From an uncultured Porphyromonadaceae bacterium (lineage in GTDB: Bacteria > Bacteroidota > Bacteroidia > Bacteroidales > Muribaculaceae), in contig CAMCDS010000004.1 of the NCBI GenBank assembly GCA_945873625.1, forward strand, positions 1-64,000: 64,000 bases of DNA, read 5' to 3'. The translations under genes were made by a program, and so were the position numbers. Positions 1 through 64,000 of the stretch are shown one piece after another (position 1 is the stretch's first letter; each line of letters starts with the position of its first letter). The notes under the pieces are model-generated. The model saw only the letters and a program-made list of their open reading frames with translations. It did no database searches and was not told the origin of the DNA.

Positions 1-595
1 CGGTGTTGACCTTGTCGAGCTTCACCTCTCCCCTCTTGATGAGGTCGATGAGGCGTCCCGGAGTGGCCACCACCACCTGCACGCCTTTTCTCAGCGTGCG
101 TATCTGGCTCTCTATGCTCGAACCGCCGTAGACAGGGAGAATCCGCACCCCGTCGATGTATTTGGCGAAATCGGCAAGGTCGCCGGCTATCTGGAGACAC
201 AGTTCACGGGTAGGCGCGATTATAAGCGACTGGGGGACTGCATGCGAAGCGTCGGTGCGTTGCAGCACGGGGATTCCGAAAGCCGCAGTCTTGCCGGTGC
301 CGGTCTGCGCAAGGCCCACCACATCGCCGTCCTTGTGCAGCAGATGGGGTATCACCATCCGCTGTATGGGCATAGGATGCACGAATCCGAGCTCCTTCAC
401 TGCCTTTAGTATCTGAGGCTCTATGCCGAGATTGTCGAAATCGTCCTCGGCTACGGCTACGCCAGAATCGTGGCCTTCATATACATCCTTCTCCACATCG
501 TCCACGGCCTGCGCCTCTGCGGCGAGCAGCATGTCCGCGTCCACTGTCTGGGGGGTTACTGCGGGTATGGTCTCTTCTGGATTTTCTTCTTTCAT
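1..595 (-). CDS. DEAD-box RNA helicase, N-terminal part (cut by window edge)
   Basis: This is the first 198 codons of an ATP-dependent RNA helicase; the rest lies beyond base 1. In order one sees an acidic, low-complexity N-terminus (about residues 1-50), the Q-motif region with PMPIQ, Walker A AQTGTGKT, motif Ia PTREL, the GG motif in VYGGSS, and motif Ib TPGRL. The start ATG at 593-595 follows a TAACTTTG promoter element at 739-746. The protein closely parallels the complete helicase at 7628-9562, including near-identical DNA around motif Ib, so the two are paralogues. Such helicases act in RNA unwinding, ribosome assembly and cold adaptation in the cytoplasm. The DEAD box itself and the C-terminal domain are not visible here. 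The helicase assignment is certain; the specific role is inferred. Confidence 0.93.
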   Translation of the reverse strand, partial: MKEENPEETIPAVTPQTVDADMLLAAEAQAVDDVEKDVYEGHDSGVAVAEDDFDNLGIEPQILKAVKELGFVHPMPIQRMVIPHLLHKDGDVVGLAQTGTGKTAAFGIPVLQRTDASHAVPQSLIIAPTRELCLQIAGDLADFAKYIDGVRILPVYGGSSIESQIRTLRKGVQVVVATPGRLIDLIKRGEVKLDKVNT

Positions 596-738
596 TTTTG
601 GTGTCTTGGAATTATGGCCGCTTGCGCCAGTCGGCATATTATCTGACCCCGCCATGAGGCATACCGCCTAAGCCAATAACACACCAAAAGCCCGCCTTGC
701 TCAATCGAGAGCGCAACCTGATTTATACAAATAATCTG

Positions 739-746
739 CAAAGTTA
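739..746 (-). promoter_or_regulatory. Bacteroidetes -7 element upstream of partial helicase
   Basis: Reads TAACTTTG on the minus strand, matching the Bacteroidetes sigma-ABfr consensus TAnnTTTG. No clear TTTG is seen about 20 nt upstream. It implies a leader of roughly 135 nt. The paralogous helicase at 7628 has the same octamer about 110 nt before its start. Confidence 0.55.
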
Positions 747-868
747 GCGAAAATATCCGATACGGCCTGAACAAAAACCAAAATCGACGAATCCACAGCA
801 TCAAACTGCACTCGGTTTGACACAAACAATATTTGTGCATACACGCAAAAAGGATGTGCCTCGAACTG

Positions 869-1145
869 AGAGTGTGTTTGAATTTTTATTCTGATTTTTA
901 CAGGCAGTTTTACAGGGCTTTCCGAGTCTTGGAACGAGGCGCATAGCGGGCTATGCAACGAGTGAAAGGCCGGAAAGGGCGTAAAAATGCCGTGATATGC
1001 TCTTGGGTGTGCCTTTATGGGTCTTTCGGTCGTCTTCGCGCCTTTGACTCGGTCATGCAGCCCGCTGCACTCCCTCGTCTGCATACGCGAATCCGTCCCG
1101 AAATCCTCCATAAAAAATCCTGAAGAAAAATTCCAAACACACTCT
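869..1145. repeat. Foldback (MITE-like) inverted-repeat element
   Basis: The ends are a perfect 12-bp inverted repeat, AGAGTGTGTTTG at 869-880 and its complement at 1134-1145. The match continues imperfectly for about 34 bp. The interior is also roughly self-complementary: the left half (about 930-985) and the complement of the right half (about 1030-1085) share blocks such as ACGAGG, GCGGGCT and GAGT.AAAGG. The whole unit could fold into one long hairpin. It carries no ORF of recognised type and no clear target-site duplication. It is probably a non-autonomous mobile element, or less likely a structured RNA gene. Confidence 0.6.
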
Positions 1146-1150
1146 GAAAC

Positions 1151-1185
1151 GCACCCCAAAAGTTTTTGTCCAACTTTTGGGGTGC
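1151..1185. terminator. Perfect 14-bp hairpin beyond the adhesin gene
   Basis: GCACCCCAAAAGTT at 1151-1164 pairs perfectly with 1172-1185 around a 7-nt loop. It lies 47 nt past the stop of the 1232-5662 gene, so it may end that transcript. There is no T-run, and it directly abuts the foldback element, so a repeat-derived palindrome is an alternative. Confidence 0.4.
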
Positions 1186-1231
1186 AGTCCATAGTGCCGC
1201 ACAAATGCACGACGCTCTTAAGTGTGGAAAA

Positions 1232-4200
1232 TCACATTGCCATTATCTTCACGCATGTGTTCCCTGCGCGGACGATGTATATGCCGGGTGCTACCGGTAT
1301 CCTCATAAGGTCGCGGCCGGTACCGCTGAATACCGTGCGTCCGTCAACAGTGCAGATTGCCACCTGCCTTCCTGAAGCTCCCTCCAGAATGATGGCGTCG
1401 CGGAAACTTACGTGAACATCTCCGCCAGCCTTCGTAACTCCGATGCCTGTCGTAGCGGTGCTCAATGCGCGGGATTCTCCCTTGGTGTACACGGCACTCA
1501 CATGATAGACGGCTCCGCAGGCTTCGTCAACATACGTCGTGGCATCCATGGGAGCCTGATTCAGACGTGTTTTGTTTTTGTAGACATTGTAGCCCACAAG
1601 CTGCAGGTCTTTGTGGCTTTCGGGAATGTACGTTACGTCGTCTGCCATAAACATGAACGCACCCGTCCCCACAGACCGTATGGCAAAGCGTCCGGCTCCG
1701 GCTGGCAACTCGGCTTTGTATTCCGTCCATTCCTCGGAAATCTCCTCGAATCTTGCCGCAGGCACGAACGCACCTGTGTCGAGCGTGCCGTCGGAATAAA
1801 GAATCTCGAACGATTCCTTGTATTTTGGGTCATAGCTTTTGGCCCATACGCTGACTGTCTGGCTCTCTCCGGAAAGCGACGGCGATATGGCCCAGTCGTC
1901 TACTGTCTTGTCATCCTGACGGAACATGGATGCGAGATATTTCGTACCGGAATGGGCTGCGAACGACTCGCCTGCGAATACGGAACCGTCAAGATAGGAA
2001 ATGTCGTGGATCCAGAAAGACTGGCTTGACAGGTAAGGTATCGGGAACTCGATGTTCTCGATGCCGCCGATCGGGGCTTTGTCGCCATCGTGGAATGTCC
2101 AGGCTCCGAACGTCGTGGCGAAAGGCTCCCCGTCCTCGAATGTCTCGGTCAACGGCTTCGGATCCTCGCGGTTTATCACCGGCTCGCCCCACGTCAGGAT
2201 GGTGTTGCCGCCACTGGTCTCGCAGGAAAGCCTCTCCACTGTGGGATATGAGGGGTATGACAGTGTGGCCTTTTTCTCAGGCGTGGCATTGTTGTCAGGA
2301 TTCATGTCGCTGTCCCATTCAACGTAAGCGTGCCATAACGAGATTTCGTCGGAGAGAACGTCGAGCGTCTGCCTGAACGAGAAAGTCCCGGTCTCCATAA
2401 TCTCCAGCGGGCCGCCCTCGGCGGTGGCCACCTTCCCGTCCTGATTGAAGATGCTCACGGCATATCCTTCGGCACGTCTGGCTCCGACATTCGAGACTTT
2501 GACGCTGATCTCGAACTCCTTGCCGGGCATCACGTTTGTCGGCATTCTTATCTCTGAGGCCTCCAGGTCGTAGTCAGGTTTCTCGGCCACCGAGAAGGCA
2601 TCCATATATATGGTGGCGTGGGTCATAAAGGTGCATTCCCACCCTACAAGTATTTCCTGACCCTTATATTCGGAAAGGTCCACGCTTATGCGGTTCCACG
2701 CACCCTCCGCCGCACAGTCGTCGCCTATGATGACGTGGCGTTTCTCCTGGAAGGTCTTGCCGAAATCAGTGCTGACCTGGAACGATATCTCGTTCTGGTT
2801 GCGCATTCCGTTGGAGTTGTCGTTATAGACATAGCATACGAACTGAGGGGCCGAGGCCTTCCTGAGATCCAGCTTGCCGGTGAACATACGGGCGCGGTCG
2901 GCGGTCTTGCTTGATTCAATCACAAGGAATCCTCCGTCCTTGTCCTGCGGCTCTACGCCTCCGGGTTCGGCTGCGGTCAGCATTATGCTGGGCATCCCCT
3001 GCAGATAGTTCACACCGAATATCGATGACAGGGTCTGACTCTTGAACGATTCCGCCCACGGCAGACTGTAGGAGGGGCCGACAGGCACCTCGTCGGAATA
3101 GCATTCCTGTCCTTCGCCTTTTTTTGAGACGGCCTTGACGGCATATCTGAGGAATGCCTGGGAACCGCCCTCCGGAATGGCCCGGAACGTGTGGCTCAGC
3201 GTCTCCAGCCCGTCGGCCACCGGAATCAACTGTCCGCCGTCATAGCGCGTCAGCGTATATGTGCATTTGTCAGGATCGAACGGATATCCCTCCACATCGG
3301 TGGCCGGGGCGTCCCAGGAGACGGTTACCATTCCGGTCTCCCCTGTCTCGGAGATGCGCACGTTGCCGCATTTGCCCGGCACATTGATTCCGACGTATGC
3401 CTGCACATCAACGCTCTTCCCGGCTCCGTGGCCGTTGTAGGCGGTGAAAGTCCAGGTATATGCATTCGAAGCCATTGGGACGTTGTCGGTGAACGAAAGC
3501 GTTCCACCCACCGCAACGTCGTCAAAGGTCTTGACGAGCTCGCCGTCCCGCTTCACCTCTATGCGGTCTATGTCCTGCAGTTGCGAACCTCCTATGGCGA
3601 GGGAGGGCGCGCGGAAGCTTATGTCGGCGTCTTTCCTGCCGTCGCCGTATGTCTTGATTCTTACGTCTGAAACACCCTCCGGAGCGGCTTTGGATGCCGG
3701 AGCCGAAATCGAGAACTCGTCAACATAGATGTAGAATTTGTCGGGATCCGACATGCCATGTATGCCTATATAGTAGTCCCCTGTCTCCTCGACCTCGATG
3801 AACCTGTCATAGAAGACGGTAGCCTGGCTGGCTATGACCGTGGGTTCCACGACTTCCATAGCCATGGACTCACCTTTGGGAAGGACTCCCATCCTGATTT
3901 CAAATTCCTCAGGGTATTCGTCGCGTACGCTATGCAGGCCCGCACGGTAGCTGTAGACATGCCCTGCCTCCAGATGAACAGGTGGAGTCATGAGCCAGTC
4001 GTCCATTTTAAGCTCCGAACTGAATTTAATGCGGGCGGCGGATGTGCCTTCGTCCCATATCCAAGTGTTGCCGTCGCCGTTGCAGTCATCGGTCGTCATA
4101 AGATCGAAAGCGTCCTGCGACGAGAAATCGTTCAAGAAAGGCGGATATATCCTCTCGCCGAGAATGGTCTTGTCCGAAACTCCGGGATTGGATGTCTTGC

Positions 4201-5662
4201 CCCCCGATACGGCCTCAACCTCATAATAATACAGATTTAGGGCCAAAGGGTCCACTCCGGTGTCAACACATTGAGCAGCATCGAGAGAGGCTCCGACCTT
4301 GACGCGGCCGGGGCACCTGTATACGTCGTATCTCAATGCCTCGTAATCCACATATCCGTCGTTTACTGAACCGGTAACGGGATTCCAGGTTACCGTGAAT
4401 GCCTTTCCGTCCCATACGGCAGACACATTACTTGGTGCGGCGGGAGTATCCATTCCCAAAAACAGCCTGAGCGAGGCCTCCGGGCCGGTTCCGCTGTCGT
4501 TGCCGCACCTGACGGAGAATCTGGCCATTCCGGATTCCGAGGCCTTCACATGAACGGACACCTCCGAGCCTGGAGCAGCCGACCCTTCGCCTACCGGAGA
4601 GCCGTTCATCTCCAATGTCCAGCCGATGTCTCCTGCGAGAGCGTCGCCGGCAGATGTCTTGGCAGGCATCGTGAAGCTGACGTCTCCCTCAAGGGCCCCG
4701 TTTACGAAGACTGCCTTCATCCCCTCGGGAGCGGCGGGAGCGGCAGGATTGCCGTTGTCAACGAGCATAAGACCCATTATCTCGTCGCAGGAAGAGAATT
4801 CTCCCACCACAGTGGTCTCGGCCGTGGCCGGGTCGATTTCCATCAGATATGAGGAATCCCCGAAGAACGCAGCCCAATAGGCTTTTCCGGAGGCAGGGTC
4901 ATAAGTGGCTGAGGATCCGTAATAAGTCGAATATCCCGTGTCTCCTATATAGGTAAGCTCTCCAGTCTTTTTGTCCACCTTGTTCAGTTTTCCGTTCTGC
5001 CCAATCATATAGAGGGTTCCCTTCTCGTCGATGAACGAGGAAATCCAATGTTCTTTCGTAGGGGCAATCGGGGTGCGTGTCAAAGTGGCGTAATCCACAG
5101 AGCAGAACTCGTACGACACCCCGTATTCGTCAAGATATGAACCGTATGATAGTCCTGTGGTCGGGTCATACGAGGGGTTTGTCTGCGGCCACAGCGAATG
5201 CGTTACCGGTATGCTTTCCATAAGCGACCAGTCCTTGGTCGAGTAGACGTTCAGGGTATATGTGTATGCCCCGTTGAGATAGTCCTGGGTAAGGGAGTAG
5301 AATTTGTCCTCCACTATTGCCGCGTGGGCGTTGGAATATATCCCCTCTCCTCCGACAAGCTCGAAGTTTCCGGCGGCATCGAATGTGTAGATTCCCGGCG
5401 GATGGATGTAGTCCGAACCGGTATAGGTGGAGTAAATCACATTTCCCATCAGCTTCACCGATTGCGCGGCGCCAGTCCGCACGGGGGTCTTGAGCCGCGA
5501 GGGCATTCCGGCCTGACTTACGGGAATCCTTCCGTCGGCATGTCTCATGACTATCGGCGCGTTGGAAATCCCGGCACGATGTTTTTCATTCACCGCATAC
5601 GGCAATGCGACCGCAGTGGCGGCTGTCAGCAGGCAGGATGATAGAATGGTCAGTTTTTTCAT
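1232..5662 (-). CDS. Giant secreted adhesin-like protein with choice-of-anchor J domains and T9SS sorting domain
   Basis: This 1476-residue protein is predicted to cross the outer membrane by the type IX system and sit on the cell surface or be released. The start at 5662 gives a signal peptide (MKKLTILSSCLLTAATAVA); the longer frame to 5755 crosses the promoter region. Approximate layout: a propeller-like segment with kelch/PQQ-like repeats (70-310); fibronectin III-like modules around 400-490 and 655-850; three choice-of-anchor J (cleaved-adhesin) modules near 505-650, 860-1030 and 1170-1340, each with an acidic DEFS/DAFS/DDVT-type end; a CARDB-like module near 1035-1130; and a C-terminal T9SS type A domain with VDGRTVFSG and APGIYIV. 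Substrate binding is inferred from domain type. Catalytic residues are not evident. It could be a carbohydrate- or protein-binding surface protein. Confidence 0.85.
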   Translation of the reverse strand: MKKLTILSSCLLTAATAVALPYAVNEKHRAGISNAPIVMRHADGRIPVSQAGMPSRLKTPVRTGAAQSVKLMGNVIYSTYTGSDYIHPPGIYTFDAAGNFELVGGEGIYSNAHAAIVEDKFYSLTQDYLNGAYTYTLNVYSTKDWSLMESIPVTHSLWPQTNPSYDPTTGLSYGSYLDEYGVSYEFCSVDYATLTRTPIAPTKEHWISSFIDEKGTLYMIGQNGKLNKVDKKTGELTYIGDTGYSTYYGSSATYDPASGKAYWAAFFGDSSYLMEIDPATAETTVVGEFSSCDEIMGLMLVDNGNPAAPAAPEGMKAVFVNGALEGDVSFTMPAKTSAGDALAGDIGWTLEMNGSPVGEGSAAPGSEVSVHVKASESGMARFSVRCGNDSGTGPEASLRLFLGMDTPAAPSNVSAVWDGKAFTVTWNPVTGSVNDGYVDYEALRYDVYRCPGRVKVGASLDAAQCVDTGVDPLALNLYYYEVEAVSGGKTSNPGVSDKTILGERIYPPFLNDFSSQDAFDLMTTDDCNGDGNTWIWDEGTSAARIKFSSELKMDDWLMTPPVHLEAGHVYSYRAGLHSVRDEYPEEFEIRMGVLPKGESMAMEVVEPTVIASQATVFYDRFIEVEETGDYYIGIHGMSDPDKFYIYVDEFSISAPASKAAPEGVSDVRIKTYGDGRKDADISFRAPSLAIGGSQLQDIDRIEVKRDGELVKTFDDVAVGGTLSFTDNVPMASNAYTWTFTAYNGHGAGKSVDVQAYVGINVPGKCGNVRISETGETGMVTVSWDAPATDVEGYPFDPDKCTYTLTRYDGGQLIPVADGLETLSHTFRAIPEGGSQAFLRYAVKAVSKKGEGQECYSDEVPVGPSYSLPWAESFKSQTLSSIFGVNYLQGMPSIMLTAAEPGGVEPQDKDGGFLVIESSKTADRARMFTGKLDLRKASAPQFVCYVYNDNSNGMRNQNEISFQVSTDFGKTFQEKRHVIIGDDCAAEGAWNRISVDLSEYKGQEILVGWECTFMTHATIYMDAFSVAEKPDYDLEASEIRMPTNVMPGKEFEISVKVSNVGARRAEGYAVSIFNQDGKVATAEGGPLEIMETGTFSFRQTLDVLSDEISLWHAYVEWDSDMNPDNNATPEKKATLSYPSYPTVERLSCETSGGNTILTWGEPVINREDPKPLTETFEDGEPFATTFGAWTFHDGDKAPIGGIENIEFPIPYLSSQSFWIHDISYLDGSVFAGESFAAHSGTKYLASMFRQDDKTVDDWAISPSLSGESQTVSVWAKSYDPKYKESFEILYSDGTLDTGAFVPAARFEEISEEWTEYKAELPAGAGRFAIRSVGTGAFMFMADDVTYIPESHKDLQLVGYNVYKNKTRLNQAPMDATTYVDEACGAVYHVSAVYTKGESRALSTATTGIGVTKAGGDVHVSFRDAIILEGASGRQVAICTVDGRTVFSGTGRDLMRIPVAPGIYIVRAGNTCVKIMAM

Positions 5663-5727
5663 AACGTTTGTATTTATGGCCCGGCTTCCACGGCATATCC
5701 CGGAGAATGCCGGATGTTTCTCGATTG

Positions 5728-5735
5728 CAAATTTA
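5728..5735 (-). promoter_or_regulatory. -7 element before the giant adhesin gene
   Basis: TAAATTTG on the minus strand fits TAnnTTTG and lies about 65 nt before the chosen start at 5662. No well-spaced TTTG was found. It supports rejecting the longer reading frame that starts at 5755. Confidence 0.4.
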
Positions 5736-5864
5736 GCATTTCGCCATAGATACATAAGCAGGCAATGTTGAAATAGCAGTGGATTATAATTGCCAATATC
5801 CTGATTATAACCACTATGACATTTTAAGGACAGCGTTTTTAAGTAGTCGGACAGTAGCGTCGCA

Positions 5865-7541
5865 TCACTGCGTTGACATTATTTCGGACACTCTTTTCTC
5901 AAAATCCTCGCGTGGGCATATGGCGTTGTTGCGCATCTTCACCCTGTAATTGTAGACAGTGGACACAGAGCGTCGCAGAAATTCCGCGATTCTTGACGAG
6001 TCGGTGATTCCAAGTCTTATCAGCGCGAAAGCCCTCAGTTCATTGGGCATAGTTCCGTCATTGGACAGCCCGGTCTGGCAGTCAGGTTTGAGGAGCTTGT
6101 TGAACTCCTCTATGAAGTCCGGAAAAAGACGCAGGAACGTCTTGTCGAAATTGTCATAGAATTCCAGCAGCTCGGCCGTGTGGTCGCTCTTCCTCAGAAT
6201 CTCCTCCACCCCTTTCAGCCCTTTGGCGCGCGCTGTGGCCTGCAGCTTCCCCCTGAATTTGTCAAGGCTGTCCATATGCACGGCACACTGCCTCATATAC
6301 TGAATCAGATAGGCGGTCTTTACGTTGTCAATCTCCTTCATGCGGGTATATGCAGAGGTAAGCTTGGCGTTGGCCACGCTCAATTGAGAGTTCTTTTCGC
6401 TCAATTGCGAGTTGGCCTCTCTCAGCCACTCCTTCGCATCCTTTGTTCTGGCGTGGCTTTTCATTATCAGGAAGACGGATATGACCAGCAGGACAGACAC
6501 CGCAGACAATATGCAGATCAGAGAAATCCTTATTCTCCGCTCCATCTTCTGATTGGTCTCGTATATCTTCACCACTTCCGACATCATGCCATTGGTCGCC
6601 ACGATGTCTCCCATTATGCCTGCAGCGTTTATGTTGTCGTTGGCGAAATGCATGTATTCATAGGCACGGCCGGAGTCGTATGTGCGGGCAAGAATCAATG
6701 ACAGTTCGCTGAGCGCACGGTATCTGTATGTCGGTATGGTCAGGTCAAGCAGTGATGCCTCGCAAAGGCTTTTTATAGCCTTTGCGGTGTCTCCGGCCTG
6801 CAGCTGGAGCCTGCCCTTGGTAAGATATGCCACTGCCTTGAATCGGGGCGAGCTGTCGTTGGTCTGCAGAAACCGTTCTATGACCCGGATTCCTCTGGAG
6901 GCGTCTCCCTCAGCCTCAGACAGAACCGCCTCCGATATGACCCGTGCCCTGGTTCCCGGAACGGAGACTTTACGTAGACGCCGGAACCACATCTCCGGAT
7001 TTTCGCCGAGCATGTTCTTCCTGAAAATCATAAGCTCATAATAGTGGGGCTTCACCTTGACATTGCCGGTGTCGGGAAACGTCTCCACAAGTGCCTCGAA
7101 CGCATCGGTCTCATGGCCTTTGGTTATATATGCTTTGGCAAGGTTGTAATAGCCGACGGCGCGCCCTATGGTGTCATGCGAATGCTTCACTCTCTTTTTG
7201 GCATACAGGATTGCCGAATCGGCATTGGTGTACAGATATCTTTTGAATAACGCGTCGTAGACTTCACAGACCCCGCGGCTGTCGGCGTCTTCATCAGAGA
7301 GAACGGCAGTCAGCCTCTGTCTTATCGAATCGGTCTGACGGTCATATTCACTTTTCACGTTTCCGAACTGTTCCAGAGCGTTGTCGAGCCTTTCCAATGA
7401 CGCTTCGGTCTCTGAATCCAGATCTTTGTCTGACCGGCAGGATGTCGGCAGTGGCAATAGGCAAATTGACACAATAGCCGTTATGATGACTCTGACCAAT
7501 GTGCGTAGGCTTGTTTCATTATTTAGGCTCAACATAATCAT
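5865..7541 (-). CDS. Membrane-anchored TPR protein with C-terminal HTH (DUF6377-like regulator)
   Basis: About 558 residues. The N-terminus looks like a lipoprotein signal (LPLPTSC, with the Cys about 30 residues in). It is followed by TPR-like alpha-helical repeats (about 45-320), one strong membrane segment (about 336-358, LICILSAVSVLLVISVFLIM), a coiled coil with the short repeat SQLSEKNSQLS, and a C-terminal LuxR/Spo-like helix-turn-helix (IRLGITDSSRIAEFLRRSVSTVYNYRVKMR). This layout matches Bacteroidetes DUF6377-type signal proteins, which have an extracytoplasmic sensor and a cytoplasmic DNA-binding tail. The annotated start at 7541 is almost directly behind the -7 box, so translation may begin at 7535 or at a downstream TTG. 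It lies upstream of the adhesin gene in the same direction and could control it; this is inference. Confidence 0.75.
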   Translation of the reverse strand: MIMLSLNNETSLRTLVRVIITAIVSICLLPLPTSCRSDKDLDSETEASLERLDNALEQFGNVKSEYDRQTDSIRQRLTAVLSDEDADSRGVCEVYDALFKRYLYTNADSAILYAKKRVKHSHDTIGRAVGYYNLAKAYITKGHETDAFEALVETFPDTGNVKVKPHYYELMIFRKNMLGENPEMWFRRLRKVSVPGTRARVISEAVLSEAEGDASRGIRVIERFLQTNDSSPRFKAVAYLTKGRLQLQAGDTAKAIKSLCEASLLDLTIPTYRYRALSELSLILARTYDSGRAYEYMHFANDNINAAGIMGDIVATNGMMSEVVKIYETNQKMERRIRISLICILSAVSVLLVISVFLIMKSHARTKDAKEWLREANSQLSEKNSQLSVANAKLTSAYTRMKEIDNVKTAYLIQYMRQCAVHMDSLDKFRGKLQATARAKGLKGVEEILRKSDHTAELLEFYDNFDKTFLRLFPDFIEEFNKLLKPDCQTGLSNDGTMPNELRAFALIRLGITDSSRIAEFLRRSVSTVYNYRVKMRNNAICPREDFEKRVSEIMSTQ

Positions 7542-7552
7542 ATCGTAAAATG

Positions 7553-7583
7553 CAAAGGTACAAATATATGCACATATACGCAA
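7553..7583 (-). promoter_or_regulatory. Promoter of the TPR-HTH regulator
   Basis: Minus-strand TTG (7581-7583), 20 nt, TACCTTTG (7553-7560): a well-spaced Bacteroidetes promoter. Its -33 end touches the terminator hairpin of the upstream helicase. It leaves almost no leader before the ATG at 7541, suggesting a very short or leaderless transcript. Confidence 0.7.
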
Positions 7584-7622
7584 CACTCGACCCGGGAAAA
7601 TCCGGGTCGAGTGGCTTTTTTC
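7584..7622. terminator. Terminator hairpin after the helicase gene
   Basis: A perfect 12-bp stem (7584-7595 with 7602-7613) has a 6-nt loop. A T6 run follows in the plus direction and an A-run precedes it in the minus direction. It lies directly beyond the helicase stop at 7628 and abuts the next promoter. Confidence 0.65.
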
Positions 7623-7627
7623 AGGCA

Positions 7628-9562
7628 TCAGCCCCAAAGAGGTTGACAGAGACCTGTAGATGACGCGCGGATATCATTCTGCGGCGAGGGTGCAGGAGCA
7701 AGAGCGCGGTCGGAGGCTATCTCGGGGCGCAGTCGCACGCCGAAGAAGTCGGCGTTGCGCAGGGCCGACAGCACCTTCTGCACGTCTTCTTTCTTAACGT
7801 CGAAGAGCGTGTAGCCCGGAAGCAGGTCGATGCGTCCTATCTCGGGCTTGTCGGGGCCGCCGTAGTTGCGGTTCACCATCTCCATGAGGTTGCCGGGGAA
7901 GAATCCGTCGGCCTTGCCTACGTTGAGCATCACGCGCTCATAGCCGGTCTCGGCCGTGCGGCGGTCTTTGTCTTTCTTCTCGCGCGGGGCATCGCCCTCC
8001 TTTTTCTTCTTCTTGCGCGAATCGTCCTCGTTGAGGTCGATGTCGGGCATGTCGCGGTAGTAGGCGAGCAGGCGGTTGAATTCGAGCGAGAGCACGCGTT
8101 TCAGCAGGTCGACGCCGGAGAGCCATTCGAGCTTCTTGCGCACGCCGGGGAGATACTTGGCAATCTCCTCTTCGTTGACCTCGACGCGCTCCAGGCGGTC
8201 GGCGAGGTTATAGAGCTGCTTCTCGATGATATGCTCGGGCGTGGGCACTTTCTTGTACTCGAACGTCTTGCCTATCTTCTTCTCGATGAGGCGCAACTTC
8301 CCTTTCTCGCGCGAATGGATGATAGCCACCGATACACCCGTCTTGTTGGCGCGGCCGGTGCGGCCCGAGCGGTGGGTATAGACGGCCACGTCGTCGGGCA
8401 GGCCGTAGTTCACCACGTGGGTGAGGTCGTCCACGTCAAGGCCCCGGGCAGCCACGTCGGTAGCCACCAGGAGCTGCGTTACGTGGTCGCGGAACTTGCG
8501 CATGGCCAGGTCGCGCTGCTGCTGCGAGAGGTCGCCGTGCAGGCAGTCGGCGTTGTAGCCGTCGTTGATGAGCTTGTCGGCCACCTCCTGCGTCTCCTTG
8601 CGGGTGCGGCAGAAGACGATGCCGTAGATGTTGGGATTATTGTCGGCCACACGCTTGAGTGCGAGATACTTGTCGTGGGCCTTCACCATATAGTAGATGT
8701 GCCTTACGTTTTTGGCGCCCTCGTTTTTCGTGCCGGCCACAAACTCCACGGGGTCGTGCATGAACGTGCGGGCTATCTGGGCTATCTCGGGGGGCATGGT
8801 GGCCGAGAACATGAGCATCTTGCGCTCCTCGGGCACGTGGGTGAGAATCTCCTTGATGTCGTCTACGAAGCCCATGTTGAGCATTTCGTCGGCCTCGTCG
8901 AGAATCACGGTGTTGACCTTGTCGAGCTTCACCTCTCCCCTCTTGATGAGGTCGATGAGGCGGCCGGGCGTGGCCACCACCACCTGCACGCCCCGGCGCA
9001 GGGCGCGTATCTGGCTCTCGATGCTCGACCCGCCGTAGACGGGGATTATCTTCAGCCCGTCGATATACTTGGCGAAGTCGGCCATGTCGCCCATTATCTG
9101 GAGACACAGCTCGCGCGTGGGCGCGATGACGAGCGACTGCGGAGCCACGCGCGATGCGTCGGTGCGCTGCAGCACGGGTATGCCGAAGGCTGCCGTCTTT
9201 CCGGTGCCTGTCTGGGCAAGGCCCACCACGTCGCTGTCCTTGTGGAGGAGATGAGGAATCACCATGCGCTGTATGGGCATGGGCGAGGAGAAGCCGAGTT
9301 CTCTGACGGCCTTCATGATGCGGTCGTCGATGCCGAGTCCGTCGAAGCCGTCGTCGGCCGCCGCATCCCCGGCCTCGGCCACCATCACGGTGGCGTTGCG
9401 GCCGCCATACACGTCGGCCTCCACATCGGCCACGGCGGCAGCCTCGCCGGCGTCGATATGCTGTCCGTTTCCGTCGCCGCCTGTTTCCGGAGTTGTTTCC
9501 GGCGCCGTCGTCCGGCCTACGGAATCATTGTCTGTCTCTTGAGTAATCTCTTTATCTGTCAT
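7628..9562 (-). CDS. deaD: DEAD-box ATP-dependent RNA helicase with DbpA-type RNA-binding tail
   Basis: This 644-residue cytoplasmic RNA helicase unwinds structured RNA during ribosome assembly, translation or cold shock. The sequence shows the Q motif PMPIQ, Walker A AQTGTGKT, PTREL, TPGRL, DEADEM, SAT, the ARGLDVDD motif and HRSGRTGRA. A basic linker (KKKKKEGDAPREKKDK) and a C-terminal DbpA/CsdA-like RNA-binding domain (about residues 545-620, ERVMLNVGKADGFFPGNL) follow. The N-terminal 80 residues are acidic and low-complexity. It is a close paralogue of the partial helicase at 1-595. A leader of about 110 nt follows a TAACTTTG promoter element, which would suit cold-responsive control. The family is certain; the gene name is by domain layout. 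Confidence 0.96.
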   Translation of the reverse strand: MTDKEITQETDNDSVGRTTAPETTPETGGDGNGQHIDAGEAAAVADVEADVYGGRNATVMVAEAGDAAADDGFDGLGIDDRIMKAVRELGFSSPMPIQRMVIPHLLHKDSDVVGLAQTGTGKTAAFGIPVLQRTDASRVAPQSLVIAPTRELCLQIMGDMADFAKYIDGLKIIPVYGGSSIESQIRALRRGVQVVVATPGRLIDLIKRGEVKLDKVNTVILDEADEMLNMGFVDDIKEILTHVPEERKMLMFSATMPPEIAQIARTFMHDPVEFVAGTKNEGAKNVRHIYYMVKAHDKYLALKRVADNNPNIYGIVFCRTRKETQEVADKLINDGYNADCLHGDLSQQQRDLAMRKFRDHVTQLLVATDVAARGLDVDDLTHVVNYGLPDDVAVYTHRSGRTGRANKTGVSVAIIHSREKGKLRLIEKKIGKTFEYKKVPTPEHIIEKQLYNLADRLERVEVNEEEIAKYLPGVRKKLEWLSGVDLLKRVLSLEFNRLLAYYRDMPDIDLNEDDSRKKKKKEGDAPREKKDKDRRTAETGYERVMLNVGKADGFFPGNLMEMVNRNYGGPDKPEIGRIDLLPGYTLFDVKKEDVQKVLSALRNADFFGVRLRPEIASDRALAPAPSPQNDIRASSTGLCQPLWG

Positions 9563-9669
9563 AAAAAATTCTGAGGCGGAGAGGCTTGTTGAAGGTGCCG
9601 CACGCCTCCTTATAAACGCATTCGGGGCAACGATTGCTCATTATGCGTCGATTAAATGTATTCAACCTA

Positions 9670-9677
9670 CAAAGTTA
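9670..9677 (-). promoter_or_regulatory. -7 element of the helicase gene
   Basis: Minus-strand TAACTTTG fits TAnnTTTG. The implied leader is about 100 nt to the ATG at 9562. No convincing -33 TTTG is seen. Confidence 0.5.
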
Positions 9678-9778
9678 CAAAAAATAATCGAGGATTCGGA
9701 CTTTTACCCACGACTAATCTGCATAGCCGATGCAATTACCATGAATAATTTTCATCCCGCTATTAACTTCATCGAATT

Positions 9779-11233
9779 TCAATCCGTCAAAGACTTGCGA
9801 ACTTCCCAACTGCCGGATTTATCGCTTCCTTTTCTGACTATGTAACCAGATTCCTTAAGATCTGATATGATTCTTGCGATATGACTTCTCGACAAATCCG
9901 TTACTTTCATCAGTTCAGCATATGTAATGAGACCATTCATACAGATTAGATGGAAAACCTTTTTATGAATGTCTGATAATGAGAATTTTTCTGTTTGTTT
10001 TACAGTCTCATTTACAGTCTCATTTACAGTCTCATTCATGTGAGCCTTATGCTCAATCACCTTAAAGGCTGTACCCAAGGACAGGTCAAACTCCGGCTGA
10101 CCGTTCCCATTTTCCATGAGGTCGTTCTCGACCCTTTGGACTCCACGGCTAAATCGGTTTACAAACCCAAGAACACGCAAAGCCTCGGCTATGACTGTAT
10201 TGCGGTAGTCATTCACATTCGGGAAGTTATCCACGTTTGCCTTGCCATAAAGCCCTCCATGATTCTGGATTTCTATACGGTCATCGTACTGATAGAACTG
10301 TATCGGGCCATTCGAGTCGTATGTTCGGTGGCAAATAGCGTTCATAAGCAGCTCTCTTGTAGCCCAATGAGGATAGTCAACGATAGTTTCCTCACGGAGT
10401 ACAGATACAGGAACAGGACGTCTATTTGTAATAGTAGTATCAACAAAAGTGTCGAGCTGATAAAGCACTTTCATCAGATTACCTGAAAACTTATACTCTC
10501 GCTCAATGTCGCCACCTTTGCCTTTGCCCTTGAATTTAACATACTGGATATACGCTCCAGGCAGGAACCGCTCAACATTATTGCCGAACATGATTATTCC
10601 GGCATTGGTAGGAGAGTCAAAACGGGTATCGTAAAATCCAAGTGCCTGTAACTGGTGCCTGATGTCTCTTTTGTCATTGCCAAGAGCCTCTGTCGGCATT
10701 GCCTTCGGAAGATAGCTTGATAGAAACATCTGGGTATCTATATCATCTATTGTTTCCCGGTGGCAGGGAAGCGCATCAAAAGTCAAAGCCTGACTGTTGC
10801 GCTTTTCAATAAGTATCTTTTCATCCTGCTCGTTGGCAACACCTTTGCGCGGCCCAACACGAACCCATATCTGGCCCTTATATCTTATCGGGGGAAACTG
10901 TGACGGCTGTACTTCGACAACAGCCACATCCCCGTCTGCAAGCTCAACCTTTTGAACAATCATTGACGGCTGCGGTTGAATATTGCCGTCTGTACGTATT
11001 GCAGATAGATTCTTCAGCAGCTCGTCTGTGATATTTAAACCTATGACTTTCCCTGTCTTATCATCGGCACCGATAATCAAATAACCGGGTTTGCCGTGGT
11101 TTGGAAGGTCATTTGCGAAAGCACATATCGCTTGACCGAACTTATCCGTATTGTTCACTGAGATAGTTCTTTCAGCACGGTCGCTTTCTATATCATTGAG
11201 TAGGCTCTGTATTATGTTCTTATCAATTGCCAT
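9779..11233 (-). CDS. Schlafen AlbA_2 domain / GHKL-type ATP-binding protein
   Basis: A 484-residue protein of the family often labelled 'ATP-binding protein' or 'RecG-like regulator'. The N-terminus (about 15-120) is an AlbA_2/Schlafen-type nucleic-acid-binding domain (AICAFANDLPNHG, GYLIIGADD). A GHKL-like ATPase region follows (about 250-380; ATRELLMNAICHRTYDSNGPI, then DRIEIQNHGGL). The C-terminus (about 425-484) is a winged helix (YAELMKVTDLSRSHIARIISDLKESGYI). Three in-frame NETV units link the last two parts. The start overlaps the end of the XRE gene by 11 nt, so the two are co-translated. The patch is AT-richer than its neighbours, suggesting acquisition. Members occur as stress or defence-type regulators, but the role here is not known. 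Confidence 0.85.
   Translation of the reverse strand: MAIDKNIIQSLLNDIESDRAERTISVNNTDKFGQAICAFANDLPNHGKPGYLIIGADDKTGKVIGLNITDELLKNLSAIRTDGNIQPQPSMIVQKVELADGDVAVVEVQPSQFPPIRYKGQIWVRVGPRKGVANEQDEKILIEKRNSQALTFDALPCHRETIDDIDTQMFLSSYLPKAMPTEALGNDKRDIRHQLQALGFYDTRFDSPTNAGIIMFGNNVERFLPGAYIQYVKFKGKGKGGDIEREYKFSGNLMKVLYQLDTFVDTTITNRRPVPVSVLREETIVDYPHWATRELLMNAICHRTYDSNGPIQFYQYDDRIEIQNHGGLYGKANVDNFPNVNDYRNTVIAEALRVLGFVNRFSRGVQRVENDLMENGNGQPEFDLSLGTAFKVIEHKAHMNETVNETVNETVKQTEKFSLSDIHKKVFHLICMNGLITYAELMKVTDLSRSHIARIISDLKESGYIVRKGSDKSGSWEVRKSLTD
9999..10034 (-). repeat. Three 12-bp tandem repeats inside the AlbA_2/ATPase gene
   Basis: Three perfect copies of TTTACAGTCTCA (plus-strand reading) encode NETV three times. 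The unit keeps frame, so slippage would change linker length, not break the gene. Confidence 0.9.
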
Positions 11234-11450
11234 CTGTCATTTCAACTGTTATCTCTCGAATCATATTTTCCATACTTGTATTTAGAATACGACAGATCCG
11301 TGAGAAGGTAAAAATATCAGGTTGACTGGAGTTGGTACACCATTTTGAGACGGTAGTCTGGTCTACGCCAAGTTGTGCGACGAACCATTTGTTGGTCAGC
11401 CGACGCTCTGCGAGTACCACTTTCAGTCTATTGGACGGACGATTCTCCAT
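11223..11450 (-). CDS. XRE-family helix-turn-helix regulator
   Basis: This 75-residue protein is a single XRE/Cro-type DNA-binding domain (LKVVLAERRLTNKWFVAQLG, then VDQTTVSKWCTNSSQPD). It lies upstream of, and overlaps by 11 nt, the AlbA_2/ATPase gene and shares its promoter. Such regulators commonly control their own operon, so it probably represses or tunes the pair. The family call is strong; the target is inferred from position only. Confidence 0.9.
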   Translation of the reverse strand: MENRPSNRLKVVLAERRLTNKWFVAQLGVDQTTVSKWCTNSSQPDIFTFSRICRILNTSMENMIREITVEMTDGN

Positions 11451-11465
11451 AGGGTATTATTTTCA

Positions 11466-11473
11466 CAAAGTTA
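11466..11473 (-). promoter_or_regulatory. -7 element of the XRE-AlbA_2 operon
   Basis: Minus-strand TAACTTTG, about 16 nt before the ATG at 11450, so the leader would be very short. No good -33 element is visible. Confidence 0.5.
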
Positions 11474-11545
11474 CAACAATTATTTCACATATCGGGGTTT
11501 ACGGTTTATTTTATCGTATTGAGCCGACCATGCGGCCAGAATGCA

Positions 11546-11581
11546 GCAATCCCGCCTGCGGACGAGCCGGGGCGGGATTGC
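11546..11581 (-). terminator. Hairpin ending the sus operon
   Basis: GCAATCCCGCC (11546-11556) pairs with GGCGGGATTGC (11571-11581), an 11-bp perfect stem about 60 nt past the SusF-like stop. A second, 18-bp perfect palindrome lies at 11603-11620 between the two, so the operon end carries two stacked hairpins. Confidence 0.55.
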
Positions 11582-11602
11582 ATATATGGGTTTGTCAAGC
11601 CA

Positions 11603-11620
11603 TGCGCCGATATCGGCGCA
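11603..11620. other. 18-bp perfect palindrome past the sus operon
   Basis: TGCGCCGATATCGGCGCA is fully self-complementary, with further pairing outside it (CAAGC with GCTTG). It lies 19 nt past the stop of the SusF-like gene. It may be part of the terminator or a protein-binding site. Confidence 0.5.
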
Positions 11621-11638
11621 CGCTTGCAACGCGGTGGC

Positions 11639-12778
11639 TTAGAGAGCCTCCAGAGTGCAGTGGTAGGGGAGCGACGAGATGTCGAGCGTCACTTTGTAGG
11701 TGCCGGTTGCCTCGATGGGAAGGTTCGGACCGTTGAAGCTGAGGTTGCTCATTGTGTCGCCGCCGAGGTTGATGTCCCAGCCGCCGTTCATGCGGAACTT
11801 CCAGCCGCCTTCTTTCGCGAAGTCGACGTTGCCCGTCCATACGGTGAAGTCGGCGTTGGGAGTCAGAGCTGCGTCGCCGGCCCAGTTGTTGAAGTCGCCG
11901 ATGCAGCCGATAGCGTCTACACGGGTAAGGCTGTAAGCCCAGTTGTCGCCGTCCTCCTTAAGGTTGATGTAGTAGAGACCTGCGCCGGAGGGAGCGGTGA
12001 TGGGAGTGGTGGAAGCAGCGCTTGCCACGCCTTCGCTCTCCATGCCGAGACGGAGGTCGGAACCGATAGCCTCGAAGGTGAAGGGAGCCGTGATATAGAC
12101 AAGGCCGTTATACTCCTTAATGCTGGTGTTGCCCTCGTTGCGGACGAGCTTCATGGAGTTGGCGGCATCCTTGCCGTCGGCACCGGGAGTGCCCATCATG
12201 AGGCCGGGGATAGCGACGGGAAGCACCTGAAGCTGACGGTCGCTGAGATACCAGTAGTCGGCACCTCCGAAGCGCACGTTGGTGCCGGTGGCGAGACCCT
12301 CGGTCGGGATGTCGGCATAGACGGCGAAACGCACATAGACGGGGGTGGCGCTAACCACATACTGAGAGAAAAGCGCCTTGAAGGCATCGTTGAGCTCCGA
12401 AGGGCTGGCTGCGAACTGATAGCCGGTCTGGCCTTCGGCCGAGTTGTCGGCGAGCGCCACCTGCACGGCATTGGTGTAGGCTGCGTCCTTGGCCATCTCC
12501 ATGACGCAGGAGAGTTCGGCGTCCGCAGGGCAGTTTTCCGAAGGAACGACGTTCACCACAGGCACCATGAAGCCGACAGTGTTGATCGACATATAGTAGG
12601 GGAGGTCGATGGTCTTGCCGTCGATGGCTTCGGCGATATTTACCGTAACGGCGGATCCGCCTTCAATCACGGTCTCCTTCGGATTCTTCTGCTCTATGCC
12701 GAGGTCGCCTACATCCTGCTGACAGGATGCCAGGCCGACAACGGCGAGGGCTGCGAGAAATATCTTGTATTGTTTCAT
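11639..12778 (-). CDS. SusF/SusE-like surface glycan-binding lipoprotein
   Basis: A 379-residue lipoprotein (MKQYKIFLAALAVVGLASCQ, with a Cys lipobox) expected on the outer face of the outer membrane. An N-terminal Ig-like SusE-type region (about 25-150) is followed by a middle domain and one C-terminal SusE/SusF-type starch-binding-like module (about 285-379; CIGDFNNWAGD, GGWKFRMNGGWDINLGG). Aromatic residues (FNNW, WTGN, GGWKF) are of the kind that stack on sugars. It is last in the susCDEF-like operon, 69 nt after the SusE-like gene with a hairpin between. It binds glycan rather than cutting it. The ligand is likely an alpha-glucan by family, but this is not shown. Confidence 0.85.
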   Translation of the reverse strand: MKQYKIFLAALAVVGLASCQQDVGDLGIEQKNPKETVIEGGSAVTVNIAEAIDGKTIDLPYYMSINTVGFMVPVVNVVPSENCPADAELSCVMEMAKDAAYTNAVQVALADNSAEGQTGYQFAASPSELNDAFKALFSQYVVSATPVYVRFAVYADIPTEGLATGTNVRFGGADYWYLSDRQLQVLPVAIPGLMMGTPGADGKDAANSMKLVRNEGNTSIKEYNGLVYITAPFTFEAIGSDLRLGMESEGVASAASTTPITAPSGAGLYYINLKEDGDNWAYSLTRVDAIGCIGDFNNWAGDAALTPNADFTVWTGNVDFAKEGGWKFRMNGGWDINLGGDTMSNLSFNGPNLPIEATGTYKVTLDISSLPYHCTLEAL

Positions 12779-12812
12779 CTCTTTGTTGGAAAATTTTTAG
12801 AGTATGTTTTGA

Positions 12813-12837
12813 CGCGGCCGCCGGGGCGACGGCCGCG
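12813..12837 (-). terminator. Hairpin between susE-like and susF-like genes
   Basis: CGCGGCCG (12813-12820) pairs with CGGCCGCG (12830-12837) in the 69-nt gap. It lacks a T-run, so it is more likely to attenuate or stabilise mRNA than to stop transcription completely. A half-copy of the AGAGTATGTTT repeat sits beside it at 12799-12809. Confidence 0.45.
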
Positions 12838-12847
12838 CCATAAGGAT

Positions 12848-14173
12848 TTAGAGTTTCACGAATGTAACCTGCATGGTGTTGAGGTCGAGCGAGACGCTGC
12901 AGTCGCCTCCGGCCCAGCCTTCGTCCTGCCAGTTGCCCTTGCCGTTGACGGCAGGCACGGTAGTTCCGGCAGAGGTAACGCTGATGGGCAGCGGTGCGTC
13001 GGGTTCCTGCGAGCCGATCGAACCGGTCTCCCAGTCGCCAAGGCTGCGGTAGAAGCGGAAGTTGAAGTCGCCGGCAGCGATTGTGAATGTGCCGGTGTAG
13101 ACGTCGCTTCCCTCTTCGGTCTCGCGAAGAGCGAACTTGTTGGAGTTGATATCCCAGCCGGTGAACGCGCCGACCACATAAATCTTCTTGGCCTGTCCGG
13201 CTGCGAAGGTTACCTCGTTGGTATTGAGGTTGACCTCGATGTGAACCTTGCCACCCTTCCAGTCGGGGATGTTCCACGAGCCTTTCGGGTTAACGCCGTT
13301 CACTTCCTGCAGACAGGGGAGAGTGATGCCGTCTTCGGGGAGTTCGGTGATAGCCTCGCCGTTTACAGTGATGTCGATGGGGTTGTCGTTAACCTGCGAG
13401 CCAATCGAGAAGTGATCCCAGCTGCCGAGCTCGTCGTAGAAGCGGAACATGAACTGGCCGGCGGGAATCGTGTAGTCGCCGACGTAAATCCTGTTGCCGA
13501 TTTCGGTCTCTTCAAGATACATGGCGTCTTTCGAGATGTCCCAGCCCTGGCATGCGCCTATGATATAGATCTTGTCGGGCACGGGCTTGATGTAGGAGCG
13601 CACTTTGATGGTTATGGGGTTGGACCAGATTCCGCTGTAGGGAGCGTTTTCCACCTCGGCGTAAACGCGCACTGCCACGGGATGGGGCTGGTCTTTAACG
13701 TTTTCCATCGTGAGGCCATAGACCGCATTGACAGCGTTGCAGAATTTCTCGCCGTCGAGCGTGATTACAGCGTTGGTGGTGGTCTGGTCGACCATGGCGG
13801 TCAGGGGCAGACCGGTGTAGTCGCCCTCGGCACGCGTGCCGTCGCCCTCAGGAGCGTCGGGGGTATCGGGGTCGGCGGGGAGCTTCTGCTCCTCGTCCCA
13901 TTTCGCGAAGTCGGCCTCCGAGCGGGCCACCTGCACCGAATATACCGGCGTCGCGGCCACGCCATAGTTGGGCTGGCTGACGGTAAACGTGATGTCGTTG
14001 ATGCTTTTGCCCGAGGCGTCGGCGTCAAACACGTAGAGCTGGTTGCCCAGCGCGGGCATATTGAGCACGAACTCCGTGGGCTTGTCGAGGCGCGGCTCGG
14101 TGTCGGCCACACACGAGGTGAGGCCGGCGGTGCCGAGGAGTGCCATCGAAGCGATTATCAATTTATTTTTCAT
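12848..14173 (-). CDS. SusE-like surface glycan-binding lipoprotein
   Basis: A 441-residue outer-membrane lipoprotein (LLGTAGLTSC lipobox). A SusE N-terminal domain (about 25-140, TEFVLNMPALGNQLYVFDAD) and a spacer precede two tandem SusE/SusF-type binding modules at about 205-330 and 335-441. The two modules align closely with each other (YIIGACQGWDIS against YVVGAFTGWDIN; FMFRFYDELGSWD against FNFRFYRSLGDWE). It lies third in the operon, 28 nt after susD. It binds polysaccharide for delivery to SusCD. The duplicated modules suggest multivalent binding. The glycan is unknown. Confidence 0.88.
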   Translation of the reverse strand: MKNKLIIASMALLGTAGLTSCVADTEPRLDKPTEFVLNMPALGNQLYVFDADASGKSINDITFTVSQPNYGVAATPVYSVQVARSEADFAKWDEEQKLPADPDTPDAPEGDGTRAEGDYTGLPLTAMVDQTTTNAVITLDGEKFCNAVNAVYGLTMENVKDQPHPVAVRVYAEVENAPYSGIWSNPITIKVRSYIKPVPDKIYIIGACQGWDISKDAMYLEETEIGNRIYVGDYTIPAGQFMFRFYDELGSWDHFSIGSQVNDNPIDITVNGEAITELPEDGITLPCLQEVNGVNPKGSWNIPDWKGGKVHIEVNLNTNEVTFAAGQAKKIYVVGAFTGWDINSNKFALRETEEGSDVYTGTFTIAAGDFNFRFYRSLGDWETGSIGSQEPDAPLPISVTSAGTTVPAVNGKGNWQDEGWAGGDCSVSLDLNTMQVTFVKL

Positions 14174-14201
14174 TGCGTTGGTTTCAGTTTTGAGTTGGTG
14201 A

Positions 14202-15968
14202 TTAATAGCCGGGGTTCTGCACCATATCCTTGCCGTAGATAGCGGTTACGTTCGCGGGCAGGGGGAAGACGTTGCGGTGGGGTTCGAGGATACCTCCGTT
14301 GTAGGATCCGTTCTTCCAGTTCCAGGTGTAGTTGTTGACAAACATGTCGTTGCGCACGAGGTCGGTGCGGCGCACACATTCCCAATAGAGCTCACGGGCG
14401 CGCTCGTCGAGGAGGCTCGTCTTGTTGAGGTCGCCGGTGGTCCATTCCGAAGCACCCGCACGTCCGCGCACGAAGTTGACGTATTTCACGCCGTCGGCCA
14501 TGTTGCCGGCTCCGTGGAGGGCACACTCTGCGGCCATCAGATAGACGTCGGCGAGGCGGATGAGGGGAAGATCGGTGTTGGGATAATACTTGGTGCATAC
14601 GTTCTCCTCAAGACCGGCGCGGTTGAGGCCGTTGGCGTCGACAAACTTGTTCATCGTGCCGTCGGCGTTGGCCAGCAGGTTGGTGAACTTGATGGGGAGG
14701 TAGCCGCCGAAGAAGTCGGCATAGACGGCGTTGGTAACGTCGCAGCCGGCGTTTTCGGTGAGCCAGAGGTATGTGCGGCCGTCGCTGCATACTCCGTTCT
14801 GGAAGTCAAACTTCTCGCAGAACTGCTGACGGGCGTGCATACATCCCCAGCCGTTGCCGAGGCCATACCAGCTGAGGTTGCAGAATCCCTCGTCGAGGGC
14901 TGCGGTGCCGGCATCCTTCACACCTGCGTTGCAGAGGAACGTGGTGCCGCCGTAGGGCTGGGTGTAGGTCTCGTCGTAGGGGATACCCCAGAGAATCTCG
15001 TTCTGAGCGGCAAGCGATCCGCCGGGCATGAACATATCGTTGTTGCCGGCGAAGAGCGACAGATATTCCACAGCCAGACCGGTGGGCTCGCCATGGTGCA
15101 TGTAGCCGCCGTTCTGATGGCGACGGATGATGTTCTGGGCGTGATCCCAGCACTTTGCCCATCCGCTCTGCTCGCCGGTCCATACCTCCTGGTTGAGGTA
15201 GAAGCGGCAGAGAAGAGCCTCTACGGCGTCTTTGCCGATGCGGCCGTAGACCACACCTGAGCCGTTGATGGCGTCGGGCCATGTCTTGAGCACGTCCTCA
15301 AGGTCGTCGACCACCTTCTTGAAGAGGGCGGCGCGGCTCTCGGCCTGCTTCGGACGCTCGCCGAAGGCCATGTCGTCCCATGCCACTACTCCGCGGCCCC
15401 AGAGGTCGATGACGTTGTAATATGAGAGGGCGCGCAGAGCGCGGGCCTCGCGGGCAAACTGGTCCACTTCCTCCTGCGAGATGGCAGTCGGGCCGTCGCC
15501 GCCTACGGGCACACCTACGGAGCCAAGGTCGCGGGTGAGCTTGATGAAGCTGTTGCAGACAGCGATATGGGCGTAGAAGCGCGAGTAGATACCGTAGTTG
15601 ACCACGTTGTCGCTGCCCCAAAGACCCTGCACGAGCTCAGGCACGCCGGCATCGTCGTAGACCCACATCACCTCGTCGGTGGGAAACTCGTTCATCATGA
15701 AGAGGCCGCGGGTGTACTGCGACGTACCGCCGTCGATACCCTTGATGTCGCAGTCGCCGTCGGGGCCGCCCTGTCCGCTGACGGCCAGACAGCGATAGCA
15801 CGAAGCGATCACGCGGCCGATGGCCTGGCGGGGATTCTCCTTGAAGGAGGGGTCCATGATGGTGCTGGGATCATCGGGGAGCTGGTCGAGGTCGCCGACA
15901 CACGACGTCATTCCGGTAGTGGCCAGCAGGGCAGCTCCGATAAGAAATTTATTTATGATGGATTTCAT
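14202..15968 (-). CDS. susD: SusD/RagB family outer-membrane nutrient-binding lipoprotein
   Basis: A 588-residue SusD homologue: lipobox LLATTGMTSC, then the TPR-rich SusD fold. Typical motifs are REARALRALSYYNVIDLWGRG and the C-terminal LPLIRLADVYLMAAECALHG, FVRGRAG and LDERARELYWECVRRTDLVR. SusD forms the lid over the SusC channel and captures oligosaccharide at the cell surface. It lies 31 nt downstream of susC. Family assignment is firm; the substrate is not. The symbol marks the family role, not proof of starch specificity. Confidence 0.95.
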   Translation of the reverse strand: MKSIINKFLIGAALLATTGMTSCVGDLDQLPDDPSTIMDPSFKENPRQAIGRVIASCYRCLAVSGQGGPDGDCDIKGIDGGTSQYTRGLFMMNEFPTDEVMWVYDDAGVPELVQGLWGSDNVVNYGIYSRFYAHIAVCNSFIKLTRDLGSVGVPVGGDGPTAISQEEVDQFAREARALRALSYYNVIDLWGRGVVAWDDMAFGERPKQAESRAALFKKVVDDLEDVLKTWPDAINGSGVVYGRIGKDAVEALLCRFYLNQEVWTGEQSGWAKCWDHAQNIIRRHQNGGYMHHGEPTGLAVEYLSLFAGNNDMFMPGGSLAAQNEILWGIPYDETYTQPYGGTTFLCNAGVKDAGTAALDEGFCNLSWYGLGNGWGCMHARQQFCEKFDFQNGVCSDGRTYLWLTENAGCDVTNAVYADFFGGYLPIKFTNLLANADGTMNKFVDANGLNRAGLEENVCTKYYPNTDLPLIRLADVYLMAAECALHGAGNMADGVKYVNFVRGRAGASEWTTGDLNKTSLLDERARELYWECVRRTDLVRNDMFVNNYTWNWKNGSYNGGILEPHRNVFPLPANVTAIYGKDMVQNPGY

Positions 15969-15999
15969 TTGATAATTCCTTTTAAAGTCTTGTCTTTGA

Positions 16000-18900
16000 T
16001 TAGAAGGTGGCGATTACACCGAGAGTGAAGGTAACCGGACGCGGATAGGTCGAACGGTCGATACCGCCGTAGATTTCCGGGTCGATGCCTTTATACTTGG
16101 TGATTACAAACGGATTCTGCACCGCACCGTAGAGACGCAGGCGGAGCTGGTCCTTGAGGAGGTTGGGCCAGGTGTAGCCGACGGTGATGTTGTCGCAGCG
16201 CACGAAGCCGGCGTTCTCGAGGAATGCGTCGGAGAAGGGCTGCTGGCCGTTGAAGTACCAGTCGTTCTTGATAAGGTTGCGGAGCTCGGAGTTCTGCCAT
16301 GTGCCGTTGCGGTAAGTGCGGTTGGCGCGTACGTCGTTGTAGATGTAGTTGCCGATGCTTGCGCGCAGGGCGATCGAGAAGTCCCAGTTCTTATACGAGA
16401 GGGTGTTGGTCCACGACATGGTAACCGTGGGGTTGGGGTTGTGCTTCATCACGAGGTCGGCCTCGTTGATGATGCCGTCGCCATTCTGGTCTACGTAGGC
16501 GCCTTCGATGGGGAAGCCGTCCTGGTCGTAGATCTGCTCGTATACGCGGAAGGTATATGCGGGATAGCCTACCTTGTGGGCCTGGATGTTGTTGCCCGTA
16601 CCCATCGAGATGCCGCCCACGGGGATGATGAAGTCTTCGTCGGCCGAGTCGTTGAGCTTGGTGATCTTGTTCTTGTTCCAGGCTACGTTGAGGCTCGAGT
16701 TCCACTGGAAGTCGTTGGTGTCGATGATGCGTGCGCCGATGGTGGCTTCGAGACCGATGTTCTCGAGGTCGCCGATGTTGCGTACCATCTGGTTGGTGGT
16801 TACCGATCCGGGAGCCACGGGCACCTCGGCGAGGAGGTCGGTCGACTTACGCAGATACCAGTCGAGGGCCACGGTGAGGCGGTTGTTCCACCATGCCATG
16901 TCGAGACCTACGTTCCAGGTAGTGGTGGTCTCCCACTTCAGGTCGGGATTGTAGGCGTTGGGATAGTAGACGGGAGATGCGCCCTGCACGAACTTGCCTT
17001 CGTTGTCGTAGTAGCCGTAGAAGCCGTTGTACATGTTGGGATACCACGAGCCGGTGAGCGACTGGCTGTAGGTGCCCATATAGTCGAAGAGACCGCCTAC
17101 GGCCTGCTGGCCGGTCTGGCCCCATCCGAGACGGAGCTTAAACTCGTTCATGTTTGCGCGGTAGTCTTCCATGAAGGCCATGTTGTTGATCTTCCATCCG
17201 AGGGCCACCGAGGGGAAGAGACCCCAGCGGTTGTCTTTCGAGAAGCGCGAGGTGCCGTCGTCGCGGAGGGTGAAGGTCAGCAGGTAGGTGTCCTTGAAGG
17301 TGTAGTTGAGACGGCCGAAGAAGGAGATGAGCTGCAGACGGCCCGAGCTCCAGTAGTAGGTCGGCTTGATCGACTTGCCGGTGATTGCGTCTTCGGGACC
17401 TTCGGGCACGTAGTAGACGAGCTGGTTGCCGCCGACATTGTTGGGGGCGATGAAGCCTTCCGAAGTGAACACGGTGCCGTTGTTGTTGCCGTGGCTGTCG
17501 AAACGCTGCCAGGAGTAACCGGCCATCACGTCGAGGTTAGAGTAGATGGCCTCAAATTCCTTCTTATAGTTGATGTAGAAGTCGAGCAGGGTGTTGCGAC
17601 GGAGCTCATAGCTGTGGTAGTAGAGTCCTGCGCCACCGCGCACGTTCTTGTTGTTCCACGCCGTGGGAGAGTTCTCCGGAGTGTAGATGTGGTTGTTCGA
17701 CTTGCTGACGTCGTAGCCGAGGTTGAGATTGAAGTGAAGCTCGGGGAGGAAGTGGAGAGCATAGTCGATCTGGAGGTTACCGTTCGAACGATAGATGTCG
17801 GCGGTGTTGTCCGGGTCAAGGTTCTGGGCCACGGGGTTCATGATACCCTGCTGGTTGATGTTGCGGTCGGAAGCCGAGATCGAGTATCCGTTGTAGAGAT
17901 AGGGGAACTTGCCCATTGTCTCGGGGTTCTCGTTCTTCCAGTAGCTGTAGATTGGGCGTGTCGGAGCGGCCTGGAGCGCGGTGCTCGTGCAGCTCTCGTC
18001 GGTGAAGCGGTTGCGCATGTAGTAACCCTTCACGTTGGCCTGCACCTTGAGGAGACCGTCGAAGAATTCGGGGGTAAGGTTGAATCCGGCGGTAACGCGC
18101 TGCATCTGCGAGTTCTTGAGGATACCGTTGTTCATGGTGTAGGAGCCACTGACGCGATAGGGGAGGAAACCGGCCTTGCCGCCTACCGAGAGGTTGTACT
18201 CGTGGCTTACGCTTGTGCGGAGGATTTCCTTCTGCCAGTCGGTGTCGGCGTCGCCGAGAGCCTGCGAGGCAGCTGAGCCTTCGCCCCAGTAGCTGTTGAT
18301 GAGGCTGCGGTATTCTCCGGCGTTGAGGGGAGTCCAGGTCTTGCGTGCGGTGTTGACGCTGACGTTGGCCGAGAAGTTGACCTGCGGACGTCCGCTCTTA
18401 CCCTTCTTGGTGGTGATGATGATGACGCCGTTCGATGCGCGCGAACCGTAGATAGCGGTAGCGGAAGCGTCTTTGAGGATTGTCATCGACTCGATGTTGT
18501 CGGGGGCAATCATGGCGAGGGGGTTGGCCATACCGTTGACACCGTCGTTGCTCAGAGGCACACCGTCGAGCACGATGAGGGGGTCGTTGGATGCGTTGAG
18601 CGAGGCACCGCCGCGGATGCGGATGGTGGCGCCGCCTTCGGGGCTACCGCCCGAGGAGGTAACGACCACGCCGGGGCTTGCTCCGGTGAGCAGATCCTGG
18701 GCCGAAGTGGCGATGTTGGCGTCTACCTCGTCAGGGATCACCATGGCCACCGAACCGGTGGCGTCGGATTTCTTCACCGAGCCATAGCCGATCACCACAG
18801 TCTCCTGCAGCATCGTGGCGTTCTCTTTCATGACGATGTTAAGGTTGGTCTGGCCGTTGACCGCTATTTCCTGAGGGTCGTAGCCGATGTAACTGACCAC

Positions 18901-19131
18901 GAGTGTGCCCTTCGGGTCGACACTGAGCTGGAAATTGCCATCGATATCGGTGGCGGTGCCATTGGATGTGCCTTTCTCCATGACAGTCGCTCCGATCAGA
19001 GCCTCTCCCTGGGCGTCGACCACCGTACCGTGGACGGTAATCTTCTGCGCCAAGGCAGGAAGCGCGCACACCAGCATCAGCAATGCCGGAAGCCACGTCT
19101 TCCGATTCAGATGAAAACAAAAGTTCTTCAT
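16000..19131 (-). CDS. susC: SusC/RagA TonB-dependent outer-membrane transporter
   Basis: This 1043-residue beta-barrel transporter imports glycan oligomers with energy from TonB-ExbB-ExbD. In order: a signal peptide ending near ALA; a carboxypeptidase-regulatory-like domain (about 30-110, VHGTVVDAQGEALIGATV); a TonB-box region with ETVVIGYG; the plug with IRIRGGASLNASNDPLIVLDGVPL and YGSRASNGVIIITTKKG; and the barrel ending in FTLGVIATF. It is first in the susCDEF operon, behind a long leader of about 110 nt. No glycoside hydrolase or hybrid sensor accompanies it in this window, which is unusual for a polysaccharide utilisation locus. The anti-sigma-interacting extension seen in some SusC proteins is absent. 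Confidence 0.96.
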   Translation of the reverse strand: MKNFCFHLNRKTWLPALLMLVCALPALAQKITVHGTVVDAQGEALIGATVMEKGTSNGTATDIDGNFQLSVDPKGTLVVSYIGYDPQEIAVNGQTNLNIVMKENATMLQETVVIGYGSVKKSDATGSVAMVIPDEVDANIATSAQDLLTGASPGVVVTSSGGSPEGGATIRIRGGASLNASNDPLIVLDGVPLSNDGVNGMANPLAMIAPDNIESMTILKDASATAIYGSRASNGVIIITTKKGKSGRPQVNFSANVSVNTARKTWTPLNAGEYRSLINSYWGEGSAASQALGDADTDWQKEILRTSVSHEYNLSVGGKAGFLPYRVSGSYTMNNGILKNSQMQRVTAGFNLTPEFFDGLLKVQANVKGYYMRNRFTDESCTSTALQAAPTRPIYSYWKNENPETMGKFPYLYNGYSISASDRNINQQGIMNPVAQNLDPDNTADIYRSNGNLQIDYALHFLPELHFNLNLGYDVSKSNNHIYTPENSPTAWNNKNVRGGAGLYYHSYELRRNTLLDFYINYKKEFEAIYSNLDVMAGYSWQRFDSHGNNNGTVFTSEGFIAPNNVGGNQLVYYVPEGPEDAITGKSIKPTYYWSSGRLQLISFFGRLNYTFKDTYLLTFTLRDDGTSRFSKDNRWGLFPSVALGWKINNMAFMEDYRANMNEFKLRLGWGQTGQQAVGGLFDYMGTYSQSLTGSWYPNMYNGFYGYYDNEGKFVQGASPVYYPNAYNPDLKWETTTTWNVGLDMAWWNNRLTVALDWYLRKSTDLLAEVPVAPGSVTTNQMVRNIGDLENIGLEATIGARIIDTNDFQWNSSLNVAWNKNKITKLNDSADEDFIIPVGGISMGTGNNIQAHKVGYPAYTFRVYEQIYDQDGFPIEGAYVDQNGDGIINEADLVMKHNPNPTVTMSWTNTLSYKNWDFSIALRASIGNYIYNDVRANRTYRNGTWQNSELRNLIKNDWYFNGQQPFSDAFLENAGFVRCDNITVGYTWPNLLKDQLRLRLYGAVQNPFVITKYKGIDPEIYGGIDRSTYPRPVTFTLGVIATF

Positions 19132-19248
19132 GCAAGAATGTGATTTAGTTTTACATAAGGGTTGATAATCAGTTTATTCTCACGCATTTACATATATAAC
19201 CAGTATGCGGGGGCACTTGCTCGGCACGACACACTGCTTCATAATCGG

Positions 19249-19256
19249 CAAATGTA
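19249..19256 (-). promoter_or_regulatory. -7 element of the sus operon
   Basis: Minus-strand TACATTTG fits TAnnTTTG about 118 nt before the susC start. TTTG copies upstream are off the usual spacing (16 nt for the one at 19273-19276), so activator dependence is possible. The rest of the 310-nt gap holds an AT-rich leader and the hairpin at 19380-19417. Confidence 0.45.
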
Positions 19257-19379
19257 CGTAAAAAAATCCGAACAAACGCCAAAAAACTCAAAAAAAATCG
19301 GCGCCATTAATGATTTTAACTAAATTTTCTTAAAAGATTTCTGATAAGTTAACAATCGGAACAGCGGCCAAATGAAGCT

Positions 19380-19417
19380 CCGCCGTCCGGACCTTATGGA
19401 GAAGGTCCGGACGGCGG
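19380..19417 (-). terminator. Terminator of the DUF4836-ABC operon
   Basis: A 16-bp perfect stem (19380-19395 with 19402-19417) with a 6-nt loop lies 25 nt past the stop of the permease gene. It separates that operon from the sus operon. Confidence 0.75.
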
Positions 19418-19442
19418 ATATGCCAATTGACTGAAACAGAGG

Positions 19443-20636
19443 TCAGCGCGACACGCGCCAGGCGGCGCGGACGCGGCGGCCGACGGCTACCACGTTGAGC
19501 GCAACGACGGCCAGAGTAAGCAGAAGCCCGACCGTCGGGGCGAGCCACCACTCCCCTCCTCCGCCGAGGCCCTCGAGCTCATGCAGATACGAAAGGCGGA
19601 AGCAATAGACCACAGCCACGGCGAGCACGTAGGCTCCGAGGCACGACCAGAGTATCATCTTCCGGTAAGGGGAAGCCACGCGACCGAGGGGATAGCCGAG
19701 CATCAGCAGCGTATGGATCTTGTCGCGGTTCTTCTCCATCAGGATGCTGACCGAGAGGAGCAGAATGAAAAACGACAACACCGTGATTACCACTCCGACG
19801 GCCAGAATCACGCCTGTAACCACATTGAGGAGAAACGAGGCCTGCGAGGCACGCTTGTCGCCGGCGGCCTCCATGCCGTGCTCCTCGAGATAGGGGGCGA
19901 TGGCCACGTCGCCGGGGCTGCTGACGTCGACGATGAGGCGCGACGGACCCGGCCGGCTGCCGCCGGAGCCGAACTCGCGGTTGCTCCATTCCATGAATTC
20001 CTCGGGCACGAGGATGGTGTTCAGACGGTTGGAGAAACCTACCACACGGCCGGCAAACTCACCCCGGCGCATCCCGTCGTCGCTCGTAATCCTGAGCCTG
20101 AGCGGTATGCCGCCCATAAACTGCTCGGAGAGCTGCGGAAGCCCGGCCGAGGAGGCAAAGCCGAAGTTATAGAGCGTCAGATAGTCTTTCGACATTATGA
20201 CGGGCACCTCCAAGGATCCGGGCCTGTATTCCCATCCCGACCCGGCCACGTCGATGAACTCGGAGGGTATCGACTCGAAAAACATCGAGGTCGACATTCC
20301 GCGCCCGCCGGCCTCCACCGAGGCCGACACGCGATAGTCGACGGTGGAGAAACGCCCCACCTTGCGCACCCACGGCTGGCTTTCAAGCCCGGCTATCTCC
20401 CCGGGGGTGAAGAGCGCGGGGCGGCCGTCGACGGTGTTGGCCGAGGTTACCTTCTTGTTGACCACAAGGAAGTCTTTGCGGATGAAGCTGTCTTCATCAG
20501 TATAGATGGAGCGCACGTCCTGGAAAAACTGGAGTCCGGCCACCACGATGGCGAGGCCGATGAAATTTGAGAGCACGAAGCCGGCTATGCGAGCCGGGCT
20601 CATGTTTTTACGCAGCAATCGGTTTATCAGGCTCAT
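19443..20636 (-). CDS. ABC transporter permease, FtsX/MacB-like
   Basis: A 397-residue inner-membrane permease. One membrane segment near the N-terminus (about 15-37, IAGFVLSNFIGLAIVVAGLQFF) is followed by a large periplasmic domain (about 40-255) and three C-terminal segments (about 262-290, 320-340, 360-385). This is the type VII ABC (MacB/FtsX/LolCE) layout, which transmits force to the periplasm rather than importing solutes. Its start overlaps the stop of the ATPase gene by 4 nt, so translation is coupled. Possible roles are lipoprotein or cell-wall enzyme control; no specific substrate can be read. Confidence 0.82.
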   Translation of the reverse strand: MSLINRLLRKNMSPARIAGFVLSNFIGLAIVVAGLQFFQDVRSIYTDEDSFIRKDFLVVNKKVTSANTVDGRPALFTPGEIAGLESQPWVRKVGRFSTVDYRVSASVEAGGRGMSTSMFFESIPSEFIDVAGSGWEYRPGSLEVPVIMSKDYLTLYNFGFASSAGLPQLSEQFMGGIPLRLRITSDDGMRRGEFAGRVVGFSNRLNTILVPEEFMEWSNREFGSGGSRPGPSRLIVDVSSPGDVAIAPYLEEHGMEAAGDKRASQASFLLNVVTGVILAVGVVITVLSFFILLLSVSILMEKNRDKIHTLLMLGYPLGRVASPYRKMILWSCLGAYVLAVAVVYCFRLSYLHELEGLGGGGEWWLAPTVGLLLTLAVVALNVVAVGRRVRAAWRVSR

Positions 20637-21295
20637 AGTCTCACACGTCGGAGGTTATCGATAAGAAGGGGGTTGCCGACCGAGGTGGTGATGATGCCGG
20701 CTCCCTGCCTCTCCGCCTCGCGCAGTATCATCGAGGCGGCAATACGGTTGTTGGTCTCGTCGAGATGGCTCACGGGCTCGTCGAGCAGTATGAAGTCGAA
20801 AGGCTGGCAGAGGGTGCGGATTATGGCCACGCGCTGCTGCTGCCCTATCGACATGCGCCCTACGGGATAGTCGGCCCGGGAATCAATGCCCAGTTCGCGC
20901 ATCATCGCGAGGATGGCGTCGTCGCCCCGGCCGTCGGCGAGGCAGGCTTTGAGGCGGACGTTCTCGAGGGCCGTAAGCTCGGGAAAGAGGGCAAGCTCCT
21001 GGGGAAGATAGGCGATGTTAGTGCGCCGGAGCGACTGCCATTCGTCGACGCTGAGCGAGGCGGCGTCGCGCGAGTCGAACATGAGATGGCCCACGTAGTC
21101 GGTACGCGTACCATATATATATGCGCACAGCGACGACTTGCCGGCGCCGCTGGCCGCCTCGATGAGCCAGTGCTCGCCGCGGCGGAACTCGACATCCGAC
21201 TTCCAGACCTGCGAGTCGCCCGCAGGCTCGTTGACAAATACTTTGGGGAGCATCCCCGAGAGGCGGATGCTCCCTATACGGTTGGTTTCGCTCAT
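20633..21295 (-). CDS. ABC transporter ATP-binding protein (LolD-like)
   Basis: A 220-residue ATPase with Walker A (ASGAGKSS), a Q-loop near YLPQE, signature MSIGQQQRV, Walker B ILLDEP and a following H-loop region. The signature is MSIGQ rather than LSGGQ, a modest deviation. Four-nt overlaps with both the upstream lipoprotein gene and the downstream permease gene indicate one coupled operon. It powers the MacB-like permease at 19443. The family is certain, the cargo unknown. Confidence 0.93.
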   Translation of the reverse strand: MSETNRIGSIRLSGMLPKVFVNEPAGDSQVWKSDVEFRRGEHWLIEAASGAGKSSLCAYIYGTRTDYVGHLMFDSRDAASLSVDEWQSLRRTNIAYLPQELALFPELTALENVRLKACLADGRGDDAILAMMRELGIDSRADYPVGRMSIGQQQRVAIIRTLCQPFDFILLDEPVSHLDETNNRIAASMILREAERQGAGIITTSVGNPLLIDNLRRVRL

Positions 21296-22653
21296 AGTCT
21301 GTCTTTGATGATCTGCAGCAATACGGGGGTGTCAGTGTCGGCGACCGAGGCCGTAGCCTTTAGCGCCACTCCGCCGTCGGAGGGTTTAAGCCTTACCACC
21401 ACCTCCCTGAAGGGATAGCCGGCGGGAAGCGATTTGCCGGAGAACGCCACGCAGAGGATGCAGCCGTCGGCCTCCTTGGCGAAAGCCTCGCCGGTCAGGG
21501 TGCCCGAAGGTGCCGAGGCGGAGCTGACGATGAGGCGGTCAGCCTCCTTGCGCCAATTGAGGCTGAACATGTCGAGCGTCGAGGTAAGCGCGTTGAGGTT
21601 GACGCCTGTGGTCTTTATCACTCCGCTGAGCTTCATGTCGGCCTCTCCGGCAGGGTCTCTGTCGCCGATGAAAGCCACTGTGCCGTCGATCGACGAGATG
21701 GTGTTGGCATAAAGCTGACCCATGGCGCCGAGCTGCGAGAGCATGGCCTTCACCTTCTCGACAAACTTGCCGTCGGCACCGACCGCGAAGCCGAAAGAGC
21801 CGCTTCCGGCCACGCTCTTCACGATGTCGGATTTCACCTTGGCCACGGGGAAGTTATAGCCCGCCGCCTTGAACTTGCTGTTGAGCACCGATGCCACCAG
21901 CTCGGCCTTATCCTTCCTGAACTCTACGGAGAAATCGATATAGGCCGCGTCGGAGAAGAGCGTCTGGAGCACCATCATCTGCGAAGCCTGCTTCGAGAAG
22001 CTGCCTCCGCCGAGCAGCGGCGAGGAGGTGGCTATCATGCCCCGGAGGGTATAGTCGCCGTCGGTGAGGCGCTGGGCGAAACCGGTGGAGAGGAACGATT
22101 TGTTTTCGGCCAGCTCCGACATCGACTTCACGTCGAGCGGATCGATCTCACCCTCGGTGAGAAGCCAGAACTGATTACCTATTACGGCCGCGTCGCGGCT
22201 GAAACGCACGCCGTCCTTCTCCTTCATGCTGACAGGTTTTCCGTCGGCCGAGAGGAAGGCCTCGAACTTTGCGGGGTCGGAAAGGAGTCCGGTGATATAG
22301 ACGTGGTAGCCGCTGGCAAACACCACCTGGTCGGTCAGCGCCATGCCGGCCTCGCCTCCGAGCAGGGCCTGCACGCGCCGCTTCGTCTCGGGGTCTTTGA
22401 TCGAAGCCACGGCCTGAGTCAGCTCGGCAGGGAGATCTATCTTGTCTCCATCCACCTTGCAGCCAGCCTTTTCGGCTATGTCGGCGAGGTTGTAGGCCGC
22501 CACCATGCCGGCTTCGGCAGGCACGGTTTTCAGAAGGTCGTCGAGGTCGGCCTTCGAGTCTTTCTTACATCCGGCGAGAACCACCGTCAGGATAAGCGCC
22601 ATCAGCGCGAGGCGCGAGGCGGCCGCCTTGGCCACCGGACTTATTCTATTCAT
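21292..22653 (-). CDS. DUF4836-like lipoprotein
   Basis: About 453 residues from the start at 22653 (an in-frame ATG at 22677 adds eight). A lipoprotein signal ends in TVVLAGC at about residue 30. The mature part is rich in short repeated strands and resembles Bacteroidetes DUF4836 proteins (PAEAGMVAAYNLADIAEKAGC; later GDYTLRGMIATSSPL). No catalytic motif is visible. It heads the operon with the ABC ATPase and permease, with a 4-nt overlap, suggesting the lipoprotein is the extracytoplasmic partner or cargo of that transporter. Function unknown; the DUF name is from memory of its sequence style. Confidence 0.75.
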   Translation of the reverse strand: MNRISPVAKAAASRLALMALILTVVLAGCKKDSKADLDDLLKTVPAEAGMVAAYNLADIAEKAGCKVDGDKIDLPAELTQAVASIKDPETKRRVQALLGGEAGMALTDQVVFASGYHVYITGLLSDPAKFEAFLSADGKPVSMKEKDGVRFSRDAAVIGNQFWLLTEGEIDPLDVKSMSELAENKSFLSTGFAQRLTDGDYTLRGMIATSSPLLGGGSFSKQASQMMVLQTLFSDAAYIDFSVEFRKDKAELVASVLNSKFKAAGYNFPVAKVKSDIVKSVAGSGSFGFAVGADGKFVEKVKAMLSQLGAMGQLYANTISSIDGTVAFIGDRDPAGEADMKLSGVIKTTGVNLNALTSTLDMFSLNWRKEADRLIVSSASAPSGTLTGEAFAKEADGCILCVAFSGKSLPAGYPFREVVVRLKPSDGGVALKATASVADTDTPVLLQIIKDRL

Positions 22654-22722
22654 ATATATGAGATGTTTTGGGTTCAATTAATAAACGCATCAGAGATGAA
22701 ATATTTTATACCGCCGGCATTT

Positions 22723-22765
22723 AGAGTAAGTTTGAATTTAACACGAATTGATTTGAACATACTCT
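22723..22765. repeat. 43-bp palindromic element, copy 1
   Basis: Begins AGAGTAAGTTTGAA and ends TTGAACATACTCT, with a near-identical centre to the copy at 45140-45182 (AACACGAATTG shared). It lies about 70 nt upstream of the DUF4836 gene. Its ends match those of the 277-bp foldback element at 869-1145, so they form one family. Confidence 0.75.
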
Positions 22766-22799
22766 TAGACCCCGTTACTTACAATTTCGAGAGCGAGTG

Positions 22800-23110
22800 A
22801 GGCTACCTCAGCGCGTCGCCAACCTCCGGAGGAGGTACCGCCCGCACCCCGATTCCTCACGAATACGCTGAGGTAAACCAGATACACCCTTCTAAAATTT
22901 TGCATTGTATGCCTTGTTGACCCACTCACGTCGCCAACCTCCGGAGGAGGTTGCATTTTCGATAACCCCGTGTTGGTGAGCCGGCACGGCGAGCCTACGC
23001 GGGGACACAGTCCATAGCACGAGACCGCCTACCTCCGGAGGAGGTTGCATCTGCACGCCGTACGGATGCGGATTCCCGCAAGAAAAAACAGGAGCCGCAT
23101 CACTGCGTCT
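22800..23110. repeat. Cluster of CCTCCGGAGG palindromes
   Basis: Three copies of CCTCCGGAGGAGGT (palindrome cores at 22823, 22938 and 23032) are set in related but degenerate surroundings (GTCGCCAACCTCC.., GGAGGTTGCAT). Between copies 2 and 3 lies a hairpin-like unit (about 22962-23004) related to two units in the 61.7-62.0 kb array. The spacing (115 and 94 bp) and unequal spacers rule out CRISPR. No gene is seen. Confidence 0.7.
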
Positions 23111-23721
23111 CCTGTTTTTCTCCGAAAGCATCGAGGTTACTTCGGTACTTTCAGAATGTCCTAATCCTAATTAATTATTAATCCATAACTTTACTAATGC
23201 AACAATAAAAACATGTGTCAATGAAACGATTAACTTTTTAGAAGAATTCAATCTGTCTTCTTCTGGCTGAAACCGACCTCTGCCGGTATAAGCCTATGTA
23301 ACAACAATTCCTTAAATTCCAGATTAACTTTCATTAATCGCACAAAATTAGGTATAATTTCATAATCATGCAAATATTGGTCAAAAAAACTGATCGATTT
23401 TTCGATATTTTATTGTTAATATTCGTTAAATTGGTCTAATTATCCGTTTACCCCCCCCCATTTTTGGTCTAAACCGTACATCGGTTTAGACCAAATTTTA
23501 TTCCCTCATCCCCTTTTTAAACAAAAAACCGAATTTTATGCAAATGTTATTTTGGTTATATCCGCATTAGCCGCATCAGCGCCCACTCTCCGGATGTCGC
23601 TGCCTCAGCCACGTCGGCAAGCATCGGACACACCTCACAGACCACCGTTAAGCAACATTTCAGCACATCCTTCTCTTTCAAGATTTTTCTATTTATACTG
23701 AATCTGGATGAATTTATGCAA
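23111..23721. other. AT-rich spacer with C9 tract and a strong hairpin
   Basis: No gene is visible in this stretch. It contains an AT-rich run, nine consecutive C at 23451-23459, and a 14-bp perfect hairpin (23463-23476 with 23482-23495; GGTCTAAACCG arms). A further half-site GGTCTAA occurs at about 23432. The hairpin may end the SDR operon transcript (about 230 nt past its stop) or be an operator-like site. Confidence 0.5.
23463..23495. terminator. 14-bp perfect hairpin downstream of the steroid-like operon
   Basis: TTTGGTCTAAACCG and its complement are separated by TACAT. It sits beside a C9 tract. It is the only strong hairpin between the SDR stop at 23722 and the next operon, but lacks a T-run in the minus direction. 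Confidence 0.4.
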
Positions 23722-24534
23722 TCAGGGGCGGCGGATGCCGCGGTCGAGCATGAGACGCTTCACCTGCATGCGGACCACCGTGGGCGTCATGCCGATGAAG
23801 AGGATGGAGAAGCGGTTGAGAAGGCCGTTGATGTATTGCTTCTTCCGGCGGAGCATGCGGTCTACGGCCTTGCGCGCGAAGCGGTCGGGCGTCTGGAGCA
23901 CTCCGATTCGCACGGCAAGCTTCTTGAGCGGCTCGGGAAGGCCGAAGAGGTCGGTGGCGATGCCGCCGGGGCAGGCAACGGTAACGCCGACTCCGGAATC
24001 GCGCATCTCATAATGCAGCGCGCGCGTGAACACGCGTATGTAGGCCTTAGTGGAGGAATACATGGCTATGCCGGGCATGGGCATCCAGCACGACATGGAG
24101 CTCATGTTGAGTATCCATCCGCGCCCCTTGCGCTCCATGCGCGAGGCAAAGCGCAGGCTCAGGTCGGTTACGGCCCGCACGTGGAGCATGATGAAGCGGC
24201 TGATTTTGGCCGGGTCGGTGTCGAGCAGCTTGTCGAACGAGAAGATTCCGGCGTTGTTGACAAGGATGTCGGGGTCGAGTCCCTTTTCGGCGAGGAAGGC
24301 TTCGATGCTGTCGGCGGCATCCTCGGCCGTGAGGTCGAGGAGCATTCCGCAGGTCTCTACCCCGTAGGCGTCGCGCAGCCGGGCACACTCCTCGCGAAGC
24401 TCGCGCTTCTGGATACTCACCATAATTATATCGGCTCCACGGGCGGCCAGCGCGCGGCAGAACTCCAGCCCTATGCCCGACGATCCTCCCGTAACGAGGG
24501 CGGTGAGTCCGTTCAGGTCAGTCTTCGATGCCAT
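23722..24534 (-). CDS. SDR-family oxidoreductase (hydroxysteroid-dehydrogenase-like)
   Basis: A 270-residue classical short-chain dehydrogenase: cofactor loop TGGSSGIG (15-22), NNAG (93-96), catalytic Ser145/146 in NMSSMS, and Tyr159 with Lys163 in YSSTK. It would interconvert an alcohol and a ketone with NAD(P)H. The C-terminus is basic and hydrophobic and may touch the membrane. Its start overlaps the stop of the flavin reductase gene by 17 nt, so it is third in a coupled operon with that gene and the 5-alpha-reductase-like gene. By context a 3-hydroxysteroid dehydrogenase role is attractive. The SDR family is too broad to fix the substrate from sequence. General 3-ketoacyl or sphingoid ketone reduction is an alternative. 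Confidence 0.88.
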   Translation of the reverse strand: MASKTDLNGLTALVTGGSSGIGLEFCRALAARGADIIMVSIQKRELREECARLRDAYGVETCGMLLDLTAEDAADSIEAFLAEKGLDPDILVNNAGIFSFDKLLDTDPAKISRFIMLHVRAVTDLSLRFASRMERKGRGWILNMSSMSCWMPMPGIAMYSSTKAYIRVFTRALHYEMRDSGVGVTVACPGGIATDLFGLPEPLKKLAVRIGVLQTPDRFARKAVDRMLRRKKQYINGLLNRFSILFIGMTPTVVRMQVKRLMLDRGIRRP

Positions 24535-25747
24535 TCCTTCGCTTTATGTCGGCTATTTCCTTCTGAATCCTGCGAGGCAGGCCCGGGCAGTCCTTATGGC
24601 ATCGCATCTCTTTGGAATACATGCGCGCGATGCAATAGTTGACGTGGTCGCAGTCGCATCTGTGGCGAGGGTCTTCGCGCAGGCGGTTGATGAAGTCGGG
24701 CTCGCGGAGCAGCGCGCGCCCCATCTGCACGAACTCAAACCCTTCGTCGAGCACCTTCTCGATACCCTCGCCGTCGACGGCACCGCCGACATATACCAGC
24801 GGCAGCTTCAGCTCCCGGCGGAACAGACGGGCGTCGGGGAGGAAGTAGAGGTCGGAATAAGGCTCGTTCCTGATCATCATGTGTCCGGCCAGGCGCACGC
24901 CGTATTTGAGCCAGAGCTTCTTCATGTAGTATGTCATGGTGTAGATGGGCATCTCGCCACGCATCACGTACATCGGGGCTTTGCTCACGAAGCCGCCCGA
25001 AAGCACGAGCGCGTGGGCGCCGAGGCGTTCGAGCTCGCGTGCCACCTCAAGACACTCCTCTATCTCGAGTCCGCCCTTGAAGCCGTCGCGCATGTTGGTC
25101 TTCACGAGCACGCCCATGTCGGACCCGGCCGCCTTCATCACCTCTTCCATACACATGCGCATGAGAGTCATCCTCCTGTCGAGCGTACCTCCGAAGCGGT
25201 CGCGGCGGTGGTTGGTGTAGGGCGAGAGAAACTGCGAGATGAGGTATCCGTGGCCGGCATGCACCTCCACGCAGTCGAATCCGGCGTCGCGGGCGGTGCG
25301 GACGGCATCGCCGAAGGCTTGCGCTATGTCTTTGAGTTCGTCCTCGCGCAGCCCCCTGACGAACGTCGGGGAATAGAGGTTGAAGCCCGTGCACGCGCCT
25401 ACGGGCATGCACCCGGCAGTGGAGCGGTGGGTCATGTTGCCGCAATGGCCTATCTGTATTGAGGCCTTGGCTCCGGCGGCGTGTATGCCGTCGGTAATCT
25501 CGAGCAGAGGCTTCGTGATTTCAGGCCTTAGCCATATCTGGGTATCGAACGAGAGTGCCGACCGGCATATCCCGGCGTATGCGAGAGTGGTCATGCCTAC
25601 GCCGCCGCGTGCCACGGAGAGGTGATAGTCGCGCAGCATCGGGGTGGGGCCGTTGTTCTTCCCCATTCCCTCGAAGGCCGCAGAGCGGATCGACCGGTTG
25701 CGCAGCTCCACCGGTCCTATTCTGGCGGGAGTAAAAAGTTTCATCAT
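24518..25747 (-). CDS. NADH:flavin oxidoreductase, Old Yellow Enzyme family
   Basis: A 409-residue FMN enzyme that reduces activated C=C bonds. OYE hallmarks: the N-terminal LFTPARIGPVELRNRSIRSA, the catalytic-type pair in QIGHCGNMTHR, EVHAGHGYLISQFLSP followed by NHRRDRFGG, and the C-terminal FMN-phosphate region with GRALLREPDF. It lacks the extra NAD(P)-binding domains of BaiCD/BaiH-type enzymes. It ends in a cysteine cluster (CDCDHVNYC, then C and C in RCHKDC) that may bind an iron-sulphur cluster or metal. It lies 3 nt after the 5-alpha-reductase-like gene. In gut Bacteroidales, homologues next to a 5-alpha-reductase act on 3-oxo-delta4 steroids; that substrate is inferred here. Confidence 0.9.
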   Translation of the reverse strand: MMKLFTPARIGPVELRNRSIRSAAFEGMGKNNGPTPMLRDYHLSVARGGVGMTTLAYAGICRSALSFDTQIWLRPEITKPLLEITDGIHAAGAKASIQIGHCGNMTHRSTAGCMPVGACTGFNLYSPTFVRGLREDELKDIAQAFGDAVRTARDAGFDCVEVHAGHGYLISQFLSPYTNHRRDRFGGTLDRRMTLMRMCMEEVMKAAGSDMGVLVKTNMRDGFKGGLEIEECLEVARELERLGAHALVLSGGFVSKAPMYVMRGEMPIYTMTYYMKKLWLKYGVRLAGHMMIRNEPYSDLYFLPDARLFRRELKLPLVYVGGAVDGEGIEKVLDEGFEFVQMGRALLREPDFINRLREDPRHRCDCDHVNYCIARMYSKEMRCHKDCPGLPRRIQKEIADIKRRNGIED

Positions 25748-25750
25748 CGT

Positions 25751-26530
25751 TCAATAGATATAAGGTATTATGTATTTGCGGCGGAGCGAGGCGTATTCGC
25801 TTCCGAACTCTTCGATGTATCGCTCGTGGATGCGCATCGCGCGGGGCGCGAGGTTGGCGAATGTCCAGAGGGCGAAGACGGCGCCGGGCACGCTCCACGT
25901 CAGTATGGCGAAGCCCACCCATTCGGTAAACTCGCCGAAATAGTTGGCCGAGGTTACGTAGCGGTACATCCCTCCGCGCGGTATGTAGTGGCGCGTGTCG
26001 CCTGGCTTGCGGAGGCGGCGCACTATGCCGTCGCTCTGGATATTGATCCACATCCCGAGGAAGAACACAGCCGTGCCGAGGATGAAGAGCGGACTCGCCA
26101 GCCAGGAGGCGGGATAGCGTCCTTCCGGGGCGAGATAGAATATCCATCCCCCTATCATATAGGCGTTGAGGAGATTGAACACCACCCCCATGGCTATGAT
26201 GGCCAGCGGCATCTTCCCCTTGCCGCGGATGAGGGCGGGGAAAATGAACGAGCGCTGGAAATAATGGAGCAGGAAGAGCGAGACCATGACGGCCGGAGCC
26301 GCCTCGGCCCTGCGCGGACTCAGCAGCCAGAGCATGAGCATGGCGAAGAAGACCGGCGCCTCCATGAGCACCCATCCGGGGCGGTTGCCGACGGCGGGCC
26401 CCCACCGGCGGTTGTACATCATGCCGTAGCCGGCGGTCAGACGCTGCAATGCGATGAAGACGATGACGGCAAGCACCGACATCGCACCGACAATGCTCCA
26501 ATAAATCACGGGGTCGAAAATTCGTTCCAT
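25751..26530 (-). CDS. 3-oxo-5-alpha-steroid 4-dehydrogenase (steroid 5-alpha-reductase) family protein
   Basis: A polytopic inner-membrane protein of 259 residues, the usual length of eukaryotic SRD5A enzymes. The start at 26530 (or 26536) is fixed by the promoter at 26578-26609, which lies inside the longer frame. The C-terminal third matches the family closely: RGGMYRYVTSANYFGE, EWVGFAILTWSVPG, AMRIHERY and a KYIIPYIY end. N-terminal family sites are kept in part: Glu57 in VLMEAPVF and Tyr90 in HYFQRSF. The residue before Glu57 is Met where SRD5A enzymes have Gln, and a later Tyr is Phe97. It should reduce a conjugated C4-C5 double bond with NADPH. A fatty-acyl (TER-like) or other DUF1295 substrate cannot be excluded. 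Confidence 0.85.
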   Translation of the reverse strand: MERIFDPVIYWSIVGAMSVLAVIVFIALQRLTAGYGMMYNRRWGPAVGNRPGWVLMEAPVFFAMLMLWLLSPRRAEAAPAVMVSLFLLHYFQRSFIFPALIRGKGKMPLAIIAMGVVFNLLNAYMIGGWIFYLAPEGRYPASWLASPLFILGTAVFFLGMWINIQSDGIVRRLRKPGDTRHYIPRGGMYRYVTSANYFGEFTEWVGFAILTWSVPGAVFALWTFANLAPRAMRIHERYIEEFGSEYASLRRKYIIPYIY

Positions 26531-26577
26531 TACCATAAGCGGCCTGTCGGCAAGCCGGAGTGGCTTGCTTCGGCTCA

Positions 26578-26609
26578 CAAAAGTAGTAAAAAAGCAAGAT
26601 ACGCACAAA
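26578..26609 (-). promoter_or_regulatory. Promoter of the 5-alpha-reductase-OYE-SDR operon
   Basis: Minus-strand TTTG (26606-26609), 20 nt, TACTTTTG (26578-26585): a full match to the Bacteroidetes pattern. The leader of about 40 nt can form a small hairpin (GCAAGCC with GGCTTGC). It is divergent from the MATE promoter, 46 nt apart. Confidence 0.75.
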
Positions 26610-26655
26610 ACAAATTGTGCTTTTTCCGACACGATTGTCAAAAACAGAACCCCTA

Positions 26656-26687
26656 TTTGCCCACCTCGGCTATTTTTCGTAACTTTG
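26656..26687 (+). promoter_or_regulatory. Promoter of the MATE exporter gene
   Basis: TTTG (26656-26659), 20 nt, TAACTTTG (26680-26687), a textbook Bacteroidetes promoter, with a short leader to the ATG at 26707. Confidence 0.78.
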
Positions 26688-26706
26688 CAGGATTTAGTAA
26701 CCACAC

Positions 26707-28074
26707 ATGAAAGCCATTAAAGCCATTCCCGACACATACAAGAGCGAATACAGGCAGCTTCTGAGCCTCGGCGCCCCCGTGCTGGTAACGCAGGCGGGCA
26801 TCATAGTGGTGAGCTTCGCCGACACCATGATGGTCGGCGCGCACTCCACCGACGAGCTGGCCGCCGCCGCTTTCGTCAACTCCCTCTTCGTGGTGGCGAC
26901 CGTGATGATGATAGGCTTCGCCGCCGGCATGATACCGCTGGTCGGCGCCCTGTTCGGACGCGGCGACAGCCGCGGACTCGGACGCATGCTCCGCGCCGGC
27001 CTGCAGGTCAACGTGCTCGTGGCCGCCGTCTTCACCCTGCTCATGGCGGGTCTCTACTTCCACCTCGACAAGTTCGGTCAGCCCGAGGAGATAATGCCGC
27101 TCGTGCGCCCCTACTATCTAACCGTGCTCTCGACGCTGCTGCCCATGTCGGTGTTCAACACCTTCCAGCAGACCTCCAACGCCCTCAACTCCACCAAGAT
27201 GCCGATGTGGATAATACTCGGCGCCAACGTGATGAACATCTGCGGCAACTACGTGCTGATATTCGGCCACTTCGGACTTCCGGAGATGGGACTCACCGGA
27301 GCCGGCGTCTCGACGCTCGCGGCCCGCTTATCGGGAGCCGCGGCCATCTCCGTCGTGTTCAGCCGCGGACGCCGCTATGCCCCCTACATGGAGGCCTTCC
27401 GCGGAGCCTGCTATCTGCGCAGCGACCGACGCAAGATATGGACCACATCCTATCCCGTCATGATCCAGAACGGCATCGAATGTGCGCTCTGGACGCTCGG
27501 AGCCGTGGTGTGCGGATGGTTCGGCAAGATTCAGCTTGCGGCCTATCAGGTGGTCAACACCATGTCGCAGCTCGGCTTCATGACCTACATCAGCTTCGGA
27601 GTGGCCACCTCGATACGCGTGGCCAACTTCATGGGTGTCGGCAACTATGCGGGCATCCGCCGCAGCGCCTCGGCCGGTCTCCACATCACCCTGCTGCTGG
27701 CCACCCTCGCCTCGGCCATCTTCATCTTCTTCGGCAAGGGAATCATCGGCCTCTTCACGCCCGACACGCTCGTGATAGCCGTGGCCCACACGCTGATAGT
27801 GCCGCTGGTGCTCTACCAGTATGGCGACGCCGTGCAGCTCACCTACGCCAACGCCCTGCGCGGCACCGGCTTCGTGCAGCCGCTGCTGTGGGTGGCGATA
27901 GCGGCCTATATCGTCGTCGGCGTGCCCTCGATGCTCTTCCTGGCCGACACGCTCGGCCTTGAGGGAGTACGCGTCTACTATAGTTTCTCGGCCGCCCTGA
28001 TAGTGGCCTCGGTGCTCCTCTGGCTGTCGTTCAGGCGTGCCGTGGCGCGCAGCGAAAGCCTCCGCGAAGGGTAA
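26707..28074 (+). CDS. MATE-family multidrug/organic-cation efflux transporter
   Basis: A 455-residue inner-membrane protein with about twelve hydrophobic segments. MATE features are GAPVLVTQAGIIVVSFADTMMVG near the N-terminus and the related second half (QNGIECALWTLGAVVCGWFG). It exports cationic or lipophilic compounds by Na+ or H+ antiport. It is divergent from the steroid-reductase-like operon, with promoters 46 nt apart, which allows shared control. Export of products of that operon is possible but only inferred. Confidence 0.92.
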   Translation: MKAIKAIPDTYKSEYRQLLSLGAPVLVTQAGIIVVSFADTMMVGAHSTDELAAAAFVNSLFVVATVMMIGFAAGMIPLVGALFGRGDSRGLGRMLRAGLQVNVLVAAVFTLLMAGLYFHLDKFGQPEEIMPLVRPYYLTVLSTLLPMSVFNTFQQTSNALNSTKMPMWIILGANVMNICGNYVLIFGHFGLPEMGLTGAGVSTLAARLSGAAAISVVFSRGRRYAPYMEAFRGACYLRSDRRKIWTTSYPVMIQNGIECALWTLGAVVCGWFGKIQLAAYQVVNTMSQLGFMTYISFGVATSIRVANFMGVGNYAGIRRSASAGLHITLLLATLASAIFIFFGKGIIGLFTPDTLVIAVAHTLIVPLVLYQYGDAVQLTYANALRGTGFVQPLLWVAIAAYIVVGVPSMLFLADTLGLEGVRVYYSFSAALIVASVLLWLSFRRAVARSESLREG

Positions 28075-28158
28075 AGCCGAGCCGGCCGTTTCAGAAACAT
28101 CTGACTTGCAGCAGATTCCACGATTTATCGACAGTTTAAGACACTTTAAGATAAAAAA

Positions 28159-28190
28159 TTGTGAAATCTCGCCAAAAAATTGTTACTTTG
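28159..28190 (+). promoter_or_regulatory. Promoter of the parA operon
   Basis: TTG (28159-28161), 21 nt, TTACTTTG (28183-28190), with one mismatch to TAnnTTTG. It sits inside the longest parA frame, so the true parA start is the ATG at 28243, about 50 nt downstream. Confidence 0.6.
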
Positions 28191-28242
28191 CACCCCGAAA
28201 TCACGCGGCAAGCGAAAGCAACCGCCGCCTCAACATATAGAA

Positions 28243-29031
28243 ATGGGTAAAATAATTGCAATCGCCAACCAAAAGGGTGGAGTCGGAAAGACGACAACTG
28301 CCTTCAACCTGGGCTCATGTCTGGCTCTTGAAGGGAAGAAAGTGCTCCTCGTCGACGCCGACCCGCAGGCCAACGCCACCTCGGGCATGGGTCTTGATCC
28401 GCGCGGCGACCAACCGTCGATATATGAATGTCTCGTAGACGGTTACCCTGCCGACGCCTCCGTGCAGCACACCTGCATCGAGGGTCTCGACATGATCACC
28501 TCCCGAATCGACCTGGTGGGCGCCGAACTGGAGCTCACCAACCGCCGCGACCGCGAGCGTGCCCTGACGGCAGTGCTCGCCCCGGTGCGCGACGCCTACG
28601 ACTACATACTCATCGACTGCTCTCCCTCGCTCGGAATAATCACCGTCAACGCCCTGACGGCCGCCGACTCGGTGATAATACCCGTGCAGTCGGAGTATTT
28701 CGCACTCGAAGGAATCTCCCAGCTGCTCAACACCATAAGAATAATCAAAAACCGCCTCAAGCCCTCGCTCGAAATCGAAGGATTCCTGCTGACGATGTAC
28801 GACGCACGCCTGCGTCTGGCCAACCGCATCTACGAGGAGCTCACAGGCCATTTCGGCGACATGGTGTTCTCGACGGTGATTCCGCGCAACATCAAGCTCT
28901 CCGAATCGCCGAGCCACGGTCTCCCCGTAATCCTCTACGACCCCGACTCGCGCGGCTCGATAGCCTACACCCAGCTCGCCCGCGAACTGATAGCCCAGAA
29001 CAGGCGCAAGTCGGCTCCGACGGCCAAATGA
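28243..29031 (+). CDS. parA: Chromosome-partitioning ATPase ParA (Soj)
   Basis: A 262-residue deviant-Walker ATPase that moves ParB-parS complexes over the nucleoid. It begins MGKIIAIANQKGGVGKTTTA (deviant Walker A KGGVGKTT), with VDADPQAN and LIDCSPSLG as the other nucleotide sites. The start is placed at 28243 because the promoter lies inside the longer frame. parB follows 54 nt downstream. Both are chromosomal-type genes heading a long same-strand gene run with cell-envelope genes. Confidence 0.97.
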   Translation: MGKIIAIANQKGGVGKTTTAFNLGSCLALEGKKVLLVDADPQANATSGMGLDPRGDQPSIYECLVDGYPADASVQHTCIEGLDMITSRIDLVGAELELTNRRDRERALTAVLAPVRDAYDYILIDCSPSLGIITVNALTAADSVIIPVQSEYFALEGISQLLNTIRIIKNRLKPSLEIEGFLLTMYDARLRLANRIYEELTGHFGDMVFSTVIPRNIKLSESPSHGLPVILYDPDSRGSIAYTQLARELIAQNRRKSAPTAK

Positions 29032-29085
29032 CACCAACGTATGCGGGGTGCATAACCCCCGACTTACACCCTGACACTGACTGAC

Positions 29086-29949
29086 ATGAACATACGACGC
29101 AACGCCCTGGGCCGCGGACTCGACTCGCTCATCCCCATGGGCGACGTGCAGACCGACGGATCTTCGGCCATCAACGAAATAGAGGTTTCGCTCATACACC
29201 CCAACCCCGACCAGCCCCGCTCGAACTTCGACGCCGAGGCCCTCGAGGAGCTCGCGGCATCAATCCGCGAGCTGGGCGTCATACAGCCCCTCTCGCTCCG
29301 CACCACCCCCGACGGCACCTACCAGATAATAGCCGGCGAACGCCGCTGGCGGGCCGCGCGAATGGCCGGGCTCATCACCGTGCCAGCCTACGTGCGCACG
29401 GCAAGCGACTCGGAGGTTACCGAAATGGCGCTCATCGAGAACATTCAGCGCGAAGACCTCAACGCCATCGAGGTGGCCCTCGCCTTCCGGAAACTCATCG
29501 ACACCTACAACCTCACCCAGGACCGCCTGTCGGAACGCCTCGGAAAGAAACGCGCCACTATCGCCAACCACCTCCGCCTGCTCAAGCTCCCCGCCGAGAT
29601 ACAGCTCGGACTGCGCGACCGCAAGATAGACATGGGTCACGCACGCGCCCTCCTGGCCATCGACGACACCAAGATGCGCCTCAAAATCTACAACCGCATC
29701 CTCGAGCAGGGTCTCAGCGTGCGCCGCGTGGAGCAGCTGGCCCAGCAGATTGCCAAAGGGGAGACCGAAAAGGAACCGAAAGCCTCGGCCTCGACCGGCA
29801 ACGACGCCTTCCAGCGTCAGCTCTCCAACTATTTCCCCACCCCGGTGAAATTCTCGCGCAACGCCTCGGGCAAAGGCTCGATCACACTCCGGTTTGACAA
29901 CGACGACCAGCTGCAACGCCTCGTGGAGCTCTTCGAGCGTCTGAAATGA
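29086..29949 (+). CDS. parB: Chromosome-partitioning protein ParB (Spo0J)
   Basis: A 287-residue DNA-binding CTPase. The N-terminal ParB/Srx domain carries the CTP-binding GERRWRAA and NIQREDLN motifs. The central HTH (about 140-175, LSERLGKKRATIANHLRLLKLP) recognises parS. The C-terminal dimer domain ends DNDDQLQRLVELFERLK. It follows parA. No parS-like 16-bp palindrome was noticed nearby, though the sequence was not searched exhaustively. Confidence 0.97.
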   Translation: MNIRRNALGRGLDSLIPMGDVQTDGSSAINEIEVSLIHPNPDQPRSNFDAEALEELAASIRELGVIQPLSLRTTPDGTYQIIAGERRWRAARMAGLITVPAYVRTASDSEVTEMALIENIQREDLNAIEVALAFRKLIDTYNLTQDRLSERLGKKRATIANHLRLLKLPAEIQLGLRDRKIDMGHARALLAIDDTKMRLKIYNRILEQGLSVRRVEQLAQQIAKGETEKEPKASASTGNDAFQRQLSNYFPTPVKFSRNASGKGSITLRFDNDDQLQRLVELFERLK

Positions 29950-29968
29950 GACATCCATAAGCCGACAA

Positions 29969-30793
29969 ATGACAGAAAAGCGACATACCTCAGCCCGCTC
30001 CTCACGCCCCGACCGCCTGACCGCCATCCTGATAGTCGGGCTCGCGCTGCTGATGCTCCTCCCGCCCGAGGCGCTTCAGGCCGCCGTGGCCGCCTCCCGC
30101 TCCCTGCCCGAGCGGAGCGCGACGCCCATGTCCGCGCCGATGCAGATGCCGCAGGAGCCCGCAGCCGAGATGCCGCTCTCTCCCGACTCAACCGCCTACG
30201 CCGACGCCGAGCTGCTCGTGCGCGAGGAGGCTCCAGTCGACACCACGAAGACCATAGTCGCCGACCCGAACTCTCCTTACGGACTCGACGGCAAGATAAA
30301 GTTCAACCCCAGTCCGGAGCGTGCCGTATGGATGTCGGCCCTCTTCCCCGGACTCGGACAGATCTACAACCGCCGCTACTGGAAACTCCCGATCATAGTC
30401 GGCGGATTCATGGGCCTCGGCTACGCCACGTCGTGGAACAACTCGCAGCTCCAGGACTACGTGCAGGGCTACCGCGACCTGCTCGACAACGACCCGAGCA
30501 CCCGCTCCTACATGAATTTCTTTCCCCCAAATACCGACGAGAGCTCGCTCGACAAGAGCTGGCTCCAGTCTACCCTGCGCAGCCGGCGCAACTTCTACCG
30601 GCGCAACCGCGACCTCTGCATCATCTGCATCGTCGCCCTCTATCTCCTCTGCATGGTCGACGCATACGTCGACGCTTCGATGGCCCACTTCGACATCTCG
30701 CCCGACCTCTCGATGGATGTCGCCCCGGCGATGATAGTCTCCCCCTCCTCCCGGCGCCCCGCGCTCGGGCTGAACTGGGCCTTTACCTTCTAA
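29969..30793 (+). CDS. DUF5683 membrane protein
   Basis: A 274-residue protein with an N-terminal membrane segment (about 17-38), a Pro/Ala-rich linker, and the DUF5683 core (about 115-274): AVWMSALFPGLGQIYNRRYWKLP followed by hydrophobic segments and a second segment near IICIVALYLLCMVDAYVDA. Membership rests on the PGLGQIYN motif. It is 19 nt after parB and 13 nt before the transglycosylase gene, an arrangement found in other Bacteroidales. Function unknown; the context suggests envelope biogenesis. Confidence 0.82.
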   Translation: MTEKRHTSARSSRPDRLTAILIVGLALLMLLPPEALQAAVAASRSLPERSATPMSAPMQMPQEPAAEMPLSPDSTAYADAELLVREEAPVDTTKTIVADPNSPYGLDGKIKFNPSPERAVWMSALFPGLGQIYNRRYWKLPIIVGGFMGLGYATSWNNSQLQDYVQGYRDLLDNDPSTRSYMNFFPPNTDESSLDKSWLQSTLRSRRNFYRRNRDLCIICIVALYLLCMVDAYVDASMAHFDISPDLSMDVAPAMIVSPSSRRPALGLNWAFTF

Positions 30794-30806
30794 ACCGCCT
30801 CACACC

Positions 30807-32528
30807 ATGACGTTAAAATCAGTACTCACAACATCCCTCGCCGCAATGGCGCTTCTGGCCTCGGCGGCGCCGCAGTCGAAGAAAGGGAACGTGCTCGACA
30901 TCAAGGAGAGCATCACCGACAGTGAAATAGTATTCCCCGAAAGCTTCGAAACCGACACCCGAAAGCTGCTCGAAAGCTGGTATATGAAGAACTATACGGC
31001 CACCGACGACCGCTATCTCGGCTCAGACGTCAAGACCTCCGACGACGAGATTCGCGAACGCCTGGCCAAGCTGCCTACCGTCATCGAGATGCCCTTCAAC
31101 AGCGTGGTGCGCTCCTACATCGACCGATATACGCAGCAGGGACGCGCGCAGGTGGCCGCGATGCTCGGACTCTCGCTCTACTATATGCCCATCTTCGAGC
31201 AGGCACTCGAAGAGGCCGGTCTGCCCCTCGAACTCAAATACCTGCCGGTGGTGGAGTCGGCCCTCAACCCCAACGCCATATCGCGCCACGGAGCCACGGG
31301 CCTCTGGCAGTTCATGCTCGCCACAGGCAAGGGGCTCGACATGGAAATCAACTCGCTCGTCGACGAGAGGCGCGACCCCTACGTGTCGTCGAGAAAAGCC
31401 GCACGCTACCTCAAGGACCTCCATTCGAGCTACGGCGACTGGAACCTCGCCATCGCAGCCTACAACTGCGGACCGGGCGCCGTCAACAAGGCAATACGCC
31501 GCGCAGGCGACGGGAAGCAAGACTTCTGGTCGATCTACGAATACCTCTCACCCGAGACCCGCGGATATGTGCCGGCCTTCATCGCAGCCAACTACGTGAT
31601 GAACTATTATCCCAAACACGGCATCAATCCCGTGCTCCCCACCAAGCCGCTCGTTACCGACACGGTGGGAATCATCGACCGCATACACTTCAACCAGATA
31701 TCGAGCGTGCTCGACATCCCCGTCGACGAGCTCCGTCTGCTCAACCCGCAGTTCCGCGCCGACATCATCCCCGGCTCGGTCGAAAAGCCCTATATGCTTA
31801 TCCTCCCCTCGCAGCAGGTGCACGCCTATATCGTGAGCGAAGACCAGATAAAGGGCTTCGAGGCTGAGAAATACGCACGCCGCGAGACCGTAGAGCCGGG
31901 CGACCTCCCCTCAGAGGCCGTAACGGCCGCTTCGGAACTGACGGCCACTCCCGCCGCCGACCTGCTCACTGCCGCCGACAACGCTCCCGCCGAGGAGACA
32001 CTCTCGGCCGCACGCGCGGAGAGCCGTCCCGGTTCGGCAGCGCGCGGACGCTCCACGGTGCATAAGGTGGCCCCGGGCGAGACCCTCGCCTCGATAGCCG
32101 GCAAATACGGCGTGGCGGCTGCCGACATAAAGCGCTGGAACAACCTGCGCCGCAACTCGCTCAGGGTAGGGCAGAAGCTCCGCATCACAGGCACCGACAA
32201 CGAGCCGGCCGAGGAGATGGCGGCCCGCACCCCCGTCCACCGCTCGGAACGCGCCGCCGCTCCCGAACGCACGAAGTCGAAGAAAACCAAAGCCGCTAAG
32301 AAGCAGGAGGCCAAACCTACCTCCCACACCATCAAAAACGGCGAGAACCTGACCGTAATCGCCAAGAAATACGGCGTCAGCGTAGATGATCTGCGCAAAG
32401 CCAACGGCATGAAGGGGGACGACCTCCGCGCCGGAAAATCGATAAAGATTCCATCGAAGGCCTCCAAGGGTTCGAAGAAATCTAAAAAGAAAGGCTCTTC
32501 AAAGAAAGGAAAGAAGAGAAGAAGATAA
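30807..32528 (+). CDS. Membrane-bound lytic transglycosylase with two LysM domains (MltD-like)
   Basis: A 573-residue murein-cleaving enzyme, secreted or periplasmic (short N-terminal signal, LAAMALLASAAPQ). The SLT domain (about 135-260) has the catalytic Glu in PVVESALNPNAISRHGATGLWQFM and the typical IAAYNCGPGAVNKAIR. Two LysM peptidoglycan-binding modules follow at about 413-456 and 508-552 (HKVAPGETLASIAGKYGV; HTIKNGENLTVIAKKYGV). The C-terminus is a Lys/Ser-rich tail. It lies between DUF5683 and surE in a tight run. It opens the wall for growth or machinery insertion. Confidence 0.95.
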   Translation: MTLKSVLTTSLAAMALLASAAPQSKKGNVLDIKESITDSEIVFPESFETDTRKLLESWYMKNYTATDDRYLGSDVKTSDDEIRERLAKLPTVIEMPFNSVVRSYIDRYTQQGRAQVAAMLGLSLYYMPIFEQALEEAGLPLELKYLPVVESALNPNAISRHGATGLWQFMLATGKGLDMEINSLVDERRDPYVSSRKAARYLKDLHSSYGDWNLAIAAYNCGPGAVNKAIRRAGDGKQDFWSIYEYLSPETRGYVPAFIAANYVMNYYPKHGINPVLPTKPLVTDTVGIIDRIHFNQISSVLDIPVDELRLLNPQFRADIIPGSVEKPYMLILPSQQVHAYIVSEDQIKGFEAEKYARRETVEPGDLPSEAVTAASELTATPAADLLTAADNAPAEETLSAARAESRPGSAARGRSTVHKVAPGETLASIAGKYGVAAADIKRWNNLRRNSLRVGQKLRITGTDNEPAEEMAARTPVHRSERAAAPERTKSKKTKAAKKQEAKPTSHTIKNGENLTVIAKKYGVSVDDLRKANGMKGDDLRAGKSIKIPSKASKGSKKSKKKGSSKKGKKRRR

Positions 32529-32543
32529 TCCTGACCGACACAG

Positions 32544-33308
32544 ATGAAACCTCTTATACTGATCAGCAACGACGACGGCATCGAGGCCGCCGGAGTGCGC
32601 CGCCTCGTGGAATGGCTGTCGCCGATGGCCGACATAGTATGCGTGTGCCCCGACGGGCCGCGCTCGGCACAGTCGATGGCAATCACCGTCAACACGCCGC
32701 TGCGCGCCGAGCGGCTCCCCGACCTGCACGGAGCGCAAATGTTCAAAGTGAACGGCACCCCCGTGGATTGCATCAAGCTCTCGATGCACCGTCTCCTTGA
32801 CCGCCGCCCCGACATGATAGTGGCCGGCATCAACCACGGCTCAAACGCCGCCGTCAACGTGGTCTACTCCGGCACTATGGGCGCCACCATGGAGGGATGC
32901 ATCTTCGGCATCCCGTCGGTCGGCTTCTCACTCTGCGACCACGACCCGAACGCCGATTTCAGCCACTGCCGCGAATGGATCGAGAAGATTACGGCCGCCA
33001 CCCTCGCCAACGGCCTCCCCGAGGGGGTATGTCTCAACGTCAACTTCCCCAAGGAGCCGGCCATGCCGTCGCAGATGCGTGTGGTGAGGGCCGCCCGAGG
33101 GAAATGGAGCGACGAGTTCAAGGAATACATCGACCCGCACGGACGCCCCTTCTACTGGCTGCAGGGACGTTTCCTCAATGAGGAGCCGGAAGCGAAAGAC
33201 ACCGACGAATGGTGTCTGGCCCACGGCATCGTGTCGGTGGTGCCGACAATGGTCGACCGCACCTCGCCCGACGCCCCGTCGCTGCGCTGGCTCCGCTCCC
33301 TCAGCTGA
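32544..33308 (+). CDS. surE: 5'/3'-nucleotidase SurE
   Basis: A 254-residue metal-dependent phosphatase that removes phosphate from nucleoside monophosphates. Metal-site motif LISNDDGIEAAG at the N-terminus, then the PDGPRSAQSMAIT loop, NGTPVDCIKL and GINHGSNAA, all SurE signatures. It begins 15 nt after the transglycosylase stop and ends 8 nt before the GT117 start. Its length is normal for the family. Confidence 0.97.
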   Translation: MKPLILISNDDGIEAAGVRRLVEWLSPMADIVCVCPDGPRSAQSMAITVNTPLRAERLPDLHGAQMFKVNGTPVDCIKLSMHRLLDRRPDMIVAGINHGSNAAVNVVYSGTMGATMEGCIFGIPSVGFSLCDHDPNADFSHCREWIEKITAATLANGLPEGVCLNVNFPKEPAMPSQMRVVRAARGKWSDEFKEYIDPHGRPFYWLQGRFLNEEPEAKDTDEWCLAHGIVSVVPTMVDRTSPDAPSLRWLRSLS

Positions 33309-33316
33309 CACTGACG

Positions 33317-36300
33317 ATGACAGCGAGCGACACGCTTACCCGTACCACTCCCTTGTCAGGCCGCGACAACGCTGTTGCCGCGTGCCGTCGCGTCATGGCC
33401 TCCCGTCTCGGCGCCCTCGCGGTGCTGGTCGCCTCGCTCATAGTCTATATCCTCACGGTCGAGCCCACCGCCTCCTACTGGGACTGCCCGGAATACATAC
33501 TCGTGGCCGACGGGATGCAGGTGGGGCATCCGCCGGGCAACCCGGTGTGGATGCTAATGGCCAAGACGGCCACCCTCTTCGCCCCCTCGCCCGAAAAGAC
33601 GGCACTGGCAATCAATCTCACCAGCGGACTCTTCACCGCCCTTGCGGCCATGCTGCTCTATCTCACCGCCATGCGGCTGCTGAGGCCGGCACGCGGGAGC
33701 GAGAGCCGGATGGCCTTTGCGGCCCGCCTCGTCGGGTCGGCCGCCGGGGCATGGATGTTCGCATGGTGCGACACGGCATGGTTCTCGGCCGTCGAGGCCG
33801 AGGTCTACGCCTCCTCAATATTCTGCACGGCCCTGTGCGTATGGCTCGCGCTTAAATGGAGCGACCATGCCTTCACGGCGCGGGGCGACCGGCTGCTGAT
33901 TCTCATAGCCTACATCACGGGGCTTTCAATCGGAGTGCATCAGCTCAACCTCCTCTGCCTCCCTACTCTCGCCCTCGTCTATGCCTTCCGCCGCTATCCC
34001 GGCGGAGCCGGGTTTCCGCGCTGCGCTGCGGCCTGCATCGTCTCGCTTGTGGCCATCGGGCTGATTCTCTACGGTCTCATGCCCGGAAGCATCGACGTGG
34101 CCGCGCTCTTCGAGCTTACGGCGGTCAATGCGTTCCGGCTGCCGTTCCATTCCGGCGTGATAGTCTACGCCGCCGCCACCCTCCTTGCCTTCATCTCCGC
34201 CATAGCCCTGCTGCGGCGGGGCGCCGACGGCGCCGCTTCGGCGGTCTTCGCTCTCGCCGTATGGCTCACCGGCATCTTCAGTTTCTGCGGAGCGGCAGGC
34301 TCGGCCGCCCTCGCGATAATAGCCGCCATTGCTTTCCGCCTGTTTCCGATACTGCGCCGGCACATGTCGCTCACGGTGTGGTGCCTCGGCATGCTGTGGC
34401 TCGGATTCACGAGCTACGGGGTGATACTGATACGCGGAGCCGCCGAACCTCCGATCAACGAAGGAGCCCCGACCGACATCTTCGCCCTGAAATCGTACCT
34501 CGGCCGCGAGCAATACGGGTCGAAACCGCTGCTGCGCGGACCGGCCGCCTTCTCACATCCGCTGAAACGTGAACGTGCCTCGTTCGACGGCAAGGAGTAT
34601 CACGCCTCCTACAATGAGACATGGAGCGAGGCCCGTGCCCCGAAATTCAGGCGGGCTCTTGCCGGGGCCTCGCTGCTGAGGGCGCAGTCGACGCTCGACT
34701 CGGCTGAAATCAAGGGTAACGAGGAGGCACTCGCCCGCGCCGCCGAAGGACACGACGCCTACGTGGCCGCCGACGCAAGGAAGCGTTACCGCCACGCGCC
34801 GGAGCTGAATATGTGGCTGCCGAGAATCACGGCCTCCGACCTCTCGGAGATTTCCGACTACACCCCCTGGTGCGGCATCACTCCCGCCGACCTCGACAGC
34901 GTGCGGGCCTCGACAGCCGTCGACTCGGCCGGCAACGCCGTAGGCCGGCTCCTCCCCGACGGCTCGCGCGAGAAGGAATGGAAGAAGCGCCCCACTTATC
35001 TCCAGAACATCAGATACATGCTTCAGTATCAGATAGGATATATGTATATGCGCTATCTGATGTGGAACTTCTCGGGCAGGCAGAACGACCGCCACTCCAC
35101 CGGACAGGCCAACGACGGCAATTTCATAACCGGAATACCGGCGGTCGACGACGCCATGCTCGGACGGCAAGACACCATGCCCCGCCGCCTCGGACGCGAC
35201 AACCCCGGCCGTCATGAGTTTTACCTCATCCCCTTCCTCCTCTGCCTCGCCGGGCTCGGCTTCCAGCTTGCCGGAGGGCGACGGAGCCGCCGCGCGGCCG
35301 CCATTATAGGTTCCCTCTTCGTGATGACAGGAGTGGTGATAGTGATTTACGTTAACCAGGCCCCGGGTGAACCGCGCGAACGCGACTACTCCTACATCGG
35401 CTCGTTCTACGCCTTTGCCCTATGGGGTGCGGCCGGAGCCGCCGCGCTCATACGCCTCGCCGCCGGCAAGGGCGACTCACGCCTGCGCCGCGCCTCCGGG
35501 TGGTGCGCCGCCCTGCTCGCGCTTGCCGTTCCGGCATGGATGTGCGCCTCCAACCTCAAGGACCACGACCGGTCGGGACGCCGCATCACCTCCGACCTTG
35601 CCTTCGACGCCCTCGCCTTCCTTGAGCGCGACGCCATCCTGTTTGTGAACGGCGACAACTACACGTTCCCTGCGTGGTACATCCGCGAGGTGGAGCGCGC
35701 GCGCCCCGACGTAAGGGTCGTCAACATCGCCTACCTCGGCTCCACGAGCTATGTGGAGCGGCTGCTCCTCCCCGACCGGGAATCGGCGCCGCTTCCGATG
35801 ACGGCCACGCGGGCCGACCTTGCCTACGACAACGTGCTCATTTCGCTCTACGGCGCACGCGAAGGCTCGCCGCGCACACGCAAGGCAACCGAAGCCCTCA
35901 GAGACCTATATGCCCGGAAAGGGGCTTCTACACCCCGTCTCGACGCCGACACGCTCCTGATAGGACCGTCCGGCGGCCCTGCTCTGGCGCTGAAGGCCGT
36001 AGCCTCGGGCAAGCGGTTCCTCTCGCTCGGTCAGCTCGCGATGCTCGACATCGTGGCCACCAACGCCGTCTCCCCCCGGCCGCGACCCGTCTACTGGATA
36101 AATCCCCTCAGACCCAACCATTTCGCCGGTCTCTATAACTATACGCTCGATCAGGGCACGGCACGCCGCTACACAGGAACGGAGCAACGTGCCGACTCGC
36201 TCGACAGCAGCCGCTTCTTCAGGATGCTGACCTCCGACGGCGAGGGAGGGATGCCACGCTTCCGCTTCGGCAATGCCAAGGGGTGCTATGTCGATCCGAC

Positions 36301-36943
36301 GAGCGCCAACAACCTCGGCACGCTCCGCCATTCGATGATACTCCTCGCGCGTCAGCTCCTGGGCGAGGGACGCACGGCCGACGCCCTGCGCATAGCCCGG
36401 CTCACGGAGACGGAGATACCGGACTCCACCTTTGAATATCACGTGTTCACCTCCCACTACCGCATCTATTCCGAAGCCACCGAGCTGGCACGCATCTACC
36501 TGAGCGCAGGCGAAAAGTCCGGCCGCGACGACCTGCGCCGCCACGGCTTCCGGTTGCTGCGCAAGGAGATAGAGCGTCTGGCCTCATGGCGGCGCTATGT
36601 TGGCTCGCTTCCGGCATGGCGGCGCGGAGTGCTCTCGTCGCGTCCGGGGCTTGAAAGCGCACAGCTCTACGCCCCCGTGAAACTGTGGCTCGAGGCAGGC
36701 GGCAGCCGCGACTCGCTGCTGGCCATACCGGCCATACGGGGCATAGACCTTGAAAAGGAGTCGGCCAAATGGGAGAAAAACGCCCTGCTGCGAGACATGC
36801 TCCACGCCGCCCGCTACCCGATGGCCGACAGCGCGGAGATGAACCTCTACCGCCGCTACCGCGACTGCGGCGGCAAGGCCTCCGACCTCCGTCCCTACCG
36901 CGAGTTCGACACCAGCCCCTACCTCTTCCTCCTCCCCGAATAA
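33317..36943 (+). CDS. DUF2723 / GT117-family membrane glycosyltransferase
   Basis: A 1208-residue polytopic protein. The start at 33317, just past surE, replaces the longer frame that overlaps surE. DUF2723 core in the first half: PTASYWDCPEYILVADGMQVGHPPGNP (an acidic site after the first membrane segment), about ten membrane segments, then VNQAPGEPRERDYSYIGSFY. The C-terminal part (about 780-1208) is soluble-looking, with an alpha-helical TPR-like end. Family members are GT-C type transferases, and the animal relative TMEM260 adds O-mannose to proteins. Here it could glycosylate secreted proteins or lipids. The acceptor is unknown. Confidence 0.85.
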   Translation: MTASDTLTRTTPLSGRDNAVAACRRVMASRLGALAVLVASLIVYILTVEPTASYWDCPEYILVADGMQVGHPPGNPVWMLMAKTATLFAPSPEKTALAINLTSGLFTALAAMLLYLTAMRLLRPARGSESRMAFAARLVGSAAGAWMFAWCDTAWFSAVEAEVYASSIFCTALCVWLALKWSDHAFTARGDRLLILIAYITGLSIGVHQLNLLCLPTLALVYAFRRYPGGAGFPRCAAACIVSLVAIGLILYGLMPGSIDVAALFELTAVNAFRLPFHSGVIVYAAATLLAFISAIALLRRGADGAASAVFALAVWLTGIFSFCGAAGSAALAIIAAIAFRLFPILRRHMSLTVWCLGMLWLGFTSYGVILIRGAAEPPINEGAPTDIFALKSYLGREQYGSKPLLRGPAAFSHPLKRERASFDGKEYHASYNETWSEARAPKFRRALAGASLLRAQSTLDSAEIKGNEEALARAAEGHDAYVAADARKRYRHAPELNMWLPRITASDLSEISDYTPWCGITPADLDSVRASTAVDSAGNAVGRLLPDGSREKEWKKRPTYLQNIRYMLQYQIGYMYMRYLMWNFSGRQNDRHSTGQANDGNFITGIPAVDDAMLGRQDTMPRRLGRDNPGRHEFYLIPFLLCLAGLGFQLAGGRRSRRAAAIIGSLFVMTGVVIVIYVNQAPGEPRERDYSYIGSFYAFALWGAAGAAALIRLAAGKGDSRLRRASGWCAALLALAVPAWMCASNLKDHDRSGRRITSDLAFDALAFLERDAILFVNGDNYTFPAWYIREVERARPDVRVVNIAYLGSTSYVERLLLPDRESAPLPMTATRADLAYDNVLISLYGAREGSPRTRKATEALRDLYARKGASTPRLDADTLLIGPSGGPALALKAVASGKRFLSLGQLAMLDIVATNAVSPRPRPVYWINPLRPNHFAGLYNYTLDQGTARRYTGTEQRADSLDSSRFFRMLTSDGEGGMPRFRFGNAKGCYVDPTSANNLGTLRHSMILLARQLLGEGRTADALRIARLTETEIPDSTFEYHVFTSHYRIYSEATELARIYLSAGEKSGRDDLRRHGFRLLRKEIERLASWRRYVGSLPAWRRGVLSSRPGLESAQLYAPVKLWLEAGGSRDSLLAIPAIRGIDLEKESAKWEKNALLRDMLHAARYPMADSAEMNLYRRYRDCGGKASDLRPYREFDTSPYLFLLPE

Positions 36944-37040
36944 GAATAACATCGCACACCCCATCATGACGAAGGACCGCATCCGGCATGGACGCGGCCC
37001 TTGCTGTGTGGAGAAGGGGAGGTATGTATGGCTGACTGAT

Positions 37041-38168
37041 TTACTTTCGGATGCAGCGGATGCTGTGGCCGAAGAGAAGGTCGTGGCCGGCCTCGTTGCT
37101 GACCACCACATTCTTGGCGGCGCCGTTGATGCGGAAGGTCTCGAGAGCGGTCTTCTTGAGCCAGTCGGTGTAGAGCGTCGAGCTCCAGAAGTATGCGTCG
37201 GAGAACATGGCCGTGAGGTTGGTGGCCGTCGAATAGTAGCCTGTGGCGACAGCCATGAATCCGTTGAGGTTGATGCCTTCGGTGCCTGTGGACCATGTGC
37301 CGGGAGCCGAGTCCTTGAAGTTGGTTGCGAGGATGCCGCCGGCAGTGCGGAGCTTCACGAGGTCGTCGCGGGTAGGCACGGCCCATCCTGCGGGAGCGAT
37401 ACCCTTTTCATTCGTAACGCAATATCCGTTGTAGAGATAGCCTGCTATCTTCACCCAATCGGCCTCGGCGTCGGTGAGGTAAGCGCCGGTGGTGTTGGCC
37501 TTCCATTCGTCGGCCTGCGACTCCGAGAAGGCGGTGATTGCCGATCCGTCGGCATACTTGGTGGCGCGGAGGTTCTCGGCCATCCAGTACTGTGTGCCGA
37601 TCTTGACGATGAGATAAGTGTTGAGTTCGGTGCCGCGGCGGTCGCTTATCACGTCGGGCTGCACGGAGGCGTCTTTCGACTCTGTCCCGGCCGTGAGCGA
37701 GAGCTCGCCGTTGTTGATGTAGACGCTTGAGGCGGCAGTCTCACCCTTGGTGCCCGTTACGGTAGCTACGTTGGTCTCGAGGTTCCATTCCACGGTCTCG
37801 CCGAGGGTGGTGAGACCCTTCGAGAGGTCGGCGCGTCCGTCTTCGCCACAGAGGTAGACCACGTCGCGCTGCGCCTTGATGGCGTTGATGTATTCACGGC
37901 ACACCTCGGCCACCTGCTTGCCGTCGACCATCACCTTCTGCACCCATCCGGTGGAGAAATTGGTGGGGATTGCGATAGTGATGTTGTCGCCCTGAGGAGC
38001 CTGCCCGGTCGGACGGAAGACGATGTTCTGTATGTCGGAAAGCACATACTCCACGGATTCACCCGTCTTGAGGTTGATAATCATGGAGTTTGATTCCTCC
38101 TTCTGGGCGTTGGCCGCGAGGGGGAAGAGGGCGCAGAGGGCGAGAGAAAGGGAAAATATCTTTTTCAT
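37041..38168 (-). CDS. Secreted FISUMP-domain protein
   Basis: A 375-residue exported protein (signal MKKIFSLSLALCALFPLAANA). After a short strand motif (MIINLKTGESVEYVLSDIQNIVF) and an Ig-like region comes a C-terminal FISUMP domain (about 195-375; GTQYWMAENLRATKYADG, PTRDDLVKL, FWSSTLY, SIRCIRK). FISUMP is found in secreted proteins of Fibrobacteres and Bacteroidetes; no enzymatic role is known. It lies 8 nt after the T9SS cargo gene at 38177 and shares with it the short strand motif, so the two are co-expressed partners or related. Confidence 0.8.
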   Translation of the reverse strand: MKKIFSLSLALCALFPLAANAQKEESNSMIINLKTGESVEYVLSDIQNIVFRPTGQAPQGDNITIAIPTNFSTGWVQKVMVDGKQVAEVCREYINAIKAQRDVVYLCGEDGRADLSKGLTTLGETVEWNLETNVATVTGTKGETAASSVYINNGELSLTAGTESKDASVQPDVISDRRGTELNTYLIVKIGTQYWMAENLRATKYADGSAITAFSESQADEWKANTTGAYLTDAEADWVKIAGYLYNGYCVTNEKGIAPAGWAVPTRDDLVKLRTAGGILATNFKDSAPGTWSTGTEGINLNGFMAVATGYYSTATNLTAMFSDAYFWSSTLYTDWLKKTALETFRINGAAKNVVVSNEAGHDLLFGHSIRCIRK

Positions 38169-38176
38169 GGTAAGAG

Positions 38177-38647
38177 TCAGCGTATATATTTGATTGTTTT
38201 GTCGTTGGCTTTGATGATATAGATTCCGGCGGGGAGTGGCGTCATGTCGGCGGAGAGCGAGCCGACACCGTTGAGCGAGATTACCCGGCGTCCCGTCATG
38301 TCGAACACGTCGAGGGTCAGCGGCGCATCGGGCGCGGCATCGACGCGCACGGTGCCACCGGTGGCAGCTACGGTGAGCCCGTCAAGGTCGGCGGTTATGT
38401 CTTCAACTCCCGTTACGGTAAGGTCGAAGGTAACTTCCTCGATGTTGTCTGTCGGAAACTCCAGCGGTCTGTCAGGTGTCTTCACTACCATCGTGTTCCC
38501 GTCGAAGGTGATTTCGGAGATCTGGGAAATTTCAATCTGGGTCTTTGTTCCCCCTTTCTCCGACACCACGAGTTTGTCTTTGGCCTGCGCCGAGAAGGCG
38601 AGAGCGATCGCGGCAGCGGCGAATAGATACTTGGGTGTCATAAGCAT
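38177..38647 (-). CDS. Small T9SS type A cargo protein
   Basis: About 156 residues from the start at 38647. The longer frame to 38689 starts inside the promoter. Signal peptide (LFAAAAIALAFSAQA), a strand-rich N-terminal motif (LVVSEKGGTKTQIEISQISEITFDGNTM), then a T9SS type A sorting domain (about 80-156; LDVFDMTGRRVISLNG, PAGIYIIKANDKTIKYIR). It is nearly all sorting domain plus a short prefix, so it may be a minimal surface protein. It forms an operon with the FISUMP gene. Confidence 0.75.
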   Translation of the reverse strand: MLMTPKYLFAAAAIALAFSAQAKDKLVVSEKGGTKTQIEISQISEITFDGNTMVVKTPDRPLEFPTDNIEEVTFDLTVTGVEDITADLDGLTVAATGGTVRVDAAPDAPLTLDVFDMTGRRVISLNGVGSLSADMTPLPAGIYIIKANDKTIKYIR

Positions 38648-38686
38648 TATGTTAATAAAGTGAATAGTACAGAAGTGATTCGGCGG

Positions 38687-38717
38687 CAAAGTTAGTCAAA
38701 AAAAGGTTAAAGACAAA
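38687..38717 (-). promoter_or_regulatory. Promoter of the T9SS-FISUMP pair
   Basis: Minus-strand TTTG (38714-38717), 19 nt, TAACTTTG (38687-38694). It lies over the first codons of the longest frame, so it sets the gene start at 38647. Confidence 0.72.
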
Positions 38718-39193
38718 CCCGCGTGTCATTTCCGGCACGTTTCTTATCCCAAAGTAACTGCCCTCCCGCCGCCCAAAAGACAAAATCCCCCAATTAATGA
38801 TTTATCATATTAAATTGCAATACAAGCCACATATTTCATTTTCGTTTGCATTTATTCACATTCCAACCCATCACTCATTCCGTGCGTTTCTATTTAAATT
38901 CTTAAACCAAAACAATAAACGACATGACATAATGATACATCCACCTACAATCCCTGTTGCCTCCACAATCTTCCCGGCAGCATCCGACACAAGAAAAGCA
39001 AAGCGGCCGGCGGGGGCTTCCGGCTGATGCGCTTGTCGCCGGGGGCGTGCTTCAGCGCGCCCTGACGCCGGCACGGCGGCAGACAAATGTTTGGAGATAT
39101 GCGGATTTTTCGTTAAATTCGCAACTTATTGGCGGGATGCATCCGCACCGCAATCCCGAGCCGACGCCAACTTTCACTGATTTTAATCTGCAA
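38718..39193. other. Long gap before rel
   Basis: About 475 nt. The first part (38790-38960) is AT-rich and empty of clear signals. The part at 38990-39080 is GC-rich with short inverted stretches. The rel promoter lies at 39090-39121. The open frame upstream of the rel start has no conserved sequence. Confidence 0.5.
39090..39121 (+). promoter_or_regulatory. Promoter of rel
   Basis: TTTG (39090-39093), 20 nt, TAAATTCG (39114-39121), with one mismatch to TAnnTTTG. It gives a leader of about 65 nt to the ATG at 39194. Confidence 0.5.
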
Positions 39194-41419
39194 ATGGCTG
39201 AATATCCACATTATACCCCCGAAGAGGAAGACAAAATGATTGAAGAAGCCTACGGCGAAGTGCTGCAGGCCTACCTCCAGAGCAACCATCGCAAGAAGGT
39301 GGAAATCATCGAAAAGGCTTTCAGGTTTGCCAAGGAGGCCCACAAGGGTGTGCGCCGCCGCAGCGGCGAGCCTTATATCCTCCACCCCATTGCCGTGGCA
39401 AAGATCGTGATTTCAGAGCTGGGACTCGGCTCCACCTCAATCTGCGCCGCTTTCCTCCACGATGTGGTGGAAGACACGGAGTATACCCGCGAGGACATCG
39501 AGGCCGCCTTCGGACCCAAGATTGCTTCCATAGTGGAGGGGCTGACCAAAATCTCGGGGGGAATATTCGGCGACAAAGCTTCGCTTCAGGCCGAGAACTT
39601 CCGCAAGCTGCTCCTCTCGATGTCGACCGACATACGCGTGGTGCTCATCAAGATGGCCGACCGCCTGCACAACATGCGCACCCTCGGCTCAATGCGCCCC
39701 GAGAAGCAATACAAGATAGCCGGCGAGACGCTCTACGTCTACGCCCCGCTGGCCCACCGACTCGGCCTCTTCAATATAAAGCAGGAGCTGGAAGACCTCG
39801 CCTTCAAATACGAGCATCCGCAGAAGTATGCCGAGATAATGGCCAAGGTGGAGCAAGGGGAGAAGCACCGCGAGGAGATTGTGGAGGAGTTCGTGCGGCC
39901 GGTGCGCGAGAAGCTCGACGCGGCCGGATTCAAATATGAGATAAAGGCCCGCGTGAAGAGCGCCTACAGCATCTACAACAAGATGGAGACCAAGCAGGTG
40001 CCCTTCGAGGAAATCTACGACGTCTACGCCGTGCGCGTCATATTCGAGAACGACGACGACGCCATGGAGAAGATACGCTGCTGGCAGATCTACACCTTCT
40101 TCACCGACGGCCACACCGTGCATCCCGACCGCCTGCGCGACTGGACGAGCACCCCGAAGGCCAACGGATACCGCGCACTCCACCTGACGGCCATGGGCCC
40201 CGAAGGGCGCTGGATAGAGGTGCAGATACGTTCGCGGAAGATGGACATTGTGGCCGAGCTGGGCTACGCCGCCCACTGGAAATACAAGACCGGCGTCTAC
40301 GACGACGACCAGGAGCTCGACAAATGGATGAATACCATCAAGGACATCCTCGCCAACCCCGAGCCCAACGCCGTCGATTTCCTCGACACCATCAAGCTCA
40401 ACCTCTTCGCCTCGGAAATCTACGTGTTCACACCCAAGGGCGACCTGCAGAGGCTACCGGCCGGCTCCACCGTGCTCGACCTCGCCTTCGCCATCCACAC
40501 CGAGCTGGGTATACACTGCATAGCGGGCAAAATCAACCACCGCCTCGTGCCCCTCTCATACAAGCTCGACTCGGGCGACCAGGTGGAGATCATCACCTCC
40601 GACTCGCAGACGCCGCAGCCGGAATGGATGGAGTTCTGCCACACGGCCAAGGCACAGAACCGCCTGCGCAACATACTGCGCAAAGACCGGAAGGCCCTTG
40701 TGGAGCGCGGACGCAAGGTGTATCTCGACTTCATGGACAAGGAGGGCGTCAAACCCACGAAGGAGATAATGCAGAAGATACTCGGCAACTATCATCTGAC
40801 GTCGGACACCGACTTCTTCGTGATGCTTGCCAACGACGAAATCAACATCTCGGCCAAGAAGCTCAAGGAGTTGGGTAAAAACCGCTCGTCGATAATGGCC
40901 AAGATACTGCGCAACCCCTTCGCTTCAAGAAAGGAGGAGGCCGACAGCGTGAAGAAGGAGCCAATCAACCGCAAGGAGGTATATGTGCTTCATCCCGACG
41001 ACGCCGAACCCAACTACCGGTTCGACACCTGCTGCTCCCCCATCCCGGGCGACGACGTGCTCGGATTCGTCGACGACGACGAGAACGTGGTGCTCCACAA
41101 GGTGAGCTGCCCCAACGCCATGAGGCTCAAGAGCGCCTTCGGGTCGCGCCTGGTGGCCACGCGCTGGGGAGGGAAGGCCGAGAAATTCATCGTTACCATC
41201 TCGATCGACGGCATCGACCGCAGGGGAATCCTCGAGGAGATAACCAAGACGGTCTCGGACCAGCTCGGCGTCAATATCCGCGGCCTCAACATCGCCGCCC
41301 GCCAGGAGCTCTTCCACTGCGACCTCACCGTGCAGACCGACTCCACCGAGACCGTGGAGACGATATGCCGCGAACTCAAGAAAATCAAAGACATAAAGTT
41401 TGCCAAGAGAATATCCTGA
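39194..41419 (+). CDS. rel: Bifunctional (p)ppGpp synthetase/hydrolase Rel (RelA/SpoT)
   Basis: A 741-residue stringent-response enzyme. The HD hydrolase domain (about 50-160) has HDVVEDTEYT. The synthetase domain (about 240-350) has RVKSAYSIYNKMETKQ and KANGYRALH. A TGS domain (about 405-465, IYVFTPKGDLQRLPAG) and a C-terminal ACT domain (about 665-741) follow. Intact HD and synthetase motifs indicate both hydrolysis and synthesis. The start at 39194 is preferred because upstream codons cross the promoter. The 7TM-HD gene follows 28 nt later. Confidence 0.96.
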   Translation: MAEYPHYTPEEEDKMIEEAYGEVLQAYLQSNHRKKVEIIEKAFRFAKEAHKGVRRRSGEPYILHPIAVAKIVISELGLGSTSICAAFLHDVVEDTEYTREDIEAAFGPKIASIVEGLTKISGGIFGDKASLQAENFRKLLLSMSTDIRVVLIKMADRLHNMRTLGSMRPEKQYKIAGETLYVYAPLAHRLGLFNIKQELEDLAFKYEHPQKYAEIMAKVEQGEKHREEIVEEFVRPVREKLDAAGFKYEIKARVKSAYSIYNKMETKQVPFEEIYDVYAVRVIFENDDDAMEKIRCWQIYTFFTDGHTVHPDRLRDWTSTPKANGYRALHLTAMGPEGRWIEVQIRSRKMDIVAELGYAAHWKYKTGVYDDDQELDKWMNTIKDILANPEPNAVDFLDTIKLNLFASEIYVFTPKGDLQRLPAGSTVLDLAFAIHTELGIHCIAGKINHRLVPLSYKLDSGDQVEIITSDSQTPQPEWMEFCHTAKAQNRLRNILRKDRKALVERGRKVYLDFMDKEGVKPTKEIMQKILGNYHLTSDTDFFVMLANDEINISAKKLKELGKNRSSIMAKILRNPFASRKEEADSVKKEPINRKEVYVLHPDDAEPNYRFDTCCSPIPGDDVLGFVDDDENVVLHKVSCPNAMRLKSAFGSRLVATRWGGKAEKFIVTISIDGIDRRGILEEITKTVSDQLGVNIRGLNIAARQELFHCDLTVQTDSTETVETICRELKKIKDIKFAKRIS

Positions 41420-41447
41420 CCGGATATCCCCGAATCGACATCCTGAT

Positions 41448-43526
41448 ATGCGTAAACTTAAATTCCTCTCGCGCGACGCCCTCATCCGGCTTGCGCTTCT
41501 ATTCGGGGCTGTGGCCGCGATGCTTCTGGTCATGCCCCGCACCGACCATCAGTCGTTCTCCTACGAGCTCAACCAGCCCTGGAAATATCCGCTGCTGACG
41601 GCCCCGGCCGACATGCCCATACTGCGCGACTCAACCTCGCTGCGCGAGATGCGCGACAGCATCAACACGGCGTTCGTGCCCGTCGTGAGGATGGAGAAAG
41701 ACGTTGCCACGCTCAATCTTCAGCGCTTCTCCGTGTCGGCAGGCGGCATAAGCCCGGCCGAGAAGCATTTTCTCTCAGCGCGCCTCGCCGAGGTCTACGC
41801 CCGGGGAATAGTCGACCCGGGGATGTATACCGGCATCCAGGAGCGTCCGGAGCACACGCTGCGCGTGGCCGGAAACTCCGACGGCGACAACACGGTGCAG
41901 ACCATCGACGCCTCGGAGATGCTCTCGCCAGCCAAAGCGTTCCAGTATATCGACTCGGCCTACGTGGCATCGGCGGGAGGCAAGGAGGCGCGTCTCGACC
42001 AGGACGTGCAGCGCGCGCTCAACATCAGCCTCCATCCCAACGTGGTGCTCGACTCGGCCTTCAACGAGAAGATGCTGGCTCAGGAGCTGATCTCGGTCAA
42101 CGGCGCCCTCGGCATCATAAAGAAGGGGCAGCGCATAGTGGACCGCGGCGAAATCATCACTCCGCAGATATTCACCAACCTCAATACCTATCAGGAGATA
42201 GTGAAGGAGACGCAGGGCGACCGCGAGAAGCGCACCTTCTTCACCATCGGCCAGGGACTATACCTGCTGACCGTGCTCGCGCTGCTCTACATCTACCTGA
42301 TGTCTTACCGCTCGACGTTCTTCTCCGACGTGCGCAAGATGACGTTTCTGATGACGTTCATCACTCTCTTCGAGGTCTTCGCCGTCATCATGTTCGAGTG
42401 TTTCCACAACGGCCTCTACCTCGTCCCCTTCGCCGCCGTGCCGGTGATAATAATGGTGTTTTTCGACTCACGCACGGCCATCTTCTCGCTGCTGGCCTGC
42501 GTGATGGCCACAGCGATGGTGGCCACGTTCCAGTTTGAGTTCATCTTCTACGAGCTCATGGCCGGCATCTCAGCCACGCTCAGCATCCGCCAGCTCAGCA
42601 AACGCTCGCAGCTGCTGCGCACGGGCGTCATCACCTTCTTCGTCTATTCGCTCTGCTATTTCTCGATACTGCTCATCAACGAGGGCGACCTTCACAACTT
42701 CCAGTGGCGCGTGATCGGAGCCTTCGGCATCAACTCCATCATCCTCTCCTTCGCCTATATCCTCATCGTCATCATCGAGAAGACCTTTGGCTTCACCTCG
42801 ACGGTAACGCTCGTGGAGCTGAGCGACATCAACAACAAGCTGCTGCGCCGCCTGGCCGAAGAGGCGCCGGGCACCTTCCAGCATTCGATGCAGGTGTCGA
42901 CGCTCGGAGCCGAGGCGGCAAGGGCCATCGGCGCCAACACGCAGCTCGTGCGCACCGGTGCCCTCTACCACGACATCGGCAAGCTCGAAAGCCCCATCTT
43001 CTTCACCGAGAACCAGCATGGCGTCAACCCCCACGCCGGGCTCGACCCGGCCACCAGCGCCCGCAAGATAATCTCCCACGTAACCTACGGCCTGCAGCTC
43101 GCGCAGAAGGAGAAGCTCCCGGCCGTAATCCGCGACTTCATCGCCGAGCACCACGGCAAGGGCATCACCCGCTATTTCTACAACACGGCGGTCAACGAAA
43201 ACGGCGGCAAGCCGGTCGACAAGGAGAAGTTCACCTATCCCGGACCGAATCCGCGCACCAGGGAGACCACCATCCTCATGATGGCCGACGCCGTGGAAGC
43301 CGCCTCGCGAAGCCTGAAAGACTATTCGCCGCAGTCGGTCGACGAGCTGGTGGACCGCATCATCAACTCGCAGGAGGCCGACGGTCTCTACCGCGACTCG
43401 CCCATCTCGTTCAAAGACATAGAGACAGTGAAGCAGACGTTCAAAAACCGCCTGGGCACCATCTACCACGGACGCGTGGCCTATCCCGAACTGAAAAAGG
43501 CCGAGACCACGGCCGAGGCCAAGTAA
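41448..43526 (+). CDS. 7TM-HD phosphohydrolase (PgpH/YqfF-like, c-di-AMP type)
   Basis: A 692-residue inner-membrane protein. An N-terminal membrane anchor is followed by an extracytoplasmic 7TMR-HDED-type domain (about 50-270), seven membrane segments (about 280-460) and a cytoplasmic HD domain. Catalytic-type residues are in HSMQVSTLGAEAARA and LYHDIGKLESP, with the later HHGKG. Known relatives (PgpH) hydrolyse cyclic di-AMP. It starts 28 nt after rel and a hairpin ends the pair at 43532-43576, so the two signalling enzymes are likely co-transcribed. The substrate is by homology. Confidence 0.9.
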   Translation: MRKLKFLSRDALIRLALLFGAVAAMLLVMPRTDHQSFSYELNQPWKYPLLTAPADMPILRDSTSLREMRDSINTAFVPVVRMEKDVATLNLQRFSVSAGGISPAEKHFLSARLAEVYARGIVDPGMYTGIQERPEHTLRVAGNSDGDNTVQTIDASEMLSPAKAFQYIDSAYVASAGGKEARLDQDVQRALNISLHPNVVLDSAFNEKMLAQELISVNGALGIIKKGQRIVDRGEIITPQIFTNLNTYQEIVKETQGDREKRTFFTIGQGLYLLTVLALLYIYLMSYRSTFFSDVRKMTFLMTFITLFEVFAVIMFECFHNGLYLVPFAAVPVIIMVFFDSRTAIFSLLACVMATAMVATFQFEFIFYELMAGISATLSIRQLSKRSQLLRTGVITFFVYSLCYFSILLINEGDLHNFQWRVIGAFGINSIILSFAYILIVIIEKTFGFTSTVTLVELSDINNKLLRRLAEEAPGTFQHSMQVSTLGAEAARAIGANTQLVRTGALYHDIGKLESPIFFTENQHGVNPHAGLDPATSARKIISHVTYGLQLAQKEKLPAVIRDFIAEHHGKGITRYFYNTAVNENGGKPVDKEKFTYPGPNPRTRETTILMMADAVEAASRSLKDYSPQSVDELVDRIINSQEADGLYRDSPISFKDIETVKQTFKNRLGTIYHGRVAYPELKKAETTAEAK

Positions 43527-43531
43527 ACGAT

Positions 43532-43576
43532 TTTTAACGCGGGATTCCAATATTTTCATCGTTCCCGGCGTTAAAA
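43532..43576 (+). terminator. Hairpin after the rel-HD pair
   Basis: TTTTAACGCGGGA (43532-43544) pairs with TCCCGGCGTTAAAA (43563-43576), with a one-base bulge. It begins 5 nt past the HD gene stop. Confidence 0.6.
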
Positions 43577-43658
43577 CTATGCAGGGCGACCTCTCCGCGC
43601 CCCCGGTTCCGTACCCTTGCGGTCGGAAGCCGCAGTTCTTCCAAACCACGCCACTGCT

Positions 43659-44192
43659 ATGATCTTTATAATACTAAGCATAATCCTCTGGCTCGCCTCG
43701 GTGGTCTGTCTCTACCGCAAGCAGGTGCTTGCGCCGGGACTCTCTTTCCTGGCCCTGCTCTCGATGAGCTTCGCCTCCTCGGGCGGGATGCCGCTCCTCC
43801 CCATCTCGCCCGCCATGATGTGGGGATGGCTGGCCATCACCATCGTGGTGATGGTGGCAGTGATTCTGCAGCCCATCAACGTCAGGGACGACACCCTCGG
43901 AGCCGGCTACATGCTCTGCGGAGGAATCACCGGCCTGGCTGTCGGCCTGCTCGGCTTCACGGTCAGCAACAGCATCCGCATCCTCTACGGAATCATGGTG
44001 GTGGCTGTGGCCGCCGGAGTCTTCTTCGGCTATCTCCTCTACACCCGCACCCCCAACGGACGCCCCTTCGCGACCGGCTCCACGCGCTTCACGCGCTATC
44101 TGCTGGCCAAAGGATTCCCGACGGCGATCACCGTAATGCAGATGGGCGTGGCCCTGGTGCTCACAGTGGCCCTCTACAGGCTGCTGCAATGA
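43659..44192 (+). CDS. Small polytopic membrane protein, unknown
   Basis: About 177 residues from the ATG at 43659 (the longer frame from 43617 adds a non-membrane prefix). Five to six hydrophobic segments (IFIILSIILWLASVVCLY; WGWLAITIVVMVAVIL; GGITGLAVGLLGF; IMVVAVAAGVFFGYLLY; the last near MGVALVLTVALYRLL). No catalytic motif is seen. I do not recognise the family. It sits between the signalling pair and the DUF4919 gene on the same strand. Confidence 0.6.
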   Translation: MIFIILSIILWLASVVCLYRKQVLAPGLSFLALLSMSFASSGGMPLLPISPAMMWGWLAITIVVMVAVILQPINVRDDTLGAGYMLCGGITGLAVGLLGFTVSNSIRILYGIMVVAVAAGVFFGYLLYTRTPNGRPFATGSTRFTRYLLAKGFPTAITVMQMGVALVLTVALYRLLQ

Positions 44193-44239
44193 CCTCCCTC
44201 CCCTTCACGATTCAACCTTACATACCATACCCCCGACTT

Positions 44240-45115
44240 ATGAACCGCTTATTCGTCAGCATACTTCTCATCCTCGCCTCACTCTCATCTCTCGCGCCCT
44301 GCGCCGGCGCGCAGCAGCGCCGCGACATTACCGCCGCCGAACGGGCCGCGCAGGCCAAGGCGGCCGAAAACAAACGCAAGATAAAGGTGGAGAAGCCCGA
44401 CCTCGAGAAAATCAAGGCCGAGACCCTGAACCCCAAAAGCAAATACTACTATCCGAAGCTACTGCGGCAGTACTGGCGCAACGACACGACGATGACCAAC
44501 GACGAATACCGCCATCTTTACCTCGGATACATGTTTCAGGAAGACTACGACCCTTACCGCACGTCGCCCTATTCGGGCGTAACCGACGCGCTGAGGAGAA
44601 AGGCGAAACACACCAAGGAGGAAATCGACACCATACGCAAATATGCCGAGCTGTCGCTCCACGACAACCCCTTCGACCTGCGACAGATGTCGTTTCTGGT
44701 CCACGTGCTCAAGGAGAAGGAGAAGAACATGAGCGCCAAGATATGGGAATACCGTCTGGAACACCTGCTCGGAGCAATCAAGAGCACCGGCACGGGCGAA
44801 GACACCGACAACGCCTGGTACGTTATCTATCCGGCGCATGAATACGACATGGTGCAGCTTCTCGGTTACGAGGCCACCGACGTGAAGTTCATCGACCCGG
44901 GATTCGACTATCTCTCGGTGAGCGCCGAGCCCGAAACGGCCAAACGCCTGCGCGACAAGGTGGCCAAGGGGTTCTACTTCGACGTTACCATCCCCGGCGA
45001 GCAGTATGAGCTCAAGCATCCCGACGGCGACGTCGAGGCTGTGGAGGAGGCAGTGGAGACCGACGTCATACCCGCCGGCGAAGAGATCGACCCCGACGAC
45101 ATACCGGCCGAATGA
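44240..45115 (+). CDS. DUF4919-like secreted protein
   Basis: About 291 residues from the ATG at 44240, which gives a signal peptide ending PCAGAQ. The much longer frame from 43820 is a shadow of the upstream gene. The mature part is Lys/Glu-rich then alpha-helical with short conserved strings (YYYPKLLRQYWRNDTTMTNDEYRHLYLGYMFQEDYDPYR), as in DUF4919. The C-terminus is acidic. Role unknown; no enzyme motif. A 43-bp palindrome follows it. Confidence 0.72.
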   Translation: MNRLFVSILLILASLSSLAPCAGAQQRRDITAAERAAQAKAAENKRKIKVEKPDLEKIKAETLNPKSKYYYPKLLRQYWRNDTTMTNDEYRHLYLGYMFQEDYDPYRTSPYSGVTDALRRKAKHTKEEIDTIRKYAELSLHDNPFDLRQMSFLVHVLKEKEKNMSAKIWEYRLEHLLGAIKSTGTGEDTDNAWYVIYPAHEYDMVQLLGYEATDVKFIDPGFDYLSVSAEPETAKRLRDKVAKGFYFDVTIPGEQYELKHPDGDVEAVEEAVETDVIPAGEEIDPDDIPAE

Positions 45116-45139
45116 CCCCGCCGGCCGGCAGCCGACTTA

Positions 45140-45182
45140 AGAGTATGTTTGAATTTAACACGAATTGCTTTGAACATACTCT
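45140..45182. repeat. 43-bp palindromic element, copy 2
   Basis: AGAGTATGTTTGAA..TTGAACATACTCT with the same centre as the copy at 22723-22765. It lies 35 nt before the FKBP start and forms part of its leader. Confidence 0.78.
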
Positions 45183-45216
45183 AAGAAATCAAAAACACAC
45201 TCATCAACATATCTAT

Positions 45217-45795
45217 ATGGAAAAGAAAGAGAAAGTAGGTCCCGGCATGTTCGTGGCCTATTCCTATAAGCTTTACAACGCCGCCGACTCGACCCTCCTC
45301 TTCGAGGCCAAGGCCGATGCGCCCGACGTGATGGTCTACGGTGTGAGCCAGGAGATAGTGCCCGGACTCATAGCCGCTATCAAAGACCTCGGCGAAGGCG
45401 ACAAGTTCGACGTTACCCTTCCCCCCGCCGCCGCTTTCGGCGAGCGCTTCGAGGAAAACGTGGTTAGCCTCGAAAAAGAGACTTTCGAGCGCGACGGCGA
45501 GCTCGCCGAAGAGGTGAAGCCGGGCGCCGAGCTGCCGATGATGACCGCCGAAGGCTACCGCATACTCGGCCGCGTGCTCGAAATCGGCGACACTCACGTG
45601 AAGATGGACTTCAACCATCCCTTTGCCGGGATGACAGTCCGCTTCGACGGACGCATCGAGCAGGTGCGCGAGGCCACTCCCGAAGAAATCAAGCCCACCC
45701 ACGGCTGCGGCGGCTGCGGTGGCGGTTGCGGCGAGGGAAGCTGCGGCGACAACGGATGTGGCGGAGGCTGCGGCGAAGGAAGCTGCTGCAAGTGA
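45217..45795 (+). CDS. FKBP-type peptidyl-prolyl isomerase with Cys/Gly metal-binding tail (SlyD-like)
   Basis: A 192-residue cytoplasmic isomerase and chaperone. The FKBP core with an inserted flap (about 8-150) shows YGVSQEIVPGLIAAIKDLGEGDKFDVTLPP and FNHPFAGMTVRF, both SlyD-type. The last 30 residues are almost only Gly and Cys, with a few Glu and Asp (CGGCGGGCGEGSCG..), a likely nickel or zinc tail. The start at 45217 skips the palindromic repeat, which the longer frame crosses. A strong terminator lies 44 nt past the stop. Family certain; metal identity inferred. Confidence 0.92.
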   Translation: MEKKEKVGPGMFVAYSYKLYNAADSTLLFEAKADAPDVMVYGVSQEIVPGLIAAIKDLGEGDKFDVTLPPAAAFGERFEENVVSLEKETFERDGELAEEVKPGAELPMMTAEGYRILGRVLEIGDTHVKMDFNHPFAGMTVRFDGRIEQVREATPEEIKPTHGCGGCGGGCGEGSCGDNGCGGGCGEGSCCK

Positions 45796-45838
45796 ACCGC
45801 TTGAAGCAGAGTGCCCGCGTCAGCATCGACCAACCGAT

Positions 45839-45870
45839 TTAAGGCTCATGAACATGAGCCTTAATTTTTT
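45839..45870 (+). terminator. Intrinsic terminator after the FKBP gene
   Basis: TAAGGCTCATG (45840-45850) pairs with CATGAGCCTTA (45853-45863) around AA, followed by T6 at 45865-45870. Confidence 0.85.
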
Positions 45871-45907
45871 ACCCTCAGCGTTAACAAACATTGGGGGACG
45901 ACGTCTT

Positions 45908-45920
45908 AGAGTATGTTTGA
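45908..45920. repeat. Half-copy of the AGAGTATGTTTGA repeat
   Basis: The exact left end of the 43-bp palindrome without a right arm nearby. A similar half-copy is at 12799-12809. It lies about 100 nt before the MORN-GH25 gene. Confidence 0.5.
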
Positions 45921-46018
45921 GTTAATTAATGTTTTAGACTTAATCTTTAATCAGACGCAAGGCGTTTTTACAGAAATGTCAGGCTCTCCGGCTATGGGAG
46001 CCTTTAATTCAAGAAGCC

Positions 46019-47155
46019 ATGCATAAGAAGTCGGTAACAGCATTTCTGGTTCTCAGCGCCCTGATTGCGGCTGCGGCACTCGCTTATTTCGTGATGTTGG
46101 AGACGGGAAGCGTTCGCGTAACCCGCGAGCTCGACAACGGCTCGGTCTATTCCGGCTACTGGCGATGGGGCGAACCTTACGGAAAGGGATTTCTGGCCAC
46201 GCCCAACGGCCGCCTCTACGACGGCAAATGGGATGACAACGGTGTGCTCACCCACGGAGTGATGATAACGCGCCATTACACTTATTCCGGCGCCCTGAAG
46301 GATTATCTGCCCGACGGATTCGGCGAATGTCGCTATAAGAACGGAAACGTATACTACGGCGACTTCTCGAAAGGGGTGAAGAACGGAATCGGACGCCTCG
46401 ACTATGCCAACGACAAGATGGAGTTCGGACGCTGGGACAACGGCAAACTCGTCTATCCCAAGGGGCAGAAATACCGTCCGGGTCAGCATATCTACGGCAT
46501 GGACGTCTCCAACCATCAGAAAGACATAGAGTGGGAAGACCTGGTGCTCTATGCCGACGCCAACGGCAAGGTAACCGGCAACCTGAAGAGTTCGCCCTAC
46601 CTGCAGCCTGTGCTATTCGTGCTTATAAAATCGACCGAGGGAGTTGACTTCCGTGCCCATACGTTCGAGCGCAACTTCGCCGAGGCTCGTCGTTGCGGCG
46701 TGGTGCGCGGCGCCTACCACTTCCTGCGCCTATCAGACATCGACGGCCAAATAAAGAATTTCATCAAGAACACTCCGCTGCTGCCGGGCGACCTTCCGCC
46801 GGTGCTCGACATGGAGCTTGACAACCGCGTGATGGCACGCGAGACGGCAAAGGCCGTGGAGTATGCACACAAATGGCTTGATGCCATGGAGAAACACTAT
46901 GGCGTCCGACCGATGCTCTACACCTACGACAGCTACTACAACTCCTACCTCAAAGGGAAAGGGTTTGAGAAATACGATTTCTTCATAGCCCGCTACAACC
47001 CCGAGACAATGCCGCGCGTGCCGCATCTTGAAATCTGGCAGTATTCGGAGAAGGGTAACGTAGGCGGTATCAACGCCCCGACCGACCTCGACATCTTCAT
47101 GGGCGACTATGCCGAATTTACGAAATACGTGGCCGAGAAGGGGATACAGCCGTAA
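46019..47155 (+). CDS. MORN-repeat and GH25 lysozyme fusion protein
   Basis: A 378-residue protein with an N-terminal membrane/signal segment (about 5-28), four to five MORN-type repeats (about 38-150; SVYSGYWRWGEPYGKGFL, NVYYGDFSKGVKNGIGRL), then a GH25 muramidase domain (about 160-375). GH25 catalytic-type residues are present: Asp in YGMDVSNHQ, the DMEL motif (Asp/Glu) and WQYSEKG. It cuts the glycan strand of peptidoglycan. The MORN part may bind membrane or protein partners. Extracytoplasmic placement and the target wall (own or foreign) cannot be told. Confidence 0.88.
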   Translation: MHKKSVTAFLVLSALIAAAALAYFVMLETGSVRVTRELDNGSVYSGYWRWGEPYGKGFLATPNGRLYDGKWDDNGVLTHGVMITRHYTYSGALKDYLPDGFGECRYKNGNVYYGDFSKGVKNGIGRLDYANDKMEFGRWDNGKLVYPKGQKYRPGQHIYGMDVSNHQKDIEWEDLVLYADANGKVTGNLKSSPYLQPVLFVLIKSTEGVDFRAHTFERNFAEARRCGVVRGAYHFLRLSDIDGQIKNFIKNTPLLPGDLPPVLDMELDNRVMARETAKAVEYAHKWLDAMEKHYGVRPMLYTYDSYYNSYLKGKGFEKYDFFIARYNPETMPRVPHLEIWQYSEKGNVGGINAPTDLDIFMGDYAEFTKYVAEKGIQP

Positions 47156-47156
47156 G

Positions 47157-47174
47157 TCCCCGGACATCCGGGGA
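47157..47174. terminator. Hairpin between convergent genes
   Basis: TCCCCGG and CCGGGGA around ACAT, directly past the GH25 stop and 7 nt before the PAS gene stop; it can serve both strands. Confidence 0.6.
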
Positions 47175-47180
47175 GATGCG

Positions 47181-47516
47181 TCAGCCCCTCACGTAGTGGG
47201 GCATGTCGGCGGGGAGGATTATTGAGAACTCCACGAGTCCGGCAATGCGTCCCTCCGCGTCGCGCCAGGGAGTCTGATGGATGAGCTTGCGCAGTCCGTT
47301 TTTCTCAATCGTATATGAGTTGGAGGTTCCTTCGCTCAGCATCTCTCTGATTTTGGCCTGAGCGTGGGCGGGGTGATACTGCATGAGGTCGTGTCCGATG
47401 ATGTCGCCGTGGCGGGCAAACGTCTCGCGCGAACGGCGGTTCATGTAGAGTATCTTGCAGTCGGCGTCGCAGATAGTTACGGCGCAGTCGATGTCTTCGG
47501 CCCAGTTGAAATTCAT
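47181..47516 (-). CDS. Stand-alone PAS-domain protein
   Basis: A 111-residue cytoplasmic protein that is one PAS fold (ITICDADCKILYMNRRSRETFARHGDIIGHDLMQYHP, then ends in EFSIILP). No output domain is attached, which is unusual; it may act through a partner or bind a small ligand (haem or flavin). No neighbouring kinase is visible. The family call rests on the N-terminal YMN(R)RSRETF..IIG pattern. Confidence 0.72.
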   Translation of the reverse strand: MNFNWAEDIDCAVTICDADCKILYMNRRSRETFARHGDIIGHDLMQYHPAHAQAKIREMLSEGTSNSYTIEKNGLRKLIHQTPWRDAEGRIAGLVEFSIILPADMPHYVRG

Positions 47517-47583
47517 GGCTGTGGAAATTGATTATGAAGGTCTTGAATTATATCGGGGTATAAGCACACCCCCTTAAACGAGG

Positions 47584-47628
47584 CTGACGCCTTCCCCCTT
47601 GCGGGAGAAAGCGTCAGTGTGATTTTTT
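47584..47628 (-). terminator. Hairpin after small lipoprotein 1
   Basis: A 15-bp imperfect stem (47584-47598 with 47603-47617), 36 nt past the stop of the small lipoprotein gene. A T6 run follows in the plus direction. Confidence 0.55.
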
Positions 47629-47652
47629 GATTTGCTTCGTTGGGGTCGCAAA

Positions 47653-47880
47653 TTATTTTGCGGGAGTCTCAGCGGGAACCTCTTCTACGGCAGCCTCAGC
47701 GGCGATAGTAGTGTCAACAGTGCCGTTGGCGGAGTCAGTGTCAACTACCTCGGCTACTTCCTCAGTGAGCATAGTGTCCATAGCCATAGTGTCAGTGTCA
47801 GTAGCCTCGGCATTCTTGTTGCCGCAGGATACGAGAGCTACAGTTGCGAGAACTGCGAGCGAAAGAACAATCTTCTTCAT
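47653..47880 (-). CDS. Small acidic lipoprotein, paralogue 1
   Basis: A 75-residue lipoprotein (MKKIVLSLAVLATVALVSCG, Cys at 19) with an acidic, Ala/Thr/Glu-rich unstructured tail. The start is at 47880; the longer frame runs through the promoter. It is paralogous to 48134-48352 (same first 18 residues, then NKNAEATDTDTMAMD against SKNAETADTDTMAID), with similar leaders. No known function; it may coat the outer or inner membrane. Confidence 0.8.
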   Translation of the reverse strand: MKKIVLSLAVLATVALVSCGNKNAEATDTDTMAMDTMLTEEVAEVVDTDSANGTVDTTIAAEAAVEEVPAETPAK

Positions 47881-47939
47881 AGTCGTTTTTGTGAGTATAA
47901 AATAATAAAACAATGTTTTCTTTGCTATCAAAAACGCTG

Positions 47940-47971
47940 CAAAGTTAGGGCGAAAATTCCTATCCACCAAA
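47940..47971 (-). promoter_or_regulatory. Promoter of small lipoprotein 1
   Basis: Minus-strand TTTG (47968-47971), 20 nt, TAACTTTG (47940-47947): a complete match. Confidence 0.75.
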
Positions 47972-48070
47972 AATTTCAGCAACAAAATTATCAAAAATTT
48001 AACAATGCGCTGATTTACTGAATTTTAAAATTCAGACATTTCTTCCGTTACGTCGCGCTATAAATGCGGA

Positions 48071-48105
48071 GCCGGGAGGCGATGACCTTGTCATCGCCTC
48101 CCGGC
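48071..48105 (-). terminator. Terminator hairpin after small lipoprotein 2
   Basis: A perfect 15-bp stem (48071-48085 with 48091-48105), 29 nt past the stop of the gene at 48134. Confidence 0.75.
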
Positions 48106-48133
48106 TAATACTTTGCGTAAGTCTGGGGTCGAC

Positions 48134-48352
48134 TTATTTTGCAGTGTCAGCCTTAACTTCTGCTTCGGCCTCGGCCATAGCGGCGTCGATCTTGGCGGTG
48201 TCAGCCGAGTCAGCCTTGATAGTGTCCTCGAGCATTTCTACAGTCGAGTCGATAGCCATTGTGTCGGTGTCGGCAGTTTCAGCGTTCTTGCTGCCGCAAG
48301 AAACGAGAGCTACAGTGGCGAGCACTGCGAGAGAAAGAACAATCTTCTTCAT
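48134..48352 (-). CDS. Small acidic lipoprotein, paralogue 2
   Basis: A 72-residue lipoprotein with the same signal peptide as the gene at 47653 (MKKIVLSLAVLATVALVSCG) and an acidic Asp/Ala/Glu tail. It lies in tandem 250 nt upstream of its paralogue, with its own -7 box and terminator, so the two are separate transcripts from a duplication. Function unknown. Confidence 0.8.
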   Translation of the reverse strand: MKKIVLSLAVLATVALVSCGSKNAETADTDTMAIDSTVEMLEDTIKADSADTAKIDAAMAEAEAEVKADTAK

Positions 48353-48403
48353 TTTCGTTTGAATGTAAATAATAAAACAATTTATCTGCTATCAAAAACG
48401 GAG

Positions 48404-48411
48404 CAAAGTTA
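48404..48411 (-). promoter_or_regulatory. -7 element of small lipoprotein 2
   Basis: Minus-strand TAACTTTG, with flanks like the paralogue's (ATCAAAAACG.. before GCAAAGTTAG). No -33 element is seen. Confidence 0.55.
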
Positions 48412-48583
48412 GGTCATATTTTCCGATAATACCATATTTTTTGCATCTTTTTTGACCCTTATACCCGATTTTTAACTTTAAGCCCGATATTTCACCCCCG
48501 TATTTAACTATATTTAACCCGCGCATTAGTGTTCTATCCACAAATCAGCCGGACTGGCGGACGCGGCACGCCCGAAAACGAGA

Positions 48584-48623
48584 GGGAGGGTGCGACCGGC
48601 CTTTCAGCCTGACGCACCCTCCC
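48584..48623 (-). terminator. Terminator hairpin after fbaA
   Basis: GGGAGGGTGCG (48584-48594) pairs with CGCACCCTCCC (48613-48623), 53 nt past the fbaA stop. Confidence 0.7.
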
Positions 48624-48675
48624 GGGTATCGGTATGCGGGATGCCCTCACTGAGCGGAGGACACCGGCGTTTCAT

Positions 48676-49677
48676 TTACTGAGCCTTGCCTTCGGAACCG
48701 AGCACGTTGACGATCTTGTGCTTGTAGAGCTTCTCCATCTCGTCGCGGGCGGGGCCGAGATACTTGCGGGGGTCGAACACCTCGGGGTGGTCGTGAAGCT
48801 CCTTGCGGATGGCGGCAGTCATGGCCAGACGAGAGTCGGAGTCGATGTTGATCTTGCAGACGTCCATCTTGGCGGCCTTGCGCAGCTCGTCTTCGGGGAT
48901 ACCGATGGCGTCGGGCAAGTTGCCTCCGTATTCGTCAATCATCTTCACATACTCCTGGGGCACGGACGAAGAGCCGTGGAGCACGATGGGGAAGTCGGGC
49001 AGCTTGGCCTCGACAGCCTCAAGCACGTTGAAGGCCAGCGGCGGCGGAACGAGCAGACCGGTCTTGGGGTCGCGAGTGCACTGCTCGGGAGTGAACTTGT
49101 AGGCGCCGTGGCTGGTGCCGATCGAGATGGCGAGGGAGTCGACACCTGTGCGGGTAACGAAGTCGATCACCTCTTCGGGGTCGGTGTAGGTGTGGTGGTC
49201 AGCGCTCACCTCGTCTTCCACGCCGGCGAGGACGCCGAGCTCACCCTCGACGGTAACATCGTATTTGTGGGCGTATTCCACCACCTTCTTGGTGAGGGCC
49301 ACGTTCTCCTCGTAGGGGAGATGGCTGCCGTCGATCATCACCGACGAGAAGCCGTTGTCTACACAGTCCTTGCAGAGCTCGAAAGAGTCGCCGTGGTCGA
49401 GGTGAAGCACAATCTGGGGGTGTTCCCAGCCGAGCGACTTTGCATATTCTACGGCACCCTGAGCCATGTAGCGGAGCAGGATGGGGTTGGCATAGTTGCG
49501 GGCACCCTTCGACACCTGAAGGATGACGGGCGACTTGGTCTCGGCCGCAGCCTTGATGATGGCCTGCAGCTGTTCCATGTTGTTGAAATTGAATGCCGGG
49601 ATGGCATAGCCTCCGTGGACAGCCTTGGCAAACATCTCGCGGGAGTTGACAAGACCCAGGGATTTGTAATCTACCAT
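48676..49677 (-). CDS. fbaA: Class II fructose-bisphosphate aldolase
   Basis: A 333-residue zinc enzyme of glycolysis and gluconeogenesis that cleaves fructose 1,6-bisphosphate to dihydroxyacetone phosphate and glyceraldehyde 3-phosphate. Signatures: AIPAFNFNN at the N-terminus, zinc ligands in HLDHGDS and the later histidines (ISIGTSHGAYK, HGSSSVP), and VMIDGSHLPYEEN. The glycolytic pfkA lies 1 kb upstream on the same strand, past an ion-channel gene. No promoter was recognised in the 161-nt gap. Symbol by family. Confidence 0.96.
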   Translation of the reverse strand: MVDYKSLGLVNSREMFAKAVHGGYAIPAFNFNNMEQLQAIIKAAAETKSPVILQVSKGARNYANPILLRYMAQGAVEYAKSLGWEHPQIVLHLDHGDSFELCKDCVDNGFSSVMIDGSHLPYEENVALTKKVVEYAHKYDVTVEGELGVLAGVEDEVSADHHTYTDPEEVIDFVTRTGVDSLAISIGTSHGAYKFTPEQCTRDPKTGLLVPPPLAFNVLEAVEAKLPDFPIVLHGSSSVPQEYVKMIDEYGGNLPDAIGIPEDELRKAAKMDVCKINIDSDSRLAMTAAIRKELHDHPEVFDPRKYLGPARDEMEKLYKHKIVNVLGSEGKAQ

Positions 49678-49838
49678 AATACTATTATTTGGATTGATGA
49701 ATTTCTTTATTGTCTGGGTTATTTGTGTATCAAAAGCAGCCGTCGGCCGCCAGGCCTTCGCCGGAGCTGCCCGGGCGCTTTCGGATTAATAAATGCAAAA
49801 ATAGCAATTATTCCTCATCCGGCCAAATTCCCGGGCGA

Positions 49839-50660
49839 TTATTTCTCGGTGTCGCCCGATTCCGTGCCGGCCGAGGGTGCGGGCGCAGACGTTCCGGTGC
49901 TGGCCGGATGCGAGAAATCGCGCTTCAGCTCGGCGTGGAAACGCTGCTCCTGCATCTCCTTGCGGTCGTTGTATTCCTTCACCTTCGAGGTTACGAACAC
50001 CGTGAAGAGCGGCAGCATCATCATTCCCAGCACCGGAAGAATCACGCTCAGCACCTTCCCTATCACCGTTACGGCGTTGATGTACGACCCTACGGTCGAG
50101 CAGTCCATACAGGCCCAGTAGAGCGCGTCCCAATAGCTGTTGATGCTCGAATTCACGTCTTTCTCCTCGAAATAGAAGATAAGCGACATGAAGTAGACCA
50201 GGCTTATCAGCAGCACTGCATATTGGGTCAACAACGAAAATGCCCGGTTGGTTGAGATGTAGCCGATCACGAGCATGAACGTGTAGGCGCCGCGTATGAG
50301 CGGGATAAACCGTATGTAGTAGAGCGCCTGAGTGCTGAACTGGATGTCGAACTGATTGATTATGTTGAGATAAGGAATCGAAATCAGCAGAAAGAACCAG
50401 CGTCGCGCCATATAGTTGCGGCGGTCGGGAGCGATGATGAGCTGCACGAAGAAATCGAGCAGAAACACCATGCACGCCCAGAACTGGAAGTCCATATAGA
50501 GACGGCTTTCCAGAAAATTGATGCCCTTGAACGTGTCGTAGGAGATGAACACTATCAGGGCGAGCGAGAGGACGAGCACGATGGTGCTGCCGACCGTGCG
50601 GATGATAGCCTGCGAGTCCCGCATTCTCTTTACGAGATCGGTGGTGAAAGTGTCTGCCAT
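49839..50660 (-). CDS. Voltage-gated-type ion channel (VIC family) with an altered filter
   Basis: About 273 residues from the ATG at 50660 (the longer frame to 50690 has no promoter support). Six membrane segments with a pore helix (YWDALYWACMDCSTVGSYINAVTVIGKVLSV). The potassium channel filter TVGYGD is replaced by TVGSYI, so ion choice is uncertain. A charged cytoplasmic C-terminus follows. It lies 62 nt after pfkA on the same strand. No cyclic-nucleotide or RCK domain is seen. Confidence 0.82.
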   Translation of the reverse strand: MADTFTTDLVKRMRDSQAIIRTVGSTIVLVLSLALIVFISYDTFKGINFLESRLYMDFQFWACMVFLLDFFVQLIIAPDRRNYMARRWFFLLISIPYLNIINQFDIQFSTQALYYIRFIPLIRGAYTFMLVIGYISTNRAFSLLTQYAVLLISLVYFMSLIFYFEEKDVNSSINSYWDALYWACMDCSTVGSYINAVTVIGKVLSVILPVLGMMMLPLFTVFVTSKVKEYNDRKEMQEQRFHAELKRDFSHPASTGTSAPAPSAGTESGDTEK

Positions 50661-50722
50661 AGTATGAAGATTAAAGTGTGGATAAATCAATGCCGGGAAA
50701 CGGTCGGGAAGCGGCTGCGGCG

Positions 50723-51703
50723 TCAGATCGAGAGGCGCCGGAGCGTGGAGAGCAGCTCCTGGTTGATAGGCTTGTCGTTCTTGATGGCCTTCGAGAAGGG
50801 GACGTAGACCACCTCGTCGTTCTTGACGCCTATCATCACGTTGCGCTGGTCGTCGAGCAGGGCGTCGACGGCTGCGGCGCCGAGACGCGAGGCCAGGATG
50901 CGGTCGTAGGCCGTGGGCGATCCGCCGCGCTGCAGATGGCCGAGGATGGTTACGCGCACGTCGTATTCCGGATACTCTTCCTTCACCCTCTGCGCCAGCC
51001 CCATGGCGCCGCCCGTGATGGGCGACTCGGCCACAAGCACGATCGAAGAGTTTTTCGACTTGCGGAATCCGTTTTTGATCAGCTCCGAGAGCTGGTCGGT
51101 CTGCGTCGATATCTCAGGTATGATGGCCGCTTCGGCGCCGGAGGCGATGGCTCCGTTGAGGGCCAGGAAGCCTGCGTCGCGACCCATCACCTCGATGAAG
51201 AAGAGGCGCTCGTGGCTCGTTGCCGTGTCGCGTATCTTGTCGACACATTCCATTATGGTGTTGAGGGCCGTGTCGTAGCCTATGGTGGAGTCGGTGCCGT
51301 AGAGGTCGTTGTCGATGGTGCCCGGCAGGCCGATTATCGGGAACGAGAACTCATTGCCGAAGATACGCGCTCCGGTGAGAGAGCCGTCGCCGCCTATCAC
51401 CACGAGGGCGTCGATCTCATGCCGGCGCAGCACGTCGTAGGCGCACTGGCGGCCTTCCGGAGTGCCGAACTCCTTGCAGCGCGCCGTCTTGAGGATGGTG
51501 CCGCCGCGCTGGATTATGTTGCTGACGTTCTGGGTGGAGAACTCCTCGATTTCGTCGGTGATGAGGCCGCGGTAGCCGCGATAGATGCCGTAGACCCTGA
51601 ACCCCGCGAAGATGGCTGCGCGCGTCACGGCGCGTATGGCGGCGTTCATGCCCGGGGCGTCGCCGCCGGAGGTAAGGATTCCGATTGACTTGATGTTGCT
51701 CAT
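50723..51703 (-). CDS. pfkA: 6-phosphofructokinase
   Basis: A 326-residue ATP-type glycolytic kinase. Motifs in order: [40 protein letters not shown] (catalytic TIDND), and EVMGRDAGF. It phosphorylates fructose 6-phosphate. The Gly in GGDGS indicates ATP rather than pyrophosphate use. The leader of about 95 nt carries two direct 12-bp repeats just before the ATG. Confidence 0.97.
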
Positions 51704-51709
51704 AGCTGG

Positions 51710-51736
51710 TGTAGAAACTTATAATGTAGAAACTTA
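51710..51736. repeat. Two direct 12-bp repeats before pfkA
   Basis: TGTAGAAACTTA occurs at 51710-51721 and 51725-51736, a 15-nt period ending 7 nt before the pfkA ATG. A possible operator or RNA-binding site in the leader. Confidence 0.7.
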
Positions 51737-51807
51737 CGTATCTGTACGGAAGAAATCCGCAAGGTGGAATCAGGCCGGGACAGGCGTCTGCGCGCCTTCC
51801 CCGGCTA

Positions 51808-51815
51808 CAAAGATA
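51808..51815 (-). promoter_or_regulatory. -7 element of pfkA
   Basis: Minus-strand TATCTTTG fits TAnnTTTG, giving a leader of about 95 nt. No -33 match was seen. Confidence 0.45.
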
Positions 51816-51873
51816 ACAATTTTCTCCCGCATTTGGCGGTTTCCGCCCCCAAAAAACTTCCCTCCCCCGCAGG

Positions 51874-52743
51874 TCAGCGCACGGCCCAGTGGAGCTTCTG
51901 GCGGAGGGTGTCGGCAAAGAGGTCGGCGGGGAAGCGGAGCACGGAGATGGAGAAGGGCGCGCGCCGGATGCTGATGTCGGTGCCGCACGTCATGACAAAC
52001 GACCGGCCGTCGAGGCTGACGCGGTAGGTGTGGGCACGCGAGGTGGTGGTGGCCTTTATCACAGTGTCGGCATCCACCACGAGCGGGCGCATCGTCAGGC
52101 TGTGGGGGGCTATGGGGGAAATCACGCGGCAGTCGAGCGTAGGCTGCATGATGGGACCGCCTACCGAGAGGTTGTAGCCCGTAGAGCCTGTCGGAGTGGC
52201 TATTATGAGACCGTCGGCAAGATAGTCGGCCAGGAAGCGGTCGCCGATTTCCGTATGCACGTTGATCATCGACGAGGTGTCTTCCTTGAGGATGGCCACC
52301 TCGTTGAGCGCGTAGGGCCAGAAGTGGGCCGGAATAAGCGGCGACTCCACTTCGAGCATCATCCTCTTCTCAACCACAAAAGAGCGCTGCCTGAGCGCGT
52401 CGGCTATGCTGTCGGCGTCGTCGGGCGAATAGTGGGCGAGGAAGCCGAGGTGGCCGGTGTTGACGCCGAGAATGGGAATCGACGCGCGTCCCACCCACTG
52501 GGCGGTGCGCAGGAAAGTGCCGTCGCCTCCGATGCTGACGGCGGCTATGGCCGAGGGGTCGGGCGTGTCGGCGGGCAGAAACCCTGCGGGGAGCCGCATA
52601 CCTTTGTCGGAGAGATAGTTGAAGAACCGACGGTTGACGCAGGCCGTGAAGCCGGCATCGGCCAGACGCGCGAAGAAACTGCGGAGAGGCTCAAGATACG
52701 AGTCCTGGTGGCGGCTTCCGCAGACGGCTACTTTAAGAGACAT
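51874..52743 (-). CDS. nadK: NAD kinase
   Basis: A 289-residue enzyme that makes NADP from NAD and ATP. Signatures: AVSIGGDGTFLRTAQ (catalytic GGDGT), GVNTGHLGFL, NEVAIL, and TPTGSTGYNLSVGGP. It lies 15 nt downstream of the CBS-domain gene in a two-gene operon, divergent from pdxJ. The length is normal. Confidence 0.97.
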   Translation of the reverse strand: MSLKVAVCGSRHQDSYLEPLRSFFARLADAGFTACVNRRFFNYLSDKGMRLPAGFLPADTPDPSAIAAVSIGGDGTFLRTAQWVGRASIPILGVNTGHLGFLAHYSPDDADSIADALRQRSFVVEKRMMLEVESPLIPAHFWPYALNEVAILKEDTSSMINVHTEIGDRFLADYLADGLIIATPTGSTGYNLSVGGPIMQPTLDCRVISPIAPHSLTMRPLVVDADTVIKATTTSRAHTYRVSLDGRSFVMTCGTDISIRRAPFSISVLRFPADLFADTLRQKLHWAVR

Positions 52744-52758
52744 AGTTCGATTTATTGG

Positions 52759-53280
52759 TCAGACGTTCAGGAATACCTGCAGGGCCGACAGCCGCTCTTC
52801 GCTCAGCGTCGGGAGGGCATCGGGATGATGGACTGCCACCTCCGCCACCTCATAGCCGTAGCGGCGCAGGCTTCGCACGGCGGCGTCGGGATTGTCGAGG
52901 CGCACACGGAGCGTAACGCGGATGGAGTCGTCGGGCCCGGGCGACGACCAGAGGTCGACGAGGTGGGCGTCGGCGTCTTCCACGGCGCGGGCTATGGCCG
53001 AGGCGCTGTAGTCGGCCGGACGACATTCAACGGTGATTACCGAGCAGTCGTCGCGCGAGGGAATCATGCGGGCGAAGGCTTCGAGAAGCGACGAGGAGTC
53101 GATGACCCCCACCACACCGTGCTCGCCGACCACACTGAGCTCGCGCTCCGGAGCTTCGAGAAGCTTGGGGAGCACATCGGTCAGCGGCTCGTCGGCGGCA
53201 ACCACCGGGGTGAGCGGCAGCTGCGACTCCCTGAGGGGAGCCGTGAGGCGGATGGGCGATATGGCGTCTTTCGCAGTCAT
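52759..53280 (-). CDS. CBS-domain protein
   Basis: A 173-residue soluble protein. A CBS-type adenine-nucleotide-binding pair (about 8-75, PLTDVLPKLLEAPERELSVVGEHGVVGVIDSSSL) is followed by an ACT-like region (about 90-150). It probably senses ATP/AMP or NAD-related ligands; the operon with NAD kinase makes a role in cofactor control reasonable but unproven. The divergent neighbour is pdxJ. Confidence 0.8.
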   Translation of the reverse strand: MTAKDAISPIRLTAPLRESQLPLTPVVAADEPLTDVLPKLLEAPERELSVVGEHGVVGVIDSSSLLEAFARMIPSRDDCSVITVECRPADYSASAIARAVEDADAHLVDLWSSPGPDDSIRVTLRVRLDNPDAAVRSLRRYGYEVAEVAVHHPDALPTLSEERLSALQVFLNV

Positions 53281-53332
53281 CGTTTTATTGTTTTTTAGCT
53301 CTTCCGGGAGATCCGGAAGGGTATTTGCAGGT

Positions 53333-53340
53333 CAAAGGTA
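53333..53340 (-). promoter_or_regulatory. -7 element of the CBS-nadK operon
   Basis: Minus-strand TACCTTTG, leading to a leader of about 50 nt with a small hairpin (CTTCCGG, CCGGAAG). No -33 match. Confidence 0.5.
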
Positions 53341-53358
53341 CATAAAAATCCGCAAGCC

Positions 53359-53391
53359 TTGGCTCAGATACGATATTTTTTTCTACTTTTG
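53359..53391 (+). promoter_or_regulatory. Promoter of the pdxJ operon
   Basis: TTG (53359-53361), 22 nt, TACTTTTG (53384-53391). Spacing is slightly long. It is divergent from the CBS-nadK promoter. Confidence 0.55.
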
Positions 53392-53600
53392 CAGTCGGGA
53401 AAGTCCGGAGCCGGCTCCGACCGCACTGCCAAAGGCCTCGAATCTACTGTTAGAACGTCTTTAGGCGTGTGTATGTTGCCCCGAACGGGAAAGAGGTATG
53501 CAAAAAGTGTGCCAGAAAATCCCGCCCGGGTTTCGCCGGCCGGCGGAGGCTTCCGCGCAATTATTTTTATAGTTTCAACATTCAAGGATTTATAGCATAT
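53392..53600 (+). promoter_or_regulatory. Long leader of pdxJ
   Basis: About 200 nt between the promoter and the ATG at 53601, with palindromic stretches (GGAGCCGGCTCC near 53405). The frame in it has no conserved protein. It could hold an RNA switch or attenuator; no known riboswitch class was recognised. Confidence 0.35.
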
Positions 53601-54323
53601 ATGACGCGTCTTAGTGTCAACATCAACAAGGTGGCCACGCTGCGCAACGCGCGTGGCGAGAACGTGCCCGACGTGGTGCGGTTCGCAATTGACTGCGAGC
53701 GCTTCGGCGCTCAGGGTATCACGGTGCATCCCCGTCCCGACGAGCGCCACATACGCCGTGCCGACGTCTACGCGCTCAGCGCCGTGGTCGACACGGAGTT
53801 CAACATCGAGGGCTACCCCGCGCCCGACTTCCTTCAGCTCGTCGAAGAGGTGCGCCCCGCGCAGTGCACCCTCGTGCCCGACAGCCCCGACGCGCTGACC
53901 TCGTCGGCCGGATGGGACGTGAAGGCCAACGCCCCCTTCCTCACCGAAGTATGCGCACGCCTGCGCAAGGCCGGCATCCGCGTCTCGATATTCGTGGCCG
54001 CCGACCCGGAGCAGATACGCGCCGCCAGGGAGGTCGGCGCCGACCGCGTGGAGCTTTACACGAAGCCTTACGCCGACAACTACTCCACCAACCGCGGGCT
54101 GGCCGTGATCCCCTTCGTGCGCGCCGCCGAAGCAGCACGCGAGGCCGGACTCGGCCTCAACGCCGGCCATGACCTCAACCTGCTCAACCTCCGCTACTTC
54201 GCCGAAAACATCCCCTGGCTCGACGAAGTGAGCATCGGCCACGCCATAATCTCCGACGCTCTATATCTCGGCATCGAGCGCACCATCCACGAATACCTCG
54301 ACTGCCTGCGCCCGGAAAAATAA
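53601..54323 (+). CDS. pdxJ: Pyridoxine 5'-phosphate synthase PdxJ
   Basis: A 240-residue TIM-barrel enzyme that joins 1-deoxyxylulose 5-phosphate and 3-hydroxy-1-aminoacetone phosphate to form pyridoxine 5'-phosphate (vitamin B6). Signatures: [53 protein letters not shown], and NAGHDLNL. The start at 53601 gives the normal family N-terminus. It is first in an operon with exbB, exbD and tonB-like genes (26 nt to exbB). Confidence 0.97.
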
Positions 54324-54349
54324 AATCAACCATCTCAACCACAAACGAT

Positions 54350-54976
54350 ATGAACCAGCTCTCGCTTTGGTCGCTCGTCATGGACGGCGGCTATCTGATG
54401 ATTCCCATCGCGCTCCTGCTCATTGTCAGCATCTACATCTTCGTGGAGCGCTGCATAGTCATCAACAAGGCCTCGCGCGAAGACGGCACTTTCATGAACC
54501 GCATCCGCGACTATATCCATGAAGGCGACATTGAGAGCGCCATCGCTCTCTGCAAGAAGACCGACTCACCCTATTCGCGTCTGATCCTCAAGGGTATCAG
54601 CCGCATTGGTCGCCCGATGAACGACGTGCTCATCGCCATCGAGAATACAGGCAACATGGAGGTCGCAGCCCTCGGAAAGGGATTCACCTGGCTCTCGACC
54701 ACTGCCGCCGGAGCACCGATGATCGGATTCCTCGGCACCGTAACCGGCATGATCCAGGCTTTCTACGCCCTCGCCGCCGCCGGAGTGAGCGCCAACATCA
54801 CCGTGCTCTCGTCGGGCATCTACCAGGCGCTCGTCACCACCGTGGCCGGCCTCGTGGTCGGCATCATAGCCCTCTTCGCCTACAACTATCTCACCTCGCG
54901 CGTCAACCGCGTGATGCGCGACCTCGAAGGGAAGACCATGGAATTCATGGACCTCCTCAACGAACCCGCGCTCTAA
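54350..54976 (+). CDS. exbB: MotA/TolQ/ExbB proton channel family protein
   Basis: A 208-residue inner-membrane protein that energises TonB with the proton gradient. Three membrane segments: about 14-35, 120-145 and 165-190. The conserved GAPMIGFLGTVTGMIQAF and the ALVTTVAGLVVGIIALFAYNYL region are typical. It is followed by exbD after 15 nt. Together with the TonB-like gene it supplies the SusC-type transporters; the link is inferred from family and general physiology. TolQ is an alternative name. Confidence 0.92.
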   Translation: MNQLSLWSLVMDGGYLMIPIALLLIVSIYIFVERCIVINKASREDGTFMNRIRDYIHEGDIESAIALCKKTDSPYSRLILKGISRIGRPMNDVLIAIENTGNMEVAALGKGFTWLSTTAAGAPMIGFLGTVTGMIQAFYALAAAGVSANITVLSSGIYQALVTTVAGLVVGIIALFAYNYLTSRVNRVMRDLEGKTMEFMDLLNEPAL

Positions 54977-54991
54977 CCCCGTCTCCCTGCC

Positions 54992-55459
54992 ATGGCTCTC
55001 AGAAAGCAATTCCCCTCGCTCGCCACTTTCTCGATGTCGTCGATGACCGACGTCATCTTCCTGCTGCTGATTTTCTTCATGGTAACCAGCACTCTGATAT
55101 TCCCGGCTGCCGTAGAGGTCAACCTGCCCCAGAGCGGCGAGACCACACAGCTCAAGCCGGTAACGGAAGTTTACATCGACTCGCTCAACAACCTCTACCT
55201 CGTGGCCGACCGCAACGACTCAATACCGGCCAACTCGCATCCGCGCAAGGTGGAGGCCGAGGAGCTCCGCGCATCGCTACAGCAGATACAGAGCCTCGAC
55301 TCGCTGCGCGCCATAGCCCTCTACGCCGACGAGAAGGTGGAATACGGCAACGTGGTCAGCATCCTCGACATGGCCGCCCGGAGCGGACTGAAGATGGTGC
55401 TCGCCACCCGTGCGTCGGAAGCGCCCGCCGGAGCCGACAAATCATCTGAACGGAAATGA
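54992..55459 (+). CDS. exbD: ExbD/TolR biopolymer transport protein
   Basis: A 155-residue inner-membrane protein: short cytoplasmic start, one membrane segment (about 20-42, MTDVIFLLLIFFMVTSTLI with the functional Asp in MTDVIF), and a periplasmic domain. It works with ExbB as the proton-driven motor. Its stop overlaps the tonB-like start by 4 nt, so it is translationally coupled. Confidence 0.92.
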   Translation: MALRKQFPSLATFSMSSMTDVIFLLLIFFMVTSTLIFPAAVEVNLPQSGETTQLKPVTEVYIDSLNNLYLVADRNDSIPANSHPRKVEAEELRASLQQIQSLDSLRAIALYADEKVEYGNVVSILDMAARSGLKMVLATRASEAPAGADKSSERK

Positions 55460-56199
55460 TGACACCCGGGGAGAAAAAAGCATCCGCCATAGCCGCGGCA
55501 ATCACCTTTGCCGTCGTAGCCCTCCTGCTGCTCGTGCTCTTCACCTGCTCCATCAGGTGGGACAGGGCCGCCCTCTCGGCCGCGTCAGTGCCCGAGCCGA
55601 CGGCCGACGAGGAGCTGTTCATCGACCCCGAGCTCATCGACCTCGGCGAGATGTCGACCCCGGAAATCGATGAGGCCACACCGGCCGAAATCGGCGAACC
55701 CGTGAAAGCCGATGTCGACGCTCGCCAGCCCGTGGAGCGCGGAGAGAACCCCGACCCGGCACCCCCTGTAGAGAAAAAGATCACCCAAAAGAAAGAAAGC
55801 CCCGTCAAGGCCACCGAGCCGCAGCACACCAAAGAGGAGCGACGCAAGGCCAGCTCTACGGTAGCCGACAAGTTTTCCGGCAAGAGCGGCGTAACCGACG
55901 GCAAATTCGCATCGTCGGCCGGAGCCGGATCCACCGGAGTAGGTGTAACCGGCAAAGCGCGCGGACGCTCGTTCCTCGGATGCCCGAAGCCAGTGGTGGA
56001 GCTCACCAACAAGGTAACCGTCGTGGTCGACATTGTGGTCAACGAAGAGGGAGGCGTGATTTCCGCCTCGGCGCGCGGAAGCGCCAGTGCCTCCATACGC
56101 CGCAAATGCGAGCAGGCCGCCCGCCAGGCCCGATGGAGCAAGAAGCGCGGCGCCGGCGACACCCCCGGCACCATCACCTTCGTCATCACCCCCCGCTGA
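55456..56199 (+). CDS. TonB-like energy transducer
   Basis: A 247-residue protein: one N-terminal membrane anchor (about 10-32), a long Pro/Glu/Lys-rich periplasmic spacer (VPEPTADEELFIDPELIDLGEM.., DPAPPVEKKITQKKESP), and a C-terminal TonB-type domain (about 180-247, VVVDIVVNEEGGVISASA then ARQARWSKKRGAGDTPGTITFVI). It overlaps exbD by 4 nt. It should span the periplasm and open outer-membrane receptors. The Bacteroidetes AgmX/TonB type fits as well. Confidence 0.83.
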   Translation: MMTPGEKKASAIAAAITFAVVALLLLVLFTCSIRWDRAALSAASVPEPTADEELFIDPELIDLGEMSTPEIDEATPAEIGEPVKADVDARQPVERGENPDPAPPVEKKITQKKESPVKATEPQHTKEERRKASSTVADKFSGKSGVTDGKFASSAGAGSTGVGVTGKARGRSFLGCPKPVVELTNKVTVVVDIVVNEEGGVISASARGSASASIRRKCEQAARQARWSKKRGAGDTPGTITFVITPR

Positions 56200-56257
56200 A
56201 CGCCCCCACCCACGCGCGCAACTACCGACGACACACCGAAACAGCCAAAAAATAACC

Positions 56258-56612
56258 GTGGGGCTGCGCCTGCAGGCAAAACTATCCGCGTGTACTGAAA
56301 ACAATCCATATCCGAGGTGGATTTGGGAGGAATTTATAGGCGGATTCTTTAGAATCGTGTCGGCTGCGTAGGGACGCACCCTCGGTGCGTCCTCGTGTTC
56401 GCGAATACATTTTCGGACGTATCGGGATGCGTTTCGTTTTTGGACGCACCGAGGGTGCGTCCCTACGGGCGGATATAAACCATTATTGTCCAAAATCGCG
56501 ATTAGTTAAACCGGTAATCCATGCGTGCGGAATCAGCGGACTCTTTTGATTCCTCTAATCCGGGGGGATAATCGGGCGAAGCCGGGTAGAGGCAACCGCC
56601 CTCCGAGGGTTG
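56258..56612. repeat. 355-bp dispersed repeat, copy A
   Basis: Nearly identical over its length to 61351-61707 in the same orientation. It carries a 25-bp perfect inverted pair (56368-56392 and 56442-56466, core GGGACGCACC) about 49 nt apart, and a small palindrome (GATTCTTTAGAATC at 56343-56356). No ORF is conserved between copies. Likely a non-autonomous mobile or recombination element. Confidence 0.85.
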
Positions 56613-56700
56613 CATCCGTCAGCAATCCACCTGTTTCTGCAACGGAACGCGAGGCCGAAATCACTTTTTTCGACAAAAAACACGATTTTTCTCATTTTTA

Positions 56701-56732
56701 TTTGCACGATTGAAAATATCTGTTTATATTTG
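56701..56732 (+). promoter_or_regulatory. Promoter of the T9SS block
   Basis: TTTG (56701-56704), 20 nt, TATATTTG (56725-56732), with about 80 nt to the ATG at 56817. It fits the consensus fully. Confidence 0.75.
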
Positions 56733-56816
56733 CGGCAGATTCTAAATCAAGCTCATTTATTCCACTATATATCTGTGCTGAACCAAGAATCTAATATCAA
56801 CTAAAACCATCATGAT

Positions 56817-57911
56817 ATGAAGAAAACCGCTTTACTAATCGCCGCACTAATCACAGCGGCTTCTGCCTCGGCCCAGATCGAGGTTGCTCCGACCGGACGA
56901 ATCCTGGTCGGCGAACTCGGCAATTCCACCTCCCTGGGGCAGAAAAGTGCCGGCGTTGCGGGTGCCGATACAGGTCTTGTCATAGGTTTGACAAAAGTGC
57001 AGCCCGACACCCTCGCGTCCATCAACGTTCTCGGCCCAAAGGCCAACAACTCGGGCGGCTACATCACCTTCGGCGACAAGAGGCAGGTCAGCATCGGCGA
57101 ATACGGGGAGTATGACAGCGACATCCTCTACCTGATTGGTGAATACGGTCTCAAATACAAGAATAATAACGGCATAGTGTTTGAAATCGGCAAGGATGCC
57201 GGAGCATCGTTCAATTTCAACTGCGACGTGAGGGCAAACGGCGTGCTGCTCTCGTCGGACTCGCGCCTCAAGACCGACGTCGAGGAGATTGCCGACGTTA
57301 CATCCGACCTCAGAAGCATAACTCCGGTAAGCTACCGTCTGTCGGATGCCGGACGCGCCGCAAAGGCGTCGGCGGAGGCAGCGGGGGAAATAAAAGGCTC
57401 TGTCCCCGACAGCCGTCTGCGCTACGGTTTCGTGGCCCAGGAGGTCAGGGAGGTGCTGCCGGCTCTCGTGCATGAGGACGCCGACGGATATCTGAGCGTG
57501 GACTATATAGGCTTCATACCCCTGCTTGTCGACGCCGTGAGAAACCTTTCGGCAAAAGTGGAGGAACAGGAGGAGACCATCGCCGAGCTCTCGGCTCCCG
57601 CCGTGCAGAGGACGCGCCGCAACTCCGGCGTGGAGGGTCCCGCAGAGGTGAAGGCCTCGCTCTCGCAGAACAGACCCAACCCGTTCAGCGTATCCACCGT
57701 AATCGAGTGTACCCTTCCCGAGACAGTGGCCTCGGCCGAGCTGCGCGTCTACGACCTTCAGGGTAAGCAGCTCATGAAATTCGGCATCGAGGGACGCGGC
57801 AAGACTTCGGTAGGCATCGACGGCTCGTCGCTGCAGCCCGGCATGTATATCTACGCGCTTATCGCCGACGGAGAGGAAATCGACTCCAAACGCATGATTC
57901 TCACCGACTAA
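56817..57911 (+). CDS. Secreted protein with Peptidase_S74 (tail-fibre chaperone) domain and T9SS sorting domain
   Basis: A 364-residue exported protein. A signal peptide (ALLIAALITAASASA) and a strand-rich, fibre-like N-terminal part (about 22-140) precede an intramolecular-chaperone/S74 domain (about 143-255, LLSSDSRLKTDVEEI, RYGFVAQEVREVLP, VDYIGFIPLLVDAVRNL) and a coiled coil. A T9SS type A domain ends it (about 283-364, LSQNRPNPFS, YDLQGKQLMKFG, LQPGMYIYALI). S74 normally releases phage or surface fibres by self-cleavage; here it sits on a T9SS surface protein. It is first of three genes between the direct repeats. Confidence 0.82.
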   Translation: MKKTALLIAALITAASASAQIEVAPTGRILVGELGNSTSLGQKSAGVAGADTGLVIGLTKVQPDTLASINVLGPKANNSGGYITFGDKRQVSIGEYGEYDSDILYLIGEYGLKYKNNNGIVFEIGKDAGASFNFNCDVRANGVLLSSDSRLKTDVEEIADVTSDLRSITPVSYRLSDAGRAAKASAEAAGEIKGSVPDSRLRYGFVAQEVREVLPALVHEDADGYLSVDYIGFIPLLVDAVRNLSAKVEEQEETIAELSAPAVQRTRRNSGVEGPAEVKASLSQNRPNPFSVSTVIECTLPETVASAELRVYDLQGKQLMKFGIEGRGKTSVGIDGSSLQPGMYIYALIADGEEIDSKRMILTD

Positions 57912-57922
57912 CATCCTAAGCC

Positions 57923-60472
57923 ATGAAACGTAACATCATCCCCCGAAGATACGCGCTTTCAGCCGTCGCCCTTGCCGCGGCGCTGCTGGCTCCGACGCGT
58001 GCCGACGCCGGGGAGCTGACCACGACGCGCACCTACGACACGTCGGCGATCACGCTCACCACGGCCACGGCTCCCGACGGCACGGAGTATCAGAAGATAG
58101 AATGGCCGGGGATATACAATTCCTCGGAGGTTGGCGAGCCTGAGCTCCCGGTGGAGTATTTCCGCTTTCTCGTACCCGTGTATTCAAAGAATTTCAAGGC
58201 CACGGCCATCTCGTTCGGCTCGTCCACGACGCTTCCGCTGACATCGCGCGTCTATCCCGGACAGATTCCGCAGAAGGCCGACGGCAGTCCCGCGCCCGAC
58301 TTCACCTATCCCCTCGAGGATGCCTACTCCTCCCCCGCGGAAGTGGAGGCATGGGTGGACGGCGACGGTTTTGTTGACGGCTGCAACCATCTGGTGACGG
58401 TGGCCGTGCGTCCCGTAAGGTATGACGATTCAACTCTCACGGCCAGGGCATACGGCGACATCACCGTGCGGCTCAGCTACGACGTCTGCTCCGAATCGGA
58501 ACTTACGGGATCTAAGCCGCTGTTTCCGCCTAAGGCGTCGAGGTATTTCAACCTTGACGAGCTGTGTGTCAACTCCGTGGACGTACCCCGGTTCGTGCCT
58601 CAGAGCGTAAAAAGGGCTTCGGACGGCGCTGCGGCGACCGGAGGATACAGCGACTGGTATTACATCATCGTTCCGAGAAACCTGCAGAGCGCTGTCGGCG
58701 ACCTTGCCACATGGAAGCGCCAGAAAGGCTATAATGTGGTAGTCAAGACTATAGAGGACATACTTGCCACACCGGAGTATGCCGTCAACTCGAAGGCTGA
58801 GCTTGTAGACGAGGCTGCTTCACTGCGCGAATATCTCCGCGACGAATTCAACAAGAACGGCTCATATTTCTGTCTCCTTGTCGGCAACTCGAAAACCTCG
58901 ATGCCAATAAGAAAATTTATCATTTCTTCATCCTACTATAGTGATAGATTGGATAATGGAAGTTCAGTTCTACCATCAGACGCATACTTTTCAGATTGCA
59001 CTCAATCATATAGTTTAAAGCGTGAATTTGAGGGAGGAATGTATACTTGCAAAGACTCAAATGTCTCTTTTTTCCCAGACATATACATAGGTCGTTTGCT
59101 CTGTTCTGAATTAAGCGAAATCGATAATTATTTCGAAAAGCTCATAATATATGAGTCTAATCCGGGACTCGGCAATTCTCAGTATTTAGACAACGCCATG
59201 GTTTTTGCAGCAAATCCAGATTTCTTAGGTGAATATCGAGACATACATCCAATTCTTAATGATCGATTTCTCCTAGATACGCTCGTAGATACAGGAAATA
59301 GTACCTTCCCAAAGGGATCAGATGTTATTAAAAGCATGAATAGAGCTGGATTTAGCAGTTGGCATGGTCATGGATCTCCTTATGGCGTAACATGTTCCGA
59401 GCAATCTACGGCAATTATCGGAAAAGACACAATCGGATACCAAAGCCATAATATATCTGCTATTGACGCTGTTATGAATAGGGACGCTCCTGATGACGCA
59501 ATAAGGACATATAGTTGGTGCGTAAATGAAAGCGGCAATGGTATAGACAATCTGACTAATTACAATAGTCCGGGTGTTGTGTATTCAATATCATGTGATA
59601 ACAACCCATTCGACGAGCTTATTGAATTATCAAACTCGTTACCTGGCGGAAAATGGTCTTTTAACAGATGTTATAATTTAGGCGAATCCTATACAGTAGG
59701 ATCGAAAGCTGGTGGTGTTGCGTTCTTAGGCAACTCTAGGAAAGGCTATGTTTGGTTTTCAGAACAGCTTGAAAAACAGTTCCTAAATTATTTGAATGAT
59801 TATCGAAAGATTGGAATTTCAGAAGTTCTATCCAAGATTAAATACAATTTCCAATATTTATCATTAACCCACCATGTTATTGGCGATCCTGAGATAGAGA
59901 TGTGGCTTGGTAAGCCCAAAAGGTATACTGCAACCCCGATTATCACCAGTTCATCCATATCGTTTATGGAAACCCTTCCGGACAGCACAAAGGTTGTGGT
60001 TTACGATGGCCTCGGTAACTCGGAATCGTTCTACCCCTCATCCGGAACTTCAACTAAGATTATCGGAGGAGAGCCTTATCCTTACCCGAAGTACATCTAC
60101 GACATGGCGATTTCCACATGGAAGACCGGTTATCTCCCGACCATCACATACTATGGACAGGGAATAGGATTGACCAACATGTCAAAATCATATGTTGTCA
60201 GGGATGCCCGGCTTGGCGGTTCTTCGAAGGCTTTTACAGTTGGAGAAAACGCCAGCCTGAAAGTAAAGGCAATCGACGAAATAAAGTCTGTCGGAATGCT
60301 TGAGATCAAGAAAGATGGAAAGGTAGCTCTCAAGTGCAACAGGACTGTCAGCCTTGATAACTGTGCGGTTGAAGAGGGCGGCGAGATGAGCGTCGAGGCC
60401 GAAAGCACAAAGCTTGGCGCAGGATTCAAGGTTGCGAAAGGCGGCACCCTTAAGATTCAGAAAAGGAAATAA
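57923..60472 (+). CDS. Gingipain-like cysteine peptidase (C25 family), mosaic gene
   Basis: An 849-residue secreted peptidase. A signal peptide (LAAALLAPTRADA) and a C25 propeptide (about 30-200, VGEPELPVEYFRFLVPVYS) are followed by the catalytic region (about 230-650). Catalytic-type His483 lies in SSWHGHGSP and Cys558 in VYSISCDNNPF. The C-terminal end (about 770-849) is a Gly/Lys/Thr-rich repeat tail, not a type A domain. The DNA from about 58905 to 59935 (residues 328-671) is visibly AT-richer and uses different codons from both flanks, which match the rest of the region. This suggests the core was swapped in by recombination. It should cleave host or bacterial proteins; the specificity is unknown. 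Confidence 0.83.
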   Translation: MKRNIIPRRYALSAVALAAALLAPTRADAGELTTTRTYDTSAITLTTATAPDGTEYQKIEWPGIYNSSEVGEPELPVEYFRFLVPVYSKNFKATAISFGSSTTLPLTSRVYPGQIPQKADGSPAPDFTYPLEDAYSSPAEVEAWVDGDGFVDGCNHLVTVAVRPVRYDDSTLTARAYGDITVRLSYDVCSESELTGSKPLFPPKASRYFNLDELCVNSVDVPRFVPQSVKRASDGAAATGGYSDWYYIIVPRNLQSAVGDLATWKRQKGYNVVVKTIEDILATPEYAVNSKAELVDEAASLREYLRDEFNKNGSYFCLLVGNSKTSMPIRKFIISSSYYSDRLDNGSSVLPSDAYFSDCTQSYSLKREFEGGMYTCKDSNVSFFPDIYIGRLLCSELSEIDNYFEKLIIYESNPGLGNSQYLDNAMVFAANPDFLGEYRDIHPILNDRFLLDTLVDTGNSTFPKGSDVIKSMNRAGFSSWHGHGSPYGVTCSEQSTAIIGKDTIGYQSHNISAIDAVMNRDAPDDAIRTYSWCVNESGNGIDNLTNYNSPGVVYSISCDNNPFDELIELSNSLPGGKWSFNRCYNLGESYTVGSKAGGVAFLGNSRKGYVWFSEQLEKQFLNYLNDYRKIGISEVLSKIKYNFQYLSLTHHVIGDPEIEMWLGKPKRYTATPIITSSSISFMETLPDSTKVVVYDGLGNSESFYPSSGTSTKIIGGEPYPYPKYIYDMAISTWKTGYLPTITYYGQGIGLTNMSKSYVVRDARLGGSSKAFTVGENASLKVKAIDEIKSVGMLEIKKDGKVALKCNRTVSLDNCAVEEGGEMSVEAESTKLGAGFKVAKGGTLKIQKRK

Positions 60473-60481
60473 TCAACATCC

Positions 60482-60512
60482 GCCGGCAGCGGCCGTGGTT
60501 GCCGCTGCCGGC
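60482..60512 (+). terminator. Hairpin between the C25 and the next gene
   Basis: GCCGGCAGCGG (60482-60492) pairs with CCGCTGCCGGC (60502-60512), 9-nt loop. It lies 9 nt past the C25 stop. No T-run. Confidence 0.6.
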
Positions 60513-60528
60513 TAAACACACTCACACA

Positions 60529-61311
60529 ATGAAACAGTTTATACACAGAATATTGATGCTGGTCGGCCTTATCGCCGGACTGGCGGCCTCCGTCTCTGCC
60601 TACGAGCCGATGCTTGTCGAAGGCCGCACATGGACTTATGTACAACACAGCCATGCTCCCGGCCTTGTCGAATATGTAAGGTGTATCGAGGGGGATACTG
60701 TAGTCGACGGAAAGACCTACCGGCGGCTGGTCGACGCAGAAAATGGGGCGGTAAAGGCGTATATGCGTGAGGAAGCAGAGAAAGTTTACAGACTGAAATT
60801 CAATGAGGACGGCACCACGGATTTCGGAAATGAGACGTTGCTATATGACTTCAGCATACCGGTGGACTCAACGTTTACCATTCAGGGAATAAGCGAATAT
60901 GACGGAGGTCTGGGCGACTATCAATTGACTGTATTGAAGTCCGAGACAAAAGTCGTCTCAGACTGTGCGTCAATAGTCAAGACAGTTGCAAGAATATATG
61001 ACTTCGGAGCCGGGAACTACGGCGTACCCCTTACATTTGTAGAACGTCTTGGGTGCCTTGACCACGCCACTCTTGAAACAATATACATAGATCCATATCC
61101 CACGGGGCAGGTTTATTTCCCATATTTGTATACGGTAAAAGATAAGGACGGTACCCTGCTTTACGATTACCAAAAGTATAACGGGATAGAGAGTAACATC
61201 GTCGACAATAACTCAGACGGGCGGATGTACGACCTGATGGGCCGCGAGATACGCGAGCCGCAGCGCGGCACCGTCTACATCCAGGACGGCCGCAAGAAAG
61301 TGCAGAGGTAA
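60529..61311 (+). CDS. Small secreted protein with T9SS-like end, unknown
   Basis: About 260 residues from the ATG at 60529 (signal peptide MLVGLIAGLAASVSA). The mature part shows strand-rich repeats (VRCIEGDTVVDGKTYRRLVDAENG..) and has no known catalytic motif. The C-terminus (MYDLMGREIREPQRGTVYIQDGRKKV) is shaped like a short sorting or anchor tail. It is third in the block between the two 355-bp repeats. I do not recognise the family. Confidence 0.65.
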   Translation: MKQFIHRILMLVGLIAGLAASVSAYEPMLVEGRTWTYVQHSHAPGLVEYVRCIEGDTVVDGKTYRRLVDAENGAVKAYMREEAEKVYRLKFNEDGTTDFGNETLLYDFSIPVDSTFTIQGISEYDGGLGDYQLTVLKSETKVVSDCASIVKTVARIYDFGAGNYGVPLTFVERLGCLDHATLETIYIDPYPTGQVYFPYLYTVKDKDGTLLYDYQKYNGIESNIVDNNSDGRMYDLMGREIREPQRGTVYIQDGRKKVQR

Positions 61312-61350
61312 GACGCGGAAAAATGTATCCGTGCTGATCCGTACCCATTC

Positions 61351-61707
61351 GTGAGGGCTGCGCCAGCAGACAAAAACTATCCGTGTGCATAAAATCAATC
61401 CTAATCCGAGGGGAGATTTGGGATGAATTTATAGGCGGATTCTTTAGAATCGTGTCGGCTGCGTAGGGACGCACCCTCTGTGCGTCTTCGTGTTCGCGAA
61501 TACATTTTCGGACGTATCGGGATGCGTTTCGTTTTTGGACGCACCGAGGGTGCGTCCCTACGGGCGGATATAAACCATTATTGTCCAAAATCGCGATTAG
61601 TTAAACCGGTAATCCATGCGTGCGGAATCAGCGGACTCTTTTGATTCCTCTAATCCGGGGGGATAATCGGGCGTAGGCGGGTAGAGGCAACAGCCCTCCG
61701 GGGGTTG
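61351..61707. repeat. 357-bp dispersed repeat, copy B
   Basis: The same unit as at 56258-56612, with scattered substitutions. The left inverted arm is damaged (CTCTGTGCGTCT), the right arm intact. Same orientation, so the two copies bracket the three-gene block as direct repeats. Confidence 0.85.
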
Positions 61708-62130
61708 TTTTGACGCGGCGTGGGGGTATACCCCATGTACCTCACTGCGTTCGTTAACATGGGGCAATTGAAAAGGCAACCTCCTCCGGAGGTTGGGCTG
61801 ACGCAGGAGCTTCTTCGAAAGTTGGCTGAGGCAGGTGATAGCCCTGGAGGTTGGGTGGGCGGACACAGGCGGTAGTCCCCGGAGGCTGGGTGGGGGACGC
61901 AGGCAGGAGGAGGTTGGGCGGACGCTGGCGATACCTCCGGAGGAGGTTACATCTTCAATAGCCCCACGTTGACGAGCGGATAGCGAGTCTACGTGGGGTT
62001 ACACATATACCCTCACCTACAACCCCCGAAGGTGGGTTGCATCCGTCAGCAAATGACATGTCCGGCCGGTAGAAGCAACCTCCTTCGGCGGTAGTCGGCG
62101 CAAGACGGACACCAAGGTATTCGGGAGGCT
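61708..62130. repeat. Degenerate array of short GGAGGTTGGG-type repeats
   Basis: Repeated units of about 35-60 bp with GGAGGTTGGG(C/T)GGACGCAGGCG. Perfect CCTCCGGAGG palindromes sit at 61782-61791 and 61934-61943. Two hairpin-like units (about 61726-61770 and 61960-62000; CCCCACGT.. with ACGTGGGG) match the one at 22962-23004. Spacing is irregular, so not CRISPR. Confidence 0.7.
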
Positions 62131-62212
62131 TTGGAGGGTTGTTCTGACAGGTATTCCGAAGGCTTTGCGGGGCGATCGGGCAGGACGGCTCGCTTGTTTC
62201 GATTTTTTTTAT

Positions 62213-62220
62213 TACCTTTG
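62213..62220 (+). promoter_or_regulatory. -7 element of the nnr gene
   Basis: TACCTTTG, 28 nt before the ATG at 62249; a TTG is at 62194-62196 but with only 16 nt spacing. Confidence 0.5.
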
Positions 62221-62248
62221 TCAATTCAAAACCATCGCGCTTTTATTT

Positions 62249-63775
62249 ATGAAGATTTTTAATGCCCAGGCTCTTCAGAGCCTCGACCGCGCCACCTGCG
62301 AGACGCAGGGTATCGACAGCATTCAGCTCATGGAGCGTGCTGCCGAGGCCATCAGCTATGAGATTATCTCCCGTTTCCTCCCCAGCCAGCGCATCGTGGT
62401 GATCGCCGGCCCGGGCAACAACGGCGGCGACGCTCTGGCGGTGGCCCGCATGCTCATGGAGCAGGGCTACAAACGGGTGGAGGTGTTTCTCTTCAATGTC
62501 AGCGGCAAACTGAGCCACGACTGCGACGAGGAGCGCAAGAAGCTGATCGTGATCGAGGGCGTAGACTTCACGGAGGTGAGGCGCGAGTTTACCCCGCCCT
62601 ATCTCGACAGCAACGATGTGGTGGTCGACGGCCTCTTCGGCTCCGGGCTGCGGATGCCGCTGAAGGGGGGATTCAAGTCTGTGGCCCAGCGCATCAACGA
62701 GTCGGGGGCATACGTGATTTCGATCGACGTGCCTTCGGGCCTCTTCGGCGAATGGAACTCGGGGTCGGTGCGCCGCGACATGGTGCATGCCAACCTCACG
62801 CTGGCCATGCAGCTGCCGCGCCTCGCCTTCTTCTTTGAGGAGAACGCCGAGGTGGTGGGGGAATGGAAACTGCTCGACATAGACCTCGACCGCGACAAGA
62901 TGCGCGAGCTTCCATCCGACTTCATGCTGCTCGAACCGCGCAACATCCGTCCGCTGCTGCGTCCTCGCAACCCTTTCAGCGCCAAACGCGACTACGGCTC
63001 GGCGCTGCTGATGGCAGGAAGCATGGGGATGATGGGGGCGGCCATTCTGGCGGCCCGCGGAGCCATCAAGAGCGGCGCGGGGCTCGTAACCGTACACAGC
63101 GCCTCATGCGGCATGCCGGTGGTGCAGACGGCTGTGCCCGAGGCGATGTTCGAGCCTGACCGCAGGGAGCATTTCATCACCGACATGACGCCCCACCACA
63201 CGCATCAGGCGATAGCCGTAGGCCCCGGCATCGGCACCCGCGACGAGACCGTCAGCGCTCTCGAGGCGCTGGTGAAGACGGCCAACGCTCCGCTCGTGCT
63301 CGACGCCGACGCGCTCAACTGCATAGCCAAGCGTCCGGCCATACTCTCGATGCTGCCGGCAGCCACAATCATCACGCCCCACGCAGGCGAGTTCGACCGC
63401 ATCTTCGGCGAAAACCAGTCGTCGGAGCAGAGGCTCACCCGCGCCATCGAGGCCGCCAAGCGCTACAACATCATCATCGTGCTCAAAGGGCATTTCACGG
63501 CCATCGCGCGTCCCACGGGACGAGTGTTCTTCAACTCCACCGGCAACGCCGGCATGGCCACGGCCGGATCGGGCGACGTGCTCACCGGAGTGATTGCCGC
63601 CTTCCTCGCCCAGGGCTACAAGCCGGAACACGCCTCGCTGCTCGGGGTGTTCTTCCACGGCATGGCCGGCGACATGGCCGCCCGCGAGAAGGGGGAACTC
63701 GGCATGGTGGCCTCCGACATAGCCGAGCGCGTCGGAATGGCGGTGAAAGACGTGATGGATGGGAACGTCGGCTGA
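62249..63775 (+). CDS. nnr: Bifunctional NAD(P)H-hydrate epimerase / ADP-dependent dehydratase
   Basis: A 508-residue metabolite-repair enzyme. The N-terminal epimerase (about 1-215; YjeF-N fold, GPGNNGGDALAVAR, VVDGLFGSGLRMPLKGG, SIDVPSGLFGEWNS) converts R to S hydrate. The C-terminal ribokinase-like dehydratase (about 230-508; AGLVTVHSAS, AVGPGIGTRDE, LDADALNCIA, TPHAGEFDRI, TAGSGDVLTGVIAAFLAQG) restores NAD(P)H using ADP. The start at 62249 fits the family N-terminus (KIFNAQALQSLDRATCE). Length is normal. Confidence 0.96.
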   Translation: MKIFNAQALQSLDRATCETQGIDSIQLMERAAEAISYEIISRFLPSQRIVVIAGPGNNGGDALAVARMLMEQGYKRVEVFLFNVSGKLSHDCDEERKKLIVIEGVDFTEVRREFTPPYLDSNDVVVDGLFGSGLRMPLKGGFKSVAQRINESGAYVISIDVPSGLFGEWNSGSVRRDMVHANLTLAMQLPRLAFFFEENAEVVGEWKLLDIDLDRDKMRELPSDFMLLEPRNIRPLLRPRNPFSAKRDYGSALLMAGSMGMMGAAILAARGAIKSGAGLVTVHSASCGMPVVQTAVPEAMFEPDRREHFITDMTPHHTHQAIAVGPGIGTRDETVSALEALVKTANAPLVLDADALNCIAKRPAILSMLPAATIITPHAGEFDRIFGENQSSEQRLTRAIEAAKRYNIIIVLKGHFTAIARPTGRVFFNSTGNAGMATAGSGDVLTGVIAAFLAQGYKPEHASLLGVFFHGMAGDMAAREKGELGMVASDIAERVGMAVKDVMDGNVG

Positions 63776-63811
63776 AGAAGCATGACCACAACATATTCAG
63801 AACAATAAGAA

Positions 63812-64000
63812 ATGAGACTTACACGCAACATACCGGTACTGGTCGCGGCGCTCGCTTTCTTCGCGTCGGCCCCGGCCCAGCAGACCAGAACACTTACGGC
63901 CGACAAACACAATGAATACGGCCTCGTCTACTCCCTTCCCGTAACGGAACTCCGCATCGAGGTAACTGCCACGAAGACAGTGCGCAAGGCAGGCCCCTAC
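63812..64000 (+). CDS. DUF4831-like secreted protein, N-terminal part (cut by window edge)
   Basis: The first 63 codons of a protein with a signal peptide (PVLVAALAFFASAPAQ) and a conserved start of the mature chain (TADKHNEYGLVYSLPVTELRIEV), which matches my memory of Bacteroidetes DUF4831. It lies 36 nt after the NAD(P)HX enzyme on the same strand. Function unknown. It runs past base 64000. Confidence 0.65.
   Translation, partial: MRLTRNIPVLVAALAFFASAPAQQTRTLTADKHNEYGLVYSLPVTELRIEVTATKTVRKAGPY

Follow-up and report, generated by a model that had tools for sequence, protein, structure and literature searches.

A conserved Bacteroidales operon with a probable role in A-ring reduction of host steroids or bile acids

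What does a steroid 5-alpha-reductase homologue (5AR) do in an uncultured Bacteroidales bacterium when it is tightly coupled to an Old Yellow Enzyme type flavin oxidoreductase (OYE) and a short-chain dehydrogenase/reductase (SDR-A)? The three genes follow one another in the order 5AR, OYE, SDR on the minus strand of the window, i.e., the whole 64,000-nucleotide stretch of DNA that was analysed, and they form one tightly coupled operon (Table 1). We propose that the probable function of this conserved operon is A-ring reduction of host steroids or bile acids. More specifically, its products are likely to work as one module in the cytosol and inner membrane, where they would rearrange the A-ring of gut-derived 3-oxo steroids: OYE would interconvert 3-oxo-5beta and 3-oxo-delta4 steroids, the membrane-bound 5AR would use NADPH to convert the delta4 double bond into the flat 5alpha form, and SDR-A would reduce or oxidize the C3 oxygen (3-oxo to 3-hydroxy). 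Secondary bile acids and/or steroid hormones are the likely substrates, with 3-oxo-delta4 steroids suggested by analogy with relatives. If the operon works in this way, a large and little-studied fraction of the gut community could produce flat (allo) bile acids or render steroid hormones inactive.

Table 1. Positions in the window of the promoter and the three genes of the operon.
Feature	Description	Position	Strand	Basis
Promoter	Bacteroidetes-type, TTTG-N20-TACTTTTG	26578..26609	-	sequence
5AR	steroid 5-alpha-reductase family membrane protein, 259 aa, M56-E57...Y90	25751..26530	-	PF02544, 7c83, 7bw1
OYE	Old Yellow Enzyme type flavin oxidoreductase, 409 aa, C366-x-H-x-N-Y-C372-x10-C383	24518..25747	-	PF00724, alignment
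SDR-A	short-chain dehydrogenase/reductase, 270 aa, TGGSSGIG from T15, S146, Y159, K163	23722..24534	-	PF00106, alignment

Architecture and distribution of the operon

A sequence-only reading of this locus had described a 3-nt gap between the 5AR stop and the OYE start, a 17-nt overlap of OYE and SDR-A, and the enzyme classes of the three proteins; the spacings agree with the ORF coordinates, and the classes with matches to the Pfam families Steroid_dh, Oxidored_FMN, and adh_short. The promoter that it placed ahead of 5AR is present as well, and its first base lies 79 nt upstream of the start codon (ATG). In a set of 161 related loci, some of which are one genome counted twice from two collections, up to 200 nt upstream of 5AR were searched for a looser form, TTTG-N18-22-TAnnTTTG. 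This full pattern recurs in 34 of the 161 upstream regions (0.5 expected) and was not found in the other 127, and 80 regions contain the -7 element by itself (14.7 expected, mononucleotide shuffles in both cases).

Related contigs, of which we consider the best 80 of 580, are mostly MAGs with titles that mostly read Muribaculaceae, Porphyromonadaceae, Bacteroides sp., or Bacteroidales. Among these best 80, some titles point to the gut of deer, goat, sheep, cattle, or horse and most name no source, and the titles of the two nearest named relatives (L068 and L050) read Muribaculaceae, a family described in PMC6381624 as dominant in the mouse gut. From these two relatives, the window probably belongs to Muribaculaceae as well. 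Where enough downstream sequence was available (76 named-collection relatives), 5AR is followed by OYE in 69 loci and by OYE and an SDR in 61, in the same order and on the same strand. In this gene-order comparison, a check proposed in the sequence-only reading, the operon arrangement is kept across relatives far above chance.

Such conservation bears on another view of the locus, in which OYE would serve detoxification as an ene-reductase and the three genes would be loosely grouped redox genes that share no pathway. OYEs frequently act as ene-reductases of broad range, and the genes do occur apart: the clade includes solitary 5ARs, and in Parabacteroides distasonis an OYE and an SDR lie together without an adjacent 5AR. 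Nevertheless, we regard this view as very improbable, given the kept order and strand, the overlap of the window genes, the well-conserved OYE clade (66% mean column identity, 54 sequences), and the correlation of 5AR and OYE pairwise identities (rho 0.62, 92 loci), which shared ancestry alone could also yield.

5AR is concentrated in Bacteroidales, with a match below 1e-30 in 70 of 295 genomes of the order (own included) and in 3 of 246 other genomes from a phylum-wide draw, at least two of the 246 also belonging to the order. Within the genus, 5AR and OYE co-occur: both are present in 20 of the 22 relatives searched for the two genes, and both are absent from the remaining two (completeness 97% and 60%). 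Among 30 genomes with distant Bacteroidales 5ARs, 24 loci were fetched, 22 of them followed by 3 kb or more of sequence; all 24 are without an OYE match, and one (L166) has a weak SDR match (26%). In addition, a CBAH-family gene (bile salt hydrolase type) is present in the genome that holds the window and in all 22 same-genus relatives. This co-presence is weak evidence for the proposed function, because the family also matches 4 of the 14 genomes used as controls (B. subtilis, Synechococcus elongatus, Lactococcus lactis, and Methanosarcina acetivorans) and both of the relatives that lack 5AR.

The 5AR and its place among steroid reductases

5AR matches Steroid_dh (PF02544) at 2.1e-44, with 151.6 bits against a curated cut-off of 22.6. 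In phmmer searches it is much nearer to PbSRD5A, a bacterial steroid reductase (7c83, 1.1e-50), and human SRD5A2 (7bw1, 2e-40) than to the enoyl-CoA reductase art-1 (3e-8), which groups it with the SRD5A enzymes. The sequence-only reading had named acyl-lipid enzymes as the nearest characterised relatives that would contradict it, and for 5AR these values point away from them. Its residue assignments also stand, as does the length of the protein: Glu57 and Tyr90 are kept, position 56 is Met, and position 97 is Phe. Most catalytic residues are kept: the window 5AR has both the Glu and the Tyr of the active site of PbSRD5A and SRD5A2 and is identical at seven of the eight NADPH contacts (N160, D164, R171, N193, E197, R227, and Y235 in SRD5A2). 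Unlike these two enzymes, it has Ile at H231, where 129 of the 168 related loci have Ile or Leu, and its QEY signature motif has Met instead of Gln.

Met occupies position 56 in all 149 distinct order-level 5ARs that cover the site, and in all three from outside the order. Because the Gln of QEY is Met in the window and in all of these sequences, we class 5AR, on its sequence, as SRD5A-like, MEY subtype. In human SRD5A2, loss of this Gln (Q56A/L) abolished activity, as given in PMC7815742. Met56, being fixed, offers a natural test of the QEY mechanism derived from SRD5A. It was also considered as an operon marker and ruled out, being found in 24 of 24 fetched distant 5ARs without OYE and in the three from outside the order.

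The fold family of 5AR also includes enoyl-CoA and polyprenol reductases, and the substrate of the operon could in principle be an endogenous lipid or isoprenoid (an enone lipid, a very-long-chain acyl chain, or a polyprenyl chain) instead of a host steroid. The weak match to art-1, the distant 5AR loci without OYE, and the best NCBIfam model for SDR-A, a mycolate reductase (132.8 of 380 bits, far under the cut-off), would fit this explanation. We consider it unlikely, as 5AR lies much closer to SRD5A2 and PbSRD5A, the patchy presence of the module within the genus would be odd for a core lipid step, and the phenotype of a Parabacteroides merdae 5AR knock-out concerns bile acids, the disruption having stopped alloLCA derivatives as reported in PMC10382948.

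It is also possible, if doubtful, that the operon serves non-bile-acid steroids such as progesterone, testosterone, corticoids, or derivatives of plant or animal sterols, bile acids being minor substrates or not used at all. PbSRD5A, the nearest solved bacterial relative, responded mainly to progesterone according to PMC7815742, whereas the genetically tested gut Bacteroidales cluster is described as converting 3-oxo-delta4-LCA (PMC10382948). For A-ring reduction of host steroids or bile acids, our preferred reading, speak the position of 5AR nearest the steroid branch and the retention of E57, Y90, and the seven NADPH contacts, along with the P. merdae cluster and its 5AR disruption, the partial sets of Phocaeicola massiliensis and P. 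distasonis, the characterised OYE-type bile-salt enzymes, the co-occurrence of 5AR and OYE within the genus, and the concentration of 5AR in Bacteroidales.

The OYE cysteines and the two SDR types

OYE matches Oxidored_FMN (PF00724) at 3.5e-44 (151.9 bits, cut-off 27), and the H-x-x-H-x-Y substrate-binding motif of the Old Yellow Enzyme family is present as H163, H166, and Y168; of 101 distinct OYEs, 100 share these residues and one has X. The C-terminal cysteine cluster that had been claimed is real (C364, C366, C372, C383, and C387), and C366, C372, and C383 are invariant in all 101, own included. Of a four-cysteine [4Fe-4S] motif like that of BaiCD and KSTD1, only these three are kept; the second cluster-cysteine position holds V, S, T, K, A, or another residue. 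In KSTD1, the predicted cluster cysteines are given as C375, C378, C381, and C393 (PMC8044976). C102 was considered as a replacement ligand because it is conserved (100 of 101, with X in the remaining one), the second cysteine is lacking, and the opposite combination, Ala at 102 with four motif cysteines, occurs in the Nocardia, Tsukamurella, and Sphingobium TomTYG65 relatives. This idea was ruled out, since Cys102 accompanies the complete set of four motif cysteines in 18 of 18 sequences (L185-L202).

BaiCD, BaiH, CasH, and 5beta-delta4-KSTD1 belong to the Old Yellow Enzyme family like the window OYE, and KSTD1 likewise has a C-terminal cysteine motif according to PMC8044976. In size they differ, as the window OYE is a single 409-aa protein, whereas the BaiCD model has 642 positions and KSTD1 is given as about 75 kDa (PMC8044976). 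The score against the BaiCD NCBIfam equivalog is 154.9 of the 825 bits of its cut-off, and covers the N-terminal part only. OYE-type enzymes acting on 3-keto-5beta-bile salts have been characterised, and two homologues of one such enzyme (46% and 62% identical) are reported to lack this activity (PMC8044976), so family membership alone is a weak argument. As a predicted function, a 5beta-reductase label for the window OYE is plausible.

SDR-A matches adh_short (PF00106) at 9e-39. It has both motifs of classical SDRs, TGxxxGxG (T15-G22) and S-YxxxK, with S146, Y159, and K163 present in 64 of 64 aligned relatives. In relatives, the operon often has a second SDR (SDR-B, counted at ORF level) that is unrelated to SDR-A, and the slot after OYE holds these two types in different species; a search of the window's own genome returned no SDR-B ortholog. 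The Phocaeicola massiliensis locus has SDR-B only and no SDR-A, and therefore a "3beta-HSDH" label cannot simply carry over. With two unrelated types in the slot, this predicted function is plausible yet unproven for the window SDR-A. Met for the QEY Gln, Ile at H231, and an SDR type unlike that of P. massiliensis (27% identity to SDR-A) count against A-ring reduction.

A module of 5AR, OYE, SDR-A, and SDR-B can be envisaged tentatively for many gut Bacteroidales, in which the two unrelated SDRs would handle the 3alpha/3beta hydroxyl, lineages with one SDR would make different stereoisomers, and the MEY 5AR would be a distinct working subtype. If true, the four enzymes would convert bent 3alpha-hydroxy-5beta bile acids to flat 3beta-hydroxy-5alpha bile acids within one cell, the SDR-A-only window and the SDR-B-only P. 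massiliensis locus would yield different stereoisomers, and a 5AR subtype would work with Met where human SRD5A2 needs Gln. Provided that the operon works as proposed, the two-SDR pattern would be a genomic prediction of the stereoisomer made by each lineage.

Comparison with known gut Bacteroidales clusters

The sequence-only reading had likened the operon to known sets of gut Bacteroidales, and the likeness holds for P. merdae, compared here by its description in PMC10382948. Its cluster comprises a 5AR, an NADH:flavin oxidoreductase, and a predicted 3beta-HSDH, is tied to allo-bile acids, and has the three enzyme classes of the window in the same order of bacteria. The clustering of a 5AR, a flavin oxidoreductase, and an HSDH-type SDR, which defines an isoallo-bile-acid cluster, is found in the window and, by that description, in P. 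merdae. The allo/isoallo-bile-acid cluster of P. merdae and others is credited to Sato et al. 2021 in the review PMC10382948.

Two further loci share parts of the set. In P. massiliensis (OY726067.1), a 5AR (60% identical to that of the window) lies beside an OYE (67%), with M56, C102, and the three-cysteine motif as in the window, and SDR-B replaces SDR-A. In P. distasonis (NZ_OY725754.1), an OYE (63%) with C102 and the three-cysteine motif lies beside an SDR of type A (38%); a 5AR was found neither in this record nor beside its OYE. Papers by Li et al. and Arp et al. reportedly deal with related enzymes.

Met56, Phe97, and the cysteine cluster had been taken as differences peculiar to this locus, from which it was suggested that substrates may differ from those of the known sets. 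All three are clade-wide (Phe97 in 141 of 144 close relatives), and P. massiliensis has each of them, so the suggested difference in substrates is unsupported. The same kind of set is already known in other gut Bacteroidales, and the window holds a further member with informative differences.

Operon layout and spread among relatives

The operon is real, conserved and of a known kind, and the three genes, the gap and the overlap described by the sequence-only reading were all found in the window. It encodes a steroid 5-alpha-reductase family protein (5AR), an Old Yellow Enzyme type flavin oxidoreductase (OYE) and an SDR, with a 3-nt gap at the 5AR/OYE junction and a 17-nt overlap between OYE and SDR. 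On the 3' side, ~1 kb without an assigned gene is followed by DUF4836, ABC transporter ATPase, and FtsX-like permease genes, and no steroid-related function was indicated among six scanned neighbour proteins. A near-palindromic motif around cctccggaggaggt was seen by eye to occur three times 3' of the operon, at 22800-23060 of the window.

Features of the operon and its upstream side in the window
Feature	Length	Position	Strand	Remark
5AR	259 aa	25751-26530	minus	Pfam Steroid_dh, far above curated cut-off
OYE	409 aa	24518-25747	minus	Pfam Oxidored_FMN, far above curated cut-off
SDR	270 aa	23722-24534	minus	Pfam adh_short, far above curated cut-off
Bacteroidetes-type promoter		26578-26609		
MATE transporter gene		start 26707	plus	divergent from operon

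Excluding the window's own genome, 31 of 36 same-genus relatives have a 5AR. Among the 22 same-genus relatives searched for both genes, 5AR and OYE are present together in 20 and both absent in two; genome G002 has its OYE divided between contigs. SDR orthologs (at least 57% identity) occur in 19 of these 22, and were not found in G002, G017, and G019. Of 295 genomes of the order Bacteroidales, 91 have a 5AR match at E 0.001 and 70 (own included) one below 1e-30, with best matches of at least 50% identity in 40 and of 35-45% in 30. Three further clear matches (loci L170-L172, 39-41% identity) came from 247 genomes drawn across the phylum (own included), with no OYE or SDR match within ~1.5 kb on each side. 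For named records, the best 80 of 580 relatives were taken, 76 of them with at least 2.4 kb downstream: OYE lies no more than 700 nt downstream of 5AR in 69 (in two pieces in L127), and 61 have 5AR, then OYE and the window's SDR type (SDR-A). OYE is missing within 700 nt in the other seven, one of which (L103) has it 1.9 kb further on. A record titled Pseudoflavonifractor sp. (L080) carries a Bacteroidales-type operon copy (5AR 70%), and is probably a mislabelled or mixed MAG.

Residues of the reductase and the flavoenzyme

The nearest relatives of the window 5AR are bacterial PbSRD5A (1.1e-50) and human SRD5A2 (2e-40), with the enoyl-CoA reductase art-1 much more distant (3e-8). SRD5A2 is reported to rely on Q56, E57, and Y91, with activity lost in Q56A/L (PMC7815742). 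Compared with it, the window 5AR keeps the Glu and the Tyr, whereas the Gln is Met. The sequence-only reading had taken this Met56, Phe97, and a cysteine cluster in the OYE as differences particular to the window, a set that falls away. Met fills the site in 149 of 149 distinct order-level 5ARs covering it (one of 150 has a gap) and in 3/3 from outside the order (L170-L172), so it is no peculiarity of the window. Phe97 occurs in 141 of the 144 loci that cover the site once 24 distant loci are set aside (157/168 overall), and PbSRD5A has Phe at the aligned position. The NADPH contact H231 of SRD5A2 is Ile in the window; among related loci, this position is Ile or Leu in 129/168 and His in 21/168, and it is His in all three of L170-L172.

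Likewise, C366, C372, and C383 of the OYE occur in 101/101 distinct OYEs and H368 in 98/101, while the second cysteine position of the cluster holds Val, Ser, Thr, Lys, or another residue. The cluster resembles a pared-down version of the [4Fe-4S] motif of related flavoenzymes, and the OYEs of Parabacteroides distasonis and Phocaeicola massiliensis share it. All four cysteines are present in OYE relatives (36-42% identity) from Nocardia, Tsukamurella, two Sphingobium, Novosphingobium, and Burkholderia, and three in one from Rhodococcus jostii.

Operon history and the third gene

A quick-method tree was built from 145 distinct 5ARs, leaving out four whose downstream sequence was too short to classify them; its midpoint root serves drawing only, and it has one long branch (L136). 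A fully supported branch parts 22 distant stand-alone forms from 123 others, and the operon is therefore a feature of one 5AR clade. Within the 123, OYE lies within 2 kb in 109 and not in 14. Within the clade, the operon has repeatedly been lost or broken up, or it was gained more than once; the tree requires a minimum of six changes, two of them forced by well-supported branches. A well-supported 5AR group (L093, L096, L101, L102, L104, L122), 62-70% identical to the window's, has no OYE or SDR match in ~5 kb downstream.

Insertions were also seen. L068, which by 5AR is the window's nearest relative, has a DUF1016/YhcG PDDEXK nuclease gene (7061-8146) between OYE and SDR. The first seven residues of its product, MASKTDL, are also those with which the window's SDR begins, as though the gene had been inserted at the SDR start with a short duplication. 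Two loci of one genus have unrelated intervening ORFs: in L151 (5897-6682) OYE and SDR are separated by one for a HARE-HTH domain protein, and in L152 (3249-3638) a 129-aa ORF separates 5AR from OYE.

The third slot is not uniform across species. The P. distasonis SDR is of the SDR-A type (38% identical to the window's), and that of P. massiliensis (OY726067.1) is of a different type, SDR-B (27%). For the 113 loci in which the downstream sequence extends 2.3 kb or more, the arrangements counted at ORF level are OYE-A (33), OYE-A-B (25), A alone (6), OYE alone (6), A-B (3), OYE-B (3), and OYE-B-A, OYE-A-A, and B (one each), with none of the three in 34, some OYE-less rows (e.g., L050, L051, L053) in fact having an OYE whose open frame starts upstream of the count's cut. 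The four-gene form occurs in Heminiphilus faecis (L085) and Barnesiella sp. An22 (L121). With a query from G021, clear SDR-B orthologs were found in 3/22 same-genus relatives (G015, G021, G022) and none in the window's own genome, where the best match is SDR-A itself (2.1e-6). Our guess is that SDR-A is 3beta-specific and SDR-B 3alpha-specific. This two-SDR pattern is a more useful lead than the differences listed earlier.

Comparison with known systems

The operon's function is best read as steroid A-ring chemistry, which we consider fairly likely, with bile acids and hormones both possible. A protein of the choloylglycine hydrolase family (CBAH, bile salt hydrolase type) is encoded in the window's genome (G000:C3:82518-83384), and the family was found in 22/22 same-genus relatives searched. 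No primary paper on the operon in Muribaculaceae was among the matches listed; most subscription literature lay outside the search, and with such partial coverage the absence of such papers is not shown. With the BaiCD model, the OYE gives an N-terminal match only (154.9 of 825 bits). OYE-type enzymes that put in or take out the delta4 bond of 5beta-bile salts have been characterised, and two homologues (46% and 62% identical) are described there as lacking such activity (PMC8044976), so family membership alone is not proof of delta4 activity.

In chicken Bacteroidetes isolates, 5AR was reported except in two Odoribacter isolates and P. distasonis (PMC6069880), and our P. distasonis record (NZ_OY725754.1), with OYE and SDR without 5AR, agrees with that report. 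This record is labelled a plasmid; housekeeping genes, among them those of ribosomal protein L25 and pth, adjoin its OYE-SDR pair, and it is therefore probably a piece of chromosome. An indirect route has been described as using 3alpha-HSDH, 5BR, 5AR, and 3beta-HSDH (PMC9645264). In Parabacteroides merdae, the 5AR gene is reported to be clustered with a predicted 3beta-HSDH and an NADH:flavin oxidoreductase, and its disruption to have stopped formation of alloLCA derivatives (PMC10382948).
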